This document shows positions 1-64,000 of a stretch of DNA of 64,000 nt, in pieces (positions within the stretch are counted from its first letter, which is position 1; every line of letters begins with the position of its first letter). This stretch comes from Mesorhizobium sp. M2A.F.Ca.ET.046.03.2.1 (GTDB lineage Bacteria; Pseudomonadota; Alphaproteobacteria; Rhizobiales; Rhizobiaceae). The stretch lies in contig NZ_CP034449.1 in NCBI RefSeq assembly GCF_003952425.1, positions 5,630,001 through 5,694,000 of the forward strand, in the 5' to 3' direction. The notes under the pieces are model-generated. The model did no database searches and was not told the DNA's origin. It saw only the letters and a program-made list of their open reading frames with translations. Position numbers and translations under genes: made by a program.

Positions 1-1029
1 CTGTTCGGGCCTTCCGGCTCGGGCAAGTCGACGCTGATCAAACTGATCGCGGGGCTGATCCGCCCGGACAAGGGCCGCATTGCCGTCGATGGGCGGGTGC
101 TGGCCGATACTGAAGCGCGCATCTTCGTGCCGATGCACAGGCGGCGGATCGGCATGGTGTTCCAGGATGCGCGGCTGTTCCCGCATATGAGCGTCGCCGG
201 CAATCTGCGCTATGGCCGCTGGTTCACGCCGGCTTCCGAGCGCTACGCCAAGATGGATGCGGTGGTCGAGCTGCTCGGCATCGGTCATCTCCTCGACCGG
301 CGGCCGGCGAAACTGTCGGGCGGCGAGAAGCAGCGCGTCGCGATCGGCCGTGCCCTGCTTGCCAGCCCGAAACTTCTTCTGATGGACGAGCCGCTGGCCT
401 CGCTCGACGAGGCGCGCAAGGCCGAGATCCTGCCCTATATCGAGCGGCTGCGCGACGAGACGAAGATCCCGATCGTCTATGTCAGCCATTCCGTCGCCGA
501 AGTGGCGCGGCTGGCGAGCGACGTCGTCGTGCTTTCGCAAGGCAAGGTCGCGGCCTCAGGCCCGACCGAGGCGATCATGCAACGGCTCGACCTGTTGCCG
601 GCGGAGGAACGCGGCGAAGGCGGGGCGGTGCTCGACACCAAGGTACTGCGCCACGACGAGGCGTTCGGCATGACGGTGCTGGGCTCACCGGCCGGCGAAA
701 TCCGGGTGCCGAAACTGGCGATGGCAGCGGGCGCTCCGGTGCGCATTCGCATCCGCGCCCGCGACGTCATGATCGCGACCGAGCGGCCGGCAGGTCTCAG
801 CGCGCTCAACATTCTGGCGGGAACGATCACCGCTGTCAGGCCGGGCATCGGGCCGACCGTGGAAATCGCCATCGACTGCAATGGCGCGATCGTGCTGGCT
901 CGGATCACCGAACAGTCCAAACACACCCTTCGTCTGGCGCTCGGCCAGCAGGTCTTCGCGGTGATCAAGACGGTGAGCTTCGACAGCGCGACGACCGGGG
1001 CGGGCCTGCCGGTTGAGGCGGATGGTTGA
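1..1029 (+). CDS. modC: molybdate ABC transporter ATP-binding protein, 5' end outside window
   Basis: ATPase subunit of the ModABC molybdate importer, acting on the cytoplasmic face of the inner membrane. 342 residues are visible and the reading frame is open to the window edge, so the true start lies upstream. Walker A (GPSGSGKST) begins within the first ten bases. The ABC signature LSGGEKQRVAIGRA is at 313-354, Walker B LLLMDEP at 373-393, and the H-loop (VSHS) at 481-492. The last ~110 residues form a TOBE (Mop-like) domain, which separates ModC from most other ABC ATPases. It is followed after 84 bp by a ModE-like gene. Identity is strong; only the N-terminus is missing. Confidence 0.9.
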   Translation: MFGPSGSGKSTLIKLIAGLIRPDKGRIAVDGRVLADTEARIFVPMHRRRIGMVFQDARLFPHMSVAGNLRYGRWFTPASERYAKMDAVVELLGIGHLLDRRPAKLSGGEKQRVAIGRALLASPKLLLMDEPLASLDEARKAEILPYIERLRDETKIPIVYVSHSVAEVARLASDVVVLSQGKVAASGPTEAIMQRLDLLPAEERGEGGAVLDTKVLRHDEAFGMTVLGSPAGEIRVPKLAMAAGAPVRIRIRARDVMIATERPAGLSALNILAGTITAVRPGIGPTVEIAIDCNGAIVLARITEQSKHTLRLALGQQVFAVIKTVSFDSATTGAGLPVEADG

Positions 1030-1040
1030 CGAAGGGCCAA

Positions 1041-1067
1041 ATCGCTATGTTGATTTGGAATAGCGAT
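1041..1067. promoter_or_regulatory. ModE-box-like inverted repeat
   Basis: Perfect 8-bp inverted repeat: ATCGCTAT (1041-1048), 11-bp spacer, ATAGCGAT (1060-1067). The half-site matches the start of the Escherichia coli ModE operator half-site (ATCGCTATATA). It lies 46 bp upstream of the ModE-like gene and just behind modC, so it could autoregulate that gene. Binding is inferred, not shown. Confidence 0.6.
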
Positions 1068-1113
1068 CTGGCGGCGGAGAGGGTAGTCTCGGCATGACCG
1101 CGGAGGACAGGGC

Positions 1114-1455
1114 ATGCCATCGTTGAGCCTGCGGATAAATCTCGACCCCGACGGCCGGATCGGCCCCGGCAAGATTGAGCTTTTGGAGCAGATCGCCGCC
1201 TTCGGATCGATCTCGGCCGCGGCGCGCGGCATGGAGATGTCCTACAAGCATGCGTGGGATCTGGTCGAGGACATGAACCGCGTGTTCGGCAAGCCGCTGG
1301 TCGCCGCGCAAACCGGCGGCAAGAAGGGCGGCGGCGCGCAATTGACATCGGTGGGTTTGGCGGTCGTCAGCCGTTTCCGGGCCATAGAGCGGGCCGCGTC
1401 ATCGGCCGCGGCCGTCCATATGCAGGCGCTGCAGGCGGAGATCGATGCCGGATGA
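1114..1455 (+). CDS. ModE-family winged-helix protein lacking the molybdate-binding domain
   Basis: A 113-residue protein matching the N-terminal winged helix-turn-helix domain of ModE. The recognition region is ISAAARGMEMSYKHAWDLVE, followed by a wing rich in Gly and Lys (GGKKGGG). Full ModE proteins have about 260 residues with two C-terminal Mop (TOBE) domains that sense molybdate; these are absent here. Such short forms are common in alphaproteobacteria, so this is probably not a truncation. Start ATG 1114 is preceded by a good GGAGG. Role inferred: regulation of molybdate uptake or molybdoenzyme genes, perhaps through the dyad at 1041-1067. How molybdate would be sensed is not visible. 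Confidence 0.8.
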   Translation: MPSLSLRINLDPDGRIGPGKIELLEQIAAFGSISAAARGMEMSYKHAWDLVEDMNRVFGKPLVAAQTGGKKGGGAQLTSVGLAVVSRFRAIERAASSAAAVHMQALQAEIDAG

Positions 1456-1571
1456 AGGGCAGTAGGGCAGTAGGGCAGTAGGGCGATAGGGCAGTAGGGC
1501 AGTAGGGCAGTAGGGCAGTAGGGCAGTAGGGCAGTAGGGCAGTAGGGCAGTAGGGCAGTAGGGCAGTAGGG
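1456..1571. repeat. 8-bp tandem repeat, 14 units
   Basis: Fourteen consecutive copies of AGGGCAGT plus four more bases begin directly after the stop codon of the ModE-like gene. Only unit 4 (AGGGCGAT) deviates. Because 8 is not a multiple of 3, all frames are read in turn on each strand, so the array is not expected to be coding. The homogeneity suggests slippage-driven length variation. Confidence 0.95.
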
Positions 1572-1611
1572 TGTGACGTCCCGGAGTGCTTGCGCATGCG
1601 ATGTGCGCGCC

Positions 1612-1643
1612 CCTATTGCCTTACTGCCCTACTCCCTTACTCC
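1612..1643. repeat. four degenerate units of the same 8-bp repeat, inverted
   Basis: Units CCTATTGC, CTTACTGC, CCTACTCC and CTTACTCC are the complement of the 1456-1571 repeat with one or two changes each. They overlap the 3' end of cobF. Transcripts of either convergent gene could fold this block against the upstream array into a hairpin, so it may act as a terminator. Confidence 0.75.
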
Positions 1644-2401
1644 CCTGATTTCCTCAGCAGATAAGTGTCCATGATCCAGCCCTTTTTCCGGCGGGCTTCC
1701 TCGCGGACCTTCTCGATCTTGGCACCGACATCGCCTAGGCGTCCGGAGATGACGATCTCATCCGGCGTGCCGAGATAGGCGCCCCACTGGATGAAGACAT
1801 CCTTGTCGGCCAGCGTGTTGAAGGCGCATTTGCCGTCGAGCATGACTATGGTCGAGCCGGCATTGGCCGGCAGGCCTTCTTCGGTCAGCCGGCGGCCGGT
1901 GGTCACCAGGATCGAATCGCCGATGCGGTTGAGCGCGGTCGCGTGGGCGGCGGCCAGCGCCTGGATCGCAGTGATGCCGGGGATGACTTCGAGCTCGAAA
2001 CCCACATTGCCCCTCAGGCGGACGCGCTCGAGGATGCGCAGCGCGCTGTCATAAAGCGACGGGTCGCCCCAGATCAGGAAGGCGCCGCAACCGTCTTCGG
2101 CAAGCTCGTGGCGGATCAGGGTCTCGTAGATTTCGGCGATCGCCTCGTGCCAGTCGTCGACGGTTGTCCGGTAGGACGATGTCGGCTCGGCCCTGACCGG
2201 CACCTCGAATTCGACGCGGCGCGATTTAGGGTTGGTGACGAAGCGGTCGCAGATCTGCCGGCGCAGATCGGCGAGATCGTTCTTCTTCGCCCCCTTGTCG
2301 GGGATGAACAGCACGTCGGCGCGGTTCAGGCCGTTGATGGCCTGGACCGTCATGTGATCGGGATTACCGGCGCCGATGCCGATGACGAGAAGCTTGCGCA
2401 T
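1637..2401 (-). CDS. cobF: precorrin-6A synthase (deacetylating)
   Basis: S-adenosylmethionine-dependent C1-methyltransferase of the aerobic cobalamin pathway. It methylates precorrin-5 at C1 with loss of acetate, giving precorrin-6A. The 254-residue protein has the tetrapyrrole-methylase fold: N-terminal VIGIGAGNPDHMTVQAI SAM-binding loop, the central GDPSLYDS motif, and VIPGITAIQALAA. These features and the length fit CobF. The gene is about 60 kb from the other cob genes of this window, and its 3' end runs into the repeat region shared with the ModE-like gene. It is divergent from the DUF4424 gene, with 142 bp between; no cobalamin riboswitch is evident there. Confidence 0.93.
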   Translation of the reverse strand: MRKLLVIGIGAGNPDHMTVQAINGLNRADVLFIPDKGAKKNDLADLRRQICDRFVTNPKSRRVEFEVPVRAEPTSSYRTTVDDWHEAIAEIYETLIRHELAEDGCGAFLIWGDPSLYDSALRILERVRLRGNVGFELEVIPGITAIQALAAAHATALNRIGDSILVTTGRRLTEEGLPANAGSTIVMLDGKCAFNTLADKDVFIQWGAYLGTPDEIVISGRLGDVGAKIEKVREEARRKKGWIMDTYLLRKSGE

Positions 2402-2543
2402 GGCGATCTCCTGCCTGATCGGCGGCTCGGTGTCCAGAAGTACCCGTATCCGGTGACGAAGGGCTTTGAAACGCTATCTTGAAACGGGTAGATGGAAGAG
2501 CGCATCCGGCTGGTCCCGGTATAGCGGCACAGAGGAGGGGTCG

Positions 2544-3560
2544 ATGTTACGCACCATACTGACCGCGGCGCTGGCGATCATGGCCGCTCCGGCCCTCGCC
2601 AACGATTCCGTCGCCGAACTCGGCACCGGCGGCCTGATCCTGTCGCGCAGCGATGCCGTCGCCATGCAAAGCGAGGACCTTTTCATCTCGCCGGAGAAGG
2701 TGACGGTCGACTATGTCTTCCGCAACAACACCGACAAGGATGTCAGCTCCATCGTGGCGTTCCCGATGCCCGACATCGAGGGCGATCGCAACGAGATGCC
2801 GGCGCTCCCGGAGGCGCAGAGCGACAATTTCCTCGGCTTCGAGGTGACGATTGACGGCGTCGACGCGAAGCCTCAGCTTGAGCAACGGGCGTTTGCACTG
2901 GGCATCGACATCACTGCCGACCTCAAGGCCCAGAGCGTGCCGCTCTATCCGTTCGGCGATGCTGCCAAGGCGGCGCTGGCGAAACTGCCCAAGGCTGTCA
3001 CCAAGGACTGGGAAGACCGCGGCATCATCATCGAGGATACGGCCGATGACGGTTCGGGCATGCAGACCGCCTATGTGCCCTTCTGGCAATTGCGCTCGAC
3101 CTATTGGTGGCGTTCGACCTTCCCGGCCAACAAGGAAGTTCATGTCTCGCATCGCTATAAGCCAAGCGTCGGCGGCACCTCCTCGGTCAGCTTCTTCTCC
3201 GATGGCCAGTTCCAGAGCCCGCAATACGAGACTTACAAGACCCGCTACTGCATGGATCAGACGTTCGAGAACGTGGTGCGCAAGGCGGCCAAGGCGAATC
3301 CGGACGGTTATCCAAAATATTACGAGAGCCGGATCGCCTACGTCCTCACCACGGGGGGCAACTGGGCCTCCGGCACCATCGGCAATTTCAAGCTGACGAT
3401 CGACAAGGGCAGCCCCAAAAACCTCGTCTCCTTCTGCGGCGACAATGTCAAAAAGGTCGGACCGACGACATTCGAGATCACCGCGAAAGATTTTTATCCC
3501 GAGCGCGACATCGACATCCTGCTGCTCGAGCCGTCCGACAATGGCGGGAACGGCGGCTGA
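2544..3560 (+). CDS. secreted DUF4424-family protein
   Basis: Unknown function. I chose ATG 2544 because AGAGGAGG lies just upstream and it places a signal peptide at the N-terminus (MLRTILTAALAIMAAPALA, cleavage probably after ALA). The mature part (~320 residues) is periplasmic or exported and resembles DUF4424: NDSVAELGTGGL at the mature N-terminus, a beta-rich body (VDYVFRNNTDKDVSSIVAFP) and a conserved central aromatic stretch. The stop codon shares one base with the folA start (TGATG), suggesting coupled translation. The family assignment is from memory; no enzymatic motif is visible. Confidence 0.75.
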   Translation: MLRTILTAALAIMAAPALANDSVAELGTGGLILSRSDAVAMQSEDLFISPEKVTVDYVFRNNTDKDVSSIVAFPMPDIEGDRNEMPALPEAQSDNFLGFEVTIDGVDAKPQLEQRAFALGIDITADLKAQSVPLYPFGDAAKAALAKLPKAVTKDWEDRGIIIEDTADDGSGMQTAYVPFWQLRSTYWWRSTFPANKEVHVSHRYKPSVGGTSSVSFFSDGQFQSPQYETYKTRYCMDQTFENVVRKAAKANPDGYPKYYESRIAYVLTTGGNWASGTIGNFKLTIDKGSPKNLVSFCGDNVKKVGPTTFEITAKDFYPERDIDILLLEPSDNGGNGG

Positions 3561-4078
3561 TGGATATCGCGATCTATGTCGCCATCGCCGAAAACGGCGT
3601 GATCGGCCGCGAGGGCGGCCTGCCGTGGCGGCTTTCCACCGATCTCAAGCGCTTCAAGGCCGATACGATGGGCAAGCCGATCATCATGGGCCGCAAGACC
3701 TATGAAGGCATCGGCCGGCCGCTGCCCGGCCGGCTCAACATCGTGGTGACGCGCGACAAGGCCTGGCGCGCCGAAGGCATCGAAGTGGCCCACTCGCTGG
3801 ATGACGCGATCGCGCTGGCCAGGGTGCGCGGCCGCTGCATGGCGGGAGCGGAGGAGATCTGCGTGGTCGGTGGCGGCGAGATCTATGCCCAGGCCTTGCC
3901 GGTTGCCGACCGGCTGCACGTGACGCATGTGCTGGCCAGCGTCGATGGCGACGCGCATTTTCCGCCGATCGACCCGAGCATCTGGCAAGTCGTCAGCGCC
4001 GAGGATTTTCCCGCCGGCGAGAAAGACAGCCACGCCACGCGTTATACGGTTTACGAGCGCCGACGCGACGATCGTTGA
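3560..4078 (+). CDS. folA: dihydrofolate reductase
   Basis: Reduces dihydrofolate to tetrahydrofolate with NADPH; cytoplasmic. 172 residues, a normal length. Typical DHFR landmarks in order: AIAENGVIGREGGLPWRL with the Trp of the substrate pocket, the DLKRFK helix, PIIMGRKTYEGIGRPLPGR, and VVGGGEIYAQALP. The start codon overlaps the previous stop by one base. The 247-bp gap to hflK holds only a degenerate palindrome near 4228-4273. Sure of identity. Confidence 0.95.
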   Translation: MDIAIYVAIAENGVIGREGGLPWRLSTDLKRFKADTMGKPIIMGRKTYEGIGRPLPGRLNIVVTRDKAWRAEGIEVAHSLDDAIALARVRGRCMAGAEEICVVGGGEIYAQALPVADRLHVTHVLASVDGDAHFPPIDPSIWQVVSAEDFPAGEKDSHATRYTVYERRRDDR

Positions 4079-4325
4079 TGACGACAAAGGGTCGCGACCG
4101 ATCCAAATCGCATGGGGACGATGGCCCATCGCGTTGAAAGCGGATCGACGCGTCCCTATAGAAGAACGGTGTTGCAGCGGCCCGCGTCCAACCGGACGCA
4201 CAAGAGGCCGCCGTAATACCTTGATTTTGGCGCACGATTCCTTTTCGAAAACCGATATGGGTTTTCCCGGTCATGCGTTAGGATTGCGCCGCAAGGCCTG
4301 AGGGAACCGAAGCGAAAGGACATTC

Positions 4326-5432
4326 ATGCCCTGGAACGACAAGAGTGGCGGCGGCGGCCCATGGGGCGGCGGCGGCAATCAGGGACCCTGGGGGCAGGGG
4401 CCGAAAGGGCCAAGCGGACCGCAGGGTTCCCCGCCCGATCTCGAGGACATCATCCGCCGTGGCCAGGACAGGCTGCGGCGCGCGCTTCCGGGCGGCGGCG
4501 GCGCCAGCCCGGCGGTGCTCGGGCTCATCGCTCTGGCGCTCATCGTGCTGTGGGCCTTCAAGGCGATCTATACCGTGCAGCCCGACGAGGTCGCCGTCGA
4601 GTTGCGTTTCGGCCAGCCGAAGTCTGAACTCTCGCAGCCTGGCCTGCATTTCCACTGGTGGCCGATCGAAACGGTCGAAACCGCCAAGATCTCCGAGCAA
4701 CTGGTCAGCATCGGTGGTGGCGCGAGCAGCGGCTCCGGGCTGATGCTCTCCGGCGACCAGAACATCGTCAACGTTCAGTTCTCGGTCGCCTATCAGGTCT
4801 CGGATCCCAAAGCCTACCTGTTCGACGTCTCCGACCCCGACGGCATGCTGGCGCAGGTCGCCGAGAGCGCGATGCGCGAAGTTGTCGGCCGGCGCCCGGC
4901 GCAGGATATTTTCCGCGACGATCGCCAGGGCATCGCAACCGCGGTGCGCGAGATCATCCAGGGCACGCTCGACGGCTACAAGACCGGCCTCCAGGTGAAC
5001 GCGGTCTCGATCGAGGATGCGGCGCCGCCGCGCGAGGTCGCCGACGCCTTCGATGAAGTGCAACGCGCCGAGCAGGACGAGGACAAGTTCGTCGAGCAGG
5101 CCAACCAGTATTCCAACCAGAAGCTCGGACAGGCGCGCGGCCAAGCGGCGCAGATCCGTGAAGACGCGGCCGCCTACAAGAACCGGGTCGTTCAGGAAGC
5201 GGAAGGCGAGGCGCAGCGCTTCATCTCTGTCTACAATGAATACGCCAAGGCGCCCGACGTCACGCGCAAGCGTCTTTATCTCGAAACCATGGAGAGGATC
5301 CTGAAGGACTCGAACAAGGTCGTCGTCGAGCCGGGCAACGGTCAGGGCGTGCTGCCTTATTTGCCGCTGCCGGCTTTGCAGCCGAAAGCGCCGCCGTCGC
5401 CCCTCGGCGCCGCGACGGGAGGTAACCAGTGA
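4326..5432 (+). CDS. hflK: FtsH protease modulator subunit HflK
   Basis: SPFH/band-7 protein that assembles with HflC into a large inner-membrane cage around the FtsH protease and tunes its activity. 368 residues: a Gly/Pro-rich N-terminus of about 50 residues, one membrane helix (about residues 60-80, LIALALIVLWAF), the band-7 domain beginning QPDEVAVELRFG, a coiled-coil region rich in Gln/Ala/Glu, and a proline-rich tail. The last base of its stop codon is the first base of the hflC ATG at 5432. Standard operon order hflK-hflC. Confidence 0.95.
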   Translation: MPWNDKSGGGGPWGGGGNQGPWGQGPKGPSGPQGSPPDLEDIIRRGQDRLRRALPGGGGASPAVLGLIALALIVLWAFKAIYTVQPDEVAVELRFGQPKSELSQPGLHFHWWPIETVETAKISEQLVSIGGGASSGSGLMLSGDQNIVNVQFSVAYQVSDPKAYLFDVSDPDGMLAQVAESAMREVVGRRPAQDIFRDDRQGIATAVREIIQGTLDGYKTGLQVNAVSIEDAAPPREVADAFDEVQRAEQDEDKFVEQANQYSNQKLGQARGQAAQIREDAAAYKNRVVQEAEGEAQRFISVYNEYAKAPDVTRKRLYLETMERILKDSNKVVVEPGNGQGVLPYLPLPALQPKAPPSPLGAATGGNQ

Positions 5433-6394
5433 TGGCCAACCGTCTCCCCATCATCGCCGTCATCGCGGCCATCCTCCTGTTCCTGCTCTATTCCTCGGTG
5501 TTCGTGGTCAATGCCGGCCAGCAGGCGATCGTGCTGCGGTTCGGCGAGATCATCGACGTCAAGAACGAGCCCGGCATCTACTTCAAGGCGCCGTTCGCCT
5601 TTTTCGACGCCGACAGCGTGCAGATGGTCGAGAAGCGCGTGATGCGCTTCGACCTCGACAACATCCGCGTCCAGGTCTCGGGTGGCAAGTTCTACGAGGT
5701 CGATGCCTTCATCGCCTACCGAATCTCGGATCCGCGCACGTTCCGCGCGGCTGTGTCCGGTCAGGTGGAACTGGCCGAAGCCCGGCTGAGGACGCGTCTC
5801 GATGCGGCGCTACGCCGTGTCTACGGCTTGCGCGATTTCGAGGCCGCGCTCTCCGAGGAGCGCGGCAACATGATGCGCGAGGTGCGCGATCAGCTGCGCC
5901 CCGACGCGACGTCGCTCGGCCTCGATATCGAGGATGTGCGCATCCGCCGGACCGACCTGACGGCGGAGGTCTCGCAGCAGACCTATGACCGCATGAAGGC
6001 CGAGCGCCTGGCGGAAGCCGAGCGCCTGAGGGCGCGCGGCAACGAGGCGGCGCAGCGCATCAGGGCGCGGGCCGACCGCGAGGTCGTCGAGATCGTCGCC
6101 GAGGCGCAGAAGGAATCGGAGATCCTGCGTGGTGAGGGCGAGGCGCAGCGCAGCGCGACCTTCGCGGATGCCTATAAGCGCGATCCCGCCTTCTTCGACT
6201 TCTATCGCTCGATGAACGCCTACGGCACGGCGCTGGACAACACCGGAACGACGATGGTGCTCTCGCCCGAGTCCGAGTTCTTCCGCTACTTCCGCGATCC
6301 GGGCAGCAAGCCCGGCCCGGCGCCTTCCGCGCCAACGGCCGCGCCTGCGACGGCACCTGCCGCGCCTGCGACCCAACCCGGCACCGCCCAGTAG
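5429..6394 (+). CDS. hflC: FtsH protease modulator subunit HflC
   Basis: Partner of HflK in the periplasm-facing SPFH cage on FtsH. 321 residues: membrane helix at the N-terminus (IIAVIAAILLFLLYSSVFVV), band-7 domain starting NAGQQAIVLRFGEI, a charged coiled coil (AERLAEAERLRARGNEAAQR) and an Ala/Pro-rich tail. Either GTG 5429 or the next codon, ATG 5432, may start translation; both overlap the hflK stop. A small DUF2065 membrane protein follows after 6 bp, the usual neighbour in alphaproteobacteria. Confidence 0.95.
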   Translation: MMANRLPIIAVIAAILLFLLYSSVFVVNAGQQAIVLRFGEIIDVKNEPGIYFKAPFAFFDADSVQMVEKRVMRFDLDNIRVQVSGGKFYEVDAFIAYRISDPRTFRAAVSGQVELAEARLRTRLDAALRRVYGLRDFEAALSEERGNMMREVRDQLRPDATSLGLDIEDVRIRRTDLTAEVSQQTYDRMKAERLAEAERLRARGNEAAQRIRARADREVVEIVAEAQKESEILRGEGEAQRSATFADAYKRDPAFFDFYRSMNAYGTALDNTGTTMVLSPESEFFRYFRDPGSKPGPAPSAPTAAPATAPAAPATQPGTAQ

Positions 6395-6400
6395 CGGGCG

Positions 6401-6589
6401 GTGCAGGATTTTCTGGCGGCAATCGGCCTGGTCCTGGTGATCGAGGGGCTGGTCTATGGCGGGTTTCCGGCTTTGGCCCGGAAACTCGCGGCCGAGGTGC
6501 TGTCGGTGCCGGAAAATGTGCTGCGGGTCGGCGGGCTGGTGGCGATCGCCGTCGGCGTCGGCATCGTCTGGCTCGTCCGCGGCTTATGA
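6401..6589 (+). CDS. DUF2065 small inner-membrane protein
   Basis: A 62-residue protein of two predicted membrane helices (LAAIGLVLVIEGLVYGGF and VGGLVAIAVGVGIVWLV) joined by a short amphipathic stretch. It matches DUF2065, which in many proteobacteria follows hflC. GTG start at 6401, only 6 bp after the hflC stop, so it is almost surely in the same operon. Function unknown; position suggests a link to the HflKC-FtsH complex. Confidence 0.85.
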   Translation: MQDFLAAIGLVLVIEGLVYGGFPALARKLAAEVLSVPENVLRVGGLVAIAVGVGIVWLVRGL

Positions 6590-6610
6590 TATTCCTTGGT
6601 GCCCAAGCGA

Positions 6611-6640
6611 TTGACGATTTATCTTGCGCCGATAGCTATA
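6611..6640 (+). promoter_or_regulatory. candidate promoter of degP
   Basis: TTGACG (6611-6616) and GCTATA (6635-6640) are separated by 18 bp, a plausible housekeeping -35/-10 pair about 90 bp before the degP start. It would give degP its own transcript separate from hflKC. Judged by eye only. Confidence 0.4.
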
Positions 6641-6728
6641 GCCGCAAACGTGCCGTATTTTTTGCCAACATGAACCGGACGGGCGCCTTTGCGGATGCGC
6701 CCTTCCTTTTCAGAACAACCGGGAGGCC

Positions 6729-8249
6729 ATGATGATATCCGACACCCTGTTGCGCGCGGCGCGGCGTATGGTCTTCGCCGGCGCCACCGCATTCGCGGTC
6801 GGCATTGTTGCCGTTCCATCCTTCGTCACGCCGACGGTTGCCTCCGACGGACCGCCTTCGGTCGCCGATCTCGCCGAGCGCCTGCTCGGCGCGGTGGTCA
6901 ACATCTCGACCTCGCAGACGGTGAAGGGCACGGAAGGACCGGGCGCGGTGCCGATGCCGCAACTGCCCGAGGGCTCGCCGTTCCAGGATTTCTTCGACGA
7001 TTTCTTCAAGAACCGCGGCGGCGACAAGGGCGGCGGCGGGCAGAAAGTGCAGTCGCTCGGCTCCGGCTTCGTCATCGACGCCGAGCAGGGCATCGTGGTG
7101 ACCAACAACCATGTCATCGCCGATGCCGACGATATCGAGGTGAATTTCTCCGACGGCATCACGCTGAAGGCGACGCTTGTCGGCACCGACACCAAGACCG
7201 ACGTCGCGGTGCTGAAGGTCGACCCCAAGGGCCACAAGCTGACGGCGGTGAAATTCGGCGATTCCATCAAGATGCGCGTCGGCGACTGGGTGATGGCGAT
7301 CGGCAATCCGTTCGGCTTGGGCGGCACGGTGACGGTCGGAATCGTCTCGGCGCGCAACCGCGACATCAATTCCGGTCCCTATGACGATTTCATCCAGACC
7401 GACGCCGCCATCAACCGCGGCAATTCCGGCGGTCCGCTGTTCAACGCCGCCGGCGAGGTCATCGGCATCAACACGGCGATCATCTCGCCGTCGGGCGGCT
7501 CCATCGGCATCGGTTTCTCCATCCCCTCGCAGCTTGCCGCCGGCGTCGTCGACCAGCTTCGCCAGTATGGCGAGACGCGGCGCGGCTGGCTCGGCGTTCG
7601 CATCCAGCCGGTGACGGACGACATCGCCGAAAGCCTCGGCATGGCGACCGCCAAGGGTGCGCTGGTGGCCGGCGTCATCAAGGGCGGGCCGGTCGACAAT
7701 GGCACGGTCCAGGCCGGCGACGTCATCATCAAGTTCGACGGCAAGGATATCCATGAAATGCGCGACCTGCCGCGCGTCGTGGCCGAAAGCCCGGTCGGCA
7801 AGGCAGTAGATGTCGTCATCGTGCGCAAGGGCGTCGAGCAGACCGTCAAGGTGACGCTCGGCAGGCTCGAGGACGGGGAGAAGCTGGCCAGCGGCGAGAA
7901 CGGCAGCACCGATCAGGGCAGTGGCGATAAGGCAACGCCTCCGGTGTCGACGGCCTCCGTGCTCGGCATGACGGTCGGCGAGCTCAACGACCAGACGCGG
8001 CAGAAATTCGGCATCGCCGCCGACGTGTCCGGCGTGGTCGTCACCGATGTCGCCAAGGATTCGCCCGCGGCGGAGCGCGGCATCCAGCCCGGCGAGGTGA
8101 TCACCGAGATCGCGCAGGAATCGGTCGGCACGCCGAAGGACGTGATGGACCGGATCGGAGCGCTTAAGGAGCAGGGCCGCAAGAACGCGCTCCTGATGCT
8201 GGCCTCGAAGACCGGGGAACTGCGTTTCGTGACGATCCGGATGGATTGA
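6729..8249 (+). CDS. degP: periplasmic serine protease/chaperone of the DegP/HtrA family
   Basis: Do-like periplasmic protease that degrades or refolds damaged envelope proteins. 506 residues with an N-terminal signal sequence (hydrophobic to about residue 38, ending VASD). The trypsin-like domain carries the full triad: His128 in NNHVIAD, Asp158 in TDVAVLK and Ser233 in GNSGGPL. Two PDZ domains follow (about 290-380 and 400-500), giving the DegP/MucD rather than DegS layout. Two adjacent ATGs (6729, 6732) could start it. It lies behind hflK-hflC-DUF2065, so this block concerns envelope protein quality control. A strong terminator follows. Confidence 0.93.
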   Translation: MMISDTLLRAARRMVFAGATAFAVGIVAVPSFVTPTVASDGPPSVADLAERLLGAVVNISTSQTVKGTEGPGAVPMPQLPEGSPFQDFFDDFFKNRGGDKGGGGQKVQSLGSGFVIDAEQGIVVTNNHVIADADDIEVNFSDGITLKATLVGTDTKTDVAVLKVDPKGHKLTAVKFGDSIKMRVGDWVMAIGNPFGLGGTVTVGIVSARNRDINSGPYDDFIQTDAAINRGNSGGPLFNAAGEVIGINTAIISPSGGSIGIGFSIPSQLAAGVVDQLRQYGETRRGWLGVRIQPVTDDIAESLGMATAKGALVAGVIKGGPVDNGTVQAGDVIIKFDGKDIHEMRDLPRVVAESPVGKAVDVVIVRKGVEQTVKVTLGRLEDGEKLASGENGSTDQGSGDKATPPVSTASVLGMTVGELNDQTRQKFGIAADVSGVVVTDVAKDSPAAERGIQPGEVITEIAQESVGTPKDVMDRIGALKEQGRKNALLMLASKTGELRFVTIRMD

Positions 8250-8289
8250 GTCCGGATCGTTCAGCAAGCGATTGATGTTTCAATGAATA

Positions 8290-8314
8290 GGGCGGCTAGC
8301 GAGCCGCCCTTTTT
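8290..8314. terminator. rho-independent terminator after degP
   Basis: Stem GGGCGGCT (8290-8297), loop AGCG, stem AGCCGCCC (8302-8309) and five T (8310-8314). The T run serves degP. The stem overlaps the stop codon of the convergent acetyltransferase gene. Confidence 0.88.
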
Positions 8315-8868
8315 CGTGCCTGCCAGGCCTCGCGCGACAGCCTGTACATGACATGACGCTTGAGATGCGGGTGGCTGTCTGGGACGCTGGGGTGATCGAA
8401 GTCGGCACCGGGATCGGCTTGCATGCCGAGCCGCTTCATGACGGCGATCGAACGATGGTTGTCCGCGACCGCGAATGACACGATCTCGTCCACGCCAAGC
8501 GTTTCGAAACCGAAGGCGAGCCAGGCTTCCGCCGCCTCGGTGACATAGCCCTTGCCCCAGAATTCGGGCGCCAGCCGCCAGCCGATCTCAATCGTGCCGG
8601 GCGCCAGCACGTCGATGTCTTCCGTTCCGGACAAGCCGACGAAGCCGACGCATTCGCCGGTCGCGGCAATCTCGGCCGCGGCGAAGCCATATCCATCCTC
8701 ATCGATCCAGGCGCGGACTTCGTCCATCTTGGCGTCAGCCGCGGCGCGGTCGCGGCGGAACGGGAAGAATTCCATCACGCGCTCATCGGAGTTGATGCGG
8801 TGGAAAAGCGCGCGGTCGCGATCCTCCCAGTTGCGCAGGATCAGGCGCTCGATGCGGATCGGCTTCAT
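8296..8868 (-). CDS. GNAT acetyltransferase, RimJ/RimL-like
   Basis: 190-residue N-acetyltransferase of the RimJ/RimL type, which uses acetyl-CoA. Motifs: IRIERLILRNWEDRDR at the N-terminus, EIGWRLAPEFWGKGYVTEA (the acetyl-CoA pyrophosphate loop) and SIAVMKRLGM. The C-terminus HPHLKRHVMYRLSREAW is typical of this subgroup. Its start at 8868 overlaps the serB stop by four bases (ATGA), so it is probably co-transcribed with serB. The substrate cannot be told. Confidence 0.85.
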   Translation of the reverse strand: MKPIRIERLILRNWEDRDRALFHRINSDERVMEFFPFRRDRAAADAKMDEVRAWIDEDGYGFAAAEIAATGECVGFVGLSGTEDIDVLAPGTIEIGWRLAPEFWGKGYVTEAAEAWLAFGFETLGVDEIVSFAVADNHRSIAVMKRLGMQADPGADFDHPSVPDSHPHLKRHVMYRLSREAWQARKRAAR

Positions 8869-9752
8869 TCCACAAACTCATCCCGGCGGTAGCCCTGTAG
8901 ATAGAGCAGCGCGGTCAGGTCGCTATGATCGATGCGGATGCGTGCCTGCTCGGCCACCGCCGGCTTGGCATGCAGCGCGACCCCGGTGCCGGCAAGACGG
9001 ATCATATCGAGATCGTTGGCGCCGTCACCGACCGCGATGGCATCCTGTGTCGTCAGCGCGAGCCTCGCGGCAATGTCCAGCAGCGCTTCGGCTTTCGCGG
9101 CGCGGCCGAGGATGGGCTCGGTCACCATGCCGGCGAGTCTGCCGTCTTCCTCGACCAGGCGGTTGGCCCGGTTTTCCTGGAACCCCAGCATCTCGGCAAT
9201 ACGGCTGGTGAAGACGTCGAAGCCGCCGGAGACCAGCGCCGTCCAGGCGCCGTTGGCACGCATTGTCTGCACCAAGGCGCGGCCGCCGGCGGCGAGCGTC
9301 AGCCGGTTGGTGATGATGCGGTCGACCACCGCGGTGTCGAGGCCCTTCAGCAAGGCGACGCGCTCGCGCAAGGCCGGCTCGAAGGCGATTTCGCCATTCA
9401 TCGAGCGCGCGGTGATCGCCGCTACATGGTCCTTGACGCCAATCTCGTCGGCGAGCTCGTCGATGCACTCCTGATCGATCATCGTCGAATCCATGTCGGC
9501 GAGCAGGATCTTCTTGCGCCTGCCTTCGGCGGGCTGGACGACGATATCGACCGGCTCGGATGCCAGTGCGGCCCGCAGATTGGCGGTCATTTCGCCGATA
9601 TCCGGCGTCTGCGGCAAAACGAGATCGCAGGCGACGTCTTCAGCCAGCCAACGGATAGCGCTTGCGCCGGCAGTCTGCAAGGCCATATTCGCAAGCGAGG
9701 CCGGCACGGCGCGGGCTTCTGGACGGGACACTAGAGTGGCGATCAGCGGCAT
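8865..9752 (-). CDS. serB: phosphoserine phosphatase
   Basis: HAD-superfamily enzyme for the last step of serine synthesis (phosphoserine to serine). 295 residues from ATG 9752. An N-terminal regulatory part (~75 residues) precedes the catalytic domain, with nucleophile motif [13 protein letters not shown], motif [11 protein letters not shown] and motif [13 protein letters not shown]. The frame stays open upstream to 9893, but that extension would lie inside miaA and is not SerB-like, so I rejected it. The start region overlaps the divergent miaA start by 17 bp. Confidence 0.92.
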
Positions 9753-10686
9753 TGAACATTCCGGCAGGCAGGCGGGCGAAGGCCGCGTCAAGAACGCGAT
9801 CCTGATAGCCGGGCCGACAGCCAGCGGCAAGTCGGCGCTGGCGCTCGATCTTGCCGAGCGTGGTGGCGGGGTCATCGTCAACACCGATTCCATGCAAGGC
9901 TATTCGGTGCTCGATGTCTTGACGGCACGACCGACCGCCGCCGAAACGGCACGCGTGCCGCATTTCCTCTACGGCCATGTGCATCCCTCCACGGCCTATT
10001 CCACCGGCGCCTGGCTGCGCGACGTGACGAAGCTGATTGACGATGGCGTCCTGTCGGGCCGTACGGTTGTTTTCGTCGGCGGCACCGGGCTCTATTTCCG
10101 CGCGCTGGCTGAAGGCATCTCGGATATGCCGGACATTCCACCGGCGGTGCGTGAGCGCTGGCGCTACGAGCTCAAGGAGCAAGGAGCCGAAAGACTGCAT
10201 CGCCTGCTGATGCATGAGGATTCAACCATGGCCATGCAACTCAGGCCGACGGACGGCCAGCGTATCGTGCGGGCGCTCGAAGTGCTCGATGCTTCGGGAC
10301 GTTCCCTCCTGGAGTGGCAGGCGGCGCGCGGCCGTCCGCTGATCGACCGCGACAGCGCTCGTTTCCTGGTGATCGAGCCGGACCGGGCGCAACTGGTCCG
10401 GCGCATCGAGGCGCGTTTCGACCAGATGCTCGACAAGGGCGCGCTGGACGAAGTGCGGCAGCTTACGGCGCTTGGCCTCGACCCGGACCTGCCGGCGATG
10501 AAGGCGATCGGGGTGCGCGAGCTGCAGGCGGCGATGGCCGGACAGTGCGGCTTTCCCGAGGCGATCGAGCGAGCCAAGATCGCGACTCGGCAGTATGCCA
10601 AGCGCCAATCGACCTGGTTCAGGCACCAACTGGGCGCGGAGTGGCGCAGGCTGCGACCGCACGATCAAGCGGCAGTTCGCGACTGA
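9736..10686 (+). CDS. miaA: tRNA dimethylallyltransferase
   Basis: Transfers a dimethylallyl group to A37 of tRNAs reading U-starting codons. 316 residues from GTG 9736, the only plausible start before the P-loop; the frame is open further upstream through serB. Motifs: [19 protein letters not shown]-loop, [21 protein letters not shown], and the C-terminal [16 protein letters not shown] that marks MiaA. No good ribosome binding site precedes the GTG. The unusual overlap of divergent starts with serB makes the exact N-terminus uncertain. Confidence 0.92.
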
Positions 10687-10812
10687 CAAAAAGCCTTTTT
10701 CAATCAGCGCCTTAAAATCCTTTGTTCTAATTCTCTCCAGGGTTGTCCGGGTTAACGGTCCGTAAGGTCCGCTATGGCATAAGCTCAGGGGTTACAGTGG
10801 CGCGGGGAGTAG

Positions 10813-11604
10813 ATGCGTTTCCACAAGGCGGAATCCGCTTTTTTCGTCTTTATTTTCGTGATCCTGGCCGCTGGCCTGGTGACCTTCCATGCCTTTGGTC
10901 AGTTACAGGACATCGCCTCGGACCTCGATGCCGCATCACGTGTCGACAAAATCGTCTATCTGAACAAATTGCTTTTCGTCACTGGCGCGCTGCTGGCGAC
11001 CGCGCTGTTCTTCGGCACTTTCTTCATCTACCCGCTGATCCGCGGCCAGGTGCGGGAAGAGGGCAAGCTCAGGGCCATGACGGTCTCGCTCAGCGCCCGT
11101 TCGCAGACGCTCGAGCAGGCGGCGCTCACCGACGGTCTGACCGGCATGCAGAACCGCCGCTATTTCGACGATGCGCTGCGTGAATATCTCCATGAATTTC
11201 GTCGTATCGACAGGCCGGTCGGGCTGATGATCCTCGATCTCGATCACTTCAAACAGGTCAACGACACACATGGTCATGATGTCGGCGACGAGGTGCTGCG
11301 GGCCGTAGCCACCTGCCTGCGGGGCATGACGCGCTATCACGACGTGGTGGCGCGGCTGGGCGGCGAGGAGTTTGCCGTCGTCACTCCCAACATGGATGTC
11401 GAGCTGCTTGCCCGGTTCGCCGAACGCATCCGCAAGGCGATCGCCAACCTGTCGATCCTGTCGGGCAATGTGCGGCTGAAGGTCACCACCAGCGTCGGCC
11501 TTGCCGTGTGGGACCACAAAGAGAGCGCGGAGGATTTCTACCGTCGCGCCGACCGTCAGCTCTATGAGGCGAAGAAGCAGGGCCGCAACCGCGTCTGCGC
11601 CTAA
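10813..11604 (+). CDS. membrane-anchored GGDEF diguanylate cyclase
   Basis: Makes cyclic di-GMP from two GTP. 263 residues: membrane helix at about residues 10-28, a short (~25 residue) outside segment, a second helix at about 54-73, a linker (LRAMTVSLSARSQTLEQ) and a GGDEF domain starting ALTDGLTGMQNRRYF. The active site reads RLGGEEF. An inhibitory-site RxxD (RYHD) stands five residues before it, so product feedback is likely. No recognisable sensor domain; the short periplasmic loop could respond to a partner. A 139-bp palindromic element starts at the stop codon. Confidence 0.92.
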   Translation: MRFHKAESAFFVFIFVILAAGLVTFHAFGQLQDIASDLDAASRVDKIVYLNKLLFVTGALLATALFFGTFFIYPLIRGQVREEGKLRAMTVSLSARSQTLEQAALTDGLTGMQNRRYFDDALREYLHEFRRIDRPVGLMILDLDHFKQVNDTHGHDVGDEVLRAVATCLRGMTRYHDVVARLGGEEFAVVTPNMDVELLARFAERIRKAIANLSILSGNVRLKVTTSVGLAVWDHKESAEDFYRRADRQLYEAKKQGRNRVCA

Positions 11605-11745
11605 ATTCCGAAGATGAATTCGTGAGGCCGGCCGTATGCCGCCGTTTTCTGCGCTTCCGGTGCTCACGGACTTGATGTCCGCTCCGCTCCGGTTCTCGCA
11701 AACGGCACCATCCGACTCGGCCTGACGAATTCTCTATCGGAATTT
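11603..11745. repeat. palindromic intergenic element with 28-bp arms
   Basis: Left arm 11603-11630 and right arm 11718-11745 are inverted copies with about five mismatches (shared core GAATTCGT-N-AGGCCG, outer ends AAATTCCGA). The ~87-bp middle is non-coding and itself rich in short dyads. It fills the space between two convergent genes and overlaps the diguanylate cyclase stop codon. It looks like a short mobile palindromic repeat (MITE/RIME type), an inference from shape alone. Confidence 0.7.
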
Positions 11746-11776
11746 ACTCACCGTCCGATGTCGGGCGGTCAGTCGT

Positions 11777-13603
11777 TCAACTGCGTATGCCGAAGGTCGA
11801 GGGCTTCAGGCCGTAGCGGGTGTCGAAGTCGTCGTCGGGCTGAGGGCGGGGGGCGGCTGTGGCCGGCTTCTTATAGTCCGGGTCGCCGGCCTGCCGGGCC
11901 GAGTCGACGGTCTCGGCGAAGGCCATGGCCTGCTGCGGCTTCGGTACGTTGCGGAGCCGCTCGACGATCATGGCCAGGTCGACATCGCTGCCGTCCACGG
12001 AGGGCTCGACCTGCTCCCTTTTCGCGGTTCCGGGGATGAACTCCTGCGCCAGCTTCTCGAATTTCAACCGCATGGTGGTCGCGACGCCTTCGCCGAAGGC
12101 GATAGCTTCGCGCTGCCCCATCGAGGACAGGAACGCGAGCGTGGAGGCCGAGGAGTCGGCGATCGCCGAGCGGATGATTGCCTGGTCCTGCTCGTTGGCA
12201 AGACGCATGGCGAAGAAGGTCGAGCACTGCGACAGGATGGTCGGGTCGAGCTCGCCCGGGCGCTGGGTGACGACACCCAGATAGCAGCCATATTTGCGGC
12301 CTTCCTTGGCGATGCGCGACAGCGCATGCCTGGTCGGCGCGAAGCCGAGGCGCGGATCGGCCGGCATGTAGCGGTGCGCTTCCTCGCAAAGCAGGAGCAA
12401 CCGCAGCCGGCCCTCGCTCCACAAGGCCAGGTCGAAGGCAAGGCGGGCCAGCACCGAGCAGACCGAGTTGACGACTTCCGAAGGCATGCCCGCCATCTCG
12501 AAGCAGGTGACCGGGCGGCCGTGGTTGGGGACACGGAAAATGTTGCCGATCGTTTCGTGGATCGTGTCCTCGATCAGGCGCGAATTGAACATGAAGCGGT
12601 AACGCGGATCGGCGGCCGCCGATTCGATGCGCGTCTTCAGCGACTTCAGGACCGGGCGATCGTTCTTGCTTTCGAGCAGGCCCATGCGCTCGTCGATCTG
12701 CTTGATGAGATCGGCGATGCGGTAAGGCACCGGCGTATCCGCCGTCAGCGCATCGCTGCCACGCCGAACATAGGTGCCGGAACTGGGGTTGCGATAGAGG
12801 TTCTTGGCCGCTGGGATCAGATCGCGCAGGACATCCACTTCCTCGGGCACCGTCTCGCGGCCGCGAAACAGCACTTCGGCGAATTCCTCCAGCCTGAACA
12901 TCCAGAATGGCAGGTCGAGGGTCTTGGAATCGACCTTGACGCAATATTCCGGCAGCGAGGCCGCGAACTCGTTATGCGGGTCGAGGATGAGCACGCGCAG
13001 GTCCGGCCGCGCCTCGATCGATTTGCGCAAGAGCAGCGAGACCGCCGTGGACTTGCCGACGCCTGTGGTGCCGACGATGGCGAAATGGCGCGCCAGCGTG
13101 TCGTCGATGGCGATGTTGGCATCGATCGATTCATCCTGCGACAGCGTGCCGATGGTGACTGAATGGCGTCCTGCCAGATCGTAGACCGCCTGCAGGTCGC
13201 GGCTGCGAATACGGTGGGCGATCGCGCCGATATGCGGGTAGGCGGTGATGCCGCGGTCGAACACCGGCTTGGCGCCCGGCTCTGCGCCGTCGCGCACTTC
13301 GCCGATCAATTCGATGCTGACCTCGATCGGGTTCTGGCCCTCATTGCTCCAGGCGCGGTCCGATTTGCCGATCTCATAGACAAGGCCGACCGTGCGCGTG
13401 GCGCCGAGATTGATGGAGATCATCTTGCCAACCGTCCACTGGCCGGTAACCGTGCCGTCGGCATCCTCGGCGTAGGCGCTGATGGTAGCGCGCGCGCCGT
13501 CGCATTGCACGACATTGCCGAGAATGCGTTTGTCGCTTTGCAGGGCGTTGCGGCGCTCCTGCGAAATCGGTTCGCCAACGGAGGCTTCGCGTTCGACAAA
13601 CAT
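11777..13603 (-). CDS. HerA-type DUF87 ATPase
   Basis: 608-residue ATPase of the HerA/FtsK superfamily. The N-terminal ~170 residues form a HAS-barrel-like domain (VGKMISINLGATRTVGLVYEIG). The motor has Walker A GTTGVGKSTAV, Walker B LLLLCEEAHRYM, and the C-terminal SRIAKEGRKYGCYLGVVTQRP sensor/arginine-finger region. HerA hexamers translocate DNA, usually with the NurA nuclease, but no nurA is adjacent. Standalone HerA-like ATPases of this type are widespread in Rhizobiales, so a housekeeping role is as likely as a defence one. Confidence 0.82.
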   Translation of the reverse strand: MFVEREASVGEPISQERRNALQSDKRILGNVVQCDGARATISAYAEDADGTVTGQWTVGKMISINLGATRTVGLVYEIGKSDRAWSNEGQNPIEVSIELIGEVRDGAEPGAKPVFDRGITAYPHIGAIAHRIRSRDLQAVYDLAGRHSVTIGTLSQDESIDANIAIDDTLARHFAIVGTTGVGKSTAVSLLLRKSIEARPDLRVLILDPHNEFAASLPEYCVKVDSKTLDLPFWMFRLEEFAEVLFRGRETVPEEVDVLRDLIPAAKNLYRNPSSGTYVRRGSDALTADTPVPYRIADLIKQIDERMGLLESKNDRPVLKSLKTRIESAAADPRYRFMFNSRLIEDTIHETIGNIFRVPNHGRPVTCFEMAGMPSEVVNSVCSVLARLAFDLALWSEGRLRLLLLCEEAHRYMPADPRLGFAPTRHALSRIAKEGRKYGCYLGVVTQRPGELDPTILSQCSTFFAMRLANEQDQAIIRSAIADSSASTLAFLSSMGQREAIAFGEGVATTMRLKFEKLAQEFIPGTAKREQVEPSVDGSDVDLAMIVERLRNVPKPQQAMAFAETVDSARQAGDPDYKKPATAAPRPQPDDDFDTRYGLKPSTFGIRS

Positions 13604-13740
13604 GACTGACCTGGTCCCATTCCCTGGAGCGTCGACCCTATCCAGGCGGAGTTAAATTGAGGTGAGGTCGAATGGTGTAGACGGTGTTAAGCCGGTCGCG
13701 ACAATTCGATCGAATAGCCTCTTCCCGGATTTCGCAATTC

Positions 13741-13771
13741 CGATATATTGGACGAATGAACGATATATCGG
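13741..13771. promoter_or_regulatory. candidate autoregulatory operator over the start codon
   Basis: CGATATAT occurs at 13741-13748 and again at 13761-13768. The second copy lies in the perfect palindrome CGATATATCG (13761-13770). Centre spacing is two DNA turns and the pair straddles ATG 13756. This suits autorepression by the XRE protein encoded here; not demonstrated. Confidence 0.5.
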
Positions 13772-14322
13772 ATGACATCACTGCCACGATCGGCCGGCGG
13801 ATACACTCCGAAAGGATGGTGAGGGGCTGGTCGCTGGCCGAGCTTGCGGGGCGCTCGGACGTGTCCAAAGCGATGCTGAGCGCCATCGAACGCGGCACCA
13901 CCAGTCCGACCGCGGCGCTCCTGGTGCGCATCGCGGCCGCGTTCGGCATGACCCTGTCGACGCTGATCGCGCGGGCCGAGCTGCAAGGCGGCGGCGTTTT
14001 GCGCAGGGACGAGCAGCCGGTGTGGCAGGATCCGGCAACCGGCTACATAAGGCGGCATCTGTCGCCGGCATCGCAGATGCCGCTCGAGCTGATCAGGGTC
14101 AGCCTGCCGGCGGGCGCCAAGGTCAGCCTTCCGGCCGCGTCCTACGCCTTCATCAAGCAGCAGATATGGCTGATCGAGGGAAGGCTGGATTTCACCGAGG
14201 GTGATGTGGTGCACCGGCTCGAGCCCGGCGACTGCCTGGCGCTGGGGGCGCCGGCGGATTGCGTCTTTCATGCTCCCGGACCGGCTGCGGCGGAGTATCT
14301 CGTGGCGCTGGTCAGGGACTGA
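13756..14322 (+). CDS. XRE-family transcriptional regulator with cupin domain
   Basis: 188 residues: an N-terminal HTH_XRE domain (GRRIHSERMVRGWSLAELA, then SDVSKAMLSAIERG) and a C-terminal cupin domain (about residues 105-185, KQQIWLIEGRLDFTEGD and LEPGDCLALGAP). Such regulators usually control small-metabolite or amino-acid genes, the cupin binding the ligand. ATG 13756 was chosen because the HTH begins a few residues later; the frame is open upstream without a better start. The next gene starts 6 bp after the stop, so the two are probably co-transcribed. Confidence 0.85.
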   Translation: MNDISDDITATIGRRIHSERMVRGWSLAELAGRSDVSKAMLSAIERGTTSPTAALLVRIAAAFGMTLSTLIARAELQGGGVLRRDEQPVWQDPATGYIRRHLSPASQMPLELIRVSLPAGAKVSLPAASYAFIKQQIWLIEGRLDFTEGDVVHRLEPGDCLALGAPADCVFHAPGPAAAEYLVALVRD

Positions 14323-14328
14323 TCTCAA

Positions 14329-14631
14329 ATGCCTCGACGACCAAAACGCTCGCACAATGGCGGGCCGCCGCTCGACGACTATGACGGCCCGCCCTGGGGC
14401 AAGGGCGAAGCCTACGTCTTCCTCGCCTGGCGCGCCGCCCACGACAAGGCCTGGAAGGCGCCAAGCCAGGCCGTCATGCTGATGCGGCTGGAGAGGGCCG
14501 AGCGCCTCGGGCTGACCTACGAGGAATATACGCTCGAGATCCTGGAGCGAGGCCGCCGCGAGGACGACGCCGACCGTATCGCCGAGATTCGGCGGGCGCG
14601 GCGGCGCAGGCGGATCAGCCACTTCGAATGA
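14329..14631 (+). CDS. small hypothetical protein with HNGGPPLDD motif
   Basis: 100-residue basic protein of unknown function, 6 bp behind the XRE regulator. The N-terminus carries HNGGPPLDDYDGPPWG, a motif I have seen in short Rhizobiales proteins. The rest is helical and ends in an Arg-rich tail (RRARRRRRI), which could bind nucleic acid. Codon usage is like its neighbours. Confidence 0.65.
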   Translation: MPRRPKRSHNGGPPLDDYDGPPWGKGEAYVFLAWRAAHDKAWKAPSQAVMLMRLERAERLGLTYEEYTLEILERGRREDDADRIAEIRRARRRRRISHFE

Positions 14632-14667
14632 CCTTCCTCATGTCTCATCGCCTTGGAGAACACCAGC

Positions 14668-15195
14668 ATGAACGCACTTGAAATCCGGGCCTTGAGCGAC
14701 GATGCGGCGACCATTGCGATGCTCGCCGATCTGTTGATCGAAACCGTCGCCGCGGGCGGATCGGTGAGCTTCATGCATCCATTGCCGGCGGAGGCGGCAC
14801 TGGATTTCTGGCGCAAGTCGCTTGCCGCGGCCGCGCGCGGAGAAAGGGCGGTGCTGGGCGCATGGCAGGATGGGGTGCTTGCAGGAACCGTCACACTGCT
14901 GCTCGACTTTCCGCCCAACCAGCCGCACCGCGCCGAGATCGCCAAGCTGATGACCGGACGGGACCATCGCGGCAAAGGCGTCGCGAGCGCACTGATGCGC
15001 GCCGCGGAGGCACTGGCGGTCGAGAAGGGCCGCACGCTGCTTGTGCTGGACACGGCAAGCGAGGAGGGCGCGGCGGGGCTTTATGAGAAGCTCAGCTTCA
15101 CGCTGACCGGCGAGGTCCCCGACTTTGCGCTAAAGCCGCATGGCGGACTGACCGGGACGCTGATCTACTGGAAGCGGATAGGGAAAGATCGATAG
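14668..15195 (+). CDS. GNAT-family N-acetyltransferase
   Basis: 175 residues from ATG 14668, with TTGGAGAA about 8 bp upstream; a TTG at 14653 is a less likely start. Motif A RDHRGKGVASALMRAAEALA binds acetyl-CoA and LYEKLSFTLTGEVPDF is the usual C-terminal strand-helix. The sequence resembles GNATs of antibiotic or amine acetylation type, but the substrate is unknown. Confidence 0.82.
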   Translation: MNALEIRALSDDAATIAMLADLLIETVAAGGSVSFMHPLPAEAALDFWRKSLAAAARGERAVLGAWQDGVLAGTVTLLLDFPPNQPHRAEIAKLMTGRDHRGKGVASALMRAAEALAVEKGRTLLVLDTASEEGAAGLYEKLSFTLTGEVPDFALKPHGGLTGTLIYWKRIGKDR

Positions 15196-15288
15196 CCATC
15201 AAGTTGCGACCATGTGGGCCTGTCCGAAGCTCAAGGCGGGATAGATGAAAGCCCGTGGCGGGCTTCCATCTATGGAAAGTGTCCGGCC

Positions 15289-17097
15289 TCACGCCTTGTG
15301 GTGGACCTCCTGCAATCCATAAACCGGGGTAGGCAACCCGACCTGCCTGGCCTTCAGCTGCAGCGCAAGATAATGCGAATAGTGCCGCGACTGGTGGAGG
15401 TTGCCGCCGTGGAACCACAGTGCTTCCTGCTGCGTCGGCTTCCACATGTTTCGCTGCTCGCCTTCCCAGGGGCCCGGGTCTTTGGTGGTGTTGGAGCCGA
15501 GACCCCAAACCTTGCCGACCTTGTCCGCCACTTCCTGCGAAATGAGGTCCGCGGCCCAACCGTTCATCGAGCCGTAGCCGGTGGCATAGATCACCAGGTC
15601 GGCCGGCAATTCGGTGCCGTCGACGAATTTGACGCCGGTTTCGGTGAGTTCCTGCACAGCGGCTCCCGGTCCGCTCTTCAGCTTGATCGAGCCGTCGATC
15701 ACGAGGTCGCAGGCGCCGACATCGATGTAATAGCCGGAACCGCGGCGCAGATATTTCATGAACAGGCCGGAACCGTCATCGCCCCAGTCAAGCATGAAGC
15801 CGGCCTTCTCCAGGTCTTCATAGAATTTCGCGTCACGCTCCTTCATCTGCTGGTAAAGCGGGATCTGGAATTCGTGCAGGATGCGGTAGGGCAGGGACGC
15901 GAAGATCATATCGGCCTTGCGCGTCGTCATGCCGTTCTCGACCGCCTGCTCGGAGTAGAGCGCGCCAAGCCCGATATCCATCAGCGTGTCCGACTTGACG
16001 ATGTGGGTGGATGAGCGCTGCACCATGGTCACGTCGGCGCCGCCTTCCCACAGCGCCGCGCAGATGTCGTGCGCCGAGTTGTTGGAGCCGATGACCACCA
16101 CCTTCTTGCCGCGGTATTTGTCCGGGCCGGGATGGGTCGAGGAGTGCTGCTGCTCGCCCTTGAAGATGTCCTGGCCCTTGTATTTCGGCCAGTTCGCCTT
16201 GCCCGACATGCCGGTCGCCAGCACCAGCTGCTTGGGCTTGAGCACGATCTCGTTGCCGTCGCGCTCGACGACGACCGTCCATTCCTTCGTCTTCTCGTCG
16301 TATTTGGCGGATTTGGCGGTGGTGGAGTTCCAATAGTTCAGCTCCATCACCTTGGTGTACATCTCCAGCCAGTCGCCGATCTTGTCCTTCGGCGCGAAGA
16401 CCGGCCAGTTCTTCGGGAAGTCGATATAGGGCAAGTGATCGTACCAGACCGGGTCGTGCAGGCAGAGCGACTTGTAGCGCTTGCGCCAGGAGTCTCCGGG
16501 ACGCTCGTTCTTCTCGATGATGATGGTGGGCACGCCGAGCTGCTTCAGCCGGGCGCCGAGCGCGATACCGCCCTGTCCGCCGCCGATGATGACGACATAG
16601 GGTTGCTTCGTATGGCCGAGCTCGGCGATCTCGTCGTCGCGCTCCTCGCGCCAGGTCTTGCGGTCCTTGCCGTGCCCGTGCTTGGCGCCGAGCGGACGCG
16701 TGAAGCCAGCCTTCTCCTCATGCCCTTTCAGCTCCGCCATCGTGGTGAGCAAGGTCCAGATCAGGTCGCCCTTGAACCGCACAAGGCCAAAACCGCGCGC
16801 GACGCTTGTCTCGAAGGTGATCCAGGCGGTGATGACGCCGCCATCCTCGGTCGCTTCTTCGCCGTTGGCCACCGCCCATGCGGTCGGCTTGATGTTGGCC
16901 AGCGTCGCTTGCAGCATGTCGCGAACCTGATCCTGGCCCTCCATGGTCTTCAGGTTCCAGGTGAAGGTGACGAGGTCGCGCCAGTAGCAGTCGGCCTGGA
17001 AACAGTTGACGGCGCTGTCGATGTCGCCGGCTTCCAGCGCCTTGCCGAACTTGTCGAGCAGCGCCTGTGCCTTGGTGGTGGGTGTTCTCTCGAGCAT
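15289..17097 (-). CDS. flavin-dependent monooxygenase with N-terminal NTF2-like domain
   Basis: 602 residues. The first ~130 (ALLDKFGKALEAGDIDSAVNCF) look like a SnoaL/NTF2-type domain. The rest is a class B flavin monooxygenase: FAD motif VVIIGGGQGGIALGARLKQLG (residues ~170-190), ERPGDSWRKRYKSL, and an NADPH-binding VVVIGSNNSAHDICAALW. It probably hydroxylates or does Baeyer-Villiger chemistry on a small organic substrate. A GGAGGAG ribosome binding site precedes ATG 17097. The sigma-54 promoter just upstream and the adjacent AcoR-type activator indicate substrate-induced expression. Confidence 0.85.
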   Translation of the reverse strand: MLERTPTTKAQALLDKFGKALEAGDIDSAVNCFQADCYWRDLVTFTWNLKTMEGQDQVRDMLQATLANIKPTAWAVANGEEATEDGGVITAWITFETSVARGFGLVRFKGDLIWTLLTTMAELKGHEEKAGFTRPLGAKHGHGKDRKTWREERDDEIAELGHTKQPYVVIIGGGQGGIALGARLKQLGVPTIIIEKNERPGDSWRKRYKSLCLHDPVWYDHLPYIDFPKNWPVFAPKDKIGDWLEMYTKVMELNYWNSTTAKSAKYDEKTKEWTVVVERDGNEIVLKPKQLVLATGMSGKANWPKYKGQDIFKGEQQHSSTHPGPDKYRGKKVVVIGSNNSAHDICAALWEGGADVTMVQRSSTHIVKSDTLMDIGLGALYSEQAVENGMTTRKADMIFASLPYRILHEFQIPLYQQMKERDAKFYEDLEKAGFMLDWGDDGSGLFMKYLRRGSGYYIDVGACDLVIDGSIKLKSGPGAAVQELTETGVKFVDGTELPADLVIYATGYGSMNGWAADLISQEVADKVGKVWGLGSNTTKDPGPWEGEQRNMWKPTQQEALWFHGGNLHQSRHYSHYLALQLKARQVGLPTPVYGLQEVHHKA

Positions 17098-17132
17098 TTG
17101 TTCTCCTCCACTTGCTAGATTGCGTCATGAGC

Positions 17133-17149
17133 AGCAAACGGCGTGCCAA
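17133..17149 (-). promoter_or_regulatory. sigma-54 (-24/-12) promoter of the flavin monooxygenase
   Basis: On the minus strand TTGGCACGCCGTTTGCT fits YTGGCACGRNNNTTGCW at every position except the R. GG and GC are separated by the required 10 bp. Transcription would start near 17122, leaving a leader of ~25 nt that contains the ribosome binding site for ATG 17097. Confidence 0.88.
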
Positions 17150-17212
17150 CCGTAGCGCTCATCTGGACTGTTAAACGGAATCAATCTGTTAGGACGCTCT
17201 TGCGGCGCCTTG

Positions 17213-17233
17213 CCTGTTGCATTTCCTGTTGCA
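17213..17233. promoter_or_regulatory. candidate upstream activator site
   Basis: CCTGTTGCA is repeated at 17213-17221 and 17225-17233 (12-bp period), about 70-90 bp upstream of the -24/-12 promoter. Two further CTGTTA copies lie at about 17168 and 17186. The placement suits enhancer sites for the AcoR-type protein encoded from 19183. Confidence 0.5.
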
Positions 17234-17263
17234 CGCGCTACGGCGCGCCACACCCCTGTAATG

Positions 17264-19183
17264 TCAGTTCGGCGCCTCCAGCCGCAGGCGCTTCATGCGG
17301 CGATGGACCGTGGTGCGGTCGACGCCGAGACGCCGCGCGGCTTCGGAAATGTTCCAGCCGGTCGCCGCCAGCACGGCCAGCAGGGCTGCGCGTTCTTCCT
17401 CGGGCGAGGGGGCGCGCAACGCGACCAGGCTGGCGGAAGGCGCCGGGGGCGCCGTGCGGACCGGGGCGAAATCGGGCAGGTCCGTGGGCTGGATCGTCTC
17501 ATCGTCGCAAAGCGCCACCGCCAGGTCCACGGCGTTGACGAGCTCGCGGACGTTGCCGGGCCAGCCATGACGGATCAGCGCCAGCCGCGCCGCGGGCGAT
17601 AGTTTTGCCGGCCGCCCGGCCAAGCGTGCGCGCTCGCCGACCAGCCGTTCCAGCAGCCATTCGAAATCGGTGCGCTCGCGCAGCGCCGGCAGTGTCAGCG
17701 AGGCGGCGTTCAGCCGGTAGAACAGATCCTCGCGGAAACGGCCCTCGGCAACCAGTCGGCGCAAGTCATGGTGCGAGGCGGAGATGATCTTGATGTCGAC
17801 AGGCCGAGGTGCTGTGCCGCCAACCGGGATCAGTTCGCGCTCGGCGATCACCCGCAGCAGGCGCGATTGCAGCGCGTAGGGCATGTCGCCGATCTCGTCG
17901 AGGAAAAGCGTGCCGCCGTCGGCGCTCTCGATCAGCCCCTTGCGTCCCTTGGCCGTGGCGCCGGTAAAGGCGCCGGCGGCGTGCCCGAACAGCTCGCTCT
18001 CGATCAGATGTTCGGGAATGGCCGCGCAATTGATGGCCACGAACGGGCCGGAACGCCCGGAGCTGTCATGGAGCGCGCGGGCGAGATGTTCCTTGCCGGA
18101 ACCGGTCTCTCCATGGATCAGGATCGGGATGGTGGTGCGCGCCAGCTTGGCGGCCCGCGCCTGCATGGCCGCCATGGCCGGATCGCCGCCGGAAAGCTCT
18201 GCGATCGGTTTCGGCAGCGCCTCGGCGGGAGCGCGGCGTCCGCTCGACGGCTGCGGCTCGATGGCATGCGCGAACAGCGCGCTGCCGTTGCGGCCGAACA
18301 CCAGCCGCTCCTCGGTCGGGCGCCCGCGCGTCAAGTTCGGCAAGTCATCGATATCCATGTCGAGGTAACGCGAGATCGGCTGACCGATCGGCGAGGAGAG
18401 CCTCCAGTCGACGCCTCCGGCCTGCGCCAGAAGCAGCGCCCCGCCGCGCGTGGTGCCGAGGATGCGGCCCGAGGCATCGAGCGCGATGGCTGCTTCCGGA
18501 TCGACATCGAGGAATTCGGGCGAGCGCGAGAAGCGCAGCACCCATTCCGAATGCATCTGCGCCATCAAATTGGCGAGCTCGATGCGCCGGGCAGACGCCG
18601 TCACCAGGTGAAGGGCAAGGTTCTGGCTGACTTTCGGCTGCGGCGAGCGCAACAGCGATATGTCGAGGACGGCGGTCAGTTCGCCCTTGGTGTCGAAGAT
18701 CGGCGCGGCGGTGCAGGAGAGCGGCGTGTGGGTGGTATCGAAATGGTCGGTCTGGTGAATTGTCATCGCCTCGCCGGTGACGATGCAGGAGCCGACGCCG
18801 CAGGTTCCAGTGCGGCTTTCGGACCATTCGGACCCGAGATAGAGACCGGCCGTGCGCAACTGGTCCATGAACAGCGGGTCGCCGAGGAAGTCGACGGTGA
18901 CACCTTTCGCGTCGGCCAGCAGCAGGACGTAGTTCTGGCCGGCCACCTGCTTGAACAATGTCTCCAGCCCGCTGCGGGCAATGGCGATCAGTCTTTCGGA
19001 CTGCTCGCGATGCTCGCGCAACTGGGTATCGGGCACGATGTAGGCTTCCGTCGGACGTGCCGGGTCGAGCCGATGCGTATCGATGCAGCGCAGCCAGGAC
19101 TGCACCACGATATCGTCGCGGACCGAACGCGCGCCAGACAGCACCTGTTCGATCTCGCGGATATGCTCCCGTTCGCCAGCCAT
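17264..19183 (-). CDS. AcoR-type sigma-54-dependent activator
   Basis: 639-residue enhancer-binding protein. It has an N-terminal effector region with a GAF-like domain (about residues 65-210, including SRTGTCGVGSCIVTGEAMTIHQ), a linker, then an AAA+ domain with Walker A HGETGSGKEHLARA, the sigma-54 contact loop GAFTGA, and Walker B GGTLFLDEIGDMP. The C-terminus is a Fis-type HTH (NISEAARRLGVDRTTVHRR). The layout is that of AcoR/MimR-like activators. It lies upstream of the monooxygenase in the same direction with 166 bp between, where a sigma-54 promoter is found. It almost certainly drives that gene in response to a small ligand. Confidence 0.9.
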   Translation of the reverse strand: MAGEREHIREIEQVLSGARSVRDDIVVQSWLRCIDTHRLDPARPTEAYIVPDTQLREHREQSERLIAIARSGLETLFKQVAGQNYVLLLADAKGVTVDFLGDPLFMDQLRTAGLYLGSEWSESRTGTCGVGSCIVTGEAMTIHQTDHFDTTHTPLSCTAAPIFDTKGELTAVLDISLLRSPQPKVSQNLALHLVTASARRIELANLMAQMHSEWVLRFSRSPEFLDVDPEAAIALDASGRILGTTRGGALLLAQAGGVDWRLSSPIGQPISRYLDMDIDDLPNLTRGRPTEERLVFGRNGSALFAHAIEPQPSSGRRAPAEALPKPIAELSGGDPAMAAMQARAAKLARTTIPILIHGETGSGKEHLARALHDSSGRSGPFVAINCAAIPEHLIESELFGHAAGAFTGATAKGRKGLIESADGGTLFLDEIGDMPYALQSRLLRVIAERELIPVGGTAPRPVDIKIISASHHDLRRLVAEGRFREDLFYRLNAASLTLPALRERTDFEWLLERLVGERARLAGRPAKLSPAARLALIRHGWPGNVRELVNAVDLAVALCDDETIQPTDLPDFAPVRTAPPAPSASLVALRAPSPEEERAALLAVLAATGWNISEAARRLGVDRTTVHRRMKRLRLEAPN

Positions 19184-19361
19184 GCGTCCTCCTCGCAGCC
19201 AACGTCACATCATAGTGCATGTCGTGCCTCCAAACCGCTCCACCCTTGCGGGCGACATGCATCGGCACATACTGGTGCCTCGGCGGCGGGCGCTCAACTG
19301 TACTATGGTAGCGCGAAACAGCGCCTTTTCTCACAGGCGGGTGAATTCGCGCCGGACCCCA

Positions 19362-19390
19362 TTGACGAGCCCGCGTTTTCGCCCTTATTG
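19362..19390 (+). promoter_or_regulatory. candidate promoter of ilvBH
   Basis: TTGACG (19362-19367), 17-bp spacer, TTATTG (19385-19390). Initiation would fall near 19397, only about 3 nt before the leader-peptide ATG at 19400, so the leader mRNA would be almost leaderless. Confidence 0.55.
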
Positions 19391-19399
19391 TCCGCGCCC

Positions 19400-19450
19400 A
19401 TGAAAACGGCACTCATTCTCGTAGGCTGGCGCGTGGGCAAGGCGGTGTAA
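19400..19450 (+). CDS. ilvL: branched-chain amino acid leader peptide
   Basis: A 16-residue reading frame, MKTALILVGWRVGKAV, directly upstream of a terminator-like hairpin and ilvB. Six of 16 codons are for Leu, Ile or Val, three kinds of amino acid made by this pathway. This is the classic arrangement for transcription attenuation by ribosome stalling. It was found by reading the sequence; its ATG is about 3 nt downstream of the inferred transcription start. The gene name is by analogy. Confidence 0.75.
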   Translation: MKTALILVGWRVGKAV

Positions 19451-19506
19451 CCGCCGGGCGAAAACCTCCCATGCGCACCACACAGGCTCCCTCGGGGGCC
19501 TTTTTT
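19429..19506 (+). promoter_or_regulatory. ilvBH attenuator (competing RNA hairpins and terminator)
   Basis: Terminator: stem 19484-19490 with 19495-19501 (one G-U pair), 4-nt loop, then T tract to 19506. Upstream, 19429-19437 (inside the leader frame) pairs with 19468-19476 over nine pairs. A smaller hairpin GGCGG/CCGCC (19441-19445 with 19451-19455) overlaps the leader stop codon. A ribosome stalled on the Leu/Ile/Val codons would block the first pairing. The freed CCTCCC at 19465-19470 could then pair with the G run of the terminator. The terminator is clear; the antiterminator is inference. Confidence 0.7.
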
Positions 19507-19544
19507 ATTGCCTCTAATCCAACTAAACGACCAGCAATCGCCAG

Positions 19545-21353
19545 ATGGCGAAACAGTACGGGACCAGACCGATGAGCAACGGACAGAACGAGCGGCGCGA
19601 AATGACGGGTGCCGAAATGGTGGTGCAGGCGCTGAAGGACAATGGCGTCAAGCACGTCTTCGGCTATCCGGGCGGCGCGGTCCTTCCGATTTACGATGAA
19701 ATTTTTCAACAAGACGATGTCGAGCACATCCTGGTCCGGCACGAGCAGGGCGCAGGCCATGCGGCCGAAGGCTATGCGCGCTCGACCGGTAAGGCCGGCG
19801 TGCTCCTGGTGACGTCCGGCCCCGGCGCCACCAATGCGGTGACGCCGCTGCAGGACGCGCTGATGGATTCCATCCCGCTGGTCTGCCTCACCGGCCAGGT
19901 GCCGACCTCGCTGATCGGCTCCGACGCCTTCCAGGAATGCGACACGGTGGGCATCACGCGGCCCTGCACCAAGCACAACTGGCTGGTGAAGGACGTCAAC
20001 GATCTAGCCGCCACCATCCATGAAGCCTTCCATGTCGCGACGACAGGCCGGCCCGGCCCGGTCGTGGTCGACATCCCGAAGGACGTGCAGTTCGCCAAGG
20101 GCATCTACGTGCCGCCGCAGACGGCGCCGCGCACCAGCTACCAGCCGAAAGTCCAGGGCGACCTGGAAAAGGTGAAGGCTGCCGTCGAGCTGATGGCCGG
20201 CGCGAAGAAGCCGATCATCTATTCGGGCGGCGGCGTCATCAATTCCGGCCCGGAGGCGAGCCATCTGCTGCGCGAGTTGGTCGACCTCACCGGCTTCCCG
20301 ATCACTTCGACACTGATGGGGCTCGGCGCCTATCCGGCATCGGGCAAGAACTGGGTCGGCATGCTCGGCATGCACGGCACCTACGAAGCCAATATGGCGA
20401 TGCATGATTGCGACGTGATGGTCTGCATCGGCGCGCGCTTCGACGACCGCATCACCGGCCGACTGAACGCGTTCTCGCCGAACTCGAAGAAGATCCACAT
20501 CGATATCGATCCGTCCTCGATCAACAAGAACGTCCACACTGACGTGCCGATCATCGGCGATGTCGGCCGTGTGTTGGAGGATCTGGTGCGGCTGTGGCGG
20601 GCGACCGCCAAGACCGACAAGAAGGCGCTCTATCCGTGGTGGGAGCAGATCGCGAAATGGCGCGCGCGGGATTCGCTGGCCTACAAGATGAACAGCGACG
20701 TCATCATGCCGCAATATGCGATCCAGCGGCTCTATGCGCTGACCAAGGACATGGACACCTACATCACCACCGAGGTCGGCCAGCACCAGATGTGGGCGGC
20801 GCAGCATTATCATTTCGACAAGCCGAACCGCTGGATGACGTCGGGCGGCCTGGGCACAATGGGCTACGGCCTGCCGGCCGCGCTCGGCGTGCAGATCGCG
20901 CATCCGGATGCACTGGTCATCGACATCGCGGGCGACGCCTCGGTGCAGATGACCATGCAGGAGATGAGCTCGGCGGTGCAGTATGAGGCGCCGATCAAGA
21001 TCTTCATCCTGAACAACCAGTATATGGGCATGGTGCGCCAGTGGCAGCAGCTCTTACACGGCAACCGGCTGTCGCATTCCTACACCGAGGCGATGCCGGA
21101 CTTCGTCAAGCTGGCGGAGGCCTATGGCGGACACGGCATTCGTTGCGACAAGCCGGACGAGCTCGACGACGCGATCCGCGAGATGATCTCGGTGAAGAAG
21201 CCGGTTCTGTTCGACTGCCGCGTGGCGACCTTGGCCAACTGCTTCCCGATGATCCCTTCGGGCAAGGCGCATAACGAGATGCTTCTGCCGGACGAGGCGA
21301 CCGACGAGGCAGTGGCCAACGCCATCGACGCCAAGGGCAGGGAACTGGTTTAG
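19545..21353 (+). CDS. ilvB: acetolactate synthase large (catalytic) subunit
   Basis: Thiamine-diphosphate enzyme for the first common step of Val, Leu and Ile synthesis. 602 residues. Landmarks: VFGYPGGAVLPIYDEI, the catalytic Glu region LVRHEQGAGHAAEGYARS, the FAD region, and the ThDP motif GDASVQMTMQEMSSAVQYE to NNQYMGMVRQWQ. ATG 19545 gives the full length; ATG 19572 (MSNGQNERREMTG) is an alternative and neither has a strong ribosome binding site. The gene is controlled by the attenuator upstream and followed by ilvH. Often named ilvI. Confidence 0.93.
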   Translation: MAKQYGTRPMSNGQNERREMTGAEMVVQALKDNGVKHVFGYPGGAVLPIYDEIFQQDDVEHILVRHEQGAGHAAEGYARSTGKAGVLLVTSGPGATNAVTPLQDALMDSIPLVCLTGQVPTSLIGSDAFQECDTVGITRPCTKHNWLVKDVNDLAATIHEAFHVATTGRPGPVVVDIPKDVQFAKGIYVPPQTAPRTSYQPKVQGDLEKVKAAVELMAGAKKPIIYSGGGVINSGPEASHLLRELVDLTGFPITSTLMGLGAYPASGKNWVGMLGMHGTYEANMAMHDCDVMVCIGARFDDRITGRLNAFSPNSKKIHIDIDPSSINKNVHTDVPIIGDVGRVLEDLVRLWRATAKTDKKALYPWWEQIAKWRARDSLAYKMNSDVIMPQYAIQRLYALTKDMDTYITTEVGQHQMWAAQHYHFDKPNRWMTSGGLGTMGYGLPAALGVQIAHPDALVIDIAGDASVQMTMQEMSSAVQYEAPIKIFILNNQYMGMVRQWQQLLHGNRLSHSYTEAMPDFVKLAEAYGGHGIRCDKPDELDDAIREMISVKKPVLFDCRVATLANCFPMIPSGKAHNEMLLPDEATDEAVANAIDAKGRELV

Positions 21354-21401
21354 AGCATGATGCCGAAAAGTGAGAAGCGGTTTTCGGGCAACATCATGCT
21401 C
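21353..21401. repeat. Rhizobiales-type palindromic repeat
   Basis: GAGCATGATG...CCGAAAA and TTTTCGGG...CATCATGCTC form arms around a short loop, starting within the ilvB stop codon. It has the same design as the element at 26805-26852. Elements of this look are scattered through Mesorhizobium intergenic regions (from memory). It may stabilise or terminate mRNA. Confidence 0.75.
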
Positions 21402-21495
21402 CATCCATAACACTAGCCACAAAGGCGGGGCTGTCGCGAGAAAGCCGTGCGCAAACTGAGAATTAGCTCAAAAGTCTAAAATAGAGATTCATGTC

Positions 21496-22068
21496 ATGAA
21501 CGCACAGCTCCAGCCGACCGGTTCGGCTTATTTAATCGCCAAGGAAACCGAGAAGCCGGAAACCCATACGCTTTCCGTGCTGGTCGACAACGAACCGGGC
21601 GTTCTCGCCCGCGTCATCGGCCTTTTCTCGGGCCGCGGCTACAACATCGAAAGCCTTACCGTTTCCGAGACCGAGCACGAGAAGCATCTGTCGCGCATCA
21701 CCATCGTGACGCGCGGCACGCCGCATGTGATGGAGCAGATCAAGCATCAGCTCGAGCGCATCGTGCCGGTGCACCGGGTGGTGGACCTGACCGTGCGCTC
21801 GCATGAGCTGGGACAGGAGCGGCCGCTGGAGCGCGAACTCGCGCTGGTCAAGGTCGCCGGCACGGGCGACGCCCGCGTCGAGGCGCTTCGGCTTGCGGAC
21901 GCCTTCCGCGCCTCGGTCATCGACGCCAACACCGAGCATTTCATCTTCGAGATCACCGGCAAGGGCTCCAAGCTCGACCAGTTCATCGCCATCATGAAGC
22001 CGCTTGGCCTGGTCGAGATCTGCCGCACCGGCGTTGCGGCGATGAACCGCGGCCCGCAGGGGATGTGA
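21496..22068 (+). CDS. ilvH: acetolactate synthase small (regulatory) subunit
   Basis: 190 residues. The N-terminal ACT domain (HTLSVLVDNEPGVLARVIGLFSGRGYNIESL) binds the feedback inhibitor valine. A second ACT-like half follows from LERELALVKV. It activates and regulates the IlvB subunit. It lies 142 bp after ilvB, with a palindromic repeat between them. Complete and of normal length (160-190). Confidence 0.95.
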   Translation: MNAQLQPTGSAYLIAKETEKPETHTLSVLVDNEPGVLARVIGLFSGRGYNIESLTVSETEHEKHLSRITIVTRGTPHVMEQIKHQLERIVPVHRVVDLTVRSHELGQERPLERELALVKVAGTGDARVEALRLADAFRASVIDANTEHFIFEITGKGSKLDQFIAIMKPLGLVEICRTGVAAMNRGPQGM

Positions 22069-22191
22069 GCAAGGCAGACATCGCTCGCACCCCTTCAATC
22101 GTTTCTCTGGCCCGGCAGTCGTCCATCTTGGCGGCCTTTCGGATCGGTGGACAGCCCGGTCGGATCCCCTGTTACCCGGCTGCCTAACCAT

Positions 22192-22204
22192 TGTGCAGTG
22201 CACA
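22192..22204. promoter_or_regulatory. perfect palindrome upstream of RND efflux genes
   Basis: TGTGCA-G-TGCACA lies ~145 bp before the membrane-fusion gene, in a 279-bp non-coding stretch that otherwise shows nothing clear. It could be a repressor site; no regulator gene is adjacent. Confidence 0.35.
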
Positions 22205-22347
22205 TTAAATCTTCGTAATGCCGCGTTTTGGCCCTTTTCCGCCAAAGCCTTGTCCTATCTATTCGGCGAAAATTGCGGCAAGGCGCCGTGGATCGGGCTA
22301 GGATAGACCACCTGGTCCGGCGTGTCGGGTCAGAGGGCATATTGTCG

Positions 22348-23658
22348 ATGCGCGGAAAAATTGCCTTTGCAGTTGTTGCGGTCGCCTGCCTGGCGGGGGC
22401 CGGGCTCTACTATTCGCCCACGATGCTGGCCCCCACAATGCTGGCCAGGGTCCAGCAGCTGATTTCGGGCAAGCAGGCTGACGCGAGCGACAAGACGGCG
22501 AGCGGCGACAAGACGGCCGGCGCCCCGGACAATGCGAAAGGCGACAATGCGAAAGGCGGCGGTCCACGTTCGGCCTCGATCGTCTCCGCCGTCGCGACCA
22601 CCGCCGATTTCCCGATCCGGCGCTATGCCATCGGCTTCGTCTCGTCACCGGAGGTGGTCAACATCAATGCCCGTGTTTCCAGCCAGATCGTGTCGATCGC
22701 GGTCAAGGACGGGCAGATGGTCAAGGCCGGCGATCTGCTCATTTCGCTCGATGACCGCGCGCTGAAGGCGCAACTGGCCAAGGATCAGGCGACGCTCGCC
22801 AAGGACCAGGCGATGCTGGTGAGCGCCCAGGCCGACCTGCAGCGTGCCAAGGATCTTGTCGCCAAGCAGGCCGGCACGCAGCAGACCTACGACCAGGCGC
22901 TGGCGGCGCAGAAAGCCGCGGCCGCGACCATCGATGCCGACAAGGCGACGATCGACGCCGATACCGTGCAATTGAGCTACGCGACCATCACGGCGCCGAT
23001 CTCGGGCCGGCTCGGCGCCGTCAACGTGTCGGTCGGCGATCTCGTCACCACCAGCAATGGCAGCTCAAGCAGTTCGACGCCGCTGGTCACCATCACGCAG
23101 ATGGACCCGCTGCAGGTGAATTTCACGCTGCCGGAAAGCAACCTCGCCCTTTTGCACAAGGCGCTCGCCGACCCGCAGCAAGGCAACGTGATGCTGACCA
23201 AGGACGGTGACCCCACGCCCATCGGCAAGGGCACGCTCGACTTCGTCGATTCCAGCGTCGATACCGCTTCCGGCACCATCGCCACGCGGGCCAGCATACC
23301 CAACCCGGATCTTTCGCTGTGGCCGGGGCAATATGTGAATGTGGTGCTCGATGCCGGCACGATGCCGCACATGACCTCGGTGCCGACGGTCGCGGTGCAG
23401 CCCAGCCAGAAGGGCCCCTTCGTCTATGTGGTCAAGCCGGACAACACGGTGGAGATGCGGCCAGTGCAGGTGGCGCTGACGGAGGGGCAGAACAGCGCCA
23501 TCAGCGATGGTCTGAAGAGCGGCGAGAAAGTCGTCGTCGAGGGCCAGACACGGTTGAAGAACGGCGCGGCGGTACATGAAGGCAAGGCGGCCGGATCCGG
23601 TGACCAGGCGTCACCGAAAGTCGCTGAGGCCGACAAGGCGGGCGGAGCTGCCCAATGA
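22348..23658 (+). CDS. RND efflux periplasmic adaptor (membrane fusion protein)
   Basis: 436 residues from ATG 22348 (CAGAGGG upstream); the frame is open further but without a better start. N-terminal membrane anchor ([18 protein letters not shown]), a low-complexity Asp/Lys/Ala linker with short repeats ([24 protein letters not shown]), then the lipoyl/hairpin core ([34 protein letters not shown]) and beta-barrel. It couples the RND pump to an outer-membrane channel. ATGA overlap with the pump gene. Closest in type to MdtA/AcrA-like adaptors of HAE1 pumps; the substrate is unknown. Confidence 0.88.
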
Positions 23659-26600
23659 TCTCCGAATTCTGCATTCGCAGGCCCGTCGCCACGCTGCTGA
23701 TGTCGTTCGCCCTCATTCTGGGCGGTATCTTTGCCTACAAGTTCCTGCCGGTGGCGGCGCTGCCGAGCGCCGAGTTTCCGGTGGTCAATGTTTCGGCCAG
23801 CCTGCCCGGCGCGTCGCCGGAGACGATGGCGACATCGGTGGCGACGCCGCTGATCAAGCAATTCGCGACGATCGCCGGCATCGATTCGATCTCGACCACC
23901 AATTCGCTCGGCCAGACCTCGATCGCCATCCAGTTCGTGCTGAACCGCGACATCGATGCCGCCGCCGCCGACGTGCAGGCGGCAATCGCGCGAACGCAAA
24001 GATCGCTGCCGCCGGAAATGACCTCGCCGCCGAGCTATCGCAAGGTCAATCCGGCCGACGCGCCGATCCTTCTGATGTCGCTGGTCAGCGGCACGGTCCC
24101 GCTGACCGATCTCGACGCCTTCGCGGAAAACGTCATCTCGCCTTCGCTGTCGACCATCGACGGCGTGGCCCAGGTGTCGATCTTCGGCCAGCAGAAATAC
24201 GCGGTGCGCATCCAGATCGATCCGTCCGCGCTTGCCGCGCGCGGCATCTCGATCGATCAGCTGCAGGCGGCGATCGCCTCGGCCAACAGCAACACGCCGC
24301 TCGGCGTGCTGCAGAACAACAAGCAGCAGTTGACGATCACCGCCAACACGCAGCTGACCAGTGCCGCCGGTTTCTCCAACCTCATCATCGCCACGAAGAA
24401 CGGCCATCCGGTGCGGCTGGGCGAGGTGACCCGCGTCGTCGATTCCGTGCAGACCACGACGACGGCGAGCTGGTATGACGGCACCCGCGCGATCATCATG
24501 GCGGTGCAGCGCCAGCCCGATGCCAACACCGTCGATGTCGTCGACAAGGTCAAGGCGATGCTGCCGTCCTTCCAGGACCAGATGCCGGCCGCCGCCCAGA
24601 TCAAGCTGCTCAACGACCGCTCGACCTCGATCCGCCAGGCCGTCGACGACGTTCAGTTCACGCTGCTCCTGACCATCGCGCTCGTCGTGATGGTGATCTT
24701 CGTCTTCCTGCGCCGGGTGACGGCGACGATCATCCCGGCGGTGGCGGTGCCGATCTCGCTGATCGCCACGCTTGGCGCGATGTTCCTGTTCGGCTTTTCC
24801 ATCGACAACATCTCGCTGATGGGACTGACCTTGGCCGTCGGCCTCGTCGTCGACGACGCCATCGTCATGCTCGAAAACATCTTCCGCCACATGGAAGAGG
24901 ACGGGCTGTCGGCCTTCGACGCCTCGCTGAAGGGCGCGCGCGAGATCGGCTTCACCATCATCTCGATCTCGATCTCGCTGGTGGCGGTGTTCATTCCGGT
25001 GCTTTTGATGGGCGGCGTCATCGGCCGCATCTTCAACGAATTCGCCGTCGTGGTGACCGTCGCCATCCTGGCCTCGATGTTCGTCTCGCTGACGCTGACG
25101 CCGATGCTTTGCTCGCGGCTGTTGTCGGTGACGAAGGCGGATCGCGAGGCGCATAGCGCCGGCAGGCATGACATCGTCACCCGTGCCTATGACTGGCTCT
25201 TGAGCTTCTGCCTGCGCCACACCTTCCTGATTTTCCTGGTCTTCATCACCACTGCCGCGGCGTCGGTGTGGGTGATCCAGGTTTCGCCGAAGGGCTTCTT
25301 CCCGCAGGAAGATATCGGCCAGATATCGGTCACCACCATGGCGCGCCAGGACATCTCGTTCGACGCCATGGCGAAGCTGCAGGGGCAGGTGGCCAGCGTG
25401 TTCTCGAAGTCGCCCTATGTCGACCATGTGGCCTGGTCGGCCGGCAGCGGCAACAACGCGCTCAACCAGGGCCAGCTTTTCGTCCAGCTCAAGGGCAAGG
25501 ACCAGCGCCCCAACATCGAGAAGGTGCTTGCGGATCTGAGACGCCAGCTGGCCGGCGTGGCGGGCATCGAGACCTACATGCAGCCGGTGCAGAACCTGCG
25601 GCTCGGCTCGCGGTCGTCCGCCAGCGCCTACCAACTCGTGGTTCAGGGGCTCGATACCAAGCAGACCGACGTCTGGGCACAAAAGCTTAATGATGCCATG
25701 GCCGCGGACCACACCATGTTCACCGACGTCACCAGCGACCTGCAGAACAATGCCTTGCAGGCATCGCTCGTGATCGACCGCGACAAGGCCGCCCAGCTCG
25801 GCATCGACACCGACACGCTGCGCTCGGCGCTTTATGGCGGCTTCGGTACCGACCAGGTCTCGACGATCTTCGGTTCGGCCGACAGCTATGAGGTCATCAC
25901 CGAGCTCGACCCCAAGATCGAATGGTCGCCGGAACACATGCTGGCCATCCAGATGCGGACGTCGAGCGGGACTCTGGTGCCGCTGGGCGCCTTCGCCCGC
26001 GTCGACCGCACGGCCGGCGCCCTGACGATCAACCAGCTCGGACAGCTGCCGGCGGTGACGATCTCCTACAACCTGCCGCAGGGCGTGTCGCTCGGCGACA
26101 CGGTGACCCGCATCGACCAGCTCAAGGAGCAGATCGGCATGCCGACGGCGATCTCGACGAGCTTTGCCGGCACCGCCAAGACCTTCCAGGATTCGCTGGC
26201 CAACCAGGGCCTGCTGATCGGCGGCGCGATTCTCACGATCTATATCGTGCTCGGCATGCTCTATGAGAGCTTCATCCATCCGCTCACCATCCTCACCGGC
26301 CTGCCGTCAGCGGTGCTTGGCGCGGTGGTGGCGCTGCGCTTCGCCGGCATGGACCTTTCGGTCATCGCGGTGATCGGCATCCTGATGCTGATCGGCATCG
26401 TCAAGAAGAACGGCATCATGATGGTCGACGTCGCGCTGGAGCTGAGGCGACAGGGCATGTCGGCGAAGGAGTCCATCCATAAGGCCTGCCTGATGCGTTT
26501 CCGGCCGATCATGATGACGACGCTGGCCGCGCTGATGGGCACCTTCCCGATCGCGCTCGGCACCGGCGCCAGCGCCGAATTGCGCCAGCCGCTCGGCATC

Positions 26601-26804
26601 GCGGTGGTAGGCGGCCTGCTCGCCTCGCAGGCGCTGACGCTGTTCGTCACGCCGGTGATCTACGTCTATTTCGAGAACTTCTCGGGCTGGCTGCTCAGCT
26701 TTTCGTCGAGAAGGAACCAGCCGGCGCTGCATGTGGTGGAAGGCGGCGAGCAGGGCTCGCTGTTCGACGGCGAGTCGGAACCAAAGAAGGTGGCGGCCGA
26801 GTAG
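23655..26804 (+). CDS. RND multidrug efflux permease (HAE1 family)
   Basis: 1049 residues, the normal size of AcrB/MdtB-type pumps, with about 12 membrane helices and two large periplasmic loops. Motifs: [20 protein letters not shown] at the N-terminus, the family signature [19 protein letters not shown] in helix 4, and the mirrored [19 protein letters not shown] in helix 10. It uses the proton gradient to export hydrophobic compounds together with the adaptor upstream. No outer-membrane channel gene is adjacent. A palindromic repeat begins at the stop codon. Confidence 0.92.
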
Positions 26805-26852
26805 GAGCATGATCCCGAAAAGTTGCAGACTTTTCGGACAAGATCATGCCTC
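26805..26852. repeat. Rhizobiales-type palindromic repeat
   Basis: GAGCATGATCCCGAAAAGT / ACTTTTCGGACAAGATCATGCCTC form a long imperfect hairpin immediately after the RND pump stop codon. Sister of the element at 21353-21401. It may serve as a terminator-like end for the efflux operon. Confidence 0.75.
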
Positions 26853-26950
26853 AGAAGACAAACCTGGAGGGAAGCCTCAGTTTCGCTCCAGTTCCACTGG
26901 CCCAAGGCGTCGCGCTTGCGGCCAACGGCGGCCGATCCTAGTCTTGCGTC

Positions 26951-27568
26951 ATGACCCACGATCATGACCACGACAACGAGCTCGATCCGTTCGCGGCGCG
27001 CGTGCGCGCGCTGGAGACGATCCTGACCCAGAAAGGCCTGATCGATCCGGCGGCCATCGACGTCATCGTCGATACCTATGAGACCAAGATCGGTCCGCGC
27101 AATGGCGCGCGGGTGGTGGCGAAGGCCTGGAACGATCCGGCTTACGCCGAATGGCTAAAGCTCGACGCGACCGCCGCGATCGAATCGCTCTCCTATACCG
27201 GCCGCCAGGGCGAGCACATGCAGGCCGTGTTCAACACCGAGGAGACGCACAATCTCGTCGTCTGCACGCTGTGCTCCTGCTATCCGTGGTCGGTGCTCGG
27301 CCTGCCGCCGGTCTGGTACAAGGCGCCGCCTTACCGCTCGCGGGCGGTGATCGATCCACGCGGCGTGCTGGAGGAATTCGGGCTGACGCTGCCCAAGGAC
27401 AAGAAGATCCGCGTGTGGGATTCGACCGCCGAGCTTCGCTATCTGGTGGTGCCGATGCGACCCCGCGGAACGGAAGGCTGGAGCGAGGAGCAGCTCGCCG
27501 AGCTGGTCAGCCGCGACGCGATGATCGGCACGGCGCTGGCCAAAGAGCCGGAAGCGGAGCCGGCATGA
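26951..27568 (+). CDS. nthA: nitrile hydratase alpha subunit, cobalt type
   Basis: Hydrates nitriles to amides. 205 residues. The metal claw V-C105-T-L-C108-S-C110 is present; Thr at the second position (CTLCSC) is typical of cobalt enzymes, whereas iron enzymes have Ser. In the family the second and third cysteines are oxidised to sulfinic and sulfenic acid. The N-terminus is His/Asp-rich (HDHDHDNE). It overlaps nthB by four bases (ATGA). Also plausible as the related thiocyanate hydrolase, but the two-subunit-plus-activator layout favours nitrile hydratase. Confidence 0.93.
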
Positions 27569-28224
27569 ACGGGCCGCAGGATCTCGGCGGACAGATGGGC
27601 TTCGGGCCGGTCGCACCCGAGAAGGACGAGCCTTATTTTCACGCGGCATGGGAAAGACGGGCGTTGGGCGTGACGCTCACCGCCGGCTCCATGGGTGCCT
27701 GGAACATCGATGAAAGCCGGCATGCCCGGGAATCGCTGCATCCCGCCGACTACTATTCGTCGAGCTACTACCAGATCTGGATCAAGGCGCTGGAAACGCT
27801 GCTGAAGCGCCATGGCTTCGTCACCGAGCGCGACCTTGCCGCCGGCAAGGCGCTCGATCCGGCCGCGACGCCGAAAAGGGCGCTCAAGGCAGCGGACGTC
27901 CCGGCCGTGCTCGCCAAGGGCGGGCCGTGCGACCGGCCCGTCGCCATGCCGGCATGGTTCCAAGCAGGCGATCGTGTGCGGACGAAGAATTTCAACCCGA
28001 CCGGACATACGCGCCTGCCGCGCTACGCGCGCGACAAGGCCGGGAGGATCGAGGCCGTTCGCGGCGGCTTCGTCTTTCCGGACAGCAATGCGCATGGCAA
28101 GGGCGAGAACCCGCAATGGGTCTATACCGTGGTGTTCGACGGGGCCGAAATCTGGGGCGAGGGCGCCGATCCGACGCTCAGCATCTCGATCGATGCCTGG
28201 GAGAGCTATCTTGAGCCGGCATGA
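27565..28224 (+). CDS. nthB: nitrile hydratase beta subunit
   Basis: 219 residues from ATG 27565, overlapping the nthA stop. Typical beta-subunit features: [16 protein letters not shown] at the N-terminus, the helical [20 protein letters not shown] segment, and a C-terminal SH3-like barrel ([29 protein letters not shown]). It forms the alpha-beta heterodimer, in which conserved arginines contact the oxidised cysteines. The open frame continues upstream through nthA but is not coding there. Confidence 0.93.
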
Positions 28225-28561
28225 AGGCGCCTTGCCGGCGGGCTTCGACGAGCCGGTCTTCGCCGAGCCGTGGCAGGCCGAAGCCTTCGCCCTGACCGTT
28301 GCGCTGCACGGCAAAGGCCTGTTTTCGTGGAGCGAATGGGCGGAGGCGCTGTCCGCCGAAGTGAAGAAGCCTGGCGCGGCGAGCGACGGCCACGACTATT
28401 ACGAGCACTGGCTGGCGGCGCTGGAGAAGCTTCTGGCGGTCAAGGGCGTTGCCGGCAAGAATGATGTCGATGCGCTTGCCGCCGCCTGGGAACGCGCCGC
28501 GCACGCAACGCCACACGGCAAGCCGATCCTGCTGGAGAATGATCCGGGCGCTAGCCCGTAG
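28211..28561 (+). CDS. nitrile hydratase accessory/activator protein
   Basis: 116 residues from TTG 28211, overlapping the nthB end by 14 bp. The sequence ([56 protein letters not shown]) matches the small activator family related to the beta-subunit N-terminus (P14K/NhlE type). In cobalt enzymes this protein delivers cobalt-loaded alpha subunit. The rare TTG start is chosen because conserved sequence begins right after it. It completes an nthA-nthB-activator operon. Confidence 0.85.
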   Translation: MSRHEGALPAGFDEPVFAEPWQAEAFALTVALHGKGLFSWSEWAEALSAEVKKPGAASDGHDYYEHWLAALEKLLAVKGVAGKNDVDALAAAWERAAHATPHGKPILLENDPGASP

Positions 28562-28695
28562 ATCGTCTTTGTTCTCTTTACGTTCCTATTTCTGGCTGAT
28601 AGCCTGGGCTATCGAAGGTGGCCGCTTTGTCGCCGACAACGGTCGGTATTGCGGCCAATCTTGTCTTTCGCTTGCGAATCCGGTCTGTCGCACTG

Positions 28696-29823
28696 ATGGA
28701 ATTTTCTCCCCAACAGGACGAGGCTCTGAAGGCGGTCGGGCGCTGGCTCAAAGAGGGCCGGCCGCAGGTCTTTCGGCTGTTCGGCTATGCCGGCACCGGC
28801 AAGACGACGCTGGCGCGCTATTTTGCCGAGCATGTCGACGGCCAGGTGCAGTTCGCCGCCTTCACCGGCAAGGCGGCGCAGGTGCTGCGCTCCAAGGGGG
28901 CGACCAACGCCCGCACCATCCATTCGCTGATCTATAGACCGAAGGGTGAGGAATCGGTCGAGGACGAGGTGACCGGCAAGACCTCGATGTCGCCGACCTT
29001 CTCGCTCAACCGGCAAAGCCCGATTTCGCGCGCCAAGCTCGTCGTCATCGACGAATGCTCGATGGTCGACGAGCAGCTCGGCCGCGACCTGCAGAGCTTC
29101 GGCACGCCGATCCTGGTGCTTGGCGATCCGGCGCAGCTGCCGCCGATCTCGGGCGGCGGCTTCTTCACTGAGCATGAACCGGATGTGCTCTTGACCGAAA
29201 TCCACCGCCAGGCGCGCGACAACCCGATCATCCGGCTGGCGCTCGACGTGCGCGAGGGCCGGGAATTCATGCATGGCGACTACGGCACGGCGCAGGTGAT
29301 CGGCAGGGAAGCGGTCAACCAGGACCTCGTGCTCAAGGCGGACCAGGTGCTGGTCGGCACCAACCGCACGCGCCGTCGCTACAATCAAAGGCTGCGCGAG
29401 CTGAAGGGGTTCAACGCCGATTTCCCGCAAGCCGGCGACAAGCTGGTCTGCCTGCGCAACGATCCGGCCAAGGGGCTGCTCAACGGCTCGCTGTGGAAGG
29501 TGATGACCTCCTCGCGCGAGACGGTGAAGCCCGGCATCAACCTTCTGGTTTCGCCGGAGGAGGACGATCCCGACCGCGGCGTCGCCAAGATCAAGCTGCT
29601 CAAGGCGGCGTTCGAGGATCCCGACGCGGAAATCCCGTGGCAGCAGAAGAAGCGTTTCGACGATTTCGACTATGGCTATGCGCTGACCGTGCACAAGGCG
29701 CAGGGCTCGCAGTGGAACGACGTCGTGCTGTTCGACGAGAGCTGGGCCTTCAAGGAGACCCGCCAGCGCTGGCTCTATACGGCGATCACCCGCGCCGCCG
29801 AGCGGTTGACAATCGTTCGCTGA
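28696..29823 (+). CDS. RecD-like ATP-dependent DNA helicase
   Basis: 375-residue superfamily 1B helicase. Motif I GYAGTGKTTLARYF, motif Ia AFTGKAAQVLRSKG, motif II VVIDECSMVDEQL, motif III LVLGDPAQLPPI, motif IV/V TNRTRRRYNQRLRE and motif VI YALTVHKAQGSQWNDV (UvrD_C_2 domain). It is shorter than RecD2 and has no N-terminal extension. ATG 28696 was chosen because the helicase domain (FSPQQDEAL) begins at once. Likely a DNA repair helicase; the partner is not evident. Confidence 0.85.
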   Translation: MEFSPQQDEALKAVGRWLKEGRPQVFRLFGYAGTGKTTLARYFAEHVDGQVQFAAFTGKAAQVLRSKGATNARTIHSLIYRPKGEESVEDEVTGKTSMSPTFSLNRQSPISRAKLVVIDECSMVDEQLGRDLQSFGTPILVLGDPAQLPPISGGGFFTEHEPDVLLTEIHRQARDNPIIRLALDVREGREFMHGDYGTAQVIGREAVNQDLVLKADQVLVGTNRTRRRYNQRLRELKGFNADFPQAGDKLVCLRNDPAKGLLNGSLWKVMTSSRETVKPGINLLVSPEEDDPDRGVAKIKLLKAAFEDPDAEIPWQQKKRFDDFDYGYALTVHKAQGSQWNDVVLFDESWAFKETRQRWLYTAITRAAERLTIVR

Positions 29824-29835
29824 GGTTTTTGGCCA

Positions 29836-30231
29836 TCAGGTCGGCCTTGCGCCAAGCCACTGCCAGGCGGCTTCCTCATCGTCGACATCGAAGCGCCTGA
29901 CTTCGAAAGGCAGCGTTTTGGGGAACACGCCGGCGACGAGGGAGGCCCAACTCGGCTCGCCTATGACGGCGCAGCGCACGACATGTTCCATCGCGTCGGC
30001 CACGCCCTGTCGAAGCGTGTCCTGCTTGATATTGGCCCAGTCGACGCTTTCCTCGTCGGTCAGCCTGATCAGCACGTCGATCCTCGGATGCAGCGCGTAG
30101 GCGGCTTCCAGCAGGCCGAACAGGTTTTCCGCATCGGCCGGCGAGACATCGCCGACGACGTCGATGGCGAAAAGCGCGTCGCGGTTGGTCTCGATGCGGC
30201 GAATAGCCGGCACGGCTTCAAGGAAATTCAC
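29836..30231 (-). CDS. SpoIIAA-like (STAS superfamily) protein
   Basis: 131 residues resembling the SpoIIAA-like family seen in many proteobacteria: alternating strands and helices (LFAIDVVGDVSPADAENLFGLLEAAYALHPRIDVLIRL, then VVRCAVIGEPSWASLVAGVF). These proteins share a STAS-like fold and are thought to bind lipids or partners; the role is unknown. Convergent with the helicase gene, 12 bp between stops. Confidence 0.7.
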   Translation of the reverse strand: MNFLEAVPAIRRIETNRDALFAIDVVGDVSPADAENLFGLLEAAYALHPRIDVLIRLTDEESVDWANIKQDTLRQGVADAMEHVVRCAVIGEPSWASLVAGVFPKTLPFEVRRFDVDDEEAAWQWLGARPT

Positions 30232-30339
30232 TGCAAATCCTCACTTTAGCCTCCAACTGTCCCCTGGAACACGCGAAACCCCCTATCTGTTCCCGTCAAA
30301 GGCGCTATAGATGCCCGCCGATCCACTGGACCCCAGCTC

Positions 30340-31080
30340 ATGCCCGCCAAGCTTTCGGTCAATCTCAACGCCGTCGCCATGCTGCGCAACCGCCGCGACC
30401 TGCCGTGGCCGAGCGTCATCGGACTTGGCCGCATTGCCCTTGCCGCCGGCGCGCATGGGTTGACGGTGCATCCCAGGCCCGACGAGCGGCACACAAGGCA
30501 TTCCGACCTGCCGGAGATCAGGGCGCTGATCGACGACGAATTCCCAACGGCGGAGTTCAACATCGAGGGCTATCCGACGGAGGATTTCCTGGCACTGGTC
30601 GAAAAGAACCAGCCCGAGCAGGTGACGCTGGTGCCGGACGACCCGGCGCAGGCAACCTCCGACCATGGCTGGAACTTCGTCGCCCAAGCGGCGTTCCTCA
30701 CTCCGATCGTCAAGCGGTTGAAGAAAAGCGGATTCAGGGTGTCGCTGTTTTCCGACGCGGACCCTGCGGGCGTGAATGCGGCACGCGATACCGGCGCCGA
30801 TCGCATCGAGCTCTATACCGGTCCCTATGGAGGTTTCCATTCCGATTCGGCAAAAGCGGCGAAAGAACTGGAAAGGCTGGGAAAAACCGCCGACGCCGCA
30901 TTCAAGGCCGGGCTCGGCGTCAATGCCGGACACGATCTGACCGTGGAGAACTTACCGCCATTGGCCAAACGCATCCCGGCATTGGCCGAAGTATCGATCG
31001 GACATGGGTTGACAGCCGATGCGCTGGAGTATGGCATGGACGGCACGGTCGGGCGGTTCTTGAAGGCCTGCGGATGGTAG
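30340..31080 (+). CDS. pdxJ: pyridoxine 5'-phosphate synthase
   Basis: Condenses 1-deoxyxylulose 5-phosphate with 3-amino-2-oxopropyl phosphate in the vitamin B6 pathway. 246 residues, TIM barrel. Motifs: [16 protein letters not shown], the active-site [46 protein letters not shown] and [12 protein letters not shown]. Complete. Most bacteria have one copy. Confidence 0.95.
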
Positions 31081-31166
31081 GGGACTTTGGGTAGTTTCGG
31101 CAGTCTTGGTGTGTCGCGCGCGTCGCGGTGGCCTCGGAGCGTGACGAATTCGGTAAAGTGGGGTTC

Positions 31167-33080
31167 ATGGTGCTAGCCAACGCCAGCGAAACGGAATCCC
31201 TCGAACGCTCGGGCCATGCCGAAACCGAGCGGCAGCACAGCACTAAGGTGCTCATGCTTGGCGCGCTGGGCGTCGTCTATGGCGACATCGGCACGAGCCC
31301 GATCTACGCCTTTCGCGAGGCGCTGCACGCGTCTTCGAGTTCGGTTGCCCGCAATGACGTACTCGGCGTGCTGTCGCTGATCGTCTGGGCGCTGACGATC
31401 ATCGTCACGGTCAAGTATGTCGCCTTCGTGCTCAGGGCCGACAACAAGGGCGAGGGCGGCACGCTGTCACTGATGGCGTTGGCGCGCAGCGCCTATCCCC
31501 CGGGCTCCAGGCTCATCCTGGTGATCGGCATTTGCGGCGCGGCGCTGTTCTTCGGCGATTCAATCATCACCCCGGCGATCTCGGTACTGTCGGCGGTCGA
31601 AGGCCTGGAAGTCGTCACGCCTGCGCTCGATGCCTTCGTGGTTCCGATCACGCTGGTCATTCTGGCGGTGCTTTTCGCCGTGCAGCGCTTCGGCACGGGC
31701 AAGGTGGCGGCGGTGTTCGGGCCCGTGACGGCGACATGGTTCGTGGCGATCGGCGCGGCCGGCGTCTACCACATCGTCGATGACCCGTCGGTTTTCTTGG
31801 CGATCAATCCATATTATGCGATCTACTACCTGGCCACGACGCCGACCGGAGCCTTCGTTACCGTCGGCGCGGTCTTCCTGGCGGTGACCGGCGCGGAGGC
31901 TCTCTATGTCGACCTCGGCCATTTCGGCCGCAAGCCGATCGTGATGGCCTGGTTCGCGATCGTGTTTCCCTGCCTGCTGCTCAACTATTTCGGCCAGGGC
32001 GCCTTCGTGCTCTCGCATGGCGGCAAGCCGACCAACCCGTTCTTCCAGATGCTGCCCGAATGGGCGCTAATGCCGATGGTGGGCCTAGCGACAGCGGCCA
32101 CGGTCATCGCCAGCCAGGCCGTCATTTCCGGCGCCTTCTCGCTGACTAGGCAGGCGGTGCAGCTCAACCTTCTGCCGCGCATCGAAGTGCAGCACACGTC
32201 CGAGATGCAGAGCGGCCAGATCTATATGCCGAGGGTCAACCTTCTGGTCGCGCTTGGCGTGATGCTTCTGGTCGTCGGCTTCGGCAGCTCGAGCGCGCTT
32301 GCGTCGGCCTACGGCATTTCGGTGACCGGCGAGATGCTGATGACGACTATCCTTTTGTTCGTGGTGATGCGCTGGCTGTGGAAATGGCAGGTTGCGACCG
32401 CACTGGCCCTGGTGGTGCTCTTCGGCGTCATCGATCTCGGTTTCTTCTCGGCCAATGTCGTCAAAATCGTCGAGGGCGGCTGGGTCTCGATCACTGTCGC
32501 CTGTCTGATGGGGCTGATTATGTGGACCTGGATCCGCGGTACCCGCTACCTGTTCGACAAGACGCGCCGCAACGAGATCCCACTCGACTTCCTGGCGTCG
32601 AATCTCCTGAAGAAGAAGCCGCAGCTCGTCTCGGGCACGGCCGTGTTCCTGACCAGCGATCCCTTAAGCGCGCCGACCGCGCTGATGCACAGCCTGAAAC
32701 ACTACAAGGTGCTGCACGAGAAGAACGTCATCCTGTCGGTGGTGACGGCGCCGCAGCCGGTGGTGCCGGACAGCGAGCGCGTGAAGATGGAGACGGTCAA
32801 CGAGCTGTTCATGCGCGTGACGCTGACCTTCGGCTACATGGAGCAGCCCAACATTCCGCGCGCCTTGGCCATCTGCCGCAAGCAGGGCTGGAAGTTCGAC
32901 ATTATGACGACGTCGTTCTTCCTGTCGCGGCGCTCGCTGAAGGCCTCACCCAATTCCGGCATGCCGGTCTGGCAGGACCGGCTGTTCATCAGCCTGGCGC
33001 GCTCGGCGGCGGATGCCACTGAGTATTTCCAGATCCCGACCGGGCGAGTGGTCGAGATCGGCACGCAAGTGGCCATCTGA
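31167..33080 (+). CDS. kup: low-affinity potassium transporter Kup, copy 1
   Basis: Proton-coupled K+ importer of the KUP/HAK/KT family. 637 residues from ATG 31167; a GTG at 31128 in frame is the alternative. The ATG is preferred because the second copy starts with the same VLAN/ALAN sequence. The signature [23 protein letters not shown] opens about 12 membrane helices, followed by a cytosolic C-terminal domain (from [14 protein letters not shown]). It is followed by a second kup. The last ~175 residues are nearly identical to copy 2 while the membrane part is clearly diverged. Confidence 0.93.
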
Positions 33081-33229
33081 ACGAGAGCGGCTTGCGCCGG
33101 ATGAACAAACGCGGGCCGGTCCGTAGACCAAAAGCCGTGCGCCGGCGGCATGGGAGCCCTCACGCAAGGGCACTTGATATTGCACTGCAGCAAGCGTAGA
33201 GCACCGCGCGTTTTATCGGAGTGTCGTCC

Positions 33230-35149
33230 ATGGCCCTCGCCAATGGTGGTGCAGACGCAGAACCCGCCGACCAGTCGAGTCACGCTGAGATTGAGCAGCA
33301 TAGCACCAAGGTGCTGATGCTGGGCGCGCTCGGCGTGGTCTATGGCGATATCGGCACGAGCCCGATCTATGCGTTCCGCGAGGCGCTGCACGCCTCTTCC
33401 GGCGGTGATGTCGCGAACCGCGCCGACATCCTGGGCGTGCTGTCGCTGATCATCTGGTCGCTGACCATAACGGTGACGGTGAAATACATCATGTTCGTGC
33501 TGCGCGCCGACAACCGCGGCGAGGGCGGCGTGCTGTCGCTGATGGCGCTGGCGCGCAGCAGTTTCGCTACACGTTCCGCGATTATCCTGGCCATAGGCAT
33601 CGTCGGCGCCTCGCTGTTCTTCGGCGATGCGGTCATCACGCCAGCCATCTCGGTGCTATCGGCGGTCGAAGGCATGAATGTCGTGACGCCGGCCTTCCAG
33701 CCTTACGTCGTTCCGTTGACGCTGGTCATTCTCGCCGTGGTCTTTGCCGTGCAGAGGTTCGGTACTGGGGGCGTCGGTCTGGTATTCGGTCCGGTGACTG
33801 CAATCTGGTTTCTGGCCATCGGCCTGTCCGGTCTCAACCACATCATCGACGATCCGGAAATCCTGTGGGCCATCAGCCCGCATTACATCGTGGCTTTCCT
33901 GATCAATTCACCCGATGTGTCTTTTGTCACTATCGGCGCCGTGTTCCTGGCCGTCACCGGAGCCGAGGCGCTCTACGCCGATCTTGGTCACTTCGGCCGC
34001 AAGCCGATCGTGCTGGCATGGCTGGCGATTGTGTTTCCCTGCCTGCTTTTGAACTATGCCGGGCAGGGCGCCTATGTGCTCGCCAAGGGCGGCACGGTCG
34101 GCCATCCGTTCTTCGAGATGAACGAGGGCTGGGCGCTCATCCCGATGGTGGTGCTGGCGACGGCGGCAACTGTTATTGCCAGCCAGGCTGTGATCTCCGG
34201 CGCCTATTCTCTGACCAGGCAGGCGGTGCAGCTCAACATGCTGCCTCGGCTCGAAATCCTGCACACTTCGGAAAAGCAATCCGGGCAGGTTTACATGCCG
34301 CGCGTCAACATGCTGCTGGCGTTGGTGGTGATGCTGTTGGTGGTCGGTTTCGGGGAGTCCAGCAAGCTGGCTTCGGCCTACGGCATCTCGGTGACCGGGA
34401 ACATGTTGGTGACGACGACGCTGCTCTTCGTCGTCATGACTCGGATCTGGAAATGGAACATCTGGCCGGCAGTTGCGCTGACGGCATTGTTCGCGCTTAT
34501 TGACGTTGGCTTCTTTGCCTCCAACATCGTCAAGGTGTTCGAGGGCGGCTGGGCCTCGCTCGCTGTTGCCTTCGCCATCATCCTCGGCATGTGGACCTGG
34601 GTGCGGGGCAGCCGCTACCTATTCGACAAGACGCGCCGCAACGAGATCCCGCTCGATTTCCTGGCGGCGAACCTGCTGAAGAAGAAGCCACAGCTGGTCT
34701 CAGGCACCGCCGTGTTCCTGACCAGCGATCCGCTCAGCGCGCCGACGGCGCTGATGCACAGCCTGAAACACTACAAGGTGCTGCACGAGAAAAACGTCAT
34801 CCTGTCGGTGGTGACCGCGCCGCAACCGATCGTGCCCGACAGCGAGCGGGTCAAGCTGGAGACGGTCAACGAACTGTTCATGCGCGTGACGCTGACCTTC
34901 GGCTATATGGAGCAGCCCAACATTCCGCGCGCGCTGGCCATCTGCCGCAAGCAGGGCTGGAAGTTCGACATCATGACGACGTCCTTCTTCCTGTCGCGGC
35001 GCTCGCTGAAGGCTTCACCCAATTCCGGCATGCCGATCTGGCAGGACCGGCTGTTCATCGGCCTGGCCAAGACGGCGGCGGACGCGACGGAGTATTTCCA
35101 GATCCCGACCGGACGCGTCGTGGAGATTGGCACGCAGGTCGCCATCTGA
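33230..35149 (+). CDS. kup: low-affinity potassium transporter Kup, copy 2
   Basis: 639 residues from ATG 33230 with GGAG 9 bp upstream; a GTG at 33221 is possible. Same layout as copy 1, with the signature [23 protein letters not shown] and about 12 helices. By eye the C-terminal domain differs from copy 1 at only 7 of 175 residues, whereas the membrane domain differs at many positions (for example [17 protein letters not shown] against [17 protein letters not shown]). Tandem kup genes are common in rhizobia. Distinct membrane parts suggest different affinity or pH range. Confidence 0.93.
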
Positions 35150-35194
35150 CAGACTGCGCCGCATCGGTCGGAACAGTGCCGAAGGGAGGCGGGC

Positions 35195-36235
35195 ATGAGC
35201 GGCGAGTTGGTGCTTGTGACCGGCGGATCCGGCTTTCTCGGCGCTCATTGCATCGTAGCGCTTCTGAACGCTGGCTACCGCGTGCGCACCACGGTGCGCT
35301 CGGCCAGGCGCGAAACCCATGTTCTTGCGATGCTGGAGGTCGGCGGCGCCGAGCCGGGCGACGCGCTTTCCTTCGCCCATTCCGATCTCATGAGCGACAA
35401 AGGCTGGTCTGAGGCGGTCGCCGGATGCCGGTACGTCCTTCATGTCGCTTCGCCTTTTCCGCCCGGCGTGCCGAAGCATGAGGACGACCTGATCGTCCCG
35501 GCCAGGGAAGGGGCGTTGCGCGTGCTGTGGGCCGCACGCGATGCCGGGGTCGAACGGGTGGTGCTCACCTCGTCCTTTGCCGCTGTCGGTTATGGCCAGT
35601 CATCGGTCGTCGGACGTCCGTTCACGGAGGAGAACTGGACCAACCTTTCGGAAAAGGTCGGCGCCTATGTGAAGTCGAAGACGCTCGCCGAGCGGGCGGC
35701 GTGGGATTTTATTGCCACCCAATGCGGCGCACTGGGACTGGCGGTGGTCAATCCGGTCGGCATCTTCGGGCCGGTCCTGGGGCCGGATCATTCGACGTCG
35801 ACCGATTTCATCAGGCGCCTGATGGATGGCGAGATGCCCGGACTGCCCCGCATGGTCTTCGGCGTGGTCGATGCGCGCGACGTCGCCGACCTGCATCTGC
35901 GCGCCATGACCAATCCTGCGGCCAAAGGCGAGCGGTTCCTGGCCATCAGCGGCGATTTCATGACGATGCTGGAGATCGCGCGGACGCTGAAAGCGCGGCT
36001 CGGCAATGCGGCGTCGCGGGTTACCACAAGAGAGCTGCCGGACTGGCTTGTCCGGATCGCCGGGCTGTTCGACGGGCAGGCGGCTCAGATCGTGACGGAA
36101 TTGGGCAAAGCCAGGAACGCGACGAGCGCCAAGGCCATGCGCTTGCTTGGCTGGACGCCGCGATCACGCGAAGACGCGCTTGTCGCGACCGCTGAGAGCC
36201 TTGTCCGGCTTGGATTGCTCAAGAAGTCGAAGTGA
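35195..36235 (+). CDS. NAD-dependent epimerase/dehydratase family oxidoreductase
   Basis: 346-residue extended short-chain dehydrogenase of the dihydroflavonol reductase-like group. Nucleotide site VTGGSGFLGAHCIVALL, catalytic Y-x3-K in AYVKSKTLAERAAWDF, and SSFAAVGYG supplying the Ser. Relatives reduce aldehydes or ketones with NADPH. It starts 45 bp after kup copy 2 and could be co-transcribed. The substrate cannot be told. Confidence 0.83.
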   Translation: MSGELVLVTGGSGFLGAHCIVALLNAGYRVRTTVRSARRETHVLAMLEVGGAEPGDALSFAHSDLMSDKGWSEAVAGCRYVLHVASPFPPGVPKHEDDLIVPAREGALRVLWAARDAGVERVVLTSSFAAVGYGQSSVVGRPFTEENWTNLSEKVGAYVKSKTLAERAAWDFIATQCGALGLAVVNPVGIFGPVLGPDHSTSTDFIRRLMDGEMPGLPRMVFGVVDARDVADLHLRAMTNPAAKGERFLAISGDFMTMLEIARTLKARLGNAASRVTTRELPDWLVRIAGLFDGQAAQIVTELGKARNATSAKAMRLLGWTPRSREDALVATAESLVRLGLLKKSK

Positions 36236-36270
36236 AGCGCGCCTGAGGGCCTTCTCAGGCGCGCCTGGCT

Positions 36271-37164
36271 TCAGCCGAGCAGGGTAGCCTTGTTCGCTTC
36301 TAGGAACTGCTTCAGCGTCCGGGGCGTGCGGCCCGAGAGTTTTTCGACGGCATCGGTCACCTCCGCAATGCGTCCGGCGCGGGTGTTGGCGTCGAAGGAG
36401 ACGATGATGCGGGCGAAATCCTCTGGAACGCCGGCTGCTTTCACCCCTTCGGTAAGCGCCTCGTCCGGCAGTTGGATGACTTCCAGCGGCTTGCCGGTCA
36501 CCTCGCTTACCAGAGCGGCGATCTCGCCCACCGTATAGGCCTGAGGGCCGGTCAGCGTGTAGATGTGGCTTTCCTTGGAGCCGGATGCGAGGCCGGCGGC
36601 AATGGCGGCCGCCATATCGTCGCGCGCGCCATGCGCGATGCGCCCTTCGGCGGCCGATGTGTACCACTTGCCCGACGAAATGGCGTGCGGCAGCGACATG
36701 AACAGGTTCTCCTGATACCAGCCGTTGCGGAAGATGGTGTAGGAGATGCCGCTCGCCTTGATCGCCTGCTCGGTGCCGTAGTGATCGCCGGCAAAGAGCA
36801 CGGGCGAGCCCGGCTCGGGATTGGGCATCGAGGTGTAGAGCAGATGCGAAACGCCTGCCGCCTTGGCCGCGGCCACGGCCGTCTCATGCTGCTTCAGGCG
36901 GCGGCCAGTCTTCAGATCGAGGTCGCCAGTCGAGATGATCAGCACCCGGTCGGCGCCAGCGAACGCCTTCTCCAGCGAGGCGCTGTCGTTGAAGTCGGCG
37001 GCCCTGACGGCGATGCCGCGCGCTGCAAGGTCGGCGAGGTTCTCGGGGTTGCGGGTGGCGGCGATGATGCTCGAGGGCGCAATTTTCTGCGCCTCCAGCA
37101 AGTGATTGATGACGGCTCGGCCGAGCTGGCCGGAAGCGCCGGTGACGAGAAGGGTTTCGGTCAT
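36271..37164 (-). CDS. NmrA-like NAD(P)H quinone oxidoreductase (QorB type)
   Basis: 297 residues from ATG 37164 (the open frame continues upstream without coding character). Atypical SDR: VTGASGQLGRAVINHLLE nucleotide site, SSIIAATRNPENLADLAARG, GVSHLLYTSMPNPE and ISYTIFRNGWYQENL. Closest by eye to QorB (YtfG), which reduces quinones. In Escherichia coli ytfG is divergent from an HxlR regulator, ytfH; the same arrangement occurs here with a strong dyad between the genes. Confidence 0.83.
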   Translation of the reverse strand: MTETLLVTGASGQLGRAVINHLLEAQKIAPSSIIAATRNPENLADLAARGIAVRAADFNDSASLEKAFAGADRVLIISTGDLDLKTGRRLKQHETAVAAAKAAGVSHLLYTSMPNPEPGSPVLFAGDHYGTEQAIKASGISYTIFRNGWYQENLFMSLPHAISSGKWYTSAAEGRIAHGARDDMAAAIAAGLASGSKESHIYTLTGPQAYTVGEIAALVSEVTGKPLEVIQLPDEALTEGVKAAGVPEDFARIIVSFDANTRAGRIAEVTDAVEKLSGRTPRTLKQFLEANKATLLG

Positions 37165-37201
37165 GGGGAGGGTCCTGAAAAATTGCGTCGAAGGCGGATC
37201 A

Positions 37202-37230
37202 AGTGGTAGTCTCAAAAAGAGACCAGCACT
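37202..37230. promoter_or_regulatory. candidate HxlR-family operator
   Basis: 29-bp dyad AGTG-N3-GTCTC-AAAAA-GAGAC-N3-CACT, perfect in the named parts, 37 bp upstream of the oxidoreductase start and between it and the divergent hxlR-like gene. Spacing fits a dimeric winged-helix repressor. Confidence 0.7.
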
Positions 37231-37310
37231 AAAATAGGAATTGACCTCGGGCCGTAAAGAAGGCAGTTTTTCGGGAGGTAGGCACGGCGAGGGAACCACC
37301 ATTGCCGGCC

Positions 37311-37412
37311 TAAAGCGCGTCGCGATCTTTCAGATTTGCTCCACGCGCTCTAGGTTTTGATCTTACGCATGTTCTTAACCCGAAACCCGGTTCCCGCTTT
37401 CGGGAGACATGC
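37311..37412. repeat. Rhizobiales-type double palindromic repeat
   Basis: Two dyads in series: AGCGCGT/ACGCGCT (37314-37320 with 37343-37349), then GCATGT..CCGAAA / TTTCGGG..ACATGC (37367-37412). I recall near-identical blocks from many Mesorhizobium intergenic regions. It ends over an ATG at 37409, which argues against that ATG as the hxlR-like start. Confidence 0.75.
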
Positions 37413-37438
37413 TTCAGTTTCGATCGGCGGATATCGCA

Positions 37439-37849
37439 ATGGACAGCAAGATCTTCAATCTGAAAGCCAAGCTCGAGGTCTATAAGGCGATGACCAACGG
37501 CGGCAATTTCGCCGACTGTCCGGTCCGCGACGTGATCCAGGGCATCAGCGGCAAATGGAGCTCGCTGCTGGTCATGGCGCTGGCAGAGAGGCCCTACCGC
37601 TTCGGTGAGCTGCGCCGGCTGGTTCCCGACATTTCGCAACGCATGCTGACGCAAACGCTCTACGACCTGCAGCGCGACGGCTATGTGCACCGTGAAGTTT
37701 TCCCGACCAAGCCGCCGAGCGTCGAATACAGCCTGACCGATCTCGGGCGCTCGATGTTTGCGCCCCTGCAGATGCTGGTCCAGTGGGCCGAGCTCAACCA
37801 TGACGCCGTGCGCGAGGCACGTGCCGCTTTCGACGCGGCTGAAGCCTGA
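37439..37849 (+). CDS. HxlR-family transcriptional regulator
   Basis: 136 residues from ATG 37439. An in-frame ATG 10 codons upstream lies inside an intergenic repeat, so it was not chosen. Winged helix typical of Hxl[23 protein letters not shown], the [23 protein letters not shown] recognition region, and the wing [21 protein letters not shown]. These regulators often sense quinones or electrophiles through a Cys near the N-terminus; one is present (FADCPV). Probable repressor of the divergent quinone oxidoreductase gene. Confidence 0.88.
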
Positions 37850-37922
37850 CAGGCGTCAAAGCGCCAGCTTGATTTGACTGATGTGTTGGGAGATTGTCCG
37901 GCCGGCTTGGCTTGGGCGGGCA

Positions 37923-39149
37923 ATGAGCAGATCCTACGACATCGCGATTGCCGGCGCCGGGCCGGCCGGATTGGCCGCGGCGCTCTATCTCACGCGGGCG
38001 GGGCACAAGGTCACCATCTTCGAGCGCTTCGACGCGCCGAAGCCTGTCGGCTCCGGCCTCATCCTGCAGCCGACCGGGCTGACAGTCCTCGCCGATCTCG
38101 GCCTGCTCGATGACATTCTTTCGCTCGGCAGCCGTATCGAGCGGCTGCACGGCACCGACGCCCAGACCGGGCGCACGGTGCTCGAAGTCCGCTACGACGC
38201 GCGGCGCGGCCGTCGCTTCGGCCTCGCGGTGCATCGGGCGGCGCTGTTCGGCGTGCTCCATCGCGCCGCCTTGCGCGAAGCGATCGCCATCGAGACCAAT
38301 GTCGAGGTCGAGACACCGGAGACGACCGAGCGCGCGACGCTGGTCTGCGCCAACGGCAAGCGGCTCGGGCCGTTCGACCTCATTGTCGATGCCAGCGGCG
38401 CGCGCTCGAAACTGCGGCACTATCTCGGCGATGCCGCCATGCCGCGACCGCTCGCCTATGGCGCGTTCTGGGCGTCGCTCGGCTGGCGGGGCGGCTTTGA
38501 CAGAAGCGCGCTGCTGCAGCGCTACGACAAGGCAAGCATCATGGTCGGCGTGCTGCCGATCGGCCGGCCGGAGCCTGGCGCGCAAGACATGGCGGCCTTC
38601 TTCTGGAGCCTCAAGCCGGCCGACGCCGAACGAGTGAAGGCCGAGGGGCTCGAAGCATGGAAGGCGAGAGTGATTTCCGTCTGGCCGGAATGCGAGGTTT
38701 TCACCAGCCAGATCGACAGTTTCGAGCAGCTCTCGCTCGCCCGTTACGGCCATCACACGATGAGACTGCCGGCAGGCCGGCGGCTTGCGGTTATCGGCGA
38801 CGCCGCGCATTCGACCAGCCCGCAACTCGGGCAAGGCGCGAACATGGCGCTGCTCGACGCCGCCGCGCTCAGCCATGCGCTTGCGCGGGCGGACAGCCTC
38901 GACGACGCGCTGGCGACTTATGCCAGCGCACGCCGTTGGCATGTGCGCGTGTTCCAGGCATTGTCACTGTCGCTGACGCCGTTCTACCAGTCGGACTCCG
39001 CAGCTTTGCCCTTTGTCCGCGACCGCATGGTGGCGGCGCTGGCGTGTATCCCGCCGGGGCCGCAATTCCTCGCCGCCATGGTCGCCGGAACGGTCATCGA
39101 CCCGTTCAGGCGGATCGGGCTTGCGGAGTTTCAGTGGCCTGCCGCCTGA
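37923..39149 (+). CDS. FAD-dependent aromatic-type monooxygenase
   Basis: 408-residue group A flavoprotein of the PHBH/UbiH fold. FAD site IAGAGPAGLAAALYLTRAGH, the second dinucleotide region FDLIVDASGARSKLR, and the C-terminal GDAAHSTSPQLGQGANMALLDA. It probably hydroxylates an aromatic or related compound with NAD(P)H. Start ATG 37923 places the FAD motif at residue ~7. The 3' end overlaps that of the convergent glutathione transferase gene by 44 bp. Confidence 0.85.
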   Translation: MSRSYDIAIAGAGPAGLAAALYLTRAGHKVTIFERFDAPKPVGSGLILQPTGLTVLADLGLLDDILSLGSRIERLHGTDAQTGRTVLEVRYDARRGRRFGLAVHRAALFGVLHRAALREAIAIETNVEVETPETTERATLVCANGKRLGPFDLIVDASGARSKLRHYLGDAAMPRPLAYGAFWASLGWRGGFDRSALLQRYDKASIMVGVLPIGRPEPGAQDMAAFFWSLKPADAERVKAEGLEAWKARVISVWPECEVFTSQIDSFEQLSLARYGHHTMRLPAGRRLAVIGDAAHSTSPQLGQGANMALLDAAALSHALARADSLDDALATYASARRWHVRVFQALSLSLTPFYQSDSAALPFVRDRMVAALACIPPGPQFLAAMVAGTVIDPFRRIGLAEFQWPAA

Positions 39150-39825
39150 TGATCCCGGATAAATAGGATCCCTTTGCCTGCAGAAAGGCATGCAACCGCC
39201 GCGGATAGTCCGCGCCGACCGCCTCCTTGACCGATTGCCGCCTGCTCAAGGCCGCGCGCCAGGCCTGGACGAGCGGCTTGCCGTCGAGAATGCCGAAATC
39301 GCCGATGCGGTCGAAGGTGTCGAAGTAGCGGAAGATCGGCCCGTAAACGGCATCGACCAGCGAGAAGCGCTCGCCGGCGAACCACGGGCCGCTTTGCGTT
39401 GCCGGCAGTTCGGCCTCAACACGAGCGAACATCTCGAACAAGCCTCTGCTTTCGTGGAGGAACGCAGCTTCGTCGGCGGCGGAATAGAAGCGGCCTATGG
39501 CATTGAGGATGGCCGAGCCGAATTCGATCCAGGCGCGATGCCTGGCTCGCGCCAGCGGATCGGCAGGGTGCAACGGATTGGCTTCGGTCTCCTCGAGGAA
39601 TTCGAGGATGACGGCGGATTCGAAAATCACCTCCTCCGAGTGGCCGTGCCGCACGCGGAGCAGAGGCACCTTGCCGAGCGGCGATATGGCTCTGAACCAT
39701 TCCGGCTTGTCGGCAAGGTCGACATTGACCCGTTCGAGCGGCACGCCTTTCTCGGCGAGCGCAATCGCGGCGCGCTGGACGTAGGGGCAGAGGTGATGGC
39801 TGACGAGGGTGAGCCTTTCGGTCAT
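39106..39825 (-). CDS. glutathione S-transferase
   Basis: 239 residues from ATG 39825. N-terminal thioredoxin-like domain (LTLVSHHLCPYVQRAAIALAEKGVP, then PLGKVPLLRV and the glutathione-binding ESAVILEFLEE) and a helical C-terminal domain (GPWFAGERFSLVDAVYGPIFRYF). The LCPYVQR segment resembles omega/lambda-type GSTs with an active-site Cys. It follows the Rieske gene with essentially no gap, so the two form an operon divergent from a MarR regulator. Likely detoxification or glutathione-dependent reduction. Confidence 0.88.
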   Translation of the reverse strand: MTERLTLVSHHLCPYVQRAAIALAEKGVPLERVNVDLADKPEWFRAISPLGKVPLLRVRHGHSEEVIFESAVILEFLEETEANPLHPADPLARARHRAWIEFGSAILNAIGRFYSAADEAAFLHESRGLFEMFARVEAELPATQSGPWFAGERFSLVDAVYGPIFRYFDTFDRIGDFGILDGKPLVQAWRAALSRRQSVKEAVGADYPRRLHAFLQAKGSYLSGIIRRQATETPQARSA

Positions 39826-39826
39826 C

Positions 39827-40132
39827 TCACTCTCCCCAGACATAGTTGAGCGCGCCATCGTCGACGCGGGTCGACAGGAACATCAGGCGCGAGCCTTTCG
39901 GCGCCGGTCCTTCGAGACGCTCGCCGCTTTCCATGTCGAATTTCGCGCCGTGCCATTGGCAGACAAGCGTGCCGTCCTTGCAGTCCAGCGGTCCGCCGAA
40001 ATGCAGGCAGACATTGGCCGCGGCGCGGATGCGTTCGCCGCTGCGCCAGACATGGACCTCGCGACCGAAGAAGTGCGCGATCAGGCTGCCGGCCTGCGGG
40101 ATGTCGGCGATCTTGCAGATTTCATGTTTCAT
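39827..40132 (-). CDS. Rieske [2Fe-2S] ferredoxin-like protein
   Basis: 101-residue Rieske protein from ATG 40132 (AAGGAAC ribosome site). The iron-sulfur ligands are clear: C-L-H followed 15 residues later by C-Q-W-H (CLHFGGPLDCKDGTLVCQWH). Such small proteins carry electrons to oxygenases. First gene of a two-gene operon with the GST. Its promoter region carries three palindromes, so MarR control is likely. The oxygenase partner is not obvious; the flavin monooxygenase next door is convergent. Confidence 0.88.
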   Translation of the reverse strand: MKHEICKIADIPQAGSLIAHFFGREVHVWRSGERIRAAANVCLHFGGPLDCKDGTLVCQWHGAKFDMESGERLEGPAPKGSRLMFLSTRVDDGALNYVWGE

Positions 40133-40148
40133 CAGAAAGTTCCTTGTT

Positions 40149-40209
40149 GATGCAATTGCATCTATATGGATGCAAATGCATCGATCGTCAAGCTTGATGC
40201 AGTTGCATC
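40149..40209. promoter_or_regulatory. three MarR-type operator palindromes
   Basis: GATGCAATTGCATC (40149-40162), GATGCAAATGCATC (40169-40182) and GATGCAGTTGCATC (40196-40209). All share GATGCA-NN-TGCATC, with start spacings of 20 and 27 bp. They lie between the divergent Rieske and MarR genes and probably mediate both autoregulation and control of the Rieske-GST operon. Confidence 0.85.
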
Positions 40210-40228
40210 TATCGACTAGGCTGCGCCG

Positions 40229-40684
40229 ATGACGAAGACGTCGCCATCGCCGGAAGCCATTGCAGCCTGGGCGCGCCTCGTGCGGGTCTCGCGCCAACTG
40301 GTCGAGAGGACCGAGGACGCGCTGAAGGCAAACGGCCTGCCGCCGCTCGCCTGGTATGACGTGCTGCACGAACTCGCCGAGGCGGGCGAGGGCGGGCTAA
40401 GGCCGTTCGAGCTGATCGATCGCGTGCTGCTGGCGCAGTACGGCGTCTCACGACTGCTGGCCCGGCTGGAGGCGGATGGCCTGGTCGAAAAGCTGCCCGT
40501 CTCCGACGATGGCCGCGGGCAGACCGTTCGCATCACGGCAAGCGGCCGGGAGATGCGCCGCCGCATCTGGGCGGTCTATGGCGCTTGCATCGCCGATCGA
40601 ATGGACGGCAGGCTTTCAGCCCAGGACCTGAAGACCTTGGCCAGCCTGCTCGGACGGCTGCGCGATCCGCCGGCCAGCGACTAG
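40229..40684 (+). CDS. MarR-family transcriptional regulator
   Basis: 151 residues. Winged-helix core LPPLAWYDVLHELAEAGEGGLRPFELIDRVLLAQYGVSRLLARLEADGLVEKLP with the wing DDGRGQTVRITASGR. Dimerisation helices flank it. It probably binds the three palindromes immediately upstream and represses the divergent Rieske-GST operon until an aromatic or electrophilic ligand is present. Confidence 0.9.
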   Translation: MTKTSPSPEAIAAWARLVRVSRQLVERTEDALKANGLPPLAWYDVLHELAEAGEGGLRPFELIDRVLLAQYGVSRLLARLEADGLVEKLPVSDDGRGQTVRITASGREMRRRIWAVYGACIADRMDGRLSAQDLKTLASLLGRLRDPPASD

Positions 40685-40762
40685 CTGGCGAGGCTCGCTG
40701 CTCCGCCGGTCATTTTTCGCGGCAGCCCCTTGCATCGGAAACAGGAATGCGCAATAAGCCGA

Positions 40763-40777
40763 ACCGTAACGTACGGT
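40763..40777. promoter_or_regulatory. candidate TetR operator
   Basis: ACCGTA-ACG-TACGGT, a perfect 6-3-6 dyad, 35 bp before the TetR start codon at 40812. Suitable for autoregulation. Confidence 0.6.
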
Positions 40778-40811
40778 ACGCCTCTGGGCTATCGGAAAAC
40801 CGGGAAAGACC

Positions 40812-42510
<1,699 letters not shown>

Positions 42511-42567
42511 GGCGATCCACGTCTTTTGCCTGCGCGTCCTCGGGCTTTGCCCTGCGGCGCGCGGGTA

Positions 42568-42606
42568 ATCGCGAAGAACAAGCTGGTCGACAAGGCCAAG
42601 AACTAA
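42568..42606 (+). repeat. duplicated 3' tail of ilvC
   Basis: 39 bp encoding [16 protein letters not shown], matching the true ilvC end at 42472-42510 except for three bases, all silent (GCC/GCG, GCG/GCC, TGA/TAA). It is separated from the first copy by 57 bp of unrelated sequence. It has no start codon and is probably a recombination scar. Confidence 0.9.
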
Positions 42607-42631
42607 TTCGCAATTTCATAGATGCTCGGAG

Positions 42632-42661
42632 AAGCCGGCGGATCGATCCGCCGGCTTTTTC
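42632..42661. terminator. rho-independent terminator after ilvC
   Basis: Perfect 26-bp palindrome (42632-42657) with core GCCGGCGGATCGATCCGCCGGC and a T tract to 42661. Oriented for ilvC, it can also serve the convergent PilZ gene. Confidence 0.88.
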
Positions 42662-42692
42662 TTTGCGAGATCGACGGCAGTGCCGCCGCAGC

Positions 42693-42977
42693 TCAGCCGT
42701 AGTGCCAGTGTGGCTTGGGCTCGGTGCCGGTGAACTCGACGCCGATGCGGTCCTCGCGGCGCCAGCGCACCACGGCCCTGTAGCCGATGCCATCGACCGG
42801 CACATAGAGCAGGAATTCATCCGGCACGCGTGCGTCGATCGGCACTTTCAACTCCGCGCCGTTCGAATGCATGTTGCGTACCGTGCACGTCACCTCGGAA
42901 TTGTTGATGCCGGTCAAGATCGCCGCGCCCTTCAGGACGCGTTGGCGGCGTTGGATTCTGAGTTCGTTTTCGGCCAT
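42693..42977 (-). CDS. PilZ-domain protein
   Basis: 94 residues from ATG 42977; upstream in-frame ATGs near 43019 and 43034 are possible. One PilZ domain: RRQRVLKGAAIL with the c-di-GMP-binding RxxxR (RRQRV), then NMHSNGAELKVP in place of the consensus (D/N)xSxxG. The first arginine motif is good and the second fits (N-M-H-S-N-G). Likely a c-di-GMP responsive effector. The diguanylate cyclase at 10.8 kb is a possible but unproven source of ligand. Confidence 0.82.
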   Translation of the reverse strand: MAENELRIQRRQRVLKGAAILTGINNSEVTCTVRNMHSNGAELKVPIDARVPDEFLLYVPVDGIGYRAVVRWRREDRIGVEFTGTEPKPHWHYG

Positions 42978-43143
42978 TGCAGGGTACGTTCTGGCGAATT
43001 TTTCGCTGCGAATCGGCATGTGAAGCACCGACATGGATGAATAGGCGCCGCTGATGAATTTAGGGTTATCAAGGTCGCGGCACAGGGTTGCGGCATAATA
43101 AAACGGCGCCGCGAAGGGCGCCGTTTCTGTGCCAGCAGGCCGC

Positions 43144-43749
43144 TCAGATATAGGGCGAAATGCACTGCCGGCGCGGGCCGTAGTTGGGCTGGAACGTGTT
43201 GTCCCAGGCCCGATAAGACCGGTAGCGGTCGTAGCACCATTGGACATGGGCCCTGGAAAGCTGCTCCGTCCGGTAAATGCGCCGCGGCTGAACATAGCGC
43301 GGATAGGGGTCGTAATAGTAAGGATCGTAGTAATTGTTGTAGGCCAAGCTGCCCAAGCCAAGGCCAAGGCCCAGCCCCAGGATCGCGGCCTCGCTGTCGC
43401 GGAAGTGCCGGCGGTGATGGTGCCGCCAGCGCCAGTCGCCATCGCCATTCCACCTGTCTCTGTCCCAGTTGCGGTCCCAGTTGCGGGAGAAGTGCCGGTT
43501 GCCGTCGCGTCTGACATCGCGGCCGCGCCACTCGCCGCCGCGCCGCCAGCGCCAGTCATACATCTGCGGCGAGTAGTTGTTGCCGCCAGCCCAACTGTCG
43601 CGGACGGGGACGATCGTGGGTGCCACCGCGCTGGTGGCGGTCGAGAAATCGGGCTGCAGGATCGGGCCGGCCACCGACGGCGCGGTCACGCCGGCAACGA
43701 GCCCCAGGGCCAAAAGCCCGGATCTGAAGGAAGAAAACAGCGGTTTCAT
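43144..43749 (-). CDS. BA14K-family secreted protein
   Basis: 201 residues from ATG 43749 with TTGGAG 6 bp upstream. Signal peptide ([24 protein letters not shown]), an Arg/Trp/Asp-rich middle ([27 protein letters not shown]), a Gly-Leu hydrophobic stretch ([15 protein letters not shown]), a Tyr-rich part, and the BA14K ending ([29 protein letters not shown]). The family was described in Brucella as immunoreactive and lectin-like. Envelope or periplasmic location. Confidence 0.83.
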
Positions 43750-43914
43750 TTCACTCTCCAAGGAGTAAAGGCCCCACGCCCAGAGCACCCCGGGAATGGG
43801 CTATTGTTGGAACTTTTCGTCTGAACGGAAGATGAACGGAAAGGTTCCATCAACCATGACGAGCATACGCCCGGCTCTTGTTTTCGGCCTCGCTTGCGCG
43901 CAAAGGTCACCGCC

Positions 43915-45027
43915 ATGTCGCTCCGCCTCGCCACCTTCAATGTCGAGAACCTGATGAACAGGTTCGATTTCTCGGGCTATCGCAACCAGCTCAATGAAGA
44001 CCGCACGCTGGCGCTGTTCGACATCCAGAGCGAGGCGGAATACCGGATCCTCGAGCAGGCCCGCGCGATCGCCCAGTCCGACGACACCCGCCAGTTGACG
44101 GCGCTCGCCATCGCGGCCACACGCGCGGACATCATCTGCATGCAGGAGGTCGACAATATCGAGGCGCTGAAGGCGTTCGAATATGGCTATCTGTTCAAGA
44201 TGATCGGGCAGGGCTACCGTCAGAAATACACCACGGCCGGCAACGACTCCCGCGGCATCGATGTCGCAGTGATGATGCGCAACGAGACCATGCAGGGCCA
44301 GCCGATCGAATTCGTGCGCATGACGAGCCACGCCTATGTCACGTTCGAGCGGTTCGGCCTCTTCACGCCGGAGCTTGCGGGGCTCGGGCATGTGGCCAGC
44401 GATCGCATCTTTCGGCGGGACTGCCTGGAGGTCGACCTCACTGTCGGCGGCGTGCCGCTGACACTCTATCTCGTGCATTTCAAGTCGATGGGCTCGCCGC
44501 GCAACGGGCTGGACGGCCGCGAGGCGACAATGCCGCTGCGCATGGCCGAGGCGCAGGCCGTGCGCCGCATCATCGAGGAGCGTTTCGGCAAGGACCATGC
44601 CGCCGACAAGCGCTGGGCGATCTGCGGCGATATGAACGATTACCGGCAGCGTGTCAGGATCGAGGGCGACAGCTTCGACGGCTATCGCTTCGAGGTCGTG
44701 GATGAAGCCCAGTCCTCGATCAACGTGCTGACCGCCGGCGGCTTTTGCGAGAATGTCGTCGAGCGGCGGCCGGAGATGGACCGCTGGAGCTTCTACCACA
44801 CGCGCGGCCCGGAGGAGCGGCATCTCTGCCAGCTCGATTACATCCTGCTGTCGAAGGCACTGGCGGCGAAGAACGCGACCGCCGTGCCCGACATCATCCG
44901 CAACGGCCAGCCCTGGCGCACCATCTTCCCGGCGGGCCAGGAGGTCGAGCGCTTTCCGCGCGCCGGCTGGGACAGGCCGAAAGCGTCGGACCATTGCCCC
45001 GTGGCAATCACATTGGACATGGCGTGA
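43915..45027 (+). CDS. endonuclease/exonuclease/phosphatase-family protein
   Basis: 370 residues from ATG 43915. The EEP fold motifs are complete: TFNVENLMNRFD, CMQEVDNIEAL (metal-binding Glu), WAICGDMNDYR, and KASDHCPVAITL (catalytic Asp-His). The insert sizes fit a phosphoesterase or a non-specific nuclease rather than ExoIII. No signal peptide. The substrate is unknown. It is followed at once by the broken NUDIX gene. Confidence 0.83.
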   Translation: MSLRLATFNVENLMNRFDFSGYRNQLNEDRTLALFDIQSEAEYRILEQARAIAQSDDTRQLTALAIAATRADIICMQEVDNIEALKAFEYGYLFKMIGQGYRQKYTTAGNDSRGIDVAVMMRNETMQGQPIEFVRMTSHAYVTFERFGLFTPELAGLGHVASDRIFRRDCLEVDLTVGGVPLTLYLVHFKSMGSPRNGLDGREATMPLRMAEAQAVRRIIEERFGKDHAADKRWAICGDMNDYRQRVRIEGDSFDGYRFEVVDEAQSSINVLTAGGFCENVVERRPEMDRWSFYHTRGPEERHLCQLDYILLSKALAAKNATAVPDIIRNGQPWRTIFPAGQEVERFPRAGWDRPKASDHCPVAITLDMA

Positions 45028-45031
45028 CCCT

Positions 45032-45762
45032 TTGAGTTTCGATCTGCCCCGCAACGTCATCCTGCCGGTCGATGCGGTCGACGTCCGCCTCGATCCCGGG
45101 CCGCACCCCTTCGCCGTCAGCAATGCGGAAGCGATTGCTGAGAACTGGCGCCAGGAGATCGCGGCCAAACCGGCGCTGTTCGACGGCACGGTGGTGCTGC
45201 TTTCCGAACTGGCATACCGCGACAGCCGCCTCGTCGGCCGCTGCCATGCGGTCAATTATTCGACCTTCATGCTGTGGCGTAAGCGACGCGAGAATTCCGG
45301 TGCCGAGCACGCCTATGCGCATGCCATGCTGGTCGCCGGGGACAATGCGCTGGTGGCGATCCGCATGGGCCGGCACACGGTCAATGCCGGCCGCGTCTAT
45401 TTCGCCGCTGGCTCGTTCGAGCCGGTCGATTTTCGCGACGGGCTGGTCGATATCGACTTCAACATGATACGCGAGGTGGGGGAGGAGACCGGGCTCGATC
45501 TTTCAGCGGCCGAGCGTGGACAGCGCTATCACGCGCTGTCGCGGCGAGCGGCACGGTGATTTTCCGCCGCTACCGTGTTGCCGAAACGGCCGACGCGCTG
45601 GCGCGGCGCATCAGCGCCTTCGTCGCCGCCGAGGCCGATCCGGAGATCGAAGGGCCAGTCGTCATCCGGCATGCCGCCGATTTGCCCGACGGGCTGATGG
45701 GGCATATGAAGCCGCTGATCGAATGGCATTTCGATGGCAGCGACAGGTTTCCTGACCCGTAG
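45032..45762 (+). pseudogene. NUDIX-like hydrolase, broken by one-base frameshift
   Basis: Frame one (TTG 45032 to stop 45557-45559) ends ...AAERGQRYHALSRRAAR. The missing C-terminus (GTVIFRRYRVAETADAL to IEWHFDGSDRFPDP) continues in a second frame to 45762. Adding one G near 45541-45546 joins the two as ALSAASGTVIFRRY. The NUDIX box is recognisable (MIREVGEETGLDL), although the upstream Glu of the consensus is not. Family members hydrolyse nucleoside-diphosphate derivatives. Either a true pseudogene or a sequencing error. Confidence 0.75.
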
Positions 45763-45784
45763 CATCAGTGTCAGCGGGTGCGCT

Positions 45785-46857
45785 CTATGGAAAGAGCGGT
45801 GGCAGCGCGTCGTCACGCGGCGCGCCTTTGCGCGTACCGCCGTCGTCCTTGTAGTAATAGCTGTAACCGTTGATGGCCGGCGCGCCGCCGAGATGCGCAT
45901 AGAGAATTCTCGCGCCTTCGGGAAAGAAGCCTTTCCTCGTCAGGTCGATCAGCCCCTGCATCGACTTTCCCTCATAGACCGGATCGGTGATCATCGCCTC
46001 GGTGCGGGCAGCCAGCCGGATCGCGTCGTTCGTTTCGTTCGATGGAACGCCATAGGCGGGATAGGCATAGTCGGGATTGATGACGATTTCGTCCTCGCGG
46101 ACGGCGCGGCCCAACCCGACGAGGGCGGCGGTGTCGTCGACGATGCGGCGGACCTGGGCGCGGGTCTGGTCGGGCGTGCCGGAGGCATCGATGCCGATCA
46201 CCCGGTCGGCGCGATCTTGAGCGGCGAAGCCGACGATCATGCCGGCCTGCGTCGAGCCGGTCACGACGCAGACGATGATGTAGTCGAATTTGAAACCGAG
46301 TTCGACTTCCTGTTTCGCCACCTCCTCGGCGAAGCCGACATAGCCCAGACCGCCGAACTTGTGCACCGAGGCGCCGGCAGGAATGGGGTAGGGCTTGCCG
46401 CCTGCATCCTTGACCGACTGGATCGCATCCTGCCAGCTCTTGCGAATGCCGATGTCGAAACCATCGTCGACGAGCCGGCTGTCGGCTCCCATCAGGCGCG
46501 TCAGCAGGATATTGCCGACCCGGTCGTAGACCGCATCGTAGTGCGGCACCCATTTCTCCTGGATGACCACGCATTTCATACCGATCTTGGCGGCCGTCGC
46601 GGCGACCATGCGCGTGTGGTTCGACTGCACGCCGCCGATCGACACCAGCGTGTCGGCGCCCGACGCGATCGCATCGGGCACGATATATTCGAGCTTGCGC
46701 AATTTGTTGCCTCCCATGGCAGCCCGGAATTGCAGTCATCACGCTTTGCATAGACCCGCACCTTGCCGCCAAGCGCCGCGCTGAGACGCGGCAGATGCTC
46801 GATCGGCGTCGGGCCGAAGGTCAGTGGATACCGTTGAAATTTTTCGAGAAGTGACAT
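45785..46857 (-). pseudogene. ACC deaminase/D-cysteine desulfhydrase-like gene, frameshifted
   Basis: PLP enzyme of the ACC deaminase family. The N-terminal frame runs from ATG 46857 (GGGAGG upstream, [22 protein letters not shown]) to DDCNSGL. The rest ([17 protein letters not shown] to the end at 45785) lies in another frame. Restoring one base near 46720 gives [17 protein letters not shown], with the PLP lysine in GGNK. Other family marks: [54 protein letters not shown] deaminase lowers plant ethylene. Some positions (VPSNET) differ from the Pseudomonas enzyme, so D-cysteine desulfhydrase activity is possible. Confidence 0.8.
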
Positions 46858-47003
46858 CGACCTGCCTCCCGCAGTGTTCGTTTGGATAGGCAAAGAATAG
46901 ACGAATTGCGGCGAAAGGTGCTCTCGAAGAGGGCCGCTGCTTTTTGGATTTCCGCAAAGAAGTGCGCTAAGGTTCATCTAATCGTCCATTGGAACCGATA
47001 AGA

Positions 47004-47478
47004 ATGGAAGAATCTTCCGATCATATTTTCGACCGCATCGACATCAAAATCCTGCGAGCCCTGCAGGCCGAGGGGCGGCTGACCAATGCCGAGCTGGCAG
47101 CGCGCGTGAATGTCAGCGCCGCCACCTGCCATCGGCACGCAACGCCTGTTCGAGGAGGGCTACATCACCGGAGTCAGGGCGGAGATCGCGCCCGCCGCGG
47201 TCGGGCTCGGCGCGCTGGTCATGGTCGGCGTCGTGCTCGATCGCTCGACACCGGAAAGTTTCGCCGCTTTCGAGGAGGCCGCCCTCAAGCTCAAGGAGGT
47301 CCTGGATTGTAATCTCGTGGCCGGCGACTTCGACTATCTGTTGAAGATACGGGTGCGCGACATGGCGGATTTCAACAAGCTGCACGGCCAGAAGCTGATC
47401 GCGTTGCCGGGCGTCCGGCAAACCAGGACCTTCTTTGTGATGAAGGAGGTCAAGGAGAACGCGCGGCTGCCGTTTTGA
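47004..47478 (+). pseudogene. Lrp/AsnC-family regulator (AcdR-like), frameshifted
   Basis: The N-terminal HTH frame (from ATG 47004, or TTG 46989: FDRIDIKILRALQAEGRLTNAELAARVNVSAATCHR) breaks near 47133. The rest (TQRLFEEGYITGVRAEIAP to ENARLPF) continues one frame on. The joined product would be a normal ~157-residue Lrp protein with a C-terminal RAM domain (LDCNLVAGDFDYLLKIRV). A two-base loss in CGGCGCACG would explain it. It is divergent from the ACC deaminase-like gene, the usual place of AcdR regulators. Confidence 0.78.
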
Positions 47479-47511
47479 CAGGCAGTCCGCGACTCCATTC
47501 TCTCGCGGCGC

Positions 47512-47754
47512 TCAGAGCCGCTCCTTCTGCGGCAATGCCTTGCGGTCATTACGCGCCGCGACGAAGAACAGGATGAAGCAGAGGCCGAGGAGCGCGCCCA
47601 TCGCCGTGCCCATCGTCTGGCCGACGACTTCCTGGAAATTGGGCGCGACGCGGTCGGGATTGGCCAGACCGAAGGGGGCCAGATACCACCAGATGCCGCC
47701 CAGGAACGCCTCGACGACAATTGCCACGAGGATTACACGCGCCTTCCTGCTCAT
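47512..47754 (-). CDS. small hypothetical inner-membrane protein
   Basis: 80 residues from ATG 47754 with AAGGGGACGG upstream. Two predicted membrane helices (VILVAIVVEAFLGGIWWYLA and MGTAMGALLGLCFILFFVA) and a basic C-terminus. Function unknown. Before the insertion at 48 kb it would have lain directly downstream of the MacB-type permease gene, in the same direction. Confidence 0.6.
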   Translation of the reverse strand: MSRKARVILVAIVVEAFLGGIWWYLAPFGLANPDRVAPNFQEVVGQTMGTAMGALLGLCFILFFVAARNDRKALPQKERL

Positions 47755-47836
47755 TTCGTCCGTCCCCTTCAAGGTTTCCCAGGAGACCGCTTTATCACCG
47801 CAGGATTTGCGGCAATAGAGCCGAGCGATGCCGGGT

Positions 47837-48082
47837 GCTATTCGTGCCGCAGCGCGTCGATCGGATCGAGGCGGGCGCCGCGCAGCGCCGGGAAGAAGCC
47901 GAACACCATGCCGATCAGCGCCGAGAAGCCGACGGCCAGCAGGATGACGGCGGGGCTCGGCGCGAACGGTATCGTCAGCGCCATCGAGGCCATGCCGGCC
48001 AGCGACAGTCCGATCAGGATGCCGATAATGCCGCCGAGCAGCGACAGCACCGTCGCCTCGACCAGGAATTGGATGAGAATGT
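47837..48082 (-). pseudogene. orphaned 3' end of the MacB-type permease gene (direct repeat copy 1)
   Basis: 246 bp almost identical (five differences by eye, at least most of them silent) to 50542-50787, the end of the intact permease gene. It encodes only the final membrane segment (VEATVLSLLGGIIGILIG to LDPIDALRHE). It has no proper start and is cut off from the rest of the gene by the inserted DNA. It marks the far boundary of the insertion. Confidence 0.92.
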
Positions 48083-48147
48083 AACGAGCGCTCTGAGATG
48101 CGTGTGCGGTCTAACAAAGGCCGCTGCCTGTCGGCCTCGGCTGGCGT

Positions 48148-48510
48148 TCAACCACTCTTCTTAGGCTGGATGAACCACGCGTCGCCGCCCGCCGCCTGAT
48201 ATCCGTAGTGCCGCTCGTAGAATGACTTTAAGGCGCCTTCATATTGCGACAGGATCAGAATAGCGTCTCCGTATTGCGGCAAGGAATCGCTATCCAAAAG
48301 ATCAAGATACTTGTGATCCGGAGCGCCTTCCAGAAGTTTAACGGCGTCAGCTAGCACCCGATTTATAAGATTTACTTTGCTAGTGCTAAGCGTTCCTTCC
48401 GGCTTCTTCTTTCCAAGGTCTTTAAGTTCCTTGAATAGCTCAGTGAATACGCCGATCACGGCCTCGTATTGTCTAACTTTAGATTCTGTTGTATAGTATT
48501 TGTTCGACAT
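48148..48510 (-). CDS. small hypothetical protein, third gene of inserted operon
   Basis: 120 residues from ATG 48510, sharing one base with the stop of the gene before it (TGATG). I do not recognise the family. Helical, charged (KELKDLGKKKPEGT), with a core SKVNLINRVLADAVKLL and SLPQYGDAILILSQYEGAL, ending GGDAWFIQPKKSG. This core aligns without gaps to the neighbouring protein, so the two are diverged paralogues. No membrane segment or signal. Codon usage is more AT-rich than the flanks. Possibly an immunity, adaptor or sensor subunit; no function is assigned. Confidence 0.72.
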   Translation of the reverse strand: MSNKYYTTESKVRQYEAVIGVFTELFKELKDLGKKKPEGTLSTSKVNLINRVLADAVKLLEGAPDHKYLDLLDSDSLPQYGDAILILSQYEGALKSFYERHYGYQAAGGDAWFIQPKKSG

Positions 48511-48902
48511 CACTTTTTCTCTTGTATCTTCTTCGGTGGCGCCGTCCGGATCATCACGTCTGATCCTTCGATGCGGTAAATCCAAACTCCGTTTGTTCCA
48601 CGTTTTATGTTGTCAGCCCGCTTGCGCTCAAGCTCCTCGATGTATTGACCGAGGATAAGAGCGACATCACTTGTAGTCGGGACATCGTCCGCATCGAACT
48701 GATCAAAATCAGCCAAGGGTTTGTGCGTGGAGCCCAATATATCGTTTGCCTCACCAAGGATAGCGTTGACGAATTTCAACTTAAATTCGTTCAATCCATC
48801 GTTTGGCGATTTCTTCACAAGGGTCGCAATTTCCTTGTGAAGACCATCCATCTGACCGGAAATCTTCTCCAGCTTTTCTATTTGTTGAGGCGTCAAGGCC
48901 AT
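48510..48902 (-). CDS. small hypothetical protein, second gene of inserted operon
   Basis: 130 residues from ATG 48902, starting 9 bp after the nuclease-like gene ends. Unknown family. An N-terminal coiled-coil-like helix (QQIEKLEKISGQMDGLHKEIATLVKK), then FKLKFVNAILGEANDIL and DDVPTTSDVALILGQYIEELERKR, and a short beta segment GVWIYRIEGSDVMIR. It shares with the next gene product the pattern KK-x-P-x3-L-x3-K-x4-N-x2-L-x2-A-x3-L and a D-x2-LIL-x-QY motif. No catalytic residues are evident; probably a binding or regulatory partner. Confidence 0.75.
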   Translation of the reverse strand: MALTPQQIEKLEKISGQMDGLHKEIATLVKKSPNDGLNEFKLKFVNAILGEANDILGSTHKPLADFDQFDADDVPTTSDVALILGQYIEELERKRADNIKRGTNGVWIYRIEGSDVMIRTAPPKKIQEKK

Positions 48903-48911
48903 TTTTCAATC

Positions 48912-50288
48912 CTAACTCGGACAATCTCGCCTGAATTCAATATATTTTTTCTTGATCACGTCGATGGGTAGTCGCTGTTTGCTCTCGAACAACTCCACCA
49001 CCTGTTCGACGTCGGCATCAGTGAGTGTAATGATACTCCGGCGTTGACCCGACCAGAGATCGATTGTTCGTTGCTTTCGAGCGCCGGTTAGTGGATTGCG
49101 CGTCACCAATACTCCGAATTTTCCCAAACTGTCAGTCATGTAGGCGTTGAGCTGGTTCACATGATCACGGCTGACTTCTCGAACGTTCTTAAGCTCGAAG
49201 ACCAATTGTCTTGAAGCATAGTCGTCAAATATGCCTTTTAGAAAGGGATCGGACTGGGAATTGTAAAAGATGAGGTCGCGTACAAGCGAACCACTGTCCG
49301 TTCGGCTTTGGACTGCAGCGAAATCAAGCTGGGGATAGAGTAGTGACGGAAAGAGATCGCCAATCAGTTTCTCGTATTCGCGGTCGGCGTTCTCATTTTT
49401 ACCTGAAGGCAATTTCTTAATCGCGGTCAACTTGCGGCGGGCGGATATAACCGGAATCTGGGTAAAGAGCGGATCGTTTTTGCAATCTTCGAACGTTCTT
49501 TCCTTCTCTCTGATATAAGCGTCGACGACGTTGTAATTTGCGCGGTTGAAATTCAGGACGTCCACGCGTTCAAGTTTGTCTGCCTCATGCGAGATATCGT
49601 CCTGTGGACAATGTTCCTGGAAATAGTCGTCGTAAGAAATCCAAGGCCCGAAGCGAAGCCAGCGCTTCGGCACCAGAATCAGTGGAGCGCGCGTATCAGG
49701 GTGAAAAGGGAGTTGGACACCCCCTTCTGGTTTGAACTCGTTCTTTCGGTAGTCATAGACGTGGGGGAGGGTGTGGTCCCTCAAGGGAATCCCATGCCGA
49801 TGACATTGTTCGATGGTGTAGTCGACGAGAAATGACTTTGTGAAGCTACAGGTGATATCGCTGATTCTATCTTTCGAAATACCGTCGATGAAAAACTGAA
49901 TCTCTTCGAAGTGACGAAATCCAGCGCTGCCGTATTGTGGGATAGTTTTGAACAGGGAGAGAATTTCGTGCGCCTTGGTCTTACCCAGACGTTTCCCTTT
50001 TCTCGTGGCCGAAGCGCCGAGACCGACCTCATCACACTCAGATGCGGCAATCAATGTTCCAACGGCCTTCTTTTGCTCTCCCCGAAGGAAGAGCTGACCT
50101 AGTTGATTGAAGGCGTTGATGACGGCGGTGTGAAGCGCTTGATCCTGTTGTGACGGAGAGGCCCACAGGAGGAATGGATCGACGTAAAGTGGTATGTCTT
50201 CGTTGAAAAACGGTATGGCAAAATCAAGCTGCGCTTGTGGCGTTGGAATTCCGAAGTAGTCCGTCAGGCGAGGGTTAACGAGCACCAT
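48912..50288 (-). CDS. putative PD-(D/E)XK-type nuclease, first gene of inserted operon
   Basis: 458 residues. Residues ~1-290 are an unrecognised domain (LTDYFGIPTPQAQLDFAIPF, YVDPFLLWASPSQQDQA, DRISDITCSFTKSFLVDYT). The C-terminal third has the pattern of a PD-(D/E)XK nuclease: helix YEKLIGDLFPSL (Glu306), Asp338 in RDLIFYN, Glu365-x-Lys367 in LVFELKN, and a trailing helix HVNQLNAY with Gln379 and Tyr383. This resembles restriction-type or Mrr-like nuclease cores. No methyltransferase, ATPase or helicase is present. Operon with two small paralogous proteins and AT-rich codon usage suggest a transferred, possibly defensive, module. Confidence 0.75.
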   Translation of the reverse strand: MVLVNPRLTDYFGIPTPQAQLDFAIPFFNEDIPLYVDPFLLWASPSQQDQALHTAVINAFNQLGQLFLRGEQKKAVGTLIAASECDEVGLGASATRKGKRLGKTKAHEILSLFKTIPQYGSAGFRHFEEIQFFIDGISKDRISDITCSFTKSFLVDYTIEQCHRHGIPLRDHTLPHVYDYRKNEFKPEGGVQLPFHPDTRAPLILVPKRWLRFGPWISYDDYFQEHCPQDDISHEADKLERVDVLNFNRANYNVVDAYIREKERTFEDCKNDPLFTQIPVISARRKLTAIKKLPSGKNENADREYEKLIGDLFPSLLYPQLDFAAVQSRTDSGSLVRDLIFYNSQSDPFLKGIFDDYASRQLVFELKNVREVSRDHVNQLNAYMTDSLGKFGVLVTRNPLTGARKQRTIDLWSGQRRSIITLTDADVEQVVELFESKQRLPIDVIKKKYIEFRRDCPS

Positions 50289-50542
50289 GGGGTCAGCGGT
50301 TCTAACTTTGTGTTGGCTACGCAGAGCGAATGTTCAGTCACCAATCCCCCGTATTTATTGTTTCTCGAACAGAAACATGTTGTCGACAGCAATGCTAGGC
50401 AAGTTTGAAACGGCTTTCGATACGGAAGAGCGTCCAAATAAAGTTCGGAATCCCCGTAAAACGGTAAATCAATCTAGCATTGTAGGGTCGGATGGTGACA
50501 GTGCTGTCGACGTGCGCATGCACCAAGGTTGTGGAATAACGG

Positions 50543-51756
<1,214 letters not shown>

Positions 51757-51760
<4 letters not shown>

Positions 51761-52464
51761 GCCGCTGCCTCCGCCTTCATGGTGTCGGAGGCGACATGGC
51801 CGTCGAGGAAACGAATGGTGCGGCCGGCATAGTCCGCGACATCGGCCTCGTGCGTGACCATGACGATGGAGAGGCCGAGCTCGGCATTGAGCCTGGTCAG
51901 CAGCTCCATGATCTCATGCGTGCGCGCGGTGTCGAGATTGCCCGTCGGCTCGTCGGCAACAAGCAATGTCGGCCTGGTGACGATGGCGCGGGCGATCGCC
52001 ACGCGCTGCTGCTGGCCGCCCGACAGCTCGGCCGGGGTGTGGTGCTCGCGCCCGACAAGCCCGACCTCGGCCAGCGCCTGCATGGCGAGGTCCCGGCGCT
52101 CGCGCGCTCCAACGCCGCGATAGATCAGCGGCAGCTCGACATTTTCCGCCGCGGTGGTGCGCGGCAACAGATTGTAGCCCTGGAAGACGAAGCCGACATA
52201 AAGGTTGCGCAAAAGCGCGCGGCGGTTGCGGTCGAGCCGGCCTGCGTCGATGCCCATGAAGGAGTAGGTTCCAGCCGTCGGCGTGTCGAGGCAGCCGATG
52301 ATGTTCATCGCCGTCGACTTGCCCGAGCCGGAGGGTCCCATGATGGCGACGAATTCGCCGCGCCGGATGGCGAGATCGACGCCGGCCAGCGCATGCACGC
52401 GGGCCTCGCCTTCGCCATAGCTCTTCCAGACCTTGTCGAAGGTGATGAGCAGGGGAGCCGACAT
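51757..52464 (-). CDS. MacB-type ABC transporter ATP-binding protein
   Basis: 235 residues from ATG 52464. Walker [22 protein letters not shown]-loop [10 protein letters not shown], signature [16 protein letters not shown], Walker [14 protein letters not shown]-loop MVTHEAD: the LolD/MacB class of ATPase. It powers the permease encoded just downstream by mechanotransmission in a tripartite exporter. In Escherichia coli MacB these two are fused; here they are separate genes. Confidence 0.92.
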
Positions 52465-52468
52465 GTCG

Positions 52469-53755
52469 TCAGCTCCGCTGCTGCGCGCCGGTGATGACTT
52501 GCGCGCCCTCATCGAGGCCGGAGGTGATCTCGGTCAGCTCACCATCGGTCGAGCCGATCCTGACGTTCACCGGATGCGGCCGGCCGTTCTCCAGCACATA
52601 GAGCGTGCGCGAGCCGTCGGTCGGCGCCTTGGTCGGCTCGCGCTGCCGATTGGGGCGGCCCATGCGGCCGGTGAAGAGATCGCTCAGGCTCCAGCTGCGC
52701 GCCTGCTGCTGCATCGGGCGATAGCGGAAGGCCGTCGAAGGAACGGTAAGCACGCCCTTGGCCTGCCTTGTGACGACCGAGACCGTGGCCGTCATGCCGG
52801 GCCTGAGCAGAAGCTCGCCATTGTCGACTTCGAGCCGCGCATTGTAGGTGACGACGCCATCGGTGGTGACCGAGGCGTAGGAGATGTCGCGGATCTCGGC
52901 GTCGAACGGGCGGTCGGGGAAGGCATCGACGGTGAAGCGGGCGTGCTGGCCAGGTTTGACCTGGCCGATGTCGGCCTCGTCGACCGCCGCCCGCAATTCC
53001 ATGTTGCGAAGGTCGGCGGCGATGACGAACAGCACCGGCGCCTGCAGCGAGGACGCGACCGTCTGGCCGGGATCGACCGAGCGTGTGAGCACGATGCCGT
53101 CGATCGGCGCATAGATGGTGCTCTTGGCCAGGTCTGTCTGCTGCGCCTTGAGTTCGGCCTGGGCGATGGCGAGATTGGCCTCGGCGCTGTCGAGCGCTGC
53201 CTTCGAGCGGTCGCGCGTTGCGGTTGCCGCTTCGAGCGACTGGTCCGTCGCCATGCCGCGCTTGGTCAGCGCGCTGGCGCGCACCACCGCGTTCTCGTTC
53301 TCCTGCAGTGTCACCTTGGCGTCCTCGACGGCGGCCGCAGCCGCCTTGGCGGAGGCGGTGGCGCGCTCGATCTGGACCTCCAGCTTGGCGGTATCGAGCG
53401 TCGCCAGCACGTCGCCCTTCTTGACCTGCTGGTTTTCATTGACCGCAACGGAGCGGACGATGCCGGAAAGCTCGCTGGAGATGTCGACCTGGGTCAGCGG
53501 CTGCAGCGTGCCGGTGGCGGATACTTCGACGGTGAGGTCCGCGGTCGCCGCCGGCACGGTGGTGTATTCAATCCTGGGGGGCGCCGCGGCGTACCATTGA
53601 TAAAGGGTAATGCCGACCGCTGCGACCGCTATCGCCAGCAGGGCGTAAAGCCAGAGGCGGCGACGCTTGCGGCTTACGCCCTTGCGGTCCAGGCCGAGCG
53701 CGGCCTCTATGGAAGTACCGGATTCCGCCTTTGGCGGATTGACAACCTGGTCCAC
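52469..53755 (-). CDS. MacA-like periplasmic adaptor (membrane fusion protein)
   Basis: 428 residues. Basic N-terminus then one membrane anchor (LWLYALLAIAVAAVGITLYQWY). Core VEVSATGTLQPLTQVDISSELSGIVRSVAVNENQQVKKGDVLATLD is the lipoyl half-motif, followed by a long alpha-hairpin rich in Ala, the second lipoyl half (STIYAPIDGIVLTRSVDPGQTV) and a beta-barrel. First gene of the adaptor-ATPase-permease operon, 4 bp before the ATPase. The likely export substrate (peptide, lipid or macrolide) cannot be told. Confidence 0.9.
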   Translation of the reverse strand: MDQVVNPPKAESGTSIEAALGLDRKGVSRKRRRLWLYALLAIAVAAVGITLYQWYAAAPPRIEYTTVPAATADLTVEVSATGTLQPLTQVDISSELSGIVRSVAVNENQQVKKGDVLATLDTAKLEVQIERATASAKAAAAAVEDAKVTLQENENAVVRASALTKRGMATDQSLEAATATRDRSKAALDSAEANLAIAQAELKAQQTDLAKSTIYAPIDGIVLTRSVDPGQTVASSLQAPVLFVIAADLRNMELRAAVDEADIGQVKPGQHARFTVDAFPDRPFDAEIRDISYASVTTDGVVTYNARLEVDNGELLLRPGMTATVSVVTRQAKGVLTVPSTAFRYRPMQQQARSWSLSDLFTGRMGRPNRQREPTKAPTDGSRTLYVLENGRPHPVNVRIGSTDGELTEITSGLDEGAQVITGAQQRS

Positions 53756-53887
53756 CCCGGACCCCTATGCTGGAAATCGATGTCCCTGTCCGTGCACAGA
53801 TCAGGCTTTGAGGTTCGAATTTCAAATTAAATTTCCCTCATGTTGGGATTGGGGCAGAAATTCGGGGCGAGGCGAAAGGTTTTCTCC

Positions 53888-54790
53888 ATGGCGCGCAATT
53901 ACTTGCTTTACGATGTGTTTACCACCGAAAGGCTGGCCGGAAATCCGCTTGCGGTGGTACTCGACAGCGATGGGCTCGACACTGCCGGCATGCAGGCGAT
54001 CGCGCGCGAATTCAACCTGTCTGAGACGGTGTTCGTGCTGCCTCCAGACAATCCGATGCACCGCAACCGTATCCGCATCTTCACGCCCGACTATGAAATG
54101 CCTTTCGCGGGCCATCCGACGGTCGGCTCGGCGATCGCGCTGGCGGAACTCGCCGAGGAGGAGGCCGGCATTTTCGTGCTGGAGGAGAATATCGGGCCGG
54201 TGCGTTGCGCGGTGAGCAAGCATGACGGCTCTACTTTCGCCGAGTTCGACCTGGCGAAACTGCCGGAAGCCTTGGAGCTCAAGGCCGATCCGGAAGCGAT
54301 CGGCGCCGCGCTCGGCCTTGGCCCGCACGAGATCGGCTTCGAGAATCACCGCGTCGCCTTCTGGTCGGCCGGCGTGCCTTACGTGACCGTTCCCGTTGCC
54401 GGATTGGAAGAGGCGGCCAAGATCAGGCTCGACAACCAGGCGTGGTCGGAATTGGCGCCCCGCAAGAGCGAATGGGCTTTCGCCAGTCCATACGTCTATT
54501 GCCGAGAGACAGTACATCACGACAGCGCTTTCCATGTCCGGATGATCGTGCCCGGCACGCCGTCCTACGAAGATCCCGCGACCGGTTCGGCTGCAGCGGC
54601 CTTTGCCGGCGCCATCATGCATTTCGACACCCCGATCGACGGCGTCTCGCAGCTCTGGATCGAGCAGGGCCTGGAAATGGGCCGGCCCTCGCGCATCCGG
54701 CTGGAACTCAATGTCGATGGCGGAAAACTGGCCTCCGCGCGCATCGGCGGCCATGCCGTCAGGGTCGCGGAAGGCAAGCTTTTTGTGTGA
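53888..54790 (+). CDS. PhzF-family isomerase-like protein
   Basis: 300 residues from ATG 53888; the frame is open to 53840. PhzF/DapF-like fold with two similar halves. Motifs: YLLYDVFTTERLAGNPLAVVLD, catalytic-Glu region EFNLSETVFVLP, FTPDYEMPFAGHPTVGSAIAL and the second-half PGTPSYEDPATGSAAAAFAGAI. Family members isomerise small acids, as in phenazine synthesis, but no phenazine genes are near, so the substrate is unknown. Confidence 0.87.
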   Translation: MARNYLLYDVFTTERLAGNPLAVVLDSDGLDTAGMQAIAREFNLSETVFVLPPDNPMHRNRIRIFTPDYEMPFAGHPTVGSAIALAELAEEEAGIFVLEENIGPVRCAVSKHDGSTFAEFDLAKLPEALELKADPEAIGAALGLGPHEIGFENHRVAFWSAGVPYVTVPVAGLEEAAKIRLDNQAWSELAPRKSEWAFASPYVYCRETVHHDSAFHVRMIVPGTPSYEDPATGSAAAAFAGAIMHFDTPIDGVSQLWIEQGLEMGRPSRIRLELNVDGGKLASARIGGHAVRVAEGKLFV

Positions 54791-54895
54791 CGGGTGCGGC
54801 AATTCGGCGATTTGTCGGGAAATGATCCGGCAGGGCTAGACATCCCCGGAAGCGGCGGCTATATGCGCCGCCGACGCTGGTTTTCCCGGCGGTGT

Positions 54896-54971
<76 letters not shown>

Positions 54972-55145
54972 ATTTTCCGATGGTATTTCTCCTTTTAGCC
55001 CGCCTTCGCGGCGGATTGAGCCGTTAAGGCTCAAGACCTGCAACGATCGCCCGTCAGACAGCTCTCATGACGATTGCTGCCCAACCGGCGATCGCAGGAT
55101 CAATCCATAAGTGGCAATGCCGCACCAGGCCACGGAAGATGTCCG

Positions 55146-55478
55146 CTACGCCTGGAAGAATTCCTCGATGTCATCCAGAACGGTGATGGTTGCAACGATG
55201 TCCAACGGACTATCCCAGTCGACATGAAGAAGGAATTCAACGCCTCCTGCTTCCCCGCCGGCCACGCCGTGGGGGCCAACATTGGTCACATAAACATTAG
55301 CGGAGCCAAGATTTGGGCGCCCAAGCGTCTTCGGTCCGCCACCAAAGCCACCGAAGGCAGGTATAAATTCCGCTGCTGTTATGATCACCGCAGAGTCTAA
55401 GTTGATCGGGTCCCAATTGAAGTTCTGACGAATTGTGCCTTTCATTCCCCGATACAGTACTCTAATCGAACGAGCCAC
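55146..55478 (-). CDS. hypothetical protein
   Basis: 110 residues from ATG 55478; family not recognised. Sequence of beta-rich type with a Gly-rich centre (FGGFGGGPKTLGRP), then VYVTNVGPHGVAGGEAGGVEFLLHVDW and an acidic C-terminus (ITVLDDIEEFF). No signal peptide or membrane helix. It lies alone between tRNA-Lys and the cobalamin cluster, in DNA that turns AT-rich upstream of it, which suggests an acquired orphan. The 174 bp between it and the tRNA show only a small GC hairpin (CCGCC-TTCGC-GGCGG near 55000). Confidence 0.6.
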   Translation of the reverse strand: MARSIRVLYRGMKGTIRQNFNWDPINLDSAVIITAAEFIPAFGGFGGGPKTLGRPNLGSANVYVTNVGPHGVAGGEAGGVEFLLHVDWDSPLDIVATITVLDDIEEFFQA

Positions 55479-55554
55479 GCCTTCCTCCGTTTCTGAATAA
55501 ATATCAACATTGGAATAACCACTATGTGATTTGGCATGGCCTCGGAATTTGATC

Positions 55555-55570
55555 TGTGATGATAATCACA
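55555..55570. promoter_or_regulatory. CRP-site-like palindrome in AT-rich spacer
   Basis: TGTGAT-GATA-ATCACA, which contains TGTGA-N6-TCACA, the textbook CRP/FNR-family core, ~77 bp upstream of the orphan gene start. The spacer 55479-55712 otherwise holds AT-rich sequence with no gene. Whether this organism's CRP homologue uses this core is unknown. Confidence 0.4.
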
Positions 55571-55712
55571 AATCATCCGAAATTAATCGTAAGATGATCT
55601 TTAGCTGATCCGGCGTCAGATCAGTGCAGCTGGCAAAATCCGCTAAATTTACATAAATTTAAGCCGATTTGCAGAAACAGAAAATTGCGGACCAATCTGT
55701 TGGGAAGTTCCG

Positions 55713-56738
55713 TTATTTCTCCGAAACACCCGCCTCGGCAAAGCTTGCCATCCTGGCATGGCATTCCAGCGCCGAGCGCACGATGTTGACGGCGAGGCAG
55801 GCGCCTGAGCCTTCGCCGAGCCGCATGCCTAGATCGAGCAGCGGCGGCAGGCCGAGCGCTTCGAGCAGGCGGCGGTGGCCGGCTTCCGCCGAGACATGGG
55901 CGGCGATGGTATGGGCGAGGCCAGTTGGATGCAGCCTCGCGAGCGGAGCGGCGGCGGCGGTGCACACAAAACCGTCGAGCAGCACCGGCACGTTGTTCTT
56001 GCGCGCGGCGAGCGTGGCGCCAAAGATGGCCGCAAGCTCGCGGCCGCCAAGGGCGGCAGCGATCTTCAAAGGGTCTGAGAGCGAATCGACATGGCGCTTC
56101 AGGCCGGCTTCGATCGCCACCACCTTGCGCTTCAATCCGGCATCGTCGATGCCGGTGCCACGCCCGGTCCATTTCTCCGCGCTGCCGCCAAAGAGGGCGG
56201 TGGAGATCGCGGCCGCCGGGGTGGTGTTGCCGATGCCCATCTCGCCGAAGCAGACGAGATCGAGGTCACTCGTTACTGCGTCGTAGCCGGTCGAGACGGC
56301 GGCGAGGAAGTCCTGCTCGTCCATCGCCGGCACTTGCGTGAAATCGCCGGTCGGATGGTCGAGATCGAGCGGGATGACGTCGAGCTTGGCGCCGGCGATG
56401 CGGGCAAGCTGGTTGATGGCGGCGCCGCCGCCGGCGAAGTTCGCCACCATCTGTACCGTCACTTCCGACGGATAGGCCGAGACGCCTTGCGCGGTGACAC
56501 CGTGATTGCCGGCAAAGACGAAGACCTTCACATGATCGAGCTTGGGCATGTCGCGGCCCTGCCAGCGGCCGAGCCACGCGGCGATCGTTTCCAGCCTGCC
56601 AAGGCTGCCCGGCGGCTTGGTCAGAGTGTCCTGGCGGCGGGCGACGGCTCCGGCGGCGGTGTCGCTGCCAGTCGGAAGATCGAGGCAGGCGGCGCGAAGG
56701 TCTTCGAGCGATTTGAACGAGGCTGGTTGGGGGGACAT
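55713..56738 (-). CDS. cobT: nicotinate-nucleotide:dimethylbenzimidazole phosphoribosyltransferase
   Basis: Makes alpha-ribazole phosphate for the lower ligand of cobalamin. 341 residues. Motifs: TKPPGSLGRLETIAAWL (substrate loop), VFAGNHGVTAQGVSAYPSEVT, GEMGIGNTTPAAAI, and the catalytic-Glu region DLGMRLGEGSGACLA near the C-terminus. Called cobU in the Pseudomonas denitrificans nomenclature. Last gene of the cobL-to-cobT operon, 24 bp after cobS. Confidence 0.94.
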   Translation of the reverse strand: MSPQPASFKSLEDLRAACLDLPTGSDTAAGAVARRQDTLTKPPGSLGRLETIAAWLGRWQGRDMPKLDHVKVFVFAGNHGVTAQGVSAYPSEVTVQMVANFAGGGAAINQLARIAGAKLDVIPLDLDHPTGDFTQVPAMDEQDFLAAVSTGYDAVTSDLDLVCFGEMGIGNTTPAAAISTALFGGSAEKWTGRGTGIDDAGLKRKVVAIEAGLKRHVDSLSDPLKIAAALGGRELAAIFGATLAARKNNVPVLLDGFVCTAAAAPLARLHPTGLAHTIAAHVSAEAGHRRLLEALGLPPLLDLGMRLGEGSGACLAVNIVRSALECHARMASFAEAGVSEK

Positions 56739-56762
56739 GGGGGCAAGGTCTCCGAAACAGAA

Positions 56763-57530
56763 TCAGGAAAGGCAGACGGAAGCGACGAGAAGAACGGCGA
56801 TCTCGCCAAGCTGCTGCAGCGCGCCGATCGTGTCGCCGGTCTGGCCGCCGATCTGGGCGAGGCAAAGCGCGCGGAAGCCCGCGAAGACCAGGCCGAGCAG
56901 GATCAGCGCCGCGATGGCGCCGCCGAGGCCGAGCGCCAGCAGCGCCACGGCGCCGAGCGCAGCGCCGATGGCGGCGGTCTGGCTTGCGACAAAGCCCGCA
57001 TTCGCCGACAGACCGTCGCTGCGGGCCGGCGGCAGAAGATGCATGAAGGCGCCGAAAAGCCCGCGCGAAGCGGCGTGCGCGGCGAGCAGCGCCAGGAAGA
57101 TGTGGCCGGGACCGGCGAGTTCGGACAGCGCGCTCCAGCGGATAAGCAGCGACAGCCCAAGCGCGGCCGCGCCATAGGCGCCGATGCGGCTGTCGCGCAT
57201 GATCTCCAGCTTCCTGTCGCGCGTCCTGCCGCCCCAAAAGCCGTCAGCGATGTCGGAAAGCCCATCCTCATGCAAGCAGCCGGTGGGGAGCATGGTCGCG
57301 GCGAGCGTGAGCGCCGCAGCAGGGCCGGTGGCAAGACCCAAGCTGTAGGCGATGGCGCAGACAAGCGCACCGATGATCGCCACTGCAAGACCGGCGAAGG
57401 GCGCCGCCCAGATCGCGTCGGCAAGGCTGCGGCCGCCGAAATCGCTCGACGGCAATCTCAGCCTGGTGAAGAAGACGAGGCTGAGGCCGATATCGTCAAG
57501 CAATTGCCGGGGCGCCGAAGGGCCGCTCAT
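56763..57530 (-). CDS. cobS: adenosylcobinamide-GDP ribazoletransferase (cobalamin synthase)
   Basis: Integral inner-membrane enzyme that joins adenosylcobinamide-GDP and alpha-ribazole. 255 residues with about six hydrophobic helices. The family motif HEDGLSDIADGFWGGRTRDRKLEIMRDSRIG carries the metal-binding acidic residues. Known as cobV in the Pseudomonas denitrificans nomenclature. ATGA overlap with cobB upstream. Confidence 0.94.
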   Translation of the reverse strand: MSGPSAPRQLLDDIGLSLVFFTRLRLPSSDFGGRSLADAIWAAPFAGLAVAIIGALVCAIAYSLGLATGPAAALTLAATMLPTGCLHEDGLSDIADGFWGGRTRDRKLEIMRDSRIGAYGAAALGLSLLIRWSALSELAGPGHIFLALLAAHAASRGLFGAFMHLLPPARSDGLSANAGFVASQTAAIGAALGAVALLALGLGGAIAALILLGLVFAGFRALCLAQIGGQTGDTIGALQQLGEIAVLLVASVCLS

Positions 57531-58843
57531 GCGCTCCTCGCAATGGCATGGAAAAAGGTGCCGCTGACATGGCCGCGCCGGTAGCCGGAAGCGCCGAGCG
57601 GGTTGCCCTGGCCGTCGGCAAGATCGGCCAAGGGCTCGTCATTGCCGATGGCCGTCATCTGGGCATAGTGGAATTCGTGGCCGCGGATCAGCGTGCCTTC
57701 CGGCCCCAACGGGCAGGCGGCGCGCAGCCGCGCCTCGCGATAACCGAGATTCATCTTGCGCCTGGCGAAGCTGGTCGAATGGCCAAGCAGGCCGAGCATC
57801 TTATGGCTTGTCCCCTCCGCGTCTTCCAGCTCTTCGCCCAGCACCATGAAGCCGCCGCACTCGCCGTGAACCGGCTTCGTCGCCGCAAAGCGGGCCATTC
57901 CCGCCTGGAATCTCGTCGCGGCCGCCAGCTTGCCGGCATGCAGCTCGGGATAGCCGCCTGGCAGCCAGCAGACATCGCAGTCCGGCGAAGGCCCCTCGTC
58001 GGCAAGCGGCGAGAAAGGCACGATCTCGGCGCCGGTCTTGCGCCAATGCGTGGCGACATGCGGATAGAGGAAGGTGAAGGCGGCATCCTCAGCTAGCGCG
58101 ATGCGCTGCCCGGGCGGCTGCAGCGCGTCACCGAAGTCGCCGGCCGCTGGTTCGAGCGGTTTCGCCAACGCCAAGATGGCATCGATGTCGAGCGACCTTT
58201 CGACCATGTCGGCCAGCCGGTCGAGATGCGCCATCAGGTTCTCGTACTCGCCGGCCTGGACGAGGCCGAGATGCCGTTCCGGCAGGTTCAGCGTCGGATC
58301 GCGCAGTATGGCGCCGACCACAGGCAGGCCGATCGCCTCGATGGCGTCGCCGGACAGCCGCCGGTGGCGTTCGCTGCCGAGCCTATTGAGCACGACGCCG
58401 GCCATGCGCACATCCGGATCGTAGGTCGCGAAACCCTTGGCCACCGCCGCCGCCGTGGTCGACTGTCCGGAAACGTCTAGCACCAAAAGGACGGGCAGGC
58501 CGTAGAGCCGGGCGAGATCGGCGGCCGAGCCTGAGCGGCCTTGCGAGGCGGGGATGCCGTCAAACAGGCCCATGGCGCTTTCGAGGATGATGTATTCGGC
58601 GTCGTCCGCAGCCTGGGCCGCCAGCGCGTTGAGCAGGGCAGGCGACATCGCCCAGCTGTCGAGGTTGACGCCGGAGAGGCCGGTGGCGGCGGTGTGGAAG
58701 CCGGGATCGATATAGTCCGGTCCGGATTTCGCGCCGCGCACTTTCAGGCCGCGCCGGGCGAGCGCGCGCAACAGGCCGATGGTGACGCTGGTCTTGCCCG
58801 AGCCGGAGCGCGGCGCGCCGATGATGATCGCGCGCGCCGTCAT
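57527..58843 (-). CDS. cobB: cobyrinate (hydrogenobyrinate) a,c-diamide synthase
   Basis: Glutamine-dependent amidation of the a and c side chains of hydrogenobyrinate, using ATP. 438 residues: an N-terminal dethiobiotin synthetase-like domain with P-loop GAPRSGSGKTSVTIGLLRAL and GPDYIDPGFH, and a C-terminal class I glutamine amidotransferase domain with the nucleophile Cys in PVHGECGGFMVLGEEL and the His in GHEFHYAQM. ATGA overlaps at both ends with cobA and cobS. Confidence 0.94.
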   Translation of the reverse strand: MTARAIIIGAPRSGSGKTSVTIGLLRALARRGLKVRGAKSGPDYIDPGFHTAATGLSGVNLDSWAMSPALLNALAAQAADDAEYIILESAMGLFDGIPASQGRSGSAADLARLYGLPVLLVLDVSGQSTTAAAVAKGFATYDPDVRMAGVVLNRLGSERHRRLSGDAIEAIGLPVVGAILRDPTLNLPERHLGLVQAGEYENLMAHLDRLADMVERSLDIDAILALAKPLEPAAGDFGDALQPPGQRIALAEDAAFTFLYPHVATHWRKTGAEIVPFSPLADEGPSPDCDVCWLPGGYPELHAGKLAAATRFQAGMARFAATKPVHGECGGFMVLGEELEDAEGTSHKMLGLLGHSTSFARRKMNLGYREARLRAACPLGPEGTLIRGHEFHYAQMTAIGNDEPLADLADGQGNPLGASGYRRGHVSGTFFHAIARSA

Positions 58844-59637
58844 GCGCCGCCCGTCAGTGCCGCGCGCATGGCGACGATGCCGCCGACGACGATCAGCGCC
58901 GGCGAAGCGAGCCCTGCGGCAGCGGCTTCGTCCGCGATGGTGGAGAGCGTGGCTACGACGATTCGTTCCTGCGGTGTGGTCGCCGCGACGATCACCGCGG
59001 CGGGGGTCGTCGGCGCGAGGCCGCCCTCGAGCAGCTTTGCCGCGATCACCGGCAAATTGGCCATGCCCATATAGACGACGACCGGCTGTCCGGTGCGGGC
59101 GATCGCCGCCCAGTCGATATCGTCATCGGTGCCTGCCGCATGGCCGGTCGCCAGGATGACGGCCTTGTTGATGCCGCGCATGGTGGCGGGAATGCCGGTC
59201 GCGGCCAGCGCGCTGAGACCGGAGGTCAGGCCGGAGAGCACCCGGAACGGGATTTTCTCGCCCGCCAACGCCAAGGCCTCTTCGCCGCCACGGCCGAAAA
59301 TGTAGGGATCGCCGCCCTTGAGCCGCACGACGCGGCGGCCATCGCGCGCCAGCCGCACAAGCAGGGCGTTGATGTCGTCCTGCTTCATCGAAGGCTGGCC
59401 GCCGCGTTTTCCGGCGTAGAAGAGTTCGGCGCCCTGGGCGACCGCCACGACGTCGGGCGAGACCAGCGCGTCATAGACGAGCGCGTCGCATTGCCCGAGC
59501 GCCGCCAGCACCTCAAGCGTCAGGCAGCCGGGATCGCCGGGGCCGGCGCCGGCCAGCCAGACATGGCCCGGTTCCAGCTCACGCGGTTTGAAGTTCAGCC
59601 GCGCCAGCGCCTGCTCCACATTTGCCCGTCCGTTCAT
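58840..59637 (-). CDS. cobA: uroporphyrinogen-III C-methyltransferase
   Basis: SAM-dependent methylation of uroporphyrinogen III at C2 and C7 to precorrin-2, the entry to the corrin branch. 265 residues from ATG 59637; a GTG at 59655, overlapping the cobM stop, is an alternative. Motifs: VWLAGAGPGDPGCLTLEVLAAL, VYDALVSPDVV, VRLKGGDPYIFGRGGEEALAL and GIPATMRGINKAVILATGH. It lacks the CysG dehydrogenase/ferrochelatase part. Confidence 0.94.
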   Translation of the reverse strand: MNGRANVEQALARLNFKPRELEPGHVWLAGAGPGDPGCLTLEVLAALGQCDALVYDALVSPDVVAVAQGAELFYAGKRGGQPSMKQDDINALLVRLARDGRRVVRLKGGDPYIFGRGGEEALALAGEKIPFRVLSGLTSGLSALAATGIPATMRGINKAVILATGHAAGTDDDIDWAAIARTGQPVVVYMGMANLPVIAAKLLEGGLAPTTPAAVIVAATTPQERIVVATLSTIADEAAAAGLASPALIVVGGIVAMRAALTGGA

Positions 59638-59651
59638 GTTGGCGCCGCCGT

Positions 59652-60416
59652 TCACAATCCGTCCCGTCCGCGAAAACGCCGCTGGTAGTGGGCGTCGTAG
59701 AGTGAGCTTTCGCCGAAATCCTGCGCGGCGAGCGCGCTGCCGACGAAGATGATCGCCGTGCGCTCCATCGGGTTCTGCGCCAATTGCGCTTCGATGGTGC
59801 CGAGCGTGCCGGTCAGGATGCGCTCGTCCGGCCAGGAGGCACGGAAGACGACCGCGACCGGGCATTCGGCGCCGTAAAGCGGCGTCAAATCGGCGACGAT
59901 GCGGTCGATGGCGTGGATGGCAAGATGTATGGCAAGCGTGGCGCCGGTGCGGCCGAAGCCCGCCAGCGTCTCGCCCGGCGGCATCTTCGAGGCGCGGCCG
60001 GAAACGCGCGTCAGCACCAAGCTTTGCGCGAGCTCGGGAATGGTCAATTCGCGACGAAGTGCTGCCGCTGCTGCCGCGAAGGAAGGCACGCCTGGGGTCA
60101 GCGTGTAGGGGATGCCGTGCTTTTCCAGCCGCCTGATCTGTTCGGCCACCGCGCTCCACACGGAAAGGTCGCCGGAATGCAGGCGCGCGACATCCTGGCC
60201 GGCCTTGTGCGCGGCGACATATTCGGCCTCGATCTCGTCGAGCGACATCGGCGCGGTATCGACCAGTCTCGTGCCGGGCGCGCAATGCGCGAGCAGTTCC
60301 GGCGCGACGATCGAGCCGGCGTGGAGGCAGACCGGGCAGCTGGCCAGCAGCCGAGCGCCGCGCAGGGTGATGAGATCGGCCGCGCCCGGACCGGCGCCGA
60401 TGAAATGGACCGTCAT
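59652..60416 (-). CDS. cobM: precorrin-4 C11-methyltransferase
   Basis: Methylates precorrin-4 at C11. 254 residues from ATG 60416, overlapping the cobE stop by four bases. Motifs: [22 protein letters not shown], the [22 protein letters not shown] loop, [17 protein letters not shown] and [15 protein letters not shown]. Length and motifs fit CobM/CbiF. The frame is open further upstream inside cobE but without coding character. Confidence 0.94.
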
Positions 60417-60799
60417 GGCGCGTCTCCGCTGATGGCGATGGCGCAGGTGACCGGGCCAAGCACGGTGCGAGGCCCGAGCAATCTTGCGCCGGCCCCGGCA
60501 ACGGCGAGGGCGGACGCCTCCGAAACCGACGGCGTGCCGGCGCGGCTCTGCGAGAGATCGCAACGGCTGCGGGCGCCGGGCGAGGCCAGTCGCAGGACCC
60601 GGTCATCGGCAATGACCACCGGCAGGTTGAGCGCGCGGCCTGCGGCGGAAATCGCCGCCTCATCCTTTTTGAGCGGGGCGGTCGCCAGGGCCGAAAGCGC
60701 CGATGTCGCGAGGCCATGCGCTTCAAGCGCCGTCTCGATCGCCGCCAATACTTCTTCGACGCTCACGCCTTTGCGGCTGCCTATGCCCGCGACCATCAT
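60413..60799 (-). CDS. cobE: cobalamin biosynthesis protein CobE (CbiG C-terminal domain)
   Basis: 128 residues from ATG 60799 (a second ATG follows). It corresponds to the C-terminal domain of Cbi[49 protein letters not shown], and the late [18 protein letters not shown]. In the aerobic pathway CobE is needed but its exact reaction is not settled. It sits between cobL and cobM with ATGA overlaps on both sides. The longer open frame upstream (to 61243) is a shadow of cobL. Confidence 0.88.
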
Positions 60800-62037
60800 G
60801 GTTTTATCCAGCTCCACTGCGTGACCGGCATGGCCGGACGCCAGGCCTGCATCGAGCCGACCGGCGCCGCGCGCGACAGCGCGATGCGGGTTAGGTCGCC
60901 GCCGCGCCTGTTGTGCTGGTCGAGCAGCAGCGCCTCCATCTCCAGTGTCACGGCATTGGCGACAAGCCGGCCGCCGGAACGGAGCGCCTTGATCGCCTTC
61001 TCCAGCACGCCGGCATCGCTGCCGCCGCCACCGATGAAGATCGCATCCGGCGTTTCGAGCTTGGCGAACGCCTTGGGCGCTGAGCCTTCGACCACGACAA
61101 GGCCGGGCACGCCGCAATGCGTGGCGTTGCGGGCGATGCGCGCGGCGCGTTCGCCGTCGGCCTCGATAGCGATGGCGCGCAGCGAAGGATGGGCCAGCAT
61201 CCATTCGATGCCGATCGAGCCGGAGCCGGCGCCGATGTCCCACAGCAGCTCGCCGCGCTTGGGCGCCAGCGCCGACAGCGTGATGGCGCGGATCTCACGC
61301 TTGGTGATCTGGCCGTCATGCTCGAACAGGTGGTCGGCGAGGCCGACGGTCAAGGGCAGGATGCGCGCATCCGGCGTCGATTCAATTTCAAGCGCCAGCA
61401 CGTTGAGCGGGTTGATGTTTTTGAGATCGAAGGCATCGGCGCGGGAGGCGCGTCGCGTTTCGTCGGGACCACCGAGCGCTTCGAGGACCGTCAGCCGCGA
61501 CGGGCCGAAGCCGAATTCGTCGAGCAGTCCGGCGATGGCCACGGGAGCGTCTGCGTCCGATGTCAGGGCAAGGATGCGCGCGCCGGGTTGGAGCAGGGGG
61601 CGGATCAGGTCGATCGAATGGCCGTGCAGCGAGATGGTCTCGATGTCCTGCAAGGCCCAGCCGAGACGGGAGGCGGCCAGCGATAGAGACGACGGCGCCG
61701 GCAGAACGAGCATCTCATCCGGCTCCACCTTGCGCGCCAGGGTGACGCCGACGCCGTGAAAGAATGGGTCGCCGGACGCGAGCACGCAGACGTCCTTGCC
61801 CGCGAGCGCCAGCACCTCGTGCATTTCGGCATCGAAGGGCGTCGACCAAGGTGTCGCTTTCCCCTTAATCAGGGATGCAACGAGACCAAGATGCCGCTTG
61901 CCGCCGAAGACGAAATCGGCCTGCGCGATGCACTGCTTGGCCTCGTCGCCGAGACCCGCTACACCGTCCTCGCCGATGCCGACGATGGTGAGCCATTTTG
62001 AGGCTGGCTTGGCGGCGCGCGGACCCTTAGCAGGCAT
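60796..62037 (-). CDS. cobL: precorrin-6B C5,15-methyltransferase (decarboxylating)
   Basis: Bifunctional enzyme that methylates C5 and C15 and decarboxylates the C12 side chain. 413 residues: an N-terminal CbiE-like domain (WLTIVGIGEDGVAGL, ASGDPFFHGVGVTL) and a C-terminal CbiT-like SAM domain (REIRAITLSALAPKRGELLWDIGAGSGSIGIEWMLAHP, IFIGGGGSDAGVLEKAIKAL). ATG 62037 is the only start that makes sense. It overlaps the divergent cobK start codon by two bases (CATG), so no separate promoter space exists. Confidence 0.94.
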   Translation of the reverse strand: MPAKGPRAAKPASKWLTIVGIGEDGVAGLGDEAKQCIAQADFVFGGKRHLGLVASLIKGKATPWSTPFDAEMHEVLALAGKDVCVLASGDPFFHGVGVTLARKVEPDEMLVLPAPSSLSLAASRLGWALQDIETISLHGHSIDLIRPLLQPGARILALTSDADAPVAIAGLLDEFGFGPSRLTVLEALGGPDETRRASRADAFDLKNINPLNVLALEIESTPDARILPLTVGLADHLFEHDGQITKREIRAITLSALAPKRGELLWDIGAGSGSIGIEWMLAHPSLRAIAIEADGERAARIARNATHCGVPGLVVVEGSAPKAFAKLETPDAIFIGGGGSDAGVLEKAIKALRSGGRLVANAVTLEMEALLLDQHNRRGGDLTRIALSRAAPVGSMQAWRPAMPVTQWSWIKP

Positions 62038-62806
62038 GATGACCCACCGCATTCTGATCCTCGGCGGAACGACCGAAGCCCGGCAACTCGCGGGAAAGCT
62101 GGCTCGTCGCGCGGATTTCTCGATCACGCTGTCGCTGGCCGGCCGCACCGAAAGTCCGGTCGCGCAAGGCGTGCCGGTGCGTGTCGGCGGCTTTGGCGGC
62201 GCCGACGGACTCGCCGCCTATCTTCGCCAGGAAAAAGTCGATCTGCTGATCGATGCCACGCATCCCTACGCCGCGCGAATCTCTGCCAACGCCGCTGAAG
62301 CGGCGCGGCAAACCGGCGTGCCGATCCTGGCCTTGCGGCGCCCTGGCTGGGAGCCGGGCGCGGGTGATCGCTGGACGCTGGTCGACAGTGCCGCCGAGGC
62401 GGCAAGCGCGCTCGGCAGGGCGCCGCGCCGCGTTTTCCTGGCGATCGGCCGGCAGGAGGCAGGCGTCTTCGAGGCCGCGCCCCAGCACTGTTACCTGATC
62501 CGCAGCGTCGACCCGGTCGAGCCGCAGCTGGCCGTGCCCGATGCGCTCTATCTGCTGGCGCGCGGACCGTTTCCGGAAGTGGAAGAGCGAGCGCTGCTCG
62601 AAAAATACGGGATCGATGCCGTCGTCTCCAAGAACAGCGGCGGCGAGGCGACCTACGGCAAGATCGCCGCCGCGCGGGCGCTCGGCATCGAAGTGGTCAT
62701 GATCCGTCGGCCGCCTCTGCCTGACGTGCCCTCGGCCGAAACCGTCGATGCGCTGGCGGCCAAAGTCGATCATCTTTTCGCGCCCGTTGCCGAACGCGGC
62801 GTGTAG
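62036..62806 (+). CDS. cobK: precorrin-6A reductase
   Basis: NADPH-dependent reduction of precorrin-6A to 6B. 256 residues from ATG 62036, or ATG 62039. Motifs: ILILGGTTEARQLAGKLA nucleotide site, LSLAGRTESPVAQGVPVRVGGFGG, LLIDATHPYAARIS, and VVSKNSGGEATYGKIAAARALGI. It is the only cob gene here on the plus strand, placed between the two minus-strand blocks. Its start overlaps that of cobL and its 3' end overlaps that of cobJ by 37 bp. Confidence 0.94.
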   Translation: MMTHRILILGGTTEARQLAGKLARRADFSITLSLAGRTESPVAQGVPVRVGGFGGADGLAAYLRQEKVDLLIDATHPYAARISANAAEAARQTGVPILALRRPGWEPGAGDRWTLVDSAAEAASALGRAPRRVFLAIGRQEAGVFEAAPQHCYLIRSVDPVEPQLAVPDALYLLARGPFPEVEERALLEKYGIDAVVSKNSGGEATYGKIAAARALGIEVVMIRRPPLPDVPSAETVDALAAKVDHLFAPVAERGV

Positions 62807-63534
62807 ACCAGCGCCGGCTTCTCGCCGCGCCTGATGATGCGGGTCTCGGGGGAGCCGATGATGATGCAGGTCGACATGTCGGCTTTTGCCGCATCGGCGT
62901 CCGCCAGCAAAAACACCTCAATACGCTCGTCCGGCCGGCCGGCGGCGCGGCCGAAGATCACCGGCGTGGTGCCGGGCAGGATCGCCTTCAGGCACTCGAA
63001 GGCTCGGCCGAGCTGCCAGGGGCGGGCCTTGCTGATCGGGTTGTAGAGCGCGATGACGAAGCCTGCTCCGGCAGCCGCCAGCAGGCGCAGCTCGATCAGC
63101 TCCCACGGCTTCAGATTGTCGGAGAGCGAGATGGCACAGAAATCGTGGCCGAGCGGCGCGCCGATGCGGGCTGCGACGGCAAGCATGGCGGTGACGCCGG
63201 GGACGACAGCGAGGTCGATGGCGCGCCATTCGTCGGGACCGGCCTCGATCGCCTCGCAGATGGCCGCGGCCATGGCAAAGACGCCGGGGTCGCCGCCGGA
63301 AACGACGGCGACGCTATGGCCCTCGGCCGCCTTGGCCAGCGCCTCGTTGGAACGGGCGAGCTCCTCGCGGTTGTCGGAGGCGATGCGGGTCTGATCCGGC
63401 CGCAACTCCAGCCGGTCGAGATAGGGCTTGTAGCCGTAGAAGAAGGAAGCCTCGGCGATGGCATTGGCAGCCTGCGGCGTGACCTGGTCGGCGTTGCCGG
63501 GTCCGAGACCGATGACGGTAAGGCGGCCACTCAC
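62770..63534 (-). CDS. cobJ: precorrin-3B C17-methyltransferase
   Basis: Methylates C17 and promotes ring contraction to precorrin-4. 254 residues. Motifs: LTVIGLGPGNADQVTPQAANAI, the central VAVVSGGDPGVFAMAAAICEAI, VVPGVTAMLAVAARIGAPLGHDFCAISLSD and LYNPISKARPWQL. ATGA overlap with cobI. Its 3' end overlaps the convergent cobK end. Confidence 0.94.
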   Translation of the reverse strand: MSGRLTVIGLGPGNADQVTPQAANAIAEASFFYGYKPYLDRLELRPDQTRIASDNREELARSNEALAKAAEGHSVAVVSGGDPGVFAMAAAICEAIEAGPDEWRAIDLAVVPGVTAMLAVAARIGAPLGHDFCAISLSDNLKPWELIELRLLAAAGAGFVIALYNPISKARPWQLGRAFECLKAILPGTTPVIFGRAAGRPDERIEVFLLADADAAKADMSTCIIIGSPETRIIRRGEKPALVYTPRSATGAKR

Positions 63535-64000
63535 GGCTTAGCCCCGGGCCGGGCGGACCAGCCGGCGACCAGCACGATGGCGAAATAGGGCGCCTTGTCG
63601 TCCGGCTTGTCGGCAAGCCGCATCGAGACGCTGCCCGGCATGGTGCCGCGCTCGACATAGACAGCCTTGGCCAGCTTGCCGGTCGCTTCCAGCGCGCGCC
63701 TGATCTTCGGCAGGTTGCGGCCGACTTTCATGATCACCGCGGCATCGGTGTCGGCCAGCCGGCGGGTCAGCTCGAACTCACTCATCGTGCCCGGCAGCAC
63801 GGTCAGCACATCGTCGCCCTGGACGATCGGCAGGCCTGTGGCCGACCAGCAGCCGGACATGGCGGTGATGCCGGGGATGACTTCGGTCGGAAAGCGGTGC
63901 GCCAGGCGCACATGCAGATGCATGTAGGAGCCGTAGAAGAGCGGATCGCCCTCCGACAGCACCGCCACCATCCTGCCGGCGCCGAGATGCTCGGCGACTT
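63531..64000 (-). CDS. cobI: precorrin-2 C20-methyltransferase, 5' part outside window
   Basis: The C-terminal ~155 residues are visible; the frame stays open to the window edge (VAEHLGAGRMVAVLSEGDPLFYGSYMH). Motifs: LSEGDPLFYGSYMHLHVRL, VIPGITAMSGCWSATGLPI and VIMKVGRNLPKIRRAL fit CobI/CbiL. It adds the C20 methyl group to precorrin-2 before CobG/CobJ act. Overlaps the cobJ start by four bases, so cobI-cobJ are one transcription unit entering from the right. Confidence 0.92.
   Translation of the reverse strand, partial: VAEHLGAGRMVAVLSEGDPLFYGSYMHLHVRLAHRFPTEVIPGITAMSGCWSATGLPIVQGDDVLTVLPGTMSEFELTRRLADTDAAVIMKVGRNLPKIRRALEATGKLAKAVYVERGTMPGSVSMRLADKPDDKAPYFAIVLVAGWSARPGAKP

Follow-up and report, generated by a model that had tools for sequence, protein, structure and literature searches.

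PDC names in PADLOC denote candidate defence systems derived from a guilt-by-embedding approach, most of which are described as unvalidated (PMC12988326). Two other PADLOC candidates (i.e. PDC-M63AB and PDC-S04) gave no defence when assayed in their host (PMC12409345). The DefensePredictor paper describes 13 systems with PD-(D/E)XK domains that were validated; its main text is free of PDC names, and a relative may still be among those tested (PMC13092281). PADLOC also catalogues PDC-M36 as a defence candidate. The term 'PDC-M36' was absent from the paper texts searched (preprints and most subscription papers lay outside the search) and no experimental test of this candidate was found in the literature searched. 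Among the integron cassettes of Vibrio cholerae, at least 16 of 179 are anti-phage, and further anti-phage cassettes occur in mobile integrons.

Three adjacent genes match the PDC-M36 profiles

A three-gene locus was examined in a 64,000-nucleotide stretch of Mesorhizobium sp. M2A.F.Ca.ET.046.03.2.1 (contig NZ_CP034449.1, positions 5,630,001 to 5,694,000), hereafter termed the window. The genome is a single contig of 7.37 Mb and contains the trio in one copy. All three genes were present in a list of open reading frames and lie on the minus strand (i.e. A, 48912..50288, 458 aa; B1, 48510..48902, 130 aa; B2, 48148..48510, 120 aa). A and B1 are separated by a 9-bp gap and the ATG of B2 shares one base with the stop codon of B1. 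Re-reading of the sequence confirmed the coordinates, strand and spacing given in the original prediction, and its proposal that the genes form one operon was upheld. Protein A matched the PADLOC-DB profile PDLC04597 (PDC-M36A; E 6.8e-230) over positions 1-457 of 457, whilst the best profiles for B1 and B2 were PDLC04599 (PDC-M36B; E 1.5e-49) and PDLC04600 (PDC-M36B; E 8.2e-39), respectively. With three neighbouring genes matching its profiles over most or all of their length, the trio is, as judged by profile comparison, the PADLOC candidate PDC-M36. These profiles name both small genes alike, whereas the genes here belong to two ancient, position-fixed lineages, a difference that does not exclude membership. 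The original prediction had regarded the operon as unrecognised. That status was lost, as PADLOC-DB profiles match all three proteins and the Pfam domain PF28123 is present on homologues; the nuclease domain, the operon, the paralogous partners and the signs of mobility were retained. The observation was sound and the nuclease assignment well supported, for a module that was already a known candidate.

The AT-rich codon usage that had been proposed for the trio is real, with GC3 values of 0.56, 0.55 and 0.53 for A, B1 and B2 as compared to 0.89 for the preceding gene. A leader on the same strand (50289..50541) extends from the stop codon of a macB-type gene to gene A and contains one weak sigma-70-like match (50386-50357); a scan of 47800-50700 on both strands yielded 5 such matches versus 2.0 expected. 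Pfam searches of the scanned flanks identified a MacB-type permease, an ABC ATPase, an HlyD-type protein, an Lrp/AsnC domain and a PALP enzyme, together with an 80-aa protein that has no Pfam match. As originally predicted, no methylase, and hence no partner of the kind required for a type II restriction-modification system, was found among the flanking genes scanned, and a nuclease encoded here would consequently have to act conditionally. If the nuclease depends on a duplicated pair of partners and on no methylase, it would also have to discriminate self from non-self by a means that differs from restriction-modification. The PALP-domain (PLP-dependent) enzyme (45788-46717), which resembles an ACC deaminase, adjoins the Lrp/AsnC-type regulator (47110-47475); it had no match in the 15-kb locus from Mesorhizobium loti DSM 2626 (L002), the closest named locus, whose A protein is 95% identical to that of the window.

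Protein A contains a predicted nuclease domain

The C-terminal part of A (residues 277-458) is a well-supported PD-(D/E)XK nuclease domain in the predicted structure, with E306, D338, E365-x-K367, Q379 and Y383 as its characteristic residues; a conserved N-terminal domain occupies residues ~1-275. The original prediction had placed this fold at residues 300-400 and had named D338, E365-x-K367, Q379 and Y383. The core fold was present in the model and these residues were invariant in all 30 aligned A proteins (i.e. the window and 29 of 43 loci). Six distant A-like proteins were also aligned: five (L047, L053, L073, L074 and L077) exhibited D and E-x-K, and the sixth (L090) exhibited D and D-x-K. 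Pfam reported PDDEXK_3 only, for residues 356-397 and below the curated cut-off (17.9 versus 22 bits). A GxxExxY match at 359-396 was similarly weak (13.5 versus 35 bits), and both matches span the E-x-K and Q-x3-Y motifs. Homologues of A carry precomputed PF28123, a domain absent from the results of the local Pfam scan.

Sequence searches of solved structures yielded no usable match with A, B2 or the profiles of A and B as queries, and neither A nor B1 had a Foldseek match at E<=0.001. Structural alignments obtained with VIA-align, which cover mainly residues 277-458 of A, paired A with FokI/R.BspD6I-type endonucleases at 11-12% identity, a relationship that is accompanied by no sequence match. 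Unlike these enzymes, the trio encodes two small helical partners and has no adjoining methylase. The likeliest reading of A is that of a conditional DNA nuclease. An alternative is a type IV-like restriction system in which modified phage DNA is recognised by the N-terminal domain of A and cut by the C-terminal domain, and B1-B2 serve as assembly or specificity subunits. This arrangement appears improbable, as no known DNA-reading domain was recognised in A by Pfam or by the structural alignments, which chiefly concern residues 277-458.

The reading that we favour, with a probability of roughly 0.6, is that the trio constitutes a small mobile module directed against phages or plasmids, in which the FokI-type nuclease A is controlled with B1-B2. 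A would be a DNA endonuclease with a FokI/BspD6I-type cleavage domain, and presumably cuts DNA; its own conserved N-terminal domain and a B1-B2 complex would restrain or aim cleavage. The host would be spared if the nuclease acted only upon a foreign feature or trigger and not upon bare host DNA. Activity is thus expected to be conditional, with phage as the probable target. For PDC-M36, this provides a concrete layout of named putative catalytic residues, a candidate control domain common to other nucleases and a fixed, ancient paralogue pair. Points against the favoured reading are a weak and uncontrolled neighbourhood signal, the loci that manage with one B gene, the distant A-like proteins encoded at fourteen loci with no M36B-type gene in the 2.4-4.4 kb examined, and the lack of defence by the candidates PDC-M63AB and PDC-S04 in their host.

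Matches to A were also found in 58 plasmid records, including 27 from Klebsiella, 12 from Enterobacter and 7 from Citrobacter. Among the matches listed, 12 enterobacterial plasmid records align to residues 288-415 of A only. Two weak and partial matches to the nuclease domain were present in phage records. One Klebsiella plasmid protein (L090:2453-4465) combines an ORC/CDC6-like ATPase with an A-type C-terminal nuclease domain (E 3.1e-13); it differs from A in that the ATPase replaces the N-terminal domain and D-x-K replaces E-x-K. An M36B gene was not found in the 8.4 kb of this locus.

B1 and B2 represent two position-specific lineages

B1 and B2 are identical at 29 of 86 residues (E 1e-11), which exceeds the similarity over 27 residues from which their paralogy had originally been proposed. 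A model of B1, for which 42 aligned B proteins served as input, had a mean pLDDT of 91.4 and predicts three long helices alongside a small beta portion. When 85 B proteins were placed in a tree, first-position and second-position genes fell on opposite sides of a branch with 100/100 support. The two-B loci (n = 39; the window, L046 and 37 of the 43 loci) followed this division, with a B1-type gene followed by a B2-type gene in 38 of them; the remaining one, a Chloroflexota locus (L043), has two first-position types. On the evidence of this tree, the B1/B2 split long predates the lineage of the window. The paralogy within the original prediction therefore stands, whilst its proposal that one of the two proteins arose directly from the other does not. 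The fixed order and ancient split of the pair point to a heteromer by which A is aimed or restrained; B1 and B2 probably bind each other and, most likely as this helical heteromer, also bind A. The pair is not universal, because single-B, double-B1 and triple-B loci exist. In three Acidobacteriota loci, only one B gene is present, of the first-position type. A Prevotellaceae locus (L031:8353-9375) has a tandem array of three M36B genes, in which the first-position type occurs twice and the second-position type once.

Pairwise distances were compared between the three proteins for 37 loci (i.e. the window and 36 of the 37 two-B loci among the 43, L043 being left out). Correlations of 0.70 for A-B1, 0.87 for A-B2 and 0.66 for B1-B2 were obtained, and none of 2000 permutations was as high. 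This co-divergence would be expected if the genes were transferred in one piece and is by itself no proof of contact. The strong A-B2 co-variation is also compatible with a toxin-antitoxin-like or abortive arrangement, in which A harms the DNA of its own cell, B1-B2 neutralise it and phage infection or plasmid loss frees A. Small, tightly coupled partner genes of fixed order, a mobile module and scanned flanks with no methylase are likewise what such an arrangement would produce. We nonetheless consider it unlikely: antitoxin genes often come first in their operons, whereas A precedes the B genes, and distant A-like proteins exist with no M36B gene in the 2.4-4.4 kb examined. The loci were found via A; in the 398 genomes where B genes lacking A were sought, both B matches adjoin A.

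The trio is conserved across bacterial groups

The original prediction that the genes travel together was examined using 43 loci. In 37 of them, A is accompanied by precisely two intact B genes. Three others have one B gene, one has three and one has a broken first B gene and a second; in L039, A is truncated next to the end of the contig, and in L043, counted among the 37, the contig start cuts A. The A-B1-B2 order is kept across named bacterial groups. The phylum of non-proteobacterial loci was taken mostly from record titles, and as many of the loci are metagenome bins, an isolated placement in another phylum could reflect a binning error. Gaps between the genes in 38 loci ranged from -29 to 18 bp and from -4 to 51 bp, with starts set at the first possible codon and three loci set by hand. 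Two B genes were also present in six of seven IMG/VR contigs, whilst A breaks off ~0.1 kb before the contig end in L084, and the trio is carried by a Methylobacterium plasmid.

Searches with the A profile matched 8 of 146 genomes of the genus, two at E ~1e-229 over the full length and six at 8.5e-42 or weaker, and 10 of 289 genomes of the class, seven of these at E 1e-30 or weaker. As the loci were gathered via A, B genes lacking A were sought solely in 398 genomes of the phylum, where a B-profile search matched two genomes (the window's own and one other), both with A beside two B genes. At the fourteen loci with distant A-like proteins, several of which are two-domain proteins, an M36B-type gene was absent from the 2.4-4.4 kb examined.

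The neighbourhood of the trio was surveyed for defence genes using 144 proteins (the nearest two on each side, of at least 130 and <1100 aa) drawn from 526 ORFs of at least 90 aa in the 43 loci, trio included. Among the 25 most frequent PADLOC families, AbiLi and AriA each had 5 matches and PtuA profiles up to 4; NCBIfam gave 3 matches to PtuA. Pfam matches, for the 25 families listed of 100, included GmrSD_N (2), Methylase_S (2), N6_Mtase (1) and EcoO109I (1). No enrichment is claimed because 49 other genes of the window, a crude and unmatched control from one genome stretch, also matched 35 PADLOC families (the 25 most frequent being listed), with single profiles in up to 2 of 49. Defence-family matches around the trio were not clearly in excess of this control. 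Neither of the two results that the original prediction had named as refuting it appeared, since the PD-(D/E)XK fold is present in the model and the three genes do travel together.

The module occurs in integron-like arrays

In two Flavobacteriaceae, Ichthyenterobacterium (L023:183-9150) and Polaribacter (L028:3160-15371), the module lies within an array of small genes. CACG/TT sites (the slash marks the cut) were scored as paired if the first seven bases past the cut recur as their reverse complement at most 4 kb downstream, directly before a C. Pairing was observed for 6 of 7 sites in L023 and 8 of 8 in L028 (14 of 15 together), with the module among them. Such complementarity between start and end is the layout of integron cassettes. 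None of 5 CACG/TT sites was paired in L024, L036 and L037, giving 14 of 20 across the five loci as compared to 1124 of 10000 random positions (first two bases TT) in the same loci, for a pattern that was picked after inspection of the sequences. By eye, the module retains similar ends in L024, L036 and L037. In L028, the first site is immediately preceded by a gene for a tyrosine recombinase (Phage_integrase, E 5.4e-39); matches to the integron integrase family TIGR02249 in these genomes were all under the cut-off. Since anti-phage integron cassettes are known, a cassette of three genes would be of note should the array prove to be an integron.

A more specific form of the favoured reading is held only tentatively: A, B1 and B2 would form a multi-subunit immune nuclease in which an obligate helical heteromer senses or clamps and, through the N-terminal domain, licenses the FokI-type cutter, the 2.1-kb unit crossing phyla as an integron-type cassette and on other carriers. 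The module ends in the window were read by eye and exhibited no complementarity. A scan for attC-like patterns 3' of B2 in L002, which has the module at the same site as the window, found nothing, and an attC-like end in the window (GTTAGAC, 48115-48109) was dropped on both of these grounds.

Direct repeats flank the module in the window

The mobile boundaries proposed originally proved sharper than claimed, with the module flanked by direct repeats of 246 bp that are 98% alike. The upstream copy (50542..50787, minus strand) is the 3' end of the macB-type permease gene (Pfam MacB_PCD and FtsX domains) and is continuous with it; the downstream copy (47837..48082, minus strand) runs into the native downstream flank. 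In four relatives (L068-L071), whose macB genes are 92-97% identical beyond the repeat, the site is empty and the repeat is present once. In L002, the module is at the same place and the second repeat copy is absent. Third-codon-position identities between the window and L002 were 0.76 for A and 0.77 for macB, i.e. equal divergence. The module may be old at this site, with clean loss through repeat recombination, or may have been acquired from a relative by homologous recombination; clean loss between the 246-bp repeats is possible.

Occurrence in integron-like cassettes, in IMG/VR contigs, on a plasmid and between direct repeats would also suit a nuclease working for its own mobile element (i.e. 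in transfer, in DNA repair or to exclude rival elements) and not in defence. This explanation seems very unlikely, as the same three genes persist in unrelated carriers and sites, so that the module behaves as cargo, and as the insert in the window has no recombinase gene among ORFs of at least 60 aa, these being the three module genes and overlapping frames. A single-B module also lies between direct repeats in an Acidobacteriaceae contig (L026), where two 32-bp copies (1091-1122 and 2959-2990) are 97% alike.
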